Part shown: positions 1 through 22,500 of the stretch, in pieces
How the letters are laid out: each line of letters begins with the position of its first letter
How positions within the stretch are numbered: position 1 is the stretch's first letter
Virus record (IMG/VR): IMGVR_UViG_3300032516_000217
Location: 1-22,500 of that record
Direction: 5' to 3' (one strand)
DNA from: a virus
Length of the DNA stretch: 22,500 bases
Position numbers and translations under genes: made by a program
The notes under the pieces: generated by a model
What the model was told of the DNA's origin: nothing
The model's input: the letters and a program-made list of their open reading frames with translations, nothing else
Databases searched by the model: none

Positions 1-336
1 AGGGCTGAGGAATCCAAAGCTAATGAGAAAAAGAGGCTGCCTGATGCCTTGAAGAATCACATGTTCAAGAAGGGCGGTAAAGATAAGAAAAAGGATGAGG
101 AATGTAAAGAAGGCGTTGATGAAAAGGCTCGTTGCACTAAGAGGGAGAAGCGCCAGGTCAAGCATATTGAGAAGGGTGAGAAGACTGCTGGCCAGTCCGC
201 CAAGAAGGCTAAGGAAATTGCTTACGCAACCGTAAATAAGCTAAAGACTGAAGGTAAGGTCAACGAAGATAAAACTAAAGGTCCGAAGGGTATGCGTGGC
301 ACCGATCTGCTTAAGGATCTTTTGGGTCTAGGTTAA
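1..336 (+). CDS. C-terminal part of a Lys-rich protein (5' end outside window)
   Basis: The frame is open from base 1, so the gene starts upstream; a TTG at 49 is not preceded by a ribosome site and is unlikely to be the start. The visible 111 residues are highly basic and charged, with almost no hydrophobic core. A segment reading KAKEIAYATVNK (about bases 208-243) resembles a short motif seen in many small phage and plasmid proteins of unknown function. Two copies of the ESKxNE-type motif are present (ESKANE near bases 10-27, EGKVNE at 250-267), and the chain ends in a Leu-rich DLLKDLLGLG tail. A double stop TAA TAA follows, and the second overlaps the ribosome site of the protease gene. 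By position it could be a prohead core or internal head protein; this is inference. Confidence 0.6.
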   Translation, partial: RAEESKANEKKRLPDALKNHMFKKGGKDKKKDEECKEGVDEKARCTKREKRQVKHIEKGEKTAGQSAKKAKEIAYATVNKLKTEGKVNEDKTKGPKGMRGTDLLKDLLGLG

Positions 337-351
337 TAAGGAGCAATTCTG

Positions 352-2739
352 ATGTTGCTATTAGAACGTATTATTGGTGAAGCAAAGATACTGGAATCCG
401 ATCGGACGAAGCTGCCGGATGGTGTTCTCTGCAGGGTCAAAGAACCGGTTTGCAACGTCGACCAACTGAATGCGAACAAGCGAAAGTACGGTTGGGACGT
501 GTGGGAAAAGGTTATGGATAACCAAACCCTGACAGAACAGATGCAGAAACGTGCTCTGTTCGGTCACGCGGAACATCCCGCTACGTCTCAGTCGGATTTA
601 CAGTTGGTCTCCCATGCGATTCTTGAATGGGTGATCGATAAGCCCGGTAACACCGTTTATCAGGTGTTCGACGTGTTTGATACCCCCACCGGTCGTATCG
701 TTGACTGTCTACTCAGAGCCCAGTGTAAGGTTGGTGTGTCTACCAGGGCAGAGGGTGAGTTGACCGAAGAGGTTGATGAGAAGTCCAAACAAAAGTATCA
801 ACGGGTGATCGCAGATAAATATAAATACATCACCACTGACTTCACTGCCGATCCCTCGACGTTTGGTGCTATCCCTATCGAGGTCAAGCGAAACGTGGTT
901 ACTGAAATTAAAGCTGCTGCGAATTGCAGGAAGGCAACAGCTAACGATAAGAAATTCGCAGGAGTCATCTTGGAATCGATGCACTGTAAGGACAAGACTA
1001 AGTGTCAGCACTGTGGTTGTTGTGATGCTATTAAAGAGGCGACGGTATCAATCGTCGCGGATCCAAATCAAGGTCTGGTTAATGTTGGTGGTGATGTTGG
1101 TGCCGTCAATATCAATCCGACATCTACTAATATCAATCCTGGTGGTGCCGTTCAGATCACTGTTACCACTACTCCGCCCGTCCAACTGGCACAGCCTGTT
1201 GAACCCCCCGCGGAGGGTACTCCTGAGCAGTTGGGGGTTGATGATGAGGCTCATGAGAATCCAGAGAAAGAGACTGATGATGCCCCCGATGAAGACGAAG
1301 TTGAGGAGTCTAAGATCAACGAGGACACTAGCGGTCTTCTTGGTAAGATTGCGGCACTTCGGAAGGAAATTGACGCAATTAGGCTTGATGGATGGGAACA
1401 GACGAAGTTGGCTCGTAAGCTTGAGAAGGAAGGAAATAAGAAAGAATCAGTCGCCAAACATAAAGAGGCAGATAGGCTTAATAAGGAGTATAACAGGCTT
1501 CGTAAGGCAATGATAAAGGATCTCGTTAGTTCGTACGATATCAAGACCAACGAGTCGAAGGTTAACGAAGGAGTTAAGATTTGGACGGAGGAAGAATTCC
1601 AGGGAGATAAAAATTTCGACGAGTATAAGGTTCTCAACGCTGTTGTGTCCTTCGATATAGACTTAGATAGAAACAAAGAAAAGGTATCAAGTAAGATTGA
1701 GAGGTCTTTTGGTCCAGCCACTGACGCTACGGAAGGCGAGGATTTTTGGTTTGGGGTTATTGATGAAAAACCGTTTGCTATAGTGTCGTCCGAGGGTACG
1801 GTTGAATTAAGTGCGGTGGATGATGAGACCGTTGAGAAAGTCGCCCAGTACATGGACTTGGAACAACAGTGGGCACAAGAACCTAACACCAACGTACCAA
1901 ACGAGTCGAAGGTCAACGAAGCAAAGATGAAGCACTTTAAAGTGAAGATGGATTTGATATTTGGTGAGACCAGTGAATACGCCAGTATTGAAGCAGTTGA
2001 AAAACTGATTCGGGATAAATTCTCGCACGCTCTAAAGTCCGTGCACGTGTATGGTAGTGCTGCCGGTGTTGAAGAGTCTGCCAGTGCTATGCTTAAGGAA
2101 GCGACCCAGCTTAAGATTGATGCTGCGACCCTTCGGGCTGAGCGTGATCGTCTTGCTGAGGCTGTCAATGGAACATCCGACAAGGTTTTGCAACTGAAAA
2201 TAGCCACCACCAAGATTCACGAGATGCAGAAGTCTGAGAACGGTGAGGTTACTGCCCTGCGGACTAAATTGGAGGAAAAAGCCACTACTGCAGCCGACGC
2301 TACTAAGAAGCTGGTTGAGTCTACCGCTGCTATTACAACCCTTAACGAAAAGGTCAAGGAACTGACCGTGGGTAACGAGAAGACTCTCGAAGAGAACAAG
2401 CTAAAGATCGAAAGCGTAGAAAATGGGGCAAAGAAAGCTCTCGTAGAACAAGTGAATAAGGCCAAGACGGACGCGACACGTGCTGTGATTATAGAGTACG
2501 TGGGTCGTCAGTTGAAGGCTTTCAAATCGGTACATGATAACGTTCGGGCACTTCTCGAAAAATGCATGACGATTGCAGAGGTCGACGAGGTCCTCAACGA
2601 ATTCCGAGACTCCCAGCGACGGAGTGCACTTCATTCCAAGCCGCCCAAAGAGATCACGGTTCGCAAGGACGAATCAGGGACGAACAATGATGTAAGGAAA
2701 CGTGTGGGTATGGTATTTGAAGGTTTTGGAATGTCATAG
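352..2739 (+). CDS. Prohead maturation protease fused to coiled-coil scaffold (T4 gp21/gp22-like)
   Basis: Residues 1 to about 205 look like a T4 gp21-type prohead serine protease: FGHAEHP with candidate catalytic His75 (H72 nearby), LVSHAILEW, VGVSTRAEG with candidate nucleophile Ser130 (55 residues after His75), and a DPSTFGAIP segment. A short Cys-rich stretch follows (about 210-225, five Cys), then a Pro/Thr/acidic linker. Three ESK[IV]NE motifs (residues 319-324, 401-406, 518-523) separate segments with no recognised fold. About residues 570-715 are a long Ala/Glu/Lys coiled coil, followed by a basic C-terminal region ending VFEGFGMS, as in phage scaffold proteins. The start has AAGGAG 8 bases upstream. 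In T4 the protease (gp21) and scaffold (gp22) are separate genes, each less than half this length; the fusion is reminiscent of the herpesvirus protease-scaffold. It sits directly before the capsid gene, as expected. The protease call is firm, scaffold role is inferred. Confidence 0.85.
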   Translation: MLLLERIIGEAKILESDRTKLPDGVLCRVKEPVCNVDQLNANKRKYGWDVWEKVMDNQTLTEQMQKRALFGHAEHPATSQSDLQLVSHAILEWVIDKPGNTVYQVFDVFDTPTGRIVDCLLRAQCKVGVSTRAEGELTEEVDEKSKQKYQRVIADKYKYITTDFTADPSTFGAIPIEVKRNVVTEIKAAANCRKATANDKKFAGVILESMHCKDKTKCQHCGCCDAIKEATVSIVADPNQGLVNVGGDVGAVNINPTSTNINPGGAVQITVTTTPPVQLAQPVEPPAEGTPEQLGVDDEAHENPEKETDDAPDEDEVEESKINEDTSGLLGKIAALRKEIDAIRLDGWEQTKLARKLEKEGNKKESVAKHKEADRLNKEYNRLRKAMIKDLVSSYDIKTNESKVNEGVKIWTEEEFQGDKNFDEYKVLNAVVSFDIDLDRNKEKVSSKIERSFGPATDATEGEDFWFGVIDEKPFAIVSSEGTVELSAVDDETVEKVAQYMDLEQQWAQEPNTNVPNESKVNEAKMKHFKVKMDLIFGETSEYASIEAVEKLIRDKFSHALKSVHVYGSAAGVEESASAMLKEATQLKIDAATLRAERDRLAEAVNGTSDKVLQLKIATTKIHEMQKSENGEVTALRTKLEEKATTAADATKKLVESTAAITTLNEKVKELTVGNEKTLEENKLKIESVENGAKKALVEQVNKAKTDATRAVIIEYVGRQLKAFKSVHDNVRALLEKCMTIAEVDEVLNEFRDSQRRSALHSKPPKEITVRKDESGTNNDVRKRVGMVFEGFGMS

Positions 2740-2749
2740 GAGGAAGATC

Positions 2750-4273
2750 ATGGATCTTCACGAAGCAATTCGGCAGGAGATGCTCCTGCTTGAGCAAAGA
2801 CGTGACTCTCTTTGTGAGAAGCCGGCCATTAAGCCGTATCTCGAAGAGGTCAGTTCGTACATTCAAAAGACCCAGAACCGTGAAATGACGGTTATGGAGA
2901 AGCGAAACATCGCCCAGTGCCTCGATAACGCCATTATGGAAGGCGGCATTCGTCAGGGACAGCGATTGTTCGAGAACACGACCACGGAAGACCACATTAG
3001 TTTCCTGGGCATTCAGCTGCCCGTGATTAGTGCGTTGCTTCCGTCACTGACCCTGAACGACGTTGCCACAGTGCAAGCGCTTGATCGGCGTATCGGTGCG
3101 GTATTCTTCATGGACTTCCTTTCCGGGTCCGCGAAGGGTGAGGTTGGACTTGGTGAGACGCTGTTCAGCTCGAAGAGCGGTCCAAACGCCAAGGGTGGTG
3201 CCCGTCGGTACGCGATGGCTGCTGCGGAGCGTGAGGAAGTTGGTTACGGCGATACGACGTTCACGTCCGTGACTGGAATCAACCCAGGTTTGATTCTGCG
3301 TGATAACATCGTCGTTGAAGCTACGGATAGCTATGGTAACGTGTGGGAGATCGGTGTTTGCTCCTCGGCTGGTGTGATTACCACGAGCCCGAACGCTGGT
3401 TCCGGCGTTACCTGCGTTGGTTCCATCGCCACGTCTGGTGTGTATACCATCGCGGTCGGTGGTCTGCTTGACAGCACGACCAAGGTTACGATTACGTACT
3501 ACTATCAGTACGATTTGCCCGTTGACAATCAGGGTAACAAGACGGGCGTTCCTGAGGTCGACCTGACGGTCACCCAGGAAACGATCACCGCGGTTGACTT
3601 CCCGATTCGGTCGAAGTACAGCATCGGTGCCCAGATTGATCTGCAGAAGGCACACGGCTTGAGCCTTGAGGACGAGCTTGTGAAGGTGCTCGGTGGCGCT
3701 GTGAAGTGGGCCATCGATCAGAGAGGTTTGGACATGATGATCGCCGCATCCACGGCGACCGGCGCTGCTACTCAGTGCACCACGTGGGATGCTCACATCC
3801 ACAGCGGCCAAGCCTGGCTGTGGCATAAGTACGAGTTCCTGGATCGTCTTAACGAAGGTAGCAACAACATCTTCGATAAGACCAAGCGTGGTGTTGCTAA
3901 TTTCATGATTTGCGGCAACAATGTTGCCCGAGTTGTGAGGCAGCTTACACAAGGTGGGGATTTCAAGGCTTCCGCCGCTCTTGGCAAGCAGATTCCCACA
4001 GGTCCGCTGAATATCGGTAACGTGTCGAGCGTCAATAACATGGTTGTGATTCAGAACCCGTTCATGGATTCGAACACGTACACGCTCGGCTTTAAGGGTG
4101 ACAGCTACCTGTACGCAAGCTTCATCTATGCTCCGTACATCCCGCTGTTCGCGACCCCGACGCTGATCACCTCCGACCTGATCGCTCAGAAGGGCTTCCT
4201 TTCGAGCGCTGGGTTCAAAGTGATCAACCCTGGTCTGTTCTGTGCTGGTGGAATTTCCAACCTCGGAGTCTAA
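2750..4273 (+). CDS. Major capsid protein (T4 gp23-like)
   Basis: A 507-residue protein close in length to T4 gp23 (521). ATG 2750 is chosen because TAGGAGGA lies just upstream and overlaps the previous stop; the frame extends further upstream but without a ribosome site. Features typical of the family are a helical N-terminal region (1-75), a core entry around 84-120 with VATVQALDRRIGAVFFMDF, a Gly/Val/Thr-rich inserted beta region (about 180-280), the segment around 300-330 with KYSIGAQIDLQKAHGL, and a C-terminal P-domain-like stretch with GFKGDSYLYAS and YAPYIPL. IME at residues 62-64 followed by GG fits a gp21-type maturation cleavage and is almost exactly where T4 gp23 is cut (after residue 65). 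Codon use is more GC-rich than in neighbouring accessory genes, as is common for very highly expressed capsid genes. Confidence 0.9.
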   Translation: MDLHEAIRQEMLLLEQRRDSLCEKPAIKPYLEEVSSYIQKTQNREMTVMEKRNIAQCLDNAIMEGGIRQGQRLFENTTTEDHISFLGIQLPVISALLPSLTLNDVATVQALDRRIGAVFFMDFLSGSAKGEVGLGETLFSSKSGPNAKGGARRYAMAAAEREEVGYGDTTFTSVTGINPGLILRDNIVVEATDSYGNVWEIGVCSSAGVITTSPNAGSGVTCVGSIATSGVYTIAVGGLLDSTTKVTITYYYQYDLPVDNQGNKTGVPEVDLTVTQETITAVDFPIRSKYSIGAQIDLQKAHGLSLEDELVKVLGGAVKWAIDQRGLDMMIAASTATGAATQCTTWDAHIHSGQAWLWHKYEFLDRLNEGSNNIFDKTKRGVANFMICGNNVARVVRQLTQGGDFKASAALGKQIPTGPLNIGNVSSVNNMVVIQNPFMDSNTYTLGFKGDSYLYASFIYAPYIPLFATPTLITSDLIAQKGFLSSAGFKVINPGLFCAGGISNLGV

Positions 4274-4306
4274 ACCAGTAAGTGCTGCCCGCCAAGGATG
4301 GTATGA

Positions 4307-4340
4307 CGCCGGGGAGGCAATCCTCCCCGGCGTTTTTGTT
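4307..4340 (+). terminator. Strong intrinsic terminator after the capsid gene
   Basis: A perfect 11-bp stem (CGCCGGGGAGG at 4307-4317 pairing with CCTCCCCGGCG at 4322-4332), a 4-nt CAAT loop, then TTTTTGTT. It lies 33 bases past the capsid stop and is the only strong rho-independent terminator I could see in the window. It would isolate capsid transcription from the genes downstream. Confidence 0.9.
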
Positions 4341-4354
4341 ATTTGGGGCACTTC

Positions 4355-4651
4355 ATGATAATCCAGAAAATCAAATCGCTGAAAGATCAAACCCTCGACA
4401 CAACGGCCGATCGTAAGTCGTTGGTTGTGGGTGAAGTCATTAACATGAATTTCCTCAGTCAGGCCCAGCTCATGTCGTTTGTTGATATTGGCGTACTTGA
4501 GTTAGCCGATCAGAACGAGCCGGACAAAAAGGTCATTCCGGTGATTGGGGAACGAAAGTTTGTTGATGACGTGACAAAGAGAGAGATAGAAATACCGGTG
4601 GTATTTAACCCGGGATTCAAGTTGGAAGAACACTTGAGGAGCGTGGTATAA
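4355..4651 (+). CDS. Small protein of unknown function (98 aa)
   Basis: Start ATG 4355 follows a TTTGGGGC stretch, about 6 bases upstream, which would serve as a weak ribosome site; a TTG at 4343 in the same frame is an alternative. The protein is soluble, mixed alpha/beta by inspection, with no Cys and no membrane segment. It begins with a Lys-rich amphipathic segment and has a central VIPVIGERKFVDD stretch. It lies between the capsid terminator and the HNH gene, so transcription must come from readthrough or a promoter I cannot define. I do not recognise the family; a minor head or head-tail joining role is possible from position only. Confidence 0.6.
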   Translation: MIIQKIKSLKDQTLDTTADRKSLVVGEVINMNFLSQAQLMSFVDIGVLELADQNEPDKKVIPVIGERKFVDDVTKREIEIPVVFNPGFKLEEHLRSVV

Positions 4652-4657
4652 TTGGGT

Positions 4658-5590
4658 ATGGAAACCAAAATTTGTACAAAATGTGGCAATGAAAAACCGG
4701 CAACGGAAGAGAACTTCTACAAACATAAAAATGGTTTACATGGATTGGCATCGTGGTGTAAAGAATGCTTCCAGTTGTACCGGAATGATCATGCTGATGA
4801 TAGGAATAGAAAATCCTTGGGTCGAAAGCTTCTCGTTCTTTCCAATTATGGTGGTTCATGTTCCGTTTGTGGTATCACCGACCCGGCCTTCTTAACTATT
4901 GACCATATCAACAATGACGGTTCCGACCAAAAGTTTTCCGATCCAAGTTCTCGACATTTATATGATTGGTTGATTCGCAATAATTTCCCGCAAGGTTTCC
5001 AAGCTCTATGCTGGAACCATAATCACCTGAAGTTTTTTGAGAATAGGCGATTAAGGAATAATAGGTCTGCTGAAAAATATGTTAGATCGAATGATAAAAT
5101 CAAGTGTTTCGTCATTGGCCATTATGGTGTCCAGTGTGTCTGCTGTGGTGAGACTAATATTAATATTCTAACCATTGATCATATTAATGGTCATGGAAAT
5201 AAACACAGAATTCAGACCGGTTGTGGAACTGGTGTTAAGTTTTATCGTTGGTTACGTGATAATAATTTTCCATCAGAATTCAGAGTTTTGTGTTGTAATT
5301 GTAATGATGGAAGACGTGTAAACGGCGGTGTTTGTCCTCATGAATTAAGGAGATCATATGGCAAGAGACTACACCAAGTATCTGACTTGGTTACGTCAAG
5401 AGTTCCGTCCATTAACTCTGGCTACCCCAGAGGGTACCCTCAAGCAAATCGTGGAGAACAGCATAAGGTACTGGAACACAAACAGTGCCTACAAGTTGGG
5501 CACAATGGTCAATTATGCTGCTCTAACCAAGAGGGTTCAACTAAATGCCCAGTTCAAAACGGTCGTGGATTAAATGATGGTCCACGTTAA
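4658..5590 (+). CDS. Free-standing double-HNH homing endonuclease
   Basis: The chain opens with a zinc-binding pair of CxxC units (Cys6/9 and Cys34/37), a common start in phage HNH nucleases, then carries two tandem copies of the same HNH-like module. Module 1 (about residues 60-125) has CSVCG, LTIDHIN (Asp82-His83) and an LCWNHN end; module 2 (about 155-228) has CVCCG, LTIDHIN (Asp174-His175) and LCCNCN. In this family the DH pair and the final Asn supply the metal-dependent nuclease site. The natural end is probably near NGGVCPH (226-228): the remnant at 18890-19063 stops a few residues after the same motif. Here no stop follows, and the last 80 or so residues are an out-of-frame reading of exon 1 of the next gene, ending 20 bases inside intron 1. 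GAGGAG at 4636-4641 is 10 bases before an in-frame TTG at 4652, an alternative start. The AT-rich composition suggests transfer. Confidence 0.85.
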   Translation: METKICTKCGNEKPATEENFYKHKNGLHGLASWCKECFQLYRNDHADDRNRKSLGRKLLVLSNYGGSCSVCGITDPAFLTIDHINNDGSDQKFSDPSSRHLYDWLIRNNFPQGFQALCWNHNHLKFFENRRLRNNRSAEKYVRSNDKIKCFVIGHYGVQCVCCGETNINILTIDHINGHGNKHRIQTGCGTGVKFYRWLRDNNFPSEFRVLCCNCNDGRRVNGGVCPHELRRSYGKRLHQVSDLVTSRVPSINSGYPRGYPQANRGEQHKVLEHKQCLQVGHNGQLCCSNQEGSTKCPVQNGRGLNDGPR

Positions 5591-6820
5591 AGCCGCTCAA
5601 TTCGGTGAACTTCTTATAAATATAAGAAAATACCGAGCCAGACTCCGATTTTTCGGCAGCAATGGTGTAACGACTACGCCCCGTAAAGTGATTTACGGGA
5701 CTACGGCGGCCGACCAAATGGTCGATGGTATAGTCTGAACCGTGCAGTGATGTACGGAGATGAGCCGAAAGACTCGTCCGCCCACCATATGGTGGGTCAT
5801 GAAAGTAACAGTTTGATCTACCCTGATAAAACGACCACGTGGATTAGTAATATGGTTCACGATAAAGCCGCTCAATTCGGTGAACTTCTTAGAACGCTAA
5901 GAAAATACCGAGCCAGATTGTTGAGAAAAATCAACAACAATGGTGTAACGACTACGTTTCTTGGGGCGACCCAAGAGGCTACGGCGGCCGACCAAACGGT
6001 CGATGGTATAGTCTGGACTGCACGGCGACGTGCAGAGGTGAGTCGAAAGTCTCGCCCGCCCATTATGGTAATGGGTCATAAAGTAACAGACAGCTGGAAC
6101 GACCATCAATGTGGTGGCTTTGCCGGGCGACCGGCATCGAAGAATTCCGTAAACTGCGGGAACATCCGAGGATCCCAAACTACTCGCCGTACGGCAGTAA
6201 CAATGTTTGGGTGCGGACAATCCGCAACCAAGCCCTTCGCGGCCACCGCGTGAGGGAAGGCTCAACGAGCATAATCGGAACGTCTCACTGAGACGGTGGT
6301 GTGCTCTGAACCATACAGCGATGTATGGAGTTCGGCAGAAATGACCGAACCGCCAGAAACGACTGGTGGTAACAGATTGCCATTGTGGACCCTTATGGGC
6401 ATTTCGGTGATGGACAACGTAACCGGTGACCTGATCATGATGTCGGAAGCCTTCCGTAACTATCGGGTTTATGTTGGGGTAGACTTCCAATGGCAGTTTG
6501 ATAAGTCAGACGTGCCCGGTGTTGGTGGGTATCTTTATTGTATCAACGTACCGTCCGGCACCCAGAAGCTATTCGTAATGGGGACAAAGAGGATCCTTGA
6601 GGAAGAGGACGTAAAGGTTGAGCAGGTCCTCGACTGGCTTTATCGATATAGTAAGGCTCAGTTGAAGCAGATTGAGGGTAACACCCTTCGCAAGAGCGCC
6701 ATCATCAACGTCGCTAACGACGGTCAAGCACTCGTGGATGAGGGCAAGGAAGAAATGAAAGACCTGCAAGATCGGTTGTCAAAAGATAGTAGATGGGTGC
6801 TGCTCGCGAAACGATGTTAG
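5358..6820 (+). CDS. Virion structural protein, split by three group I introns (231 aa after splicing)
   Basis: Exons are 5358-5570, 5816-5844, 6094-6106 and 6380-6820. AAGGAG at 5347-5352 sets the ATG start. Unspliced, translation stops at TAA immediately after codon 71 (GAT). Joined, the reading frame runs without a break: exon 1 ends TVVD in phase 0, exon 2 gives IYPDKTTTW plus AT, exon 3 supplies C to complete Ile and then WNDH, and exon 4 opens PLWTLMGISV. The product is a soluble alpha/beta protein with a helical C-terminus (LKQIEGNTLR, DGQALVDEGKEEM) of a kind I associate with unnamed head-neck structural proteins of T4-like and jumbo phages. I cannot assign a precise role. Group I introns usually invade conserved parts of essential genes, which fits. 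The exon borders are inferred from P1 pairing, frame and a constant 3' end pattern (TAACAGNNNG in all three introns), not from RNA data. Confidence 0.8.
5571..5815 (+). ncRNA. Group I intron 1 (IA-like, 245 nt)
   Basis: P1: 5' exon CGTGGAT (5564-5570) pairs with GTCCACG (5580-5586), with the expected U.G at the splice site. P3: GCCGCT 5592-5597 with GGCGGC 5705-5710. P4: TTCGGT 5601-5606 with ACCGAG 5632-5637. P5: TTCTTA 5611-5616 with TAAGAA 5623-5628. P6a: CCGA with TCGG (5645-5656). P7: GACTA 5672-5676 with TAGTC 5731-5735. An 8-bp hairpin with GTGA loop (5680-5699) lies between P7 and P3', as in subgroup IA. P8: CGACC/GGTCG (5711-5724). P9: 5740-5757 with GTGA loop, followed by two more hairpins including CCCACCATATGGTGGG. 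The terminal G is placed at 5815. No ORF is inside, so it would need a nuclease supplied in trans to home. Confidence 0.9.
5845..6093 (+). ncRNA. Group I intron 2 (IA-like, 249 nt), paralogue of intron 1
   Basis: The core is nearly identical to intron 1 (AAAGCCGCTCAATTCGGTGA, AATACCGAGCC, GTGTAACGACTACG, CGATGGTATAGTCTG) while the peripheral stems differ in sequence but keep pairing: P5 TTCTTAG/CTAAGAA, P6 TTGTTGA/TCAACAA, the P7-P3' hairpin TCTTGGG/CCCAAGA with GCGA loop, P9 CTGCACG/CGTGCAG with GCGA loop, P9.1 GGTGAG/CTCGCC, and CCCATTA/TAATGGG. P1 pairs exon CGTGGAT (5838-5844) with GTTCACG (5855-5861). The 3' end fits G6093 (TAACAGACAG). The intron is 83 codons long and has no stop in the exon frame. 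Confidence 0.9.
6107..6379 (+). ncRNA. Group I intron 3 (273 nt), different lineage from introns 1 and 2
   Basis: P1: exon ACCAT (6102-6106) with GTGGT (6111-6115), terminal U.G. P2: GCCGG/CCGGC (6122-6135) with GCGA loop. P3: TTCCG 6145-6149 with CGGAA 6276-6280. P4 TGCGG with CCGCA, and P5 CCCAAAC with GTTTGGG, enclosing CCGTACGG. P6a CGCGG/CCGCG. P7: GAGCA 6267-6271 with TGCTC 6302-6306. P8: GTCTC/GAGAC (6282-6294). P9: CCATACA/TGTATGG with GCGA loop (6311-6328), then TTCGG/CCGAA and CCGCC/GGTGG hairpins. The Q-like element AATCCGCAACCAAGCCC is close to that of T4-type introns. The 3' end TAACAGATTG (G6379) matches the pattern of introns 1 and 2. An in-frame stop (TGA 6251-6253) blocks ribosomes in the P6 region. 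Confidence 0.87.
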
Positions 6821-6859
6821 GAGAAGGTATGCCTAGTGAATTAAAATCGGGGGGTCAAG

Positions 6860-7141
6860 ATGATCCTCCTCTGCTTGAAACTCGCTCTACTGTTCTTGAT
6901 CGGTGCCGTTACCTGGGCACTCGCCCTTTACCGGTATTTAGCTTTCGAGCGACGGCAGGCGAACTTGCTGTGCTCCTTGGTCTTTATAGAGGAGTTCGTA
7001 GTTCTGTTTTTGGGGGTGTGGCTAGCTAACAATCGAGATTACCTTGGTGCAGCAGCCATCGCACTGGGTGGTGCAGTATCTTCAAGAATCGTTGTTAATA
7101 GGGCAAAGTCGGTAGACGGGAGTAACTGTCCTACCAGGTAA
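6860..7141 (+). CDS. Small membrane protein (93 aa)
   Basis: The start ATG 6860 follows a GGGGGG run (6849-6854) at suitable spacing. The N-terminal 20 or so residues are a hydrophobic helix (LLCLKLALLFLIGAV), a second hydrophobic stretch covers about 38-55 (LCSLVFIEEFVVLFLGVWLA) and a third about 60-78 (DYLGAAAIALGGAV), so two or three membrane spans are likely. The family is not recognised; holin-like or inner-membrane accessory roles are possible but unsupported. A second ORF in another frame (ATG 6829 with a good AGGAGAAGG site, to 7029) overlaps it almost wholly; the membrane-protein frame looks the more protein-like of the two. Confidence 0.6.
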   Translation: MILLCLKLALLFLIGAVTWALALYRYLAFERRQANLLCSLVFIEEFVVLFLGVWLANNRDYLGAAAIALGGAVSSRIVVNRAKSVDGSNCPTR

Positions 7142-7204
7142 TTCAACCGTAGTTTCTTTTTGTGGGGTTGGATATTGTATTTATGACGAGGGTAAAGTCA
7201 ATAG

Positions 7205-8623
7205 ATGGAAGTCCAGTTCAACGAGCTGATTGAGGCCACCCTTTCTGACATTCACCGAAAACATCGATCCGTGAAGATGCTGTTTCCCACGTTCGACGAT
7301 CGGGTAAAGAACGTTCAACTCATGGGTGGTATTCGTCTTAAAGAGGTAGACGACGATAACTGGCACTTCTCAGTACACTCTGGCACCAAGAAGGATGTGT
7401 GGTACGACTGCACACTTCATTTCAAGAACATTCAAGAAGTCCTCGAACACTATGTAAAAGATCGTCGTCTGTGGGTAGAAGATCGATCAAGGGTGGATCT
7501 TAAGAAGCTTGCTGCGATATTTGTCGAGAAGGTTGACGTCCAAGTGTTCTGCTCATGCCCTGCATTTCTTTATTTTGGCCCCGCCTATATTCTTGGTCGG
7601 CCCAAGTACGACGCCAAATACACGGACCCAGAGCATCGGCCACCGAACAAGCGAAATCCAAAGCAATATGGGGCTACATGCAAGCATTTCACGAACGTCT
7701 TGAAGGCCCTGCCGTTTTATACCGGCACCATCGCGAAGTGGTTGAGGGACTTCTATGCTAGAGACATCGCTGGTTACGAAAAGGAAGCGATGCGGGAATT
7801 TGGCTGGCTCCGTAAGGCAGCCACCGTTCTTGGCAAGAAGAAGGCAAGGGTTGGGAAAAAGCCGGTGAAGGGTCCGGAGAAGAAACCGGAGCCAACTAAG
7901 ACGGAAGCAGAGGAAGAGGGTCAGACGCAACCGGAGACAGAGGGAAATACACCCCCTGAAACACAGGAGAATGAGCGAATCACCGAGTCAAAAGACGAGC
8001 AGTACAAATGGTTCATCAACAGAACCAACAAGCACGTCAGTCTGGTGAAAAATGCTGCCAAGAAGATTGTTGGTGCTTATCCTGAATTTGAAGATCTTCT
8101 AAAACAGGTGGAGGTTCACGACGCTTCAAAATTAGAAGAGCCGGAGAAAACGCCGTACGTATCAATTACATGGAGACACAAATTAGAAAACGAACGTGGG
8201 GAATTTGACCCCATAAATAATAAGGGATATCAAACCCCCGGTTTGTTGGCGAAGGAAGACGAGAATACTGCCACTTTGCATCATATCACAACCAATTCTC
8301 ATCATCCTGAGTACCATTTGAAGGATAAACAGGACGCGAACATAAACAGTAAAGATCGTGACAAATCAAATAGCTGTGTCGATGCTACAGCTATGCCTGA
8401 TCTTGATATTGCTGAAATGGTGGCAGATTGGCAGGCAATGTCAGAGGAACTGGGAAAAAATACTTCAAGGCAATGGTTCAATAAACAGAAGGACGTTAGG
8501 TGGCACTTCTCAGCCAAACAGGAACAGTTAATCGACGGACTGTTGAGGGTCTTCGAGGCTGTGGTTGATGAAAGTACTTCGATTCGTCTTACCAGCCGTC
8601 TGTTGGAGAAATACAGACTGTGA
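7205..8623 (+). CDS. SWIM-like zinc motif plus DUF5662-like (HD-type) protein, 472 aa
   Basis: The N-terminal half (1-200) contains Cys116-Ser-Cys118 and Cys159-Lys-His161, the CxC...CxH pattern of SWIM zinc fingers with an unusually long spacer. A Lys/Pro then Glu/Thr-rich linker covers about 205-260. The C-terminal half resembles DUF5662: His277 (NKHVSLV), His305-Asp306 (VHDASK), His366-His367 (NSHHPEY) and Asp408 (ADWQAM), a set of conserved His/Asp that looks like an HD-type metal site. No enzyme activity is established for that family. The chain ends in SRLLEKYRL, a tail shared with the proteins ending at 19995 and 20403. GAGGG at 7188-7192 is the only ribosome site near the ATG. The product could be a packaged or virion-associated protein. 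Confidence 0.75.
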   Translation: MEVQFNELIEATLSDIHRKHRSVKMLFPTFDDRVKNVQLMGGIRLKEVDDDNWHFSVHSGTKKDVWYDCTLHFKNIQEVLEHYVKDRRLWVEDRSRVDLKKLAAIFVEKVDVQVFCSCPAFLYFGPAYILGRPKYDAKYTDPEHRPPNKRNPKQYGATCKHFTNVLKALPFYTGTIAKWLRDFYARDIAGYEKEAMREFGWLRKAATVLGKKKARVGKKPVKGPEKKPEPTKTEAEEEGQTQPETEGNTPPETQENERITESKDEQYKWFINRTNKHVSLVKNAAKKIVGAYPEFEDLLKQVEVHDASKLEEPEKTPYVSITWRHKLENERGEFDPINNKGYQTPGLLAKEDENTATLHHITTNSHHPEYHLKDKQDANINSKDRDKSNSCVDATAMPDLDIAEMVADWQAMSEELGKNTSRQWFNKQKDVRWHFSAKQEQLIDGLLRVFEAVVDESTSIRLTSRLLEKYRL

Positions 8624-9414
8624 ACTTTCACGACTTAATGACTAGGATTTTCGATTCAACCAGCCGTATCAATGAGGATGCTGCTCCCGCCCCCGTTGGC
8701 CCTTCAATTGGTCCCAACGTGGGTGGTGCAACGACCGAGAATGATATCCAAGCTTTGCCTGTTCACCTTGGTGCCAGCACCGCAAGACGAAAGAAGAAAA
8801 AAGGTAAGATGATAAAGGGTCTGGTAAAAGAAGCTGTTGATAAGGATCTTGAGCGTCTTCGTAAGGAGCTCAAGCTCGAACTCATTAAGATGTTCAATCA
8901 TGACGAGTTCGTGACCACCGTGCAGGTGTGGAACGCTTTCAAGTCCGCATTCGGTGCCGGCCAGTCACGAACTCAAAGGGTGGCCGTCACTTGCGAGCGC
9001 CAGCAAAAGGACGCTCAGAAGTTGTATGGTGATCTGCTTCGTGAGCATGGAGACGACAAGGGTAGTATCGAGATGATTATCTCTGCCATTCAGGAGAAGC
9101 GACCACTTGGTCAGTTCCCGGTGATGAGAAAGTATGACAACTTGTTTGGTAATCGTACCAGTGTCGAGTTTCAGGGGATCAAGATCGTGTTTGAAGCCAC
9201 GGTTGACTTCATTTATGACCCCACACAAACATTGTATATTGATGACCTGGAACTTCTTGATCGTATCGAGGAAGAATTTGGGTCTATAATTAAGAGAAGT
9301 AAGAATGTATTGTATCCAGTCGGCGGCAAATTTCGTCATGACTTCTTCAATCAGTTGAAGTCGATGATGTCTGATAATGTTGAGGAGCCAAAAGATGAAA
9401 AACAAAGCGACTAA
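8620..9414 (+). CDS. Unknown protein with Leu-rich leader (264 aa)
   Basis: It starts at GTG 8620, overlapping the preceding stop (GTGA), so it is probably translationally coupled. The first 19 residues (FHDLMTRIFDSTSRINE) form an amphipathic leader ending in INE, like other proteins in this cluster. An Ala/Pro/Gly-rich linker follows, then a very basic helix (RRKKKKGKMIKG, about 56-68) and a helical domain. The second half (about 165-235) is alpha/beta with FQGIKIVFEATVDFIYD. The family is not recognised. A head-internal protein processed after Glu19 is an inference. Confidence 0.65.
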   Translation: MNFHDLMTRIFDSTSRINEDAAPAPVGPSIGPNVGGATTENDIQALPVHLGASTARRKKKKGKMIKGLVKEAVDKDLERLRKELKLELIKMFNHDEFVTTVQVWNAFKSAFGAGQSRTQRVAVTCERQQKDAQKLYGDLLREHGDDKGSIEMIISAIQEKRPLGQFPVMRKYDNLFGNRTSVEFQGIKIVFEATVDFIYDPTQTLYIDDLELLDRIEEEFGSIIKRSKNVLYPVGGKFRHDFFNQLKSMMSDNVEEPKDEKQSD

Positions 9415-9844
9415 AATCCTGGAGGCAAAAGACCTTCAGCTGTACAAGACAATGTTAAGAACATTGGGCGATTACATTGTGAACGTGCCCATGACTGGCA
9501 TTGATAGACTATTCAATACGATCGTTGAAAAGGGTGCACAAGTCATGCCAAAGGATAAAAATGCTATTGATATTCTTTGGTGGGTACTTTCGTGTGATTC
9601 TCCCGCTGCTGTTCATAAGATGCTGAATACTCGATTCAGTGATCTTCCTGTGGGAATTCGTCCAATGGCGAAACAGAAGCAGAGACACATCGTCGCTTCC
9701 TGGTCGAGGGACGATGTGATTTCCGATCGGGTGAAGGATCTAGTTGACTGGGCTGCGACCGGAAAGAATGGTACGTGGACTGATATCGATGGTAAGAAGG
9801 TCGAGATAATCGACATGAATGCCAGGGAAGAGGAGAATGAATAA
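9395..9844 (+). CDS. Unknown protein (149 aa)
   Basis: ATG 9395 is preferred over the in-frame ATG 9377 because GAGGAG (9382-9387) precedes it at normal spacing. It overlaps the previous gene by 20 bases. The protein is mostly helical, with a Trp-rich centre (DILWWVLSC, about 57-65), a basic RPMAKQKQRHIVASW stretch and an acidic C-terminus (NAREEENE). A first ILEAKD segment could be a short leader with an ILE cleavage-like site. The stop overlaps the next start as TAATG. I do not recognise the family. Confidence 0.65.
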   Translation: MKNKATKILEAKDLQLYKTMLRTLGDYIVNVPMTGIDRLFNTIVEKGAQVMPKDKNAIDILWWVLSCDSPAAVHKMLNTRFSDLPVGIRPMAKQKQRHIVASWSRDDVISDRVKDLVDWAATGKNGTWTDIDGKKVEIIDMNAREEENE

Positions 9845-12192
9845 TGGATAGCAACCTATTCAATAATCTGAAAAAGATCGACCTTTCCAGCCAACCGGTA
9901 AAAGATTGGAAAGAACGTTATGGTGGTAAGAAACCCGGCACTTTTCGCATCGAAGAGACCAAGTTTGGTACTAAGCTGAAGGTGATTACTGAGAGTGGAC
10001 AGGTTGTGTTCGGTTGGCCGCGTAAGCGTCCTGACGGTATCATCGATTGTGGTATTTATGGTGCCCCATTACACGTTAAGGAAGCTGTCGTTGAGTACCT
10101 TACAGACCCGAAGGCTTTCATGGTAAAGGTCAAAGAGTGTGATGCCACCACTGTCCCCGGCACCATGAAACCTAACGAGAAGCCCGACATCAACGCAGAA
10201 GATCAAGGCATGGAAGACTACAGCGATGATGACATGACGAAGGCCAAGGATAAGACCACCGGCACCGAAATGGGTCTGCGTGAGGTTCCAGATAAGGAGC
10301 TCGAAGACCAGAAACACGCGAAGGAATCGAAGAAGACCCGCCGTGGTGTTGGTATTCGCGAGCATCTTCGTTTTTGTAATGGCTGCAACAAGACTTTCCG
10401 TAGCAATGAGGCTAAATGTAAGTGTGGTAGTGATAAGACCGAAACCATTGGCGAGCGTGAATATTCAGACATGACCGCTGTCGATAAGTTCGTGTTCGAA
10501 GTGGAGTATATCATGGACGGTCAGAAGGCCAAGACCAGGGTGATAGCTTTTGATGAAGGTGATGCAAAACGATCGGTCGAGAAGACCAAACGTGGGTCAA
10601 AAGCCACTATCGCCAAAAAGATTTCCGATGAGTCAAAGGTCAACGAGGAGGGTCTTGCGGACAAAGCGGATAAGAAACCAGAGGACTTCGATAAAGAGCA
10701 GCTGGCGGCTGGTAGTAAGGTCGAGATGGAGCATACCGATGACTCCGCAAAGGCCCAGCAGATTGCAATGGACCACTTGACTGAAGACCCGCAGTATTAC
10801 ACCAAACTTAAGAAAATGGAAGCTGGCAAGTGCGAGGCTCGTGTTCCCGATGATAAGGATCCCGAGGCCACACCTGTCGATGAGATGGACTCTCTGATTG
10901 ATAATATACACCAGTATAACGAATCGGCTTCCGAATCCAACAGAGTGACCCGTGAACAAATTGATTTCGTGATAAAGTCACTGACTCACACCGACGATTC
11001 AAAACACCTGATGGAAAGAATGAACGATTTAAGGACTCTACAAAAGGAATTTTATGGTGGCATGAAACGTGGTGACGATACTAGCGGAACGTTCATTCAC
11101 GGAATACCAGAAAAAAAGGAAACAGGCAATCCGATATACAATAAGATGCTTGTGATTCTTGGGGAAGTGTCTAACCCAATTGTGCAAATTGCCAAAAACG
11201 TTGGTTTCAATATCACTAAAGGACAAATCGAACACGTGCTGTGGGCTGTAGCAAATGAGGATAGAAACTACACGATAGTCAGTAATATGTGCTCGGATGT
11301 TGGGGATTCTGATAACTTAGAGAAACAGTGGGCACAGCCGCCGGCCACCAATGTCCCAAATGAGGCTAAGGTTCCCGATGATAAGGACCCCGAGGCCACT
11401 AAGATAAAGAAGCTTATTGAGGGCGTGACCGAGCTCGTCGATGAAATGGATAAGATTACCCCAGAAGACCGTCAGGCTGTCCGTGCGGCTATTGATAAAG
11501 GTTCGATTGAAAATGATTGGCCTACCGAGGAAGCCATGATTGACGAGTTGAGTAAGCTCGAAGACTTCGTGGATCCCAATGACCTTGAAGCCGACTTTGA
11601 TATCAAGATGGCATACCTTAAGTACGTGCTGGCACCAAAGGCCATTAGCATGATTGAATCGAAGGTCAATGAGAAGGGCTGGTTTTACCGTGCCGTAGAC
11701 GATTTGAAGGCCGACCCAAAATTTCAAAAGCTGGTTAAAGACAACGGGGCAAACAGTGACGAAGTCCGCGATTTTGTAATGCGTGGTGAGGGTACTAGTA
11801 CTGCTGGCTCTATCGTTGACGACCTGGTGAAGGCCGCTACTGGTCAAGAGGTTGTAGAGGCTAAAGTCAATGAAAAAGAAGCAAGCGCTCGGCTTGAAAG
11901 ACTACTTGATAAGGCCGCCAATTCCATAGATAGTATCACTGACGTTGAAATGGAGGAAATGATTAAGCTATTGAGGGCTGAGGAACGGGGCGAAAAGAAG
12001 AAGGATGAATCAAAAGTCAATGAGGAATTTCAAGACAAGATGATGCCTGGTCAGAAGCCGGAAAACCCAGAGGAAAAGAAAAAGCGTGAAGCACTTGTTA
12101 CCGCTGCAGCTAAGGCTGTGGAGGCTTTTGGTGAGGATGAACTGGAAGCCTATGCTTCTCAGATTAAGAAACGCCAGCAGGGAGCTAAATGA
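9844..12192 (+). CDS. Modular protein with zinc ribbon, DUF5661-like domain and ESKVNE linkers (782 aa)
   Basis: Start ATG 9844 overlaps the previous stop, with GGGAAGAGGAG just upstream. The order is a Leu-containing leader (1-14), a basic alpha/beta region, a zinc ribbon-like Cys178-x2-Cys181...Cys192-x-Cys194, then residues 280-326 with the DUF5661 signature (FDKEQL, MEHTDD, AMDHLTEDPQYYTKL). ESKVNE-type motifs at 263-268, 605-610, 672-677 and 722-727 punctuate the chain, and VPDDKDPEAT occurs twice (bases 10843-10872 and 11371-11400). A QWAQ..TNVPNE segment is shared with the protease-scaffold protein. The mosaic looks built from small domains joined by a recurring linker. It is probably a head protein cut by the prohead protease, but no function is known to me. 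Confidence 0.7.
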   Translation: MDSNLFNNLKKIDLSSQPVKDWKERYGGKKPGTFRIEETKFGTKLKVITESGQVVFGWPRKRPDGIIDCGIYGAPLHVKEAVVEYLTDPKAFMVKVKECDATTVPGTMKPNEKPDINAEDQGMEDYSDDDMTKAKDKTTGTEMGLREVPDKELEDQKHAKESKKTRRGVGIREHLRFCNGCNKTFRSNEAKCKCGSDKTETIGEREYSDMTAVDKFVFEVEYIMDGQKAKTRVIAFDEGDAKRSVEKTKRGSKATIAKKISDESKVNEEGLADKADKKPEDFDKEQLAAGSKVEMEHTDDSAKAQQIAMDHLTEDPQYYTKLKKMEAGKCEARVPDDKDPEATPVDEMDSLIDNIHQYNESASESNRVTREQIDFVIKSLTHTDDSKHLMERMNDLRTLQKEFYGGMKRGDDTSGTFIHGIPEKKETGNPIYNKMLVILGEVSNPIVQIAKNVGFNITKGQIEHVLWAVANEDRNYTIVSNMCSDVGDSDNLEKQWAQPPATNVPNEAKVPDDKDPEATKIKKLIEGVTELVDEMDKITPEDRQAVRAAIDKGSIENDWPTEEAMIDELSKLEDFVDPNDLEADFDIKMAYLKYVLAPKAISMIESKVNEKGWFYRAVDDLKADPKFQKLVKDNGANSDEVRDFVMRGEGTSTAGSIVDDLVKAATGQEVVEAKVNEKEASARLERLLDKAANSIDSITDVEMEEMIKLLRAEERGEKKKDESKVNEEFQDKMMPGQKPENPEEKKKREALVTAAAKAVEAFGEDELEAYASQIKKRQQGAK
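10843..11400 (+). repeat. Intragenic duplicated segment (VPDDKDPEAT) flanking an inserted domain
   Basis: The two copies at 10843-10872 and 11371-11400 are close at the DNA level (GTTCCCGATGATAAGG then CCCGAGGCCAC) and bracket about 500 bases coding for an AT-richer helical domain. Both copies are followed by VDEMD (directly in copy 1, after about 15 residues in copy 2). This looks like insertion of a module by recombination between short linkers. Confidence 0.7.
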
Positions 12193-12575
12193 TGGATGAT
12201 CTATTGAAAAACCTAAGGGCCGTCAACGAGTCCGATGATCGGTACTCAACCAAGGTTGAGGTTGATGTTCATATTGAAGGCGTTGAAATCGAGAGTGTCA
12301 GTGATCTAACGATTCAGTACGACCTGAACTTCGAAAGCCGGGAATGGGGCATCAAGGATGTAGATTTCGTGCCTCGTGGGGATGCTGATATCGACGTTGA
12401 GGTTATGGTGGCCGGTAACAAAAATCCGATTACCGTACGGATCGACCCAAAAAACGCCAAGATCAGTTGGGTTCCGGGTCATCGGTATGCTCCACAGAGT
12501 GTGAATATCGTCGCGACGAAGGATGGTAAAGTGGAGAGTGTTGAGATCGTCATGGAGTACTTGGTGCCGGACTGA
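12189..12575 (+). CDS. Unknown beta-rich protein with leader (128 aa)
   Basis: The ATG overlaps the previous TGA (ATGATGG). The first 14 residues, MMDDLLKNLRAVNE, match the leader pattern seen in this cluster and end in VNE, a possible prohead-protease site. The rest alternates short hydrophobic and polar residues (TKVEVDVHIEGVEIE, DADIDVEVMV, KVESVEIVMEY) and should be a beta sandwich of about 110 residues. There are no Cys and no membrane segment. The family is not recognised. Confidence 0.65.
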   Translation: MMDDLLKNLRAVNESDDRYSTKVEVDVHIEGVEIESVSDLTIQYDLNFESREWGIKDVDFVPRGDADIDVEVMVAGNKNPITVRIDPKNAKISWVPGHRYAPQSVNIVATKDGKVESVEIVMEYLVPD

Positions 12576-12994
12576 TGATGCGTGACTTGCTTGGTGTCTT
12601 GTTGGAGGGCCCAGAACCAGACTGGACGAAGAAACCAGCCGTGTTCCCGTCCACTCAACATACCGGTCGTGGCAACCGTACACAATCGGCCGTAAATTGG
12701 CCAAAAATTGTTCAATCAATGGTTTCAGGTCGACTTGAGAAGATTTACAAGGCGTGGTCTGAGGCAGACAAAAGTGAGATTACCAAGTACGTTTCGTGGG
12801 ACTGTGTCTCAAAGCAGACGGGCATACCAGTCGAAGAAATCGCGGCCGAAGTCAAATACCTACAGAAGGAGCACCCAGATCAGGTAGGTTTGACCGTTGA
12901 TAGGATGGGCAATCTGACGTACTTTAAGTTCAGGGGAAGACCAGTGATTACACCGGTGACGCGTGTTGTAGACCCAGGGTATAAAAGTGATTAG
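12575..12994 (+). CDS. Unknown protein, possible winged-helix fold (139 aa)
   Basis: It overlaps the previous gene by one base (TGATG). A short leader MMRDLLGVLLEGPE opens the chain. Residues about 60-118 read as helix-helix-wing: ITKYVSWDCVSKQTGIPVEEIAAEVKY then a strand pair VGLTVDRMGNLTYFKF, resembling a winged helix by eye. No named family is recognised. It forms part of the tightly coupled cluster 7205-14833. Confidence 0.6.
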   Translation: MMRDLLGVLLEGPEPDWTKKPAVFPSTQHTGRGNRTQSAVNWPKIVQSMVSGRLEKIYKAWSEADKSEITKYVSWDCVSKQTGIPVEEIAAEVKYLQKEHPDQVGLTVDRMGNLTYFKFRGRPVITPVTRVVDPGYKSD

Positions 12995-13964
12995 TGATCT
13001 GATCGAAAGACTGTTACACTTGAATGATTCGATGGTTGATTTCCCTCGACCCGATCTCGATCTCAGTGTGTGGAATAAGACTGATAGCCATACTAGTGAC
13101 GGCATACCGGGTGCGTACACTCTTAAACCCGATGTCAAGAAGAAGATCCTGGACACTCTTAGTAAATATCCTGATGTTGATTTGTTAATCATCGCTTCTT
13201 CTGGTGGTGAACATAAAGAAGAAATACATGTAATTGGTTCCATTTGCACAAACCAATACGTTGATGATAGTGATATCGATATTCACATTGTTGTGTCCCC
13301 CGATTCCGAGGGTTTCAATGATGGAGATTTTCAGGATGCTGTCAATGATTGGTTCAAGGAAGAATCCAACAAACAATTTATTGGTAAACATCCTATCGAA
13401 GTTTATCTCCAATTCAACCCAAATCAGGAGTTGATGGCTGATGGTGTGTACCGTTTGATGACTGGTGAATGGTTAAAGGGGCCAAAAATTGTACCTGCTA
13501 ACTACAACCCGTATGAAGATTTTGCCCACGTATTCGACGACTTGAGACCAATCGTGCAGGGTGTCGATGTAATGCTTGGTGAACTGAAGCGGGATGTTAT
13601 CGACTATGAGACTATCAAATCTGCAATCACGAAGTTACCAAAGAAGGAACGCGGTGATTTGAAGGCTGCTCTTGAGGCCAAACTTGAAGAAATTGAGCAA
13701 GACATTCAAGGTCTATACAAGAAACGTAAGGACCTGGCTAAATCCCGCGAGTTGGCTTCCCAGCCGAAGACACCGGAGGAGGCGCTCAAGAGCGCTGAGC
13801 TTACGAAGGAATGGCGGGATAAGAATGCTGCCTTCAAGTTCGTTGCACGGTATCAGTACATGCGAGTCATTAAGGAACTGGAGAGTTTGCTTGATGATGA
13901 AAACGGTGAATTGACTGGCAGTGACGTAAAGAAGGTAAAGAAGATAGTGGGCGGGGTTGAATAA
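12987..13964 (+). CDS. Nucleotidyltransferase-fold (Pol beta superfamily-like) protein, 325 aa
   Basis: It starts at GTG 12987, overlapping the previous stop by 8 bases. Gly84-Ser85 followed 11 residues later by DIDIHI (Asp96, Asp98) is the minimal nucleotidyltransferase signature; Glu138 in HPIEVYLQF is a fitting third carboxylate. Residues about 215-320 are helical and highly charged. The leader MISDLIERLLHLND resembles those of neighbouring proteins. Such proteins transfer nucleotides to RNA, protein or small molecules; the substrate here is unknown. A packaged host-modifying enzyme, by analogy with T4 Alt, is one inference; a structural relic is another. Confidence 0.72.
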   Translation: MISDLIERLLHLNDSMVDFPRPDLDLSVWNKTDSHTSDGIPGAYTLKPDVKKKILDTLSKYPDVDLLIIASSGGEHKEEIHVIGSICTNQYVDDSDIDIHIVVSPDSEGFNDGDFQDAVNDWFKEESNKQFIGKHPIEVYLQFNPNQELMADGVYRLMTGEWLKGPKIVPANYNPYEDFAHVFDDLRPIVQGVDVMLGELKRDVIDYETIKSAITKLPKKERGDLKAALEAKLEEIEQDIQGLYKKRKDLAKSRELASQPKTPEEALKSAELTKEWRDKNAAFKFVARYQYMRVIKELESLLDDENGELTGSDVKKVKKIVGGVE

Positions 13965-14449
13965 TGAGCAAGATGATTCCACAGGAATCGATTGACGCCT
14001 TCCGCCAGCAAGTAGACATTACGCTGTCTATGTACGGTATCGATTGTGTTCTTTATCTTCCCACCGATGTTTCATATGCCGCTTCTGAGAAAAAAGATGT
14101 CTTTGCTATTCCGGCCGATTTGACCTTTATTAGTTATGCAGCCCAGGTTTTCATTGAGTGGGGTGTGAGTGTCTATCGGTTAAAGCAACTCGGCCTGTTC
14201 GTGGAAGACATGCTTCCAATCGTCGCCTGGTTTCCTAATCACGCGATTGCAAGGGAAGGCTCGGAAATCGGCACCGAGGTTGCCATTGATGTGATCAAAC
14301 GCAGTTACTTCACGGTCAGTCCGGAGTTCATTCCAGGCAACTACGTTGGTAGTGAAGCATTTGAAGTAGTGAACCCCACTGTCAAAGGCATACACGACGC
14401 CGTTCTGGTTCAAGGGTGGTCTATTGTTCCACGGAGAATACGAAAATGA
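13964..14449 (+). CDS. Unknown structural-type protein, possible head-tail connector (161 aa)
   Basis: The TAATG overlap with the preceding gene and a GGGCGGGG site support the start. The composition is rich in aromatic and Val residues with short strands (IDCVLYLPTD, AQVFIEWGVSVY, LPIVAWFP, IKRSYFTVSP) and few charges, unlike the Lys/Glu-rich neighbours upstream, so it looks like a compact beta-barrel virion protein. No Cys pair or membrane segment is seen. The neck/connector suggestion rests on appearance and position only. Confidence 0.62.
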   Translation: MSKMIPQESIDAFRQQVDITLSMYGIDCVLYLPTDVSYAASEKKDVFAIPADLTFISYAAQVFIEWGVSVYRLKQLGLFVEDMLPIVAWFPNHAIAREGSEIGTEVAIDVIKRSYFTVSPEFIPGNYVGSEAFEVVNPTVKGIHDAVLVQGWSIVPRRIRK

Positions 14450-14634
14450 AGAGAATCACGGAAATTAGGAATCATTCAGATGCCGGTGTCCCGGTTCTTT
14501 GTTCTGACGGGTCACAGATGGTGCTTGGTCGGGGTCAGGTGCTTAGGGTTAGGCATCTAGATATTGTTAACATCGATGAAATTAAAGACCTTGTGACTGT
14601 AGTCTACGACTTGTCGGAGGTTGGCAGTGAATAG
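14446..14634 (+). CDS. Small unknown protein (62 aa)
   Basis: ATG 14446 overlaps the previous stop as ATGA, with GGAGA 9 bases upstream. The short chain is beta-rich (VPVLCSDGSQMVLGRGQVLRV) and ends in an acidic stretch. The family is not recognised. Confidence 0.55.
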   Translation: MKRITEIRNHSDAGVPVLCSDGSQMVLGRGQVLRVRHLDIVNIDEIKDLVTVVYDLSEVGSE

Positions 14635-14833
14635 TACATTCCAAAAACTTGGTATCAAGCTGCTTGCCACGAAGCTTCTACACGACTACCGAGAATGCAA
14701 GGCTTCGGTTCCTGAGACCGAGCTTGAACACTTTTCACAGAAGTGGTTCGGTGTATGGGTTGATGCGGACGATGACTATAAGGAATCAGTATTCATGGAG
14801 TTTATGGGGGTGCTCAGTGATCGGTCTACTTGA
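14627..14833 (+). CDS. Small unknown protein (68 aa)
   Basis: GTG 14627 is the likely start, since CGGAGG at 14615-14620 is 6 bases upstream. It overlaps the preceding gene by 8 bases and the following one by 17. The product is helical and acidic, with FSQKWFGVWVDADDDYKES in the middle. The family is not recognised. Confidence 0.55.
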   Translation: MNSTFQKLGIKLLATKLLHDYRECKASVPETELEHFSQKWFGVWVDADDDYKESVFMEFMGVLSDRST

Positions 14834-16217
14834 ACGACTATTGAAGATATATGAGGGATGGAAAGATGTTTACCATCAGTTCGTAGACTCCGGTAAAGTT
14901 TCAGCTGCCGTGTTTACAAAATTCCGAACTGAGGACCCTTCTGATACCAAGAAGTACCTTCAATGGATGTGCAAACAATATATTTCAAATCCCGGTCGTC
15001 AGACCCATATTGTTGATGTGGTAAAAATGTTTGATCAACAAGTTCAACGAAATCTGATAAAGGGTGATGAATCAGATATTAACAAGTATGATTTGGAGGG
15101 GGCGGACAAAGTTGCAAAGAAACAATCACAAGAAAAAACCCATGGTGAAGTAAAACGAGAACAAAAGTCCGAATCCATAATTGTTGATGAGACCGATGAC
15201 TACCTGATTGTGGTTCCCGAGTCCCATTCCGCTTCCTGTTTCTATGGAGCCAATACCAAGTGGTGTACTTCGGGAAAAACAGCGGAGCATTGGGATTCGT
15301 ATTGGAAAGAAAATATCAAAATCTACATTATTATAGATAAAAAGAAAAACAAGAAGTACGCCATAGCCGTAGGCCCAAACGGTGCGATGGAAGCCTTTGA
15401 TGAAAAGGATCGTAAAATTTCCCTTCCATCAATCGAGAAGCAAATGGGGTTGAAGTTACCCGATATATTTAAGCCATTAACCAAACAGGCAACAACTGGT
15501 AGAAAACAGAAACAAATAGAGGAAATTTTGTCCAAATCTACCAAGAACCCCGATGGTACGTATTCTACTGATGGAGATGTTAATTTTTCTTCTATGGGTC
15601 TGAAAAAACTGCCGGTAAAATTCAAATATGTTGGTGGGGATTTCGACTGCTATGACAATGAACTTACATCCCTGAATGGTGCCCCATCGAAGGTTGGTGG
15701 TAATTTCTACTGTAATCACAATCAACTTACGTCCCTGAATGGTGCCCCATCGGAGGTTGGTGGTGATTTCGACTGTGAATACAATCAACTTGCATCTTTG
15801 GAGGGTGCCCCATCGGGGGTTGATGGTAATTTCTACTGTTATAACAATCGACTCGCATCTTTGGAGGGTGCCCCATCGGGGGTTGATGGTAATTTCTACT
15901 GTTATAACAATCGACTCGCATCTCTGGAGGGTGCCCCATCGGAGGTTGGTGGTAGTTTCAAATGCAACGACAATCAACTTACATCCCTGAATGGTGCCCC
16001 ATCGGAGGTTGGTGGTAATTTCGACTGCTATGACAATGAACTTACGTCCCTGAATGGTGCCCCATCGGAGGTTGGTGGTGATTTCGACTGCAGCAACAAT
16101 CAACTTACGTCCCTGAATGGTGCCCCATCGGAGGTTGGTGGTGATTTCGACTGTGAATACAATCAACTCCCTCGTGATGAACTTATGAAAACAGTCGATA
16201 GGAGTTATTTAAAGTGA
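14817..16217 (+). CDS. Leucine-rich repeat protein with conserved TKWCTS domain (466 aa)
   Basis: GTG 14817, after TGGGGG (14805-14810), is preferred as start; the frame is open further upstream but there it only shadows the preceding gene. The chain opens with a leader (IGLLERLLKIYEG), then a helical region. Residues about 125-190 form a domain with YLIVVPESHSASCFYG, TKWCTS (Lys148-Trp149-Cys150) and IKIYIIIDK, which I have seen preceding LRR arrays in other large-phage proteins but cannot name. From residue 273 on there are eight full 21-residue repeats of the form GGxFxCxxNxLTSLxGAPSxV plus a ninth partial one, then a short cap. LRR arrays normally form a curved binding surface, so a host- or partner-binding role is plausible. 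The stop overlaps the next GTG. Confidence 0.75.
   Translation: MIGLLERLLKIYEGWKDVYHQFVDSGKVSAAVFTKFRTEDPSDTKKYLQWMCKQYISNPGRQTHIVDVVKMFDQQVQRNLIKGDESDINKYDLEGADKVAKKQSQEKTHGEVKREQKSESIIVDETDDYLIVVPESHSASCFYGANTKWCTSGKTAEHWDSYWKENIKIYIIIDKKKNKKYAIAVGPNGAMEAFDEKDRKISLPSIEKQMGLKLPDIFKPLTKQATTGRKQKQIEEILSKSTKNPDGTYSTDGDVNFSSMGLKKLPVKFKYVGGDFDCYDNELTSLNGAPSKVGGNFYCNHNQLTSLNGAPSEVGGDFDCEYNQLASLEGAPSGVDGNFYCYNNRLASLEGAPSGVDGNFYCYNNRLASLEGAPSEVGGSFKCNDNQLTSLNGAPSEVGGNFDCYDNELTSLNGAPSEVGGDFDCSNNQLTSLNGAPSEVGGDFDCEYNQLPRDELMKTVDRSYLK
15633..16169 (+). repeat. 63-bp tandem repeats coding leucine-rich repeats
   Basis: Units begin at 15633, 15696, 15759, 15822, 15885, 15948, 16011 and 16074, with a partial ninth at 16137. 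The conserved DNA core is GGTGCCCCATCGGAGGTTGG. The fourth and fifth units differ at only two positions, so array length is evolving by recent duplication. The variable codons are mostly those following the Cys and around the first Asn. Confidence 0.93.
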
Positions 16218-17167
16218 GTGAAAGTATTACCAAGTTCGTTGATGACACGTTGAAGACCCTGCTATTCACAAAGTTCGGTGACCTGCTTGATATAGACGTA
16301 GGTATCGAGGCAGATGAGGATAAGATTAATAAGGGCGTTATTCAGTCGCCAAAAGAAACAGCGCTTCGTAATATTGCTGAAAAACGCGGTGAAGACTTCC
16401 TCGAATTCATCAACTTCTGGCGAATGGGTACGTCGCCTGCTTGGGACCGGCAGAGAACAGCCGTAGCTCGTCGTGGTATCTGGTTGACTGCTTTGGACGC
16501 CGATAGACTAAAGGCTATCAATATCAAAGCCCAACCTGTGGATCTGCAATACAATGCGTGGTTCTGGAGTAAGGACCTTGACAAGATTTACCAGTGTATT
16601 GAGCGATACATCTTTTGGCAGCAGGACTATCCGAAGATTGATCTGACTTATACGTTCGATTCAACCCACACGTTCAGTTGTTCCCCAGAGCTTCACTTTG
16701 GGGAAATTGTGGACGAGTCTACCGCTGAATCTCAGTACCAACAGGGTCTGATTTTTGTATACAAGATGCCGATAAAGGTCGATGCGTGGGTCCTACAGGG
16801 CTACGACTTCCATACCATTACCAAAATCGTACTGACTATTTACGACAAGGGCTTGGTCACCAATTATTCAGAGATTGTGATACCAGATTCTAACCAAGAC
16901 GTTGAACTCGCGAATACGCTGAAGATGTCTACTGGGATCTTGTATGGTATCGATTCGATTATCTTGGCAAGCAACCAGGTTGTGGTGCCGAACGACAGAA
17001 GCAGTGACTTTACGGCTGGTGATCGAATCAGAATATGGGAATCGACAAGTAACGACGAGTCTTACGTAATCAACTCGGTTGCTGTGGTGGCCGGCAAAAC
17101 CGTCCTCGGTCTGACCGGTGCCTTAACTGACGATACTGCAGACGGGGTTGTTTACAAGGTCAGTTAG
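16214..17167 (+). CDS. Neck / tail-completion-like structural protein (317 aa)
   Basis: It starts at GTG 16214 overlapping the previous stop, with AGGAG at 16199-16203. Residues about 85-160 contain PVDLQYNAWFWSKDLDKIY followed by an ERYIFWQQDYP helix and YTFDSTHTF strands. This order (strand, residue pair QY or PY, a helix with regularly spaced Ile/Tyr, then FWQ) is reminiscent of T4 gp14/gp15-type neck and tail completion proteins. The C-terminal part (about 230-317) is a small beta domain with TAGDRIRIW and VLGLTGALTDD, like phage beta-barrel additions. Its place just before sheath and tube supports a neck or tail-terminator role. The identification is tentative. Confidence 0.62.
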   Translation: MSESITKFVDDTLKTLLFTKFGDLLDIDVGIEADEDKINKGVIQSPKETALRNIAEKRGEDFLEFINFWRMGTSPAWDRQRTAVARRGIWLTALDADRLKAINIKAQPVDLQYNAWFWSKDLDKIYQCIERYIFWQQDYPKIDLTYTFDSTHTFSCSPELHFGEIVDESTAESQYQQGLIFVYKMPIKVDAWVLQGYDFHTITKIVLTIYDKGLVTNYSEIVIPDSNQDVELANTLKMSTGILYGIDSIILASNQVVVPNDRSSDFTAGDRIRIWESTSNDESYVINSVAVVAGKTVLGLTGALTDDTADGVVYKVS

Positions 17168-17170
17168 TAT

Positions 17171-17248
17171 ATGCGGGAATTGTTGCCCATGGTACTTTTG
17201 GTGTTGAATCGTTTTATGTTGATGTATGAAGAGTCTACCGAAATATAG
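17171..17248 (+). CDS. Possible 25-residue hydrophobic mini-ORF upstream of the sheath gene
   Basis: ATG 17171 to TAG 17248 encodes a Leu/Met-rich peptide (MRELLPMVLLVLNRFMLMYE...). Its stop lies inside the ribosome site of the sheath gene (TAGGAGGT), so it could couple translation. Its start resembles the Leu-rich leaders of cluster proteins. It is either a small peptide or the trace of a deleted gene. Confidence 0.35.
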   Translation: MRELLPMVLLVLNRFMLMYEESTEI

Positions 17249-17257
17249 GAGGTAAGT

Positions 17258-18886
17258 ATGTCGATTCACCTTTCCCCCGGCGTCTATTCCCAAGAAAAAG
17301 ACCTGTCGGATATTGTTACTCGTATTGCGACGGCAAGCTCTGCCCTGGTGGGATATTCAGTCAAAGGCAGTGTCGATGAAATCAAGCTGATTACCAGTGA
17401 TCAGCAGTTCATAGACGAGTACGGTGAACCCGACCCGGATTCCGGACATTTCTTTCACTATGCTGCTTTAGCCTTTTTGGGTAAGGGCAGTACGCTTTAT
17501 TGTCTGCGGGTTGTGAACGGTGCTCTGTACGGTGGGGTTGATATTCAGTACAGCACGTCCGGTGATAGTAATGTTGCGTTTGCAACTGGTAAATCTAGTA
17601 GAACCTTCGCTCCTGCTTCTGGTCAGATAACGGAAACTGTTCTACAGATCGTCGGGGTCAACCCGGGTGTGTGGAATAACAAGATTGGTATTGAAATTTC
17701 CGATATTAAAGACGGTTCTGACCCAATCGTTACTGACCAGTACACGTTTAAAATTAGCGTGTTTTCCCAGGATGCGGATGGTAACTGGGTTCAGGTTGAA
17801 ACGTGGAAGGTGTCCCGTAAGCGGAAGTACGATGGGTACGGTAAGCAGTTGTACATGGTCGATAAGATCAACGGTGTCAGTAAGTACATTTATGTGCTCG
17901 ATAGTGCTATGACCGACACTGTATTGCCAAAGGTTCAGGTCAACCAGTTGGACTTTGCGGCTGGTTCAGATGGTAGTCCCATTTCAGCCACTCATCTGGT
18001 TACTGGGTGGGATGAGTTCATCAATCCAGACAGAATTGACGTTCGAATTTTAATCAACGGTGGCGAAACGGCAATATCTGTTCAAACGGAAATGATGACA
18101 ATTGCCGAAGCCAGACGCGACTGTGTAGCCATCCTAGATATCCCGTGGTCTTCACTGTCCTCGGTCGGCGGAATGACAGCGTTCAGGAACACTATCTTTG
18201 ATTCGAGCTACTGTGCGTTGTACGCTGGTTGGGGCCAGATTTACGACAAGTACAACGACATCGTGATCGACGTTCCTGCTTCTGGCCACATTGCTGCTCA
18301 GTATGCATATAACGACTACGCTGGCAAAGCGTGGACAGCCCCGGCTGGTGATAATCGTGGTGTTCTTGACCTGCTCAGCATCACCGGTCCAACTGGTAAG
18401 TTGGTCTTTACCGAGGGCGAACGTGATACACTGTACGTGGACCAAATCAACCCGCTGCAAATTTTCAGTGGTTCTTCGCCTAGAATTTGGGGCCAGAAGA
18501 CGTTGCAGAAGAAAGGGTCGGCCACCGATCGTATTAACGTTCGTCGTCTGTTGATTGTCATTGAGAAGTCGATGGCCATCTCGCTCCGGCAGTTCGTCTT
18601 CGAGCCGAACGATGAGATCACCAGATTTCGAATCGAAGCCTTGCTCAACTCATACCTTGGTGACTTGTCTGCCCAGGGAGCATTTCAGACTGAGGGTGAG
18701 GATCAAGGTTTCCACGTAGTGTGCGACGGTACAAATAACACCGCAGTTGTAATAGACGACAATGAGTTGCGGGTCGACGTGTTCGTGAAGCCGTCGCGTG
18801 CTGCAGAATACATTCGCCTGCAGACTATCGTGACAGCAACCGGTGCAAGTTTTGAAGAGTTGATCGCAAGAGGCGTAGCGTTCTGA
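17258..18886 (+). CDS. Contractile tail sheath protein (T4 gp18-like), 542 aa
   Basis: A strong TAGGAGGT site at 17246-17252 precedes the ATG. The N-terminus HLSPGVYSQEKDLS is the usual sheath entry strand. Residues about 120-290 are the variable inserted region. The C-terminal domain has WGQKTL, then the RINVRRLLIVIEKS segment, FVFEPNDEITR, a GDLSAQGAF turn, VCDGTNNT, and DVFVKPSRAAEYI, all in the order found in myovirus sheaths. The length is below T4 gp18 (659) but normal for the family. It polymerises around the tube and contracts at infection. It is followed by an HNH remnant before the tube gene. Confidence 0.93.
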   Translation: MSIHLSPGVYSQEKDLSDIVTRIATASSALVGYSVKGSVDEIKLITSDQQFIDEYGEPDPDSGHFFHYAALAFLGKGSTLYCLRVVNGALYGGVDIQYSTSGDSNVAFATGKSSRTFAPASGQITETVLQIVGVNPGVWNNKIGIEISDIKDGSDPIVTDQYTFKISVFSQDADGNWVQVETWKVSRKRKYDGYGKQLYMVDKINGVSKYIYVLDSAMTDTVLPKVQVNQLDFAAGSDGSPISATHLVTGWDEFINPDRIDVRILINGGETAISVQTEMMTIAEARRDCVAILDIPWSSLSSVGGMTAFRNTIFDSSYCALYAGWGQIYDKYNDIVIDVPASGHIAAQYAYNDYAGKAWTAPAGDNRGVLDLLSITGPTGKLVFTEGERDTLYVDQINPLQIFSGSSPRIWGQKTLQKKGSATDRINVRRLLIVIEKSMAISLRQFVFEPNDEITRFRIEALLNSYLGDLSAQGAFQTEGEDQGFHVVCDGTNNTAVVIDDNELRVDVFVKPSRAAEYIRLQTIVTATGASFEELIARGVAF

Positions 18887-18889
18887 TGA

Positions 18890-19063
18890 TTGCACGGCTG
18901 TGGGGCAAGAATAAGAATGGAAACCGGTTTTGGTACGAATTTGTACCGTTGGCTTCGTAATTGCGATTTTCTACCCGGATTTCAGGTGCTGTGTTTTAAT
19001 TGTAACTGTGGTAAGCAAGCAAACGGCGGATTCTGTCCGCATAAAGGGGTGTGCCATGAGTAG
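18890..19063 (+). pseudogene. Remnant of an HNH endonuclease (C-terminal module only)
   Basis: In the same frame as the sheath gene, after two stops, 57 codons read LHGCG..., GFGTNLYRWLRN, GFQVLCFNCN and NGGFCPHKG before TAG. This matches the end of the second module of the HNH gene at 4658 (GCGTGVKFYRWLRD, FRVLCCNCN, NGGVCPH). The zinc finger, first module and the catalytic DHIN element are gone, so it cannot be active. Its end still provides the AAAGGGG ribosome site for the tube gene. Confidence 0.85.
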
Positions 19064-19571
19064 AATGGGAGCAGACAATCTTGGAGCCAACCTTACAAAC
19101 CTAGCCAGAAAATACCTATTCGAGGTTATGTTCGCGAATCCCATTGGTGGTGGAGACGCTGAAGCTTTAATGCTTCGTGCCCAGTCAACCGCCATTCCGG
19201 GTAGTTCGTTCGGTGCCATCTTGATCCCGTTCAAGCAGAGTCCCGGCATTAAGTTCCCCGGCAAGTTGACGATGCCACACACGTGGACCACAACCTTTGT
19301 AGAGGGCACCGACAAGAAGGTATTCGATGCTATTTACGCATGGAAGCAACTTGTCGTTCACGACCGGTTGAACGTTGGTGGACCCGACATCATCATCAAG
19401 TCAGATATTTATCTGAATCTTCTTAGTCAGGCCGGTGTCACAACCAGTCGATTTAAGCTCGTTGGCTGTTATCCTGAGTTGATGGATGACACCCCGTTGA
19501 GCTACGATGAAGAGGCTGGTTTGATGTACACAGTGACGTTCTCATATGATCGATGGGAACGTATTGCTTAA
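19056..19571 (+). CDS. Tail tube protein (T4 gp19-like), 171 aa
   Basis: ATG 19056 is chosen over in-frame upstream starts because AAAGGGG lies at 19043-19049 and the upstream part is HNH remnant read out of frame. The length matches T4 gp19 (163). ARKYLFEVMFANP, the segment AQSTAIPGSSFGAILIPF, then GKLTMPHTWTTTFVEGTD, and RFKLVGCYPELMDDTPLSYD near the end follow the tube-protein order. The location after the sheath is as expected. It forms the inner hexameric tube through which DNA passes. Confidence 0.9.
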   Translation: MSRMGADNLGANLTNLARKYLFEVMFANPIGGGDAEALMLRAQSTAIPGSSFGAILIPFKQSPGIKFPGKLTMPHTWTTTFVEGTDKKVFDAIYAWKQLVVHDRLNVGGPDIIIKSDIYLNLLSQAGVTTSRFKLVGCYPELMDDTPLSYDEEAGLMYTVTFSYDRWERIA

Positions 19572-19581
19572 GGTGAATGGA

Positions 19582-19995
19582 ATGGAAATAGAAAACTTGA
19601 GTGTCGCGATATGGGATTTATTCCAAACTGAGGCTGCTATAGAGAAGGTTGCGGCATATGGCGGCGAGGATTGGGGTGAATGGCAGAAGATCCGCGGCCT
19701 GATGGTTGATGATCTGCTTTCTAGTGGGGTAATTGAACAGTGGTGGCCAGACGGTGACGGTCCAAGCAATAACGAAGATTTTGATGATATGGATGTCGAA
19801 GAAATTTACAATTTATGGATCAAGATTGGTGATCTAGACCGTAAGAATAACGACGTGGTTACATCACTGATTAAGAAAGAGATCAGGGATATAATGGGAA
19901 CGGGTGACGCCACTAAATCCAAGGCAGATGAGTCCAAGATTCATGTAGATAAGAGTTTGACTACTGAACTTCTTGAGAAGTACGGCGGTAGATAG
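19582..19995 (+). CDS. Unknown acidic protein with LLEKY tail (137 aa)
   Basis: ATG 19582 is preferred, with TAAGGTG at 19569-19575 upstream; an in-frame ATG at 19546 lies inside the tube gene. The product is strongly acidic and helical, with EDWGEWQKIR and a DFDDMDVEEIYNLW stretch. It ends with DESK followed by a SLTTELLEKYGG tail related to the C-termini at 8623 and 20403. The family is not recognised. It sits between tube and baseplate genes. Confidence 0.65.
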   Translation: MEIENLSVAIWDLFQTEAAIEKVAAYGGEDWGEWQKIRGLMVDDLLSSGVIEQWWPDGDGPSNNEDFDDMDVEEIYNLWIKIGDLDRKNNDVVTSLIKKEIRDIMGTGDATKSKADESKIHVDKSLTTELLEKYGGR

Positions 19996-19999
19996 GGTA

Positions 20000-20044
20000 A
20001 TGCAGCTTCTGATGATGCCGTTTACGATTGACGGAAAGGATTGA
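20000..20044 (+). pseudogene. Vestige of a tube-like gene start (14 codons)
   Basis: An ATG here encodes MQLLMMPFTIDGKD and stops. It combines the first four codons (MQLL) and residues 30-37 (LMMPFTIEG) of the gene at 20403, with the intervening 25 codons missing. DNA matches are clear (GATGCCGTTTACGAT shared). It looks like a partial duplicate shortened by deletion. Confidence 0.5.
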
Positions 20045-20049
20045 TTAAG

Positions 20050-20403
20050 GTGAAAAGGGTAAACGAGGAACTAGATATTCATAATCCAGATGACGCTGCT
20101 TATATCATGAACGTTTTGTTCACGATATCGGAAGAGGGTTTTGACTTCTGGAGTGAAAATGAGTCTACACCAGAGGCACTGTCAAGTATTGTGAAAGCAC
20201 TTAGTATTATGGGTTCCAGTAGTTCCACCAAGATGGCTGGTATTATATCTGCTGGAGAGTTCAACGACAGTGAGTTTGATTCAGTATACGGCCAGGTTAT
20301 TGATGAACTGACGCCAATGATCAAACAACGTGATACAACTGAGTCAAAATTTGTTGGTCTTACTACCACTCTTCTTGAAAAGTACAACGGTCAATATAAG
20401 TAA
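20050..20403 (+). CDS. Unknown protein with KRVNE start and LLEKY tail (117 aa)
   Basis: GTG 20050 is preferred: GGAAAGGA (20033-20040) is 9 bases upstream, whereas the in-frame TTG 20041 touches it. The chain opens MKRVNEELDIHNPDD, so a VNE site occurs at residues 4-6. The middle is helical with ESTPEALSSIVKALSIMG. It ends TESKFVGLTTTLLEKYNG, similar to the preceding gene's end, so the two may be diverged duplicates at their tails. The function is not known. Confidence 0.6.
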   Translation: MKRVNEELDIHNPDDAAYIMNVLFTISEEGFDFWSENESTPEALSSIVKALSIMGSSSSTKMAGIISAGEFNDSEFDSVYGQVIDELTPMIKQRDTTESKFVGLTTTLLEKYNGQYK

Positions 20404-21026
20404 TGCAACTCCTAAAGTTTGATATTCCTGGGGTTCTTGGTAACCTGACCACGAGGACATGGGCCCTTCAAAGGTCGTACAATTGGCAATTAATGATGCC
20501 GTTTACGATCGAAGGTGTGCTTGGTGTCTTCGTGTCGCAGTATTGTCAGGATGTCAAATTCGGTGATTACAGTGTTAGTGAACTAACTTCGGTCCGGTAT
20601 GGTGCGTTCCAGCGGTTTTATGCTGGAATCGATCAGATTGATACGGTTTCGTTGCAGTTCATCATGCCGGTTGATAATAGCGTATACGACTTCTTCCGAT
20701 TTTGGAGGGAGCTTGTAAGAAGTCCGAAGGGCCATTATCAAGTTAAGAGGAAGTACGCCAAGAATATTTATGTCATGACGTACGATCGATCTGGTATTCA
20801 GTCTGGTCAGTATCTTTGTCATGGTTGCTTCCCTAAGACGATTCCACCGATTACTTTGTCTTATGGTGAGGACTCGGTACTCAAGTGGGGTCTTGACTTG
20901 AGCGTGGACTACATCGAAACATTCAGTCTAATTGGTAGCATTGAACAAAGTGTAGTTAAGGCAATTGGTAGCATTCCTGGGGTGGCTAAGCTTGGGCAGG
21001 GAGTCCAGGGCCTACTGGGAGGATAG
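20403..21026 (+). CDS. Tail tube-like / baseplate-tube junction protein (207 aa)
   Basis: The TAATG overlap with the preceding gene sets the start. Its features fit the tube-protein fold shared by T4 gp19, gp48 and gp54: NWQLMMPFTIEG, VRYGAFQRFYAGID, LQFIMPVDNSVYDFFRFW, a central YDRSG turn, then CFPKTIPPITLSYGEDSVLKWGLDLSVDY. The Gly/Val-rich tail (about 180-207) would be flexible or membrane-seeking. Coming after sheath and tube and before the gp26-like gene, it is likely to start tube assembly on the baseplate. Which T4 protein it matches cannot be settled by eye. Confidence 0.62.
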   Translation: MQLLKFDIPGVLGNLTTRTWALQRSYNWQLMMPFTIEGVLGVFVSQYCQDVKFGDYSVSELTSVRYGAFQRFYAGIDQIDTVSLQFIMPVDNSVYDFFRFWRELVRSPKGHYQVKRKYAKNIYVMTYDRSGIQSGQYLCHGCFPKTIPPITLSYGEDSVLKWGLDLSVDYIETFSLIGSIEQSVVKAIGSIPGVAKLGQGVQGLLGG

Positions 21027-21047
21027 TCACTTGTTCCGGAGAAAGAA

Positions 21048-21782
21048 ATGTCAGAAATTGAGAATTTCCATGCCATATCGTTTCCGAGTCGTTGCCTTCC
21101 GTATGACGGTGTGAAACCCGAAGACATAACGGCAAGGTCGTATCTCGGAAGGGACGAGATATACCTAGCAGAGATCACACCAGACAACCTTGATCAGAAG
21201 TTTCTACAGGTCATGAAGGGTGCCATTCACGGTATTGACCCTGAGCAAATGACGCTTGGTGACCGTGAATACTTTATCTTGTGGGAGTACATTAGGTCGT
21301 ATTCAGACCACCTAGGTCTTGAACTGGTATGTCTTAAATGTGGTAAACAGATTGAGATACAGGTAGACTTGCGTGAATTGAACGTAATCGAGTTGCCTGA
21401 AAATTTCAAACAGCCGTACCCAGTACCACTACCGAGCGGTATTGACGTTCAACTTCGGTTGCTTACGATTAAAGATGAAATTGATGCCAACGAATTCGCT
21501 CAGAAGAGTAACGAGGCGTTAATTTTCCGGTGTGCCAGGTCAGTGGTTGAGGCCGGCAGCATCGTTGATAAGATGGAAAGACTAAAGTCCCTCCCCGCAA
21601 GTGACGTTGCTACAATTCGAGCCTTTCATGAGCAGTTCTATCATGGGCCGAATATGAATACAAAGTTCAAATGCCCGAAGTGTGGTGCGGAGGACGACGT
21701 TGAAGTCCCCTTTCGATTTGAGTTCATTTTTCCGAGGGGTGAGGCCCTTACAAGAGCTTTTGGAAAGAGAATTCGACCTTAA
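21048..21782 (+). CDS. T4 gp26-like baseplate protein with two CxxC pairs (244 aa)
   Basis: A CCGGAG site precedes the ATG. The central region, with QMTLGDREYFILWEYIRSYS, matches the T4 baseplate family (PF12322 type, gp26/gp51 group). Two zinc-binding pairs, Cys95/Cys98 (CLKCG) and Cys209/Cys212 (CPKCG), flank a helical region and would form one bipartite zinc site. In T4 these proteins assist assembly of the baseplate hub. The C-terminal 44 bases overlap a small ORF in the +1 frame. Confidence 0.75.
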   Translation: MSEIENFHAISFPSRCLPYDGVKPEDITARSYLGRDEIYLAEITPDNLDQKFLQVMKGAIHGIDPEQMTLGDREYFILWEYIRSYSDHLGLELVCLKCGKQIEIQVDLRELNVIELPENFKQPYPVPLPSGIDVQLRLLTIKDEIDANEFAQKSNEALIFRCARSVVEAGSIVDKMERLKSLPASDVATIRAFHEQFYHGPNMNTKFKCPKCGAEDDVEVPFRFEFIFPRGEALTRAFGKRIRP

Positions 21783-21897
21783 GTTTCATGGTCGTTTCTC
21801 TATCGAAGAAATTCGAGCCATGGACGTACGAAAGATAGATTGGTTTCACTCAAGGCTAAGTAAACAGTTAAGCGACACGGAAGATGCGAATAAGTAA
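21739..21897 (+). CDS. Small overlapping tail-assembly-type protein (about 52 aa)
   Basis: The frame is open from 21682, but the protein-like part is from about GTG 21739: RPLQELLEREFDLKFHGRFSIEEIRAM and then VRKIDWFHSRLSKQL. It overlaps the gp26-like gene in the +1 frame. Such a small acidic/helical ORF after a chaperone gene and before a long tail gene resembles tail-assembly chaperone arrangements. Whether it starts at GTG, at TTG 21760, or is made by frameshifting is not visible. Confidence 0.55.
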   Translation: MRPLQELLEREFDLKFHGRFSIEEIRAMDVRKIDWFHSRLSKQLSDTEDANK

Positions 21898-22500
21898 AGA
21901 CACACCGAGAGCAGACGACCGTTGGTATGGTGTCAGTGTTAACAATGACACTATCCTACACCAGATTTACGCTAGTTTCAGAAATGAGTATATACCGTTT
22001 CTTACCGAACTTTCTAAGGCATACCAAGTTGGAGAAGTAGCTAGTGACATTGATGATACCGTGTTAATGGTTCATGATGTCATGAAAAAAATTGTCGAAA
22101 TAATTACAATTGGAAAAGTCGGTAAAAAGGACGCGTCCATTCTGTATCAGTCTATTAATGATATAGAGGCCAATAAGTCCAGATTGATGAATAGAATAAC
22201 TGAGGATGAAGAGTTTCGGTCCAAGGTTGAAGAAATATACGAAACGACTGGAATATCAGCTAAAGACCTAGGCATAACGAAAGAAATGTTAAAGGCTGGG
22301 GTCAAGCAAGTAAAGGGTAAACAGGTTGACAACGAATTTCAGTCCGGACTTGAACAAAAGCACCCGAAGTCGTCTGGTAAACTGAAGTCTGTAGTAGAAG
22401 GGATGAAAGTTGCGGGTCTTGGTCCGTTTGCTCCCGTTCTTGATACTGTTGGTGACGTTGAGAATTGGTTACGATCCAAGCTAATAAAACCAAAGGAAAA
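21884..22500 (+). CDS. N-terminal part of a tail protein running off the window (at least 205 aa)
   Basis: ATG 21884 overlaps the preceding stop by 14 bases, and the frame stays open to the last base. The visible part is helical: ILHQIYASFRNEYIPFLTEL, VMKKIVEIITIGK, a Lys/Glu-rich middle, then VAGLGPFAPVLDTVGDVENW. It lacks Cys. Position right after chaperone-like genes would suit a tape measure or hub protein, which are long and helical. This is inference; the family is not recognised. Confidence 0.7.
   Translation, partial: MRISKDTPRADDRWYGVSVNNDTILHQIYASFRNEYIPFLTELSKAYQVGEVASDIDDTVLMVHDVMKKIVEIITIGKVGKKDASILYQSINDIEANKSRLMNRITEDEEFRSKVEEIYETTGISAKDLGITKEMLKAGVKQVKGKQVDNEFQSGLEQKHPKSSGKLKSVVEGMKVAGLGPFAPVLDTVGDVENWLRSKLIKPKE

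Follow-up and report, generated by a model that had tools for sequence, protein, structure and literature searches.

A gene for a gp13-like neck protein in an uncultivated T4-related myovirus was found to carry three tandem insertions, which are very probably self-splicing group I introns removed from the mRNA. The gene lies at positions 5358-6820 of the window, i.e. the stretch of 22,500 nucleotides analyzed here (positions 1 to 22,500 of IMG/VR record IMGVR_UViG_3300032516_000217). The record of 22.5 kb contains genes for a prohead protease, a gp23-type capsid protein, a T4-type baseplate and a tail sheath. For the capsid protein, the best among the matches listed to known phages was ~30% identical. 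A separate observation in the structural region concerned the open reading frame 14649-16217, whose 3' part (~15650-16190) consists of repeated units (LTSLNGAPSEVGGDFDC and variants) and encodes a repetitive protein.

In the DNA, the reading frame of the gp13-like gene is interrupted and falls into pieces. Gene structure, intron folds, intron kinship and intron-free relatives were all computed, and the resulting features are listed in Table 1. Cutting out the three insertions restored one single frame of 231 residues. Their 3' ends are TAACAGTTTG, TAACAGACAG and TAACAGATTG for introns 1, 2 and 3, all of them closing with TAACAGNNNG, and because the intron ends differ from the exon ends the splice junctions were fixed to the base. 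Coordinates, exon sizes, the length of the restored frame and the common 3' ends were thereby reproduced exactly as an earlier note on this DNA had given them. The TAA formed by the first three bases of intron 1 is a stop codon in the gp13 frame, and a stop in this frame was also found in intron 3. Intron 2 is free of stops in the gp13 frame (open reading frame 5747-6253), so its retention would insert 83 residues in frame. Two other readings of the gene were discarded, an intein due to the stops in introns 1 and 3 and the RNA folds, and ribosomal frameshifting due to the presence of three insertions of 245-273 nt.

Table 1. Features of the interrupted neck gene and of related intron-containing loci.
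Feature	Sequence	Position	Strand	Description
Free-standing endonuclease ORF	window	4658..5590	+	two HNH/endonuclease VII-like units; PHROG HNH E 2e-24, endonuclease VII E 6e-13
AAGGAG	window	5347..5352	+	likely gp13 ribosome-binding site, from sequence
Exon 1, gp13-like neck gene	window	5358..5570	+	213 nt, 71 codons, ATG start; aligns with intact L002-L007
P1, intron 1	window	5564..5586	+	exon CGTGGAT 5564-5570 with guide GTCCACG 5580-5586; U.G at splice site
Intron 1, group I	window	5571..5815	+	245 nt, without ORF; RF00028 E 1.6e-9; fold z -5.8
Exon 2, ATCTACCCTGATAAAACGACCACGTGGAT	window	5816..5844	+	29 nt; IYPDKTTTW plus two bases of next codon
P1, intron 2	window	5838..5861	+	exon CGTGGAT 5838-5844 with guide GTTCACG 5855-5861
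Intron 2, group I, sister of intron 1	window	5845..6093	+	249 nt; RF00028 E 1.4e-10; fold z -7.4
Exon 3, CTGGAACGACCAT	window	6094..6106	+	13 nt; finishes I codon, then WNDH; WIWNDH conserved in relatives
P1, intron 3	window	6102..6115	+	exon ACCAT 6102-6106 with guide GTGGT 6111-6115
Intron 3, group I, second type	window	6107..6379	+	273 nt; RF00028 E 0.00045; fold z -5.5
Exon 4	window	6380..6820	+	441 nt including stop; aligns with intact relatives
gp23	L007	709-3593		introns of 1116 and 260 nt, 50-nt exon between
gp23	L175	2019-4422		three introns of 297, 325 and 312 nt; 15-nt exon; gp13 of L175 (4914-5606) intact
gp23 of L192, other T4-like phage	contig L202	~1430-2090	-	introns of 329 and 286 nt around 12-nt exon TCAAAACTCGCT
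Major capsid gene of L153, siphovirus-type	contig L200 (G009:C1:2500-9500)	~1290-5165	-	nine predicted group I introns, ten exons

The Rfam group I model RF00028 matched all three introns, as the earlier note had proposed to check, with E-values, from the strongest match to the weakest, of 2.1e-9, 2.5e-8 and 0.0068 when the whole window was searched; the values in Table 1 were obtained with the search restricted to 5340-6830. The corresponding bit scores of 47.4, 43.9 and 25.7, the lowest belonging to intron 3, all lay below the Rfam gathering score of 50, and a fast genome search missed two of the three introns. In the cmscan alignment, model positions 1-253 were spanned by each of them. The core helices P3-P9 occurred in the right order in all three introns when checked by hand, with the P6 of intron 3 taken from the cmscan alignment alone. 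None of 200 shuffled sequences was as stable as the predicted folds. For introns 1 and 2, P1 and P3-P9.2 could be written out free of mismatches, and all 122 cells in their ten helices paired, versus 42-50 of 122 when the partners were slid by 1-3 bases. The last base of the 5' exon, a U, pairs with a G of the guide in all three cases, each intron ends with a G, and P7 contains the guanosine-binding G-C pair (GACUA/UAGUC in introns 1 and 2, GAGCA/UGCUC in intron 3). The P7 of intron 3 (6267-6271 and 6302-6306 in the window) differs from that of the other two by two compensated changes. Introns 1 and 2 contain, between P7 and the 3' strand of P3, a P7.1/P7.2-type hairpin of 8-9 bp with a GNRA loop, which by its predicted pairing is as in subgroups IA1/IA2. 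Intron 3 has a P2, lacks P7.1/P7.2, and only 4 nt separate its P7 from P3; because this extra hairpin is absent it was not filed under IA1/IA2. Of the P10 pairings searched for, those of introns 1 and 2 were either ambiguous or as short as 3 bp.

The product of the interrupted gene is, as judged from sequence profiles and a structure model, a gp13-like neck (head-to-tail connector) protein. A profile built from the intact relatives and compared with PDB sequences matched gp13 chains only (E 0.005, over ~60 C-terminal residues). Foldseek searches with the model of the relative L002 recovered the connector/neck fold, with matches to the P1 connector (5e-7), to chains of the T4 portal-neck-tail complex (9e-5) and to neck proteins in BFVD. 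The mean pLDDT of this model was 70, and its loop 78-119, which covers part of the micro-exon residues, was poorly modelled. Relatives of the neck protein were not found in 50,697 phage records, using either the window protein or L002 as query. In viral contigs, eight relatives with 46-86% identity were detected, and in all of them the gene is uninterrupted. Six (L002-L007, 52-86% identical) align to the spliced product gap-free across all three junctions; the seventh (46%) and the eighth (L175, 50%) are likewise intact. The relatives contain KTTTWIWNDH and their alignment agrees with the junction positions, the outcome that the earlier note had expected from a comparison with homologues. The segment IYPDKTTTW-I-WNDH, to which both micro-exons contribute, belongs to the part of the protein that is best conserved, so accurate splicing is required for a working neck protein. 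Compared with L002, the closest relative, the residues of exon 2 are identical, and the 42 bases of the micro-exons show 6 substitutions, all of them synonymous (4 of 4 in exon 2, 2 of 2 in exon 3). For the whole gp13-like gene versus L002, pN/pS was ~0.15. The restriction of the micro-exon changes to synonymous positions, taken together with the low pN/pS, therefore indicates that selection acts on the micro-exons as coding sequence.

These data also bear on the question of whether the insertions might be decayed introns which no longer splice, with the gp13 function provided by another copy or lost. The Rfam scores under threshold would fit such a decay, and as the record is a fragment of 22.5 kb a second gp13 copy is possible. 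Nevertheless, the catalytic pair of P7, the 5' U.G and the terminal G were retained in all three introns. A comparison of the paired positions of introns 1 and 2 revealed 49 identical pairs, 3 changed on one side and 11 changed on both sides in a compensatory manner, while none was broken. Since some of these features would have been lost in a decaying intron, and the synonymous micro-exon changes and the pN/pS point in the same direction, we consider non-splicing remnants very improbable. The evidence supported the description of the locus as a virion gene with a tandem array of three group I introns and exons of 29 and 13 nt between them.

Introns 1 and 2 are ~74% identical to each other, with the P3-P6 strand nearly unchanged, and formed a sister pair (support 0.987) in a tree of 83 distinct family members. 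Their neighbours in this tree were two gp23 introns of L007, followed by one gp23 intron of L175. A looser pattern of their P7-P9 core was present in at least 119 stretches in viral contigs, which assigns both introns to a common phage intron family. The exact 22-base intron core had no match in viral contigs, and blastn with the introns yielded only matches at chance level. Intron 3 belongs to a second intron family, distinct from that of introns 1 and 2; its best relative was the third of the introns in L175 gp23 (nhmmer E 1.5e-23). The similarity between introns 1 and 2 raises the question of an assembly artefact, in which sequences were joined chimerically or one intron was falsely duplicated in tandem, as repeats can mislead assembly. 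However, the two copies differ at about one quarter of their positions, including compensatory changes, the reading frame is restored exactly at each junction, and the same architecture was found independently in the contigs of L007, L175, L192 and L153. The probability of an artefact is close to negligible.

The same heptamer, CGTGGAT, directly precedes introns 1 and 2. Therefore, the most likely origin of the pair is the entry of a copy of one intron into another matching site at a distance of 29 nt, by reverse splicing or by endonuclease-driven recombination. L002 has the heptamer at site 2 and not at site 1. In the simplest history the intron at site 2, where the conserved TWI codons maintain the sequence, would be the older one, and a copy of it would have moved into a chance match 29 nt upstream.

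Immediately upstream, a free-standing endonuclease gene is located between the gene 4343-4651 and the gp13-like gene. In L002 the counterparts of these two neighbours overlap by one base, and therefore the endonuclease gene is an insertion. Its frame crosses all of gp13 exon 1 in another frame and stops 20 nt into intron 1; a paralogue in L015, 52% identical, ends properly at 232 residues. An endonuclease gene was not found within any of introns 1-3. Collaborative homing, in which the HNH/endonuclease VII-like protein would act as a helper in trans for the ORF-free introns, is a plausible hypothesis. A comparable situation is known from cyanophage S-PM2, where the psbA site lacking the intron is the target of F-CphI, an endonuclease containing an endonuclease VII motif (PMC6083498). 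Both cases combine group I introns with a free-standing endonuclease carrying this type of motif, but there are three introns in the window instead of one. No intron was detected in the contig of L015, a close relative with the HNH paralogue, so assistance to introns is not necessarily the role of the HNH gene.

In the proposed splicing mechanism, the guide of each intron would pair with the final 5-7 bases of the preceding exon, guanosine would be bound in P7, and the terminal G of the intron would direct the joining of the exons. The earlier note had argued that the P1 of intron 3 uses bases of the 13-nt exon and that intron 2 must leave first. The former was found to be correct, as ACCAT is exonic; the latter is not a necessary consequence, since P1 uses only these five bases, which adjoin intron 3, and can form before or after the removal of intron 2. 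A different consequence arises for exon 2. The guide of intron 1 (IGS1, -10.3 and -11.9 kcal/mol) and that of intron 2 (IGS2, -11.1 and -7.8 kcal/mol) can both pair with either 5' splice site, so that skipping of exon 2 is expected as a by-product. By analogy with Twort orf142 and with SIOphi, where exon skipping was observed in 47% of transcripts (PMC11878797), such skipping is likely to some extent.

It was also considered whether the exon-skipped mRNA might be the main product in vivo, with introns 1 and 2 acting as one large unit and exon 2 often lost. This is consistent with the shared guide pairing, with the almost unchanged P3-P6 strand common to both introns, and with the precedents of SIOphi and of Twort orf142 (PMC10136302). 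On the other hand, loss of exon 2 yields a frameshifted product of 91 residues, and purifying selection acts on exon 2, which must therefore be retained often enough to sustain function. Overall, we regard a predominance of the skipped mRNA as unlikely. Loss of exon 3 results in a product of 90 residues, and the simultaneous loss of exons 2 and 3 in an in-frame protein of 217 residues without the 14 conserved ones. One may still speculate that in this phage lineage the micro-exon arrays are maintained and functional, that introns 1 and 2 cooperate (also as hybrid ribozymes), and that the ratio between retention and skipping of exon 2 sets the amount of full-length neck protein late in infection; we give this only a slim chance.

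The rarity of such small exons had been overstated in the earlier note, as related loci with exons of 12, 15 and 50 nt between introns were found. In phages of the same lineage, gp23 is split by one to three introns (L007, L005 and L175), with exons of 50 and 15 nt. These introns share phage lineage and intron families with those of the window gene and are in tandem in L007 and L175, but they reside in gp23 instead of gp13, and one of them carries an ORF: the 1116-nt intron of L007 encodes 305 amino acids with a TnsA-like endonuclease domain (PF08722, E 8e-13). For gp23 of L192, the comparison of the spliced product with the gp23 sequence of phage phiW-14, AFKTRYGVVANPF, which it equals, sets the 12-nt exon. 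The capsid exons of L200 measure 17, 64, 115, 40, ~136, 503, 49, 41, 50 and 26 nt, the end of exon 5 having been placed by length match to homologues. Every 5' exon ends with T and every intron with G, and after splicing the protein can be aligned with the intact capsid proteins L204 and L205. One of the L200 introns contains an ORF of 172 amino acids that appeared GIY-YIG-like by eye. On the minus strand of L199 (10755-11789; G008:C1:13288-14322), four tandem RF00028 matches were observed with an HNH-like ORF at their upstream end. The gene interrupted by these matches resembles, by eye, one for a tail tape-measure protein, and the exons between them seem very short.

Among known systems, the precedent named in the earlier note, Twort with three introns in one gene, was an apt one. 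The tail tube gene orf142 of Staphylococcus phage Twort contains three group I introns, two of them similar, has a short exon of 23 nt and shows exon skipping (Landthaler and Shub 1999, as described in PMC10136302 and PMC11878797). Both genes are virion genes with three group I introns, two of which are close kin flanking a very short exon. In contrast to Twort orf142, the window gene has two consecutive micro-exons, is a neck gene, and its introns are free of ORFs; its kin introns have identical 7-nt 5' sites, the phages are unrelated, and splicing in the window is predicted. Three introns per gene were also reported for polymerase and terminase genes of Bastillevirinae (PMC11878797). In a crAss-like phage the capsid gene occurs in five fragments (PMC7886860), and in Jug phages genes are frequently interrupted, with splicing of 37 of the 76 predicted introns supported by RNA reads (PMC12363816). 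These are likewise metagenomic phages in which several group I introns divide core genes, that of the major capsid protein among them, but they have other hosts and belong to other phage groups, and the parts of these two reports considered do not describe micro-exons this small. In cluster J mycobacteriophages, whose genomes are rich in free-standing HNH endonucleases, group I introns are spliced from capsid and tail genes as shown by RT-PCR; these are virion-gene introns as in the window, but with one intron per gene (PMC3706429). Micro-exons of 12-15 bp are known from the mitochondrial cob and cox1 genes of Armillaria, which are similarly tiny and lie in intron-rich genes, but are organellar and not from phages (PMC6506933).

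Taken together, the window gene represents a known arrangement with an extreme exon size and no new kind of system, and the wider pattern of micro-exon arrays is the more interesting part compared to the single gene. The exon size between phage group I introns is lowered to 13 nt here and 12 nt in L192, versus the 23 nt given for Twort in the part of the published record considered. Crowding of introns in virion genes recurs, the highest number being the nine introns predicted for the capsid gene of L153, and the presence of two introns with equivalent guide targets at a distance of 29 nt suggests a way in which such arrays grow. These loci offer natural constructs for testing how adjacent ribozymes keep their splice sites apart. 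As gene callers break genes of this kind, neck, capsid and tape-measure genes may look missing or truncated in metagenomic phages.

Follow-up and report, generated by a model that had tools for sequence, protein, structure and literature searches.

Split phage genes and the neck gene of the window

The closest known case to the locus described here is orf142 of the Staphylococcus phage Twort. As cited in PMC10136302 and PMC11878797, Landthaler and Shub (1999) described in this tail tube gene three group I introns, of which introns 2 and 3 are highly similar, together with exon skipping; the exon separating these two introns measures 23 nt (PMC10136302). Two tandem Tetrahymena introns offer a further analogy for exon skipping (PMC10136302), which has also been reported for SIOphi and other Bastillevirinae, where genes contain two or three introns (PMC11878797). 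Fungal rDNA group I introns have been proposed to spread by reverse splicing (PMC1299323). The psbA intron of cyanophage S-PM2 and the free-standing endonuclease F-CphI constitute a case of collaborative homing (PMC6083498).

The window, i.e. the whole stretch of 22,500 bases analysed here, is a fragment of a T4-like phage in which a prohead protease gene precedes a T4-type gp23 capsid gene (2702-4273). A gene located downstream of the latter gives a profile match to T4 gp13 (E 0.003), and the predicted fold of its protein matches the T4 neck (E 1e-6) with a moderate model confidence (pLDDT 76). According to this profile match and this fold, the product of the interrupted gene is a T4 gp13-like neck protein. 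Three group I introns devoid of ORFs, named I1, I2 and I3, divide its coding sequence into four exons of 213, 29, 13 and 441 nt (Table 1), the exact boundaries being set by alignment with the uninterrupted genes of two related loci, L002 and L124. The predicted splicing produces a coding sequence of 696 nt, which is the length of the L002 gene, restores the reading frame of the host gene and yields a protein with 86% amino acid identity to that of L002 over its whole length. Named phages gave no match, either in a DNA search with the intron region or in a TBLASTN search with exon 4. Elsewhere in the window, the protein encoded at 7205-8623 has a C-terminal part corresponding to DUF5662 (Pfam, E 3e-25). 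The first codons of the tail tube gene (18930-19571) correspond over 72 nt (74%) to the 3' part of a region of L002 with an HNH gene (12891-12962), and the start of this gene is a possible endonuclease remnant.

Table 1. Features of the split neck-protein gene and of the adjoining ORF (positions in the window).
Feature	Position	Strand	Remarks
Free-standing HNH/endonuclease-VII-like ORF	4652-5590	+	phrog_2255, E 2e-24; phrog_1035 (endonuclease VII), E 6e-13
Exon 1, gp13-like neck gene	5358-5570	+	71 codons, ending in GTC GTG GAT; aligned with L002/L124
Target word CGTGGAT, site 1	5564-5570	+	5' strand of P1; phase 0
Group I intron I1	5571-5815	+	245 nt; P1 guide GTCCACG at 5580-5586; first codon TAA, an in-frame stop
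Exon 2	5816-5844	+	29 nt, IYPDKTTTW + AT
Target word CGTGGAT, site 2	5838-5844	+	Phase 2; also present in the nearest intronless relatives
Group I intron I2, sister of I1	5845-6093	+	249 nt; P1 guide GTTCACG at 5855-5861; starts with an out-of-frame TAG
Exon 3	6094-6106	+	13 nt, C TGG AAC GAC CAT
Group I intron I3, other clade	6107-6379	+	273 nt; guide GTGGT at 6111-6115; P7-P3' hairpin absent by eye
Exon 4, gp13-like neck gene	6380-6820	+	441 nt; aligned with uninterrupted relatives
Third CGTGGAT, unoccupied, in exon 4	6733-6739	+	Same gene

As with Twort orf142, three group I introns interrupt a late gene for a virion protein in the window, and two of them are close sisters flanking a very short exon (23 nt in Twort, 29 nt here). 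In both cases the sisters have a common 5' target and guide, the target being CGTGGAT in the window and AGCAT in Twort, where introns 2 and 3 also share the guide GTGCC, as read here from the sequence. The two systems differ by the gene concerned (neck versus tail tube), by sequences that are not closely related and by the length of the shared target (7 nt in the window, 5 nt in Twort); splicing has been demonstrated in Twort, whereas it is predicted from the sequence in the window. Interruption of a single phage gene by several group I introns is shared with SIOphi and the other Bastillevirinae, but those introns reside in polymerase and terminase genes, mostly bear endonucleases and measure about 800 nt. 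The fungal introns likewise include related members at different sites with a common guide-pairing exon motif; they occupy, however, the multicopy rDNA of eukaryotes and not a single-copy phage protein gene with sites 29 nt apart. Finally, as in S-PM2 psbA, ORF-less introns lie beside a free-standing gene of the endonuclease VII type adjoining the host gene, but the window contains three introns and the S-PM2 arrangement leaves the second copy unexplained. The architecture is known in kind, and the new elements are a clue on the direction of copying and a compact test system.

Sister introns at a common target

All three introns score below the curated gathering cut-off of the Rfam Intron_gpI model (50 bits), and at this threshold no Rfam match was obtained anywhere in the window. 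The scores are 43.9 bits for I1 (E 4e-9), 47.4 bits for I2 (E 3e-10) and 25.7 bits for I3 (E 1e-3). I1 and I2 display a P3-P8 and P4-P6 core with P7, in which every core helix is paired, a P1 of 7 bp with a U.G at the 5' splice site, and a terminal guanosine. This P1 is present in the minimum-energy folds of both introns (z -6.7 for I1, z -7.8 for I2). As judged from these structural signatures, I1 and I2 are group I introns, and the introns of the window are presumably active in splicing. The P1 of I3 is limited to 5 bp (ACCAT/GTGGT), also with a U.G, and a covariance model built from I1 and I2, named R1, gives this intron 36.2 bits (E 7e-9). The P9 stretch of I3 resembles that of I1, a likeness possibly due to an exchange of 3' domains or to common ancestry.

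The preliminary description of this DNA had pointed out the nearly identical cores of I1 and I2 and their compensatory changes, and both proved real. The two introns are 80% identical in an end-to-end global alignment, with no difference at all in P3, P4, P6, P7 and P8. Eleven base pairs located in P5, P6a, the P7-P3' hairpin and P9 are altered on both sides (0/500 shuffles), and two-sided changes were also seen by eye in P9.2. I1 and I2 form a sister pair in a tree of 84 introns (support 100/97) as well as in a tree of 97 introns (99/95), where they share a long branch. No close relative of I1 or I2 came from exact-pattern scans, two in viral_contigs and one in genome_contigs; a closer kinship of I2 with an intron from another gene, considered beforehand as evidence against local copying, did not appear. 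The sequence comparison therefore supports well a copy relation between I1 and I2, whose divergence of about 20% means that the copying event is old. I3 belongs to a different clade in the tree, even if its exact place on a long branch is unsure, and was therefore probably acquired separately.

The word CGTGGAT was confirmed directly before both introns, in exon contexts which differ as announced: the match stops at 7 nt, exactly the length of P1, and no common sequence is found 5' or 3' of it. The 3' junctions are unlike as well (G/ATCTACC at site 1 versus G/CTGGAAC at site 2, the slash marking the junction). Both guides pair with all seven bases, one G.U replacing a G-C in I2. The motif AAAACG, also claimed as common to both sites, fared less well. 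It stems from Lys-Thr codons and lies out of register, its distance upstream of CGTGGAT being 2 nt at site 1 but 4 nt at site 2; it was for this reason rejected as part of the target. The match of I1 and I2 over 7 nt is not due to chance, because only 4 of 551 pairs of introns from different loci have identical targets of this length.

Eight relatives of the neck gene (L002, L124/L135, L134 and L136-L140) are uninterrupted. The proposed search for alleles containing only intron 1 or only intron 2 was thus unproductive among these eight relatives. At site 2, CGTGGAT is found in L002, L124 and L134 (codons ACG TGG AT-). Among the more distant relatives, L136, L138 and L140 have CATGGAT, and neither word is present in L137 and L139; an uninterrupted homologue lacking the second CGTGGAT, put forward at the outset as an objection, is therefore encountered only at this greater distance. 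With the relatives standing in for the ancestor, these sequences agree with a site 2 that matched the guide before insertion. At site 1, none of the relatives has CGTGGAT. The match there may be older in the lineage of the window, or may have been adjusted by synonymous change after insertion; the second possibility counts against the reverse-splicing reading.

The stop codons found at the intron borders provide a clue on the direction of copying. In the related loci L004-L122, a stop codon starts 22 of the 38 family introns with a resolved P1, for about 1.8 expected. Phase 0 was observed in 14 of the 15 among them that are preceded by a frame open for at least 60 codons, I1 being scored by its real exon, as the overlapping endonuclease ORF gives a longer, different frame. 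The initial stop is therefore in frame and translation ends at the intron border. I1 follows this rule (GAT/TAA). I2 has a TAG at the same place but in phase 2, with zero in-frame stops within its 249 nt (83 codons), so that translation of a message in which I2 is retained would continue across the intron into I3. The frame of exon 2 is open through I2 and exon 3 into I3 (5747-6253). The out-of-frame TAG of I2 is likely a relic of the in-frame stop found in most phase-0 family members. I2 therefore looks copied from a phase-0 intron like I1, which points to copying from site 1 to site 2.

Routes to the second copy

Reverse splicing, even if unproven, is the leading mechanism and the best single explanation of this pattern, with a probability of about 0.5. 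An I1-like intron would have been excised from a phase-0 site, where its own in-frame stop is supplied. In the message from which it came, the freed intron would have met, 29 nt further downstream, the pre-existing CGTGGAT; its guide would have paired with this word, and the intron RNA would have reverse-spliced into site 2. Recombination would then have brought a cDNA into the genome of the phage, where the copies would have diverged with compensatory changes. I3 would have arrived separately, and the whole cluster could spread later by homing driven by the adjoining endonuclease ORF.

Several predictions of reverse splicing are seen in the window, namely an exact insertion after the U at the guide match, independence from the reading frame and no sharing beyond P1; compared with the uninterrupted relatives, both insertions are exact to the base. 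Endonuclease sites are 14-40 bp long. The shared target ends at the length of P1 and therefore fits the guide rather than a site of this size. For the RNA route as such it says little, because any copy must match the guide in order to splice. The preliminary description had preferred reverse splicing to endonuclease homing. This preference is partly supported, by the sisterhood of I1 and I2, by the absence of the contrary findings named beforehand and by the inadequacy of homing, since copying from allele to allele cannot yield a second copy 29 nt away; for the presumed passage of the copy through RNA, with its steps of reverse transcription and recombination, no reverse transcriptase is known in this phage.

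Independent arrivals represent an unlikely alternative. Related introns with the same guide would have settled sites 1 and 2 in different phages and been united later by recombination or homing, the copying step having taken place elsewhere. I3, from another clade and only 13 nt away, indicates that this conserved segment collects introns independently. With at least 119 loci in viral contigs, the intron family is a large one, and collaborative homing could be powered by the adjoining endonuclease, on the model of F-CphI (PMC6083498). Such a history is nevertheless at odds with the long branch shared by the two sisters, with the exact-pattern scans devoid of any close relative and with the lack of a single-intron allele (0/8 relatives).

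The same ORF is central to a second alternative. It begins right behind the stop codon of the gene that precedes it, and its frame crosses exon 1 and stops inside I1. It is missing at this place in L002 and L124; in L002, a stop and a start codon overlap at the very point where the ORF was inserted. Two zinc-finger-type repeats are present in the product of the ORF. A break near site 2, produced for example by this endonuclease, could have been repaired from I1 through the 5' microhomology of 7 nt provided by CGTGGAT, selection keeping the product able to splice. T4-like phages recombine actively, and the endonuclease-VII-like ORF lies directly upstream in the window alone when compared with L002 and L124. 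This ectopic copying at the DNA level is nonetheless quite improbable, as the 3' junction is precise to the nucleotide although the 3' side offers no homology. By analogy with collaborative homing of the F-CphI type, in which a free-standing endonuclease gene likewise adjoins the intron-bearing gene, the ORF may carry the whole intron cluster between phages, and a spread of this kind is compatible with an RNA-based copying step. An assembly artefact or a segmental duplication of the region, suggested by two similar stretches 275 nt apart, is refuted by copies that differ by about 20% with compensatory changes, the duplication being rejected because no exon sequence occurs twice and, codon for codon, splicing gives the frame of the intronless gene.

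Recurrence of local copying and its meaning

A pattern based on the P4 region drew the viral loci of the intron family, in which the R1 model finds related introns, as it does for I3 and for introns 2 and 3 of Twort orf142. Sister introns at the same locus occur in four cases (the window, Twort, L114 and L056) versus 0.2 expected by label shuffling (2/10,000), numbers which are indicative because an intron pattern had served to collect the loci and the model used for the alignment was itself derived from I1 and I2. Local copying therefore recurs. The target of the L114 sisters is not fixed with certainty, no homologue of their gene having been found in named phages, and that of the L056 sisters is not certain either, their P1 being read by eye. 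A further same-locus pair, in L066, has lower support (89/93 in the tree of 97 introns) and unlike targets (TAAGCGT versus CTTCCGT); local copying need not, therefore, retain the guide. Related group I introns lying close together, two to four per cluster, were observed in L096 (800-1469), L114 (1-706), L066 (7570-10442), L055 (269-1687) and L087 (2580-4046). Some gaps between the cores of clustered viral introns are very short, and arrays seem common.

The independent parallel of Twort strengthens the pattern and lowers its novelty. The Twort copy probably also resulted from the spread of an intron to a second site recognized by its guide. It is tentatively proposed that group I introns of phages have repeatedly been duplicated inside a gene, through reverse splicing directed by the guide to matches nearby, and that arrays with micro-exons arise in this way; the window and the Twort pair would be two independent footprints of this process, and the relic stop of I2 would record its direction. 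Occasional exon skipping would also be expected in the neck gene, as in the known systems, because either guide fits either 5' splice site. Skipping exon 2 alone gives a frame-shifted product, whereas the frame is kept if exon 3 is lost along with exon 2 (42 nt in all).

Arrays of tiny introns with exons of 13-29 nt can escape both ordinary gene calling and the Rfam cut-off. The natural movement of group I introns through RNA is a long-standing question, for which the evidence has so far been mostly phylogenetic and derived from rDNA. With sister introns at two guide matches of 7 nt, a third match still empty in the same gene and a parallel in Twort, this locus constitutes a compact system for the study of reverse splicing and exon skipping.

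Follow-up and report, generated by a model that had tools for sequence, protein, structure and literature searches.

The window analysed was the whole of a 22.5 kb IMG/VR virus record, and the features of the locus described below lie on its plus strand. Pfam searches identified a T4-like structural cluster comprising a prohead protease, a Gp23 capsid protein, a tail sheath and a baseplate protein. A small gene, here termed X (4343-4651, stop codon 4649-4651), occupies the interval between the capsid gene and an HNH gene, and the following gene, N, starts at ATG 5358 as placed by homologue comparison. The two genes overlap as TAATG in the aligned relative L002. The stretch holding the HNH gene, which by comparison with L002 is an insert of 4652-5357 between the stop of X and the start of N, is therefore a clean, exact junction insertion. 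The free-standing double-HNH nuclease frame runs uninterrupted for 310 codons from ATG 4658 to a TAA at 5588-5590, inside intron 1 of gene N; TTG at 4652 is an alternative start. The preliminary description had placed an HNH gene (4658-5590) directly upstream of a gene whose introns hold no nuclease gene, and this layout was confirmed. No matching record was found in the 'phages' collection for either the locus DNA or gene N. Elsewhere in the window, a frame at 14649-16217 is rich in near-identical repeats of the type GAPSEVGGDFDCxxNQLTSLN.

Gene N was divided by homologue alignment into exon 1 (5358-5570, 71 codons), exon 2 (5816-5844, 29 nt), exon 3 (6094-6106, 13 nt) and exon 4 (6380-6820). 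The group I introns between them, located with Rfam and homologues, are intron 1 (5571-5815, 245 nt), its near-duplicate intron 2 (5845-6093, 249 nt) and intron 3 (6107-6379, 273 nt), none of them long enough for a nuclease gene. Splice sites were fixed by uninterrupted homologues in the L002 alignment, and the joined frame encodes 231 amino acids, 86% identical to L002. A splice model with introns ending at AACAG was rejected, as it gave a 239-residue protein where the homologues give 231. Matches to Rfam RF00028 were obtained at 5561-5757 (43.9 bits), 5774-6035 (47.4 bits) and 6097-6328 (25.7 bits), all below the gathering score of 50. All three 5′ exons end in U and all three introns in G, the terminal G following AACAG and two or three further bases in each case. 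P1 pairings read from the sequence were CGUGGAU/GUCCACG, CGUGGAU/GUUCACG and ACCAU/GUGGU for introns 1 to 3, respectively. RNAalifold applied to introns 1 and 2 together with intron B of L004 predicted 75 pairs, 20 of which carry pair-keeping changes on both sides. With a P3-P9 core structure, a 5′ U with P1 and a terminal G, and with RF00028 scores below gathering, the three fit the group I class and are predicted to self-splice.

Introns 1 and 2 are identical at 193 of 241 aligned bases and have the exon heptamer CGTGGAT in common, a trace expected of intragenic transposition (e.g. reverse splicing) or copying. The three introns, all lacking open reading frames of their own, are packed at 5558-6380 around only 42 nt of internal exon; splicing that skips exon 2 is a predicted possibility. 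Intron 2 amounts to 83 codons open in the host frame and, if retained, would give an in-frame insert; such a product was considered and the open frame judged probably incidental. Gene N possibly encodes a gp13-like neck protein, its profile matching T4 gp13 weakly (E = 0.013). It is carried by 19 relatives, in none of which it contains an intron. In one of these comparisons an intron was suspected from the length of gene N (L112), and the additional stretch (8450-8688) proved to be an in-frame coding insert resembling an added domain.

The HNH frame matched phrog_2255 'HNH endonuclease' (PHROGs, E = 4.9e-24), and no Pfam family was matched at E ≤ 0.001. Two HNH modules were recognised in the sequence, both showing CxxC, IDH and a C-x-N type end, the Zn-CxxC, IDH and C-x-N residues conserved in HNH enzymes. 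Profile match and conserved residues together place the protein among the phrog_2255 phage endonucleases, a family from which it is set apart by an 82-codon tail over the next gene. The gene lies outside the introns, between genes, at a site that is empty in relatives, as is characteristic of a free-standing homing endonuclease gene. Relatives of the HNH protein were present in 35 of 50,697 phage records, 22 of the 35 being Arthrobacter phages. Searching with this protein gave a family survey of 66 loci, in eight of which (L009 and its copy L019, L015, L020, L057, L058, L063 and L064) the HNH gene lies within a group I intron; intron detection in the survey used an intron-core model for all 66 loci and an Rfam gathering scan for 38, and weak core-model matches in L021 (20 bits) and L035 (17 bits) were left uncounted. 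The nearest analogue of the window layout is L040 (3755-4484), where a gene is interrupted close to its 3′ end by an intron that encodes no nuclease, and a free-standing member of the same HNH family comes directly after this intron. The bootstrap of a tree of 82 HNH modules is not fully settled; in this tree the window gene groups with that of L005 and two copies from record G001 (support 97/87), all free-standing. The wider set of eight around it contained no intron-borne members, and the eight intron-borne HNH modules were placed elsewhere.

Members of this family stand at differing junctions: in L083 the HNH gene separates N from the gene that follows, and in L002 it precedes the counterpart of window gene 9844. 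G001 carries HNH in four places according to a search of the whole record with the HNH protein. The contig of L005 is 96% identical to window positions 20599-22500 and holds its own HNH gene at 3992-4690, and a second HNH gene, of which the window itself retains a decayed C-terminal part, can be read from the sequence where the sheath and tube genes meet (18884-19045). The L005 copy and the decayed copy together suggest a lineage of junction-hopping HNH cassettes in the phage group of the window. Gene N borders two of the 23 gene junctions in the window gene list, so that one or two cassettes adjoining it are not rare and need no special cause. In several free-standing members, among them L005, L006 and the decayed copy, the next gene starts within some 20 bases of the CPH motif and is preceded by a Shine-Dalgarno-like sequence. 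In the decayed copy, AAGGGG after CPH may be a ribosome-binding site for the tube gene.

In the window gene CPH ends at 5341, and the frame continues for 82 codons to the TAA at 5588-5590. This tail crosses exon 1 and 20 nt of intron 1 and ends just past P1, in which 5564-5570 are paired with 5580-5586. The preliminary description had reported that the usual stop after CPH is lost and that the frame reads past the intron 1 splice site. The second point was borne out; the first holds in that the stop is absent and an 82-codon run-on follows, and is to be qualified in that a stop at this place is usual and not universal. It was found no more than 12 codons after CPH (or CRH) in 34 of 51 distinct relatives, and the extension was at least 82 codons in 5 of the 51. 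AAGGAG (5347-5352), directly after CPH, is a candidate Shine-Dalgarno-like sequence for gene N. Because this sequence and the start of gene N lie near CPH, as in other free-standing members, the tail looks like an accidental run-on from a cassette whose end lies just ahead of gene N. It is conceivable, though on balance doubtful, that the stop was removed by a one-base frameshift or an assembly error: an off-frame stop (TAA in GAATTAAGG) stands right after CPH and the 34 early-stopping relatives agree with such an event, whereas the 5 with long extensions speak against it. Such a change would bear on nothing but the overlap and would leave the cassette reading favoured below intact.

A functional role for the overlap, by which translation of the HNH tail over P1 would delay splicing or the nested start of gene N would couple expression, is very unlikely. 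It would suit the position of the HNH stop just past P1 and the finding that, of 20,000 synonymous resamplings of exon 1, only 115 (0.6%) leave the HNH-tail frame open, odds that are unusual but were examined after the fact. Such openness was also rare in the other genes of the record (5 of 3741 windows). Codon conservation was nevertheless not raised: at residues conserved with L002 the same codon was kept at 30 of 64 positions in exon 1 and 58 of 120 in exon 4, so the overlap shows no extra constraint. The corresponding frame was closed in all three relatives examined (L002, L003 and L004), and the unspliced frame of gene N itself also reaches the splice site, stopping at 5571-5573. For this last reason the earlier statement that ribosomes on the HNH message would cross P1, correct as a description of the sequence, adds little.

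Seven introns were found in relatives, all in the capsid gene: two in G003, one in G005, three in G013 and one in G017. The intron regions are L004 3591-5012, L084 4877-5178, L103 4250-6301 and L108 5376-6477, some at recurring sites. Intron A of L004 and the intron of L108 encode TnsA-like proteins (PF08722, E = 8.2e-13 and 9.3e-13, respectively). The third intron of L103 encodes a protein like Phage_endo_I (1.7e-6, just under the cut-off), and the first retains a short remnant of a TnsA-like C-terminus. No HNH gene was found in any of the seven. TnsA-like and endonuclease-I proteins are PD-(D/E)XK enzymes. The kin of the window introns use a nuclease class other than HNH, either TnsA-like or endonuclease-I-like. 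Nuclease genes are intact, remnant or absent among the capsid-gene introns, which thus make up a series of nuclease gain and loss. A match to the core-reading C-terminus of the L004 nuclease was obtained for the core of window intron 1 (E = 0.067) and for that of window intron 2 (E = 0.004).

Co-occurrence of HNH genes and introns was assessed in the whole records of the window and the 19 relatives with gene N (n = 20). Records were screened for the one with the HNH protein and for the other with R1, a model of the intron core derived from 11 introns (window and loci); Rfam searches of the loci and a test for splits in the capsid gene supplemented the screen. The split test covered 19 loci, with L101 lacking a capsid gene and L099, L104 and L105 holding part of one. 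HNH was present in three records (the window, G001 and G004) and introns in five (the window, G003, G005, G013 and G017). No introns were detected in the whole records of G001 and G004, and no HNH in those of the four other intron-bearing relatives. The closest relative carried several HNH copies and no intron was found in it. The co-occurrence looked for under collaborative or trans homing was thus seen in 1 of 20 records, the window itself (Fisher p = 1), in a set where the relatives' introns lie in another gene and absences are weak because the records are fragments. Introns in gene N are known from the window only, which makes one case for this gene. The number of introns counted varies with the method used. 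Rfam, run on whole records, did not detect window introns 1 and 2, and the third intron of L103 was recognised solely from the split of the capsid gene and by reading the sequence, so introns of relatives outside the capsid gene and gene N may have escaped detection. A first intron pattern gave no matches in the loci and two others matched only the record of L004. Signs of nuclease resistance were also sought by alignment of the window with L002; identity was 0.58-0.85 across the gene N exons and lower, 0.52-0.68, inside gene X, an equivocal pattern with no divergence peak in the exons at the intron sites.

The HNH gene is probably an ordinary free-standing homing-nuclease cassette and the introns elements of separate history, carried by it through co-conversion at most. 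The cassette would have entered precisely where the X stop meets the N start, like its sisters at other tight junctions. With it would have come the putative Shine-Dalgarno-like sequence that serves gene N and closely follows the conserved CPH end. Its spread probably depends on cleavage of genomes lacking the HNH gene, close to the place where the cassette itself inserts. Having no in-frame stop after CPH, its frame would run on to a chance stop in intron 1. The introns are ORF-less members of a group that resides in the capsid gene of relatives, sometimes with a nuclease gene of another class. Passive carriage of introns by the HNH cassette may occur, since a cut can be repaired with copying of the DNA beside it, and intron 1 begins only 213 nt from where the cassette inserted. 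The adjacency most likely reflects independent arrivals, on the evidence of related phages. Against this account stand the rarely open alternative frame of exon 1, a hint of constraint or of luck, the ability of the HNH family to partner introns (8 of 66 loci), and the free-standing HNH gene beside a nuclease-less intron in L040.

The preliminary description had proposed collaborative or trans homing, in which the HNH nuclease would cut intronless gene N at the intron sites and spread HNH and introns together. Its layout component is real, an HNH gene adjoining introns without nuclease genes, with a like arrangement in L040 and published precedents in passages of PMC2988022 and PMC10448857. 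The mechanism itself found no support and is unlikely: the two elements are not associated in the 20 records, the closest HNH relatives are free-standing in records without detected introns, the kin of the introns use another nuclease class, and the exons carry no divergence peak at the intron sites. The finding of HNH without detected introns in two records, and of introns without detected HNH in four, was what the description had named as counting against its proposal; it does so without being fully decisive, given that the records are fragmentary and that introns in the relatives interrupt a different gene, that of the capsid. Trans homing keeps a small probability, as gene N has introns only in the window, and is not favoured. 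In a turnover of nucleases, an alternative raised in passages of PMC10448857, the introns would have lost a gene of the TnsA-like type and a newly arrived HNH would have taken over their mobility. Intact, remnant and absent nuclease genes do occur among introns of the same group, and the match of the two window cores to the L004 nuclease C-terminus points the same way; that match, however, reflects a common ribozyme core and gives no sign that introns 1 and 2 ever held a gene, and the takeover itself is conjectural, so this course of events is very unlikely. It is likewise very unlikely that one double-HNH enzyme mobilises the three-intron cluster by cutting intronless gene N near the twin CGTGGAT sites while its tail over P1 ties nuclease expression to splicing of the gene that it targets. 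If the arrivals were independent, the locus shows that two kinds of mobile element easily become neighbours in a crowded phage structural operon, and cautions against reading partnership from layout alone. If instead the HNH nuclease mobilises the introns, the locus would add to the natural examples of collaborative homing, here with a single outside nuclease moving three introns.

The layout is of a known kind, given the precedents of mobE, ICP1, T3-like phages and a cyanophage. As described in passages of PMC2988022, T4 mobE is a free-standing HNH gene at the nrdA/nrdB junction that mobilises the nrdB intron, with its defunct I-TevIII, in trans. The window resembles it in having a free-standing HNH gene just upstream of an intron-bearing gene whose introns hold no working nuclease, and differs in that MobE activity on nrdB is reported there whereas cleavage by the window HNH is putative. 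The window host gene is also structural, and its intron kin have another nuclease class. Parts of PMC10448857 describe a nuclease gene beside a terminase exon in ICP1 and collaborative homing in T3-like phages and a cyanophage. The nuclease gene lies beside the intron in T3/T7-like phages, in cyanophage psbA (F-CphI) and in the ICP1 terminase, as it does in the window (passages of PMC10448857; PMC6083498); those systems, unlike the window, use other nuclease families, and cutting at the intron insertion site is their defining claim. Of greater interest than the HNH gene are the tightly packed introns, which with their near-duplicate pair, on one exon heptamer, and exons of 29 and 13 nt lend themselves well to tests of intron transposition and exon skipping. 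Reverse splicing of T4 introns, and ribosomes acting as chaperones for them, are treated in passages of PMC3984707, and exon skipping together with a small exon is described for Bastillevirinae in parts of PMC11878797. Also close is orf142 of phage Twort, which like gene N has several group I introns in one structural gene, three in number, and shows exon skipping (as cited in parts of PMC11878797); gene N differs in the shortness of its two internal exons and in that its splicing is predicted.
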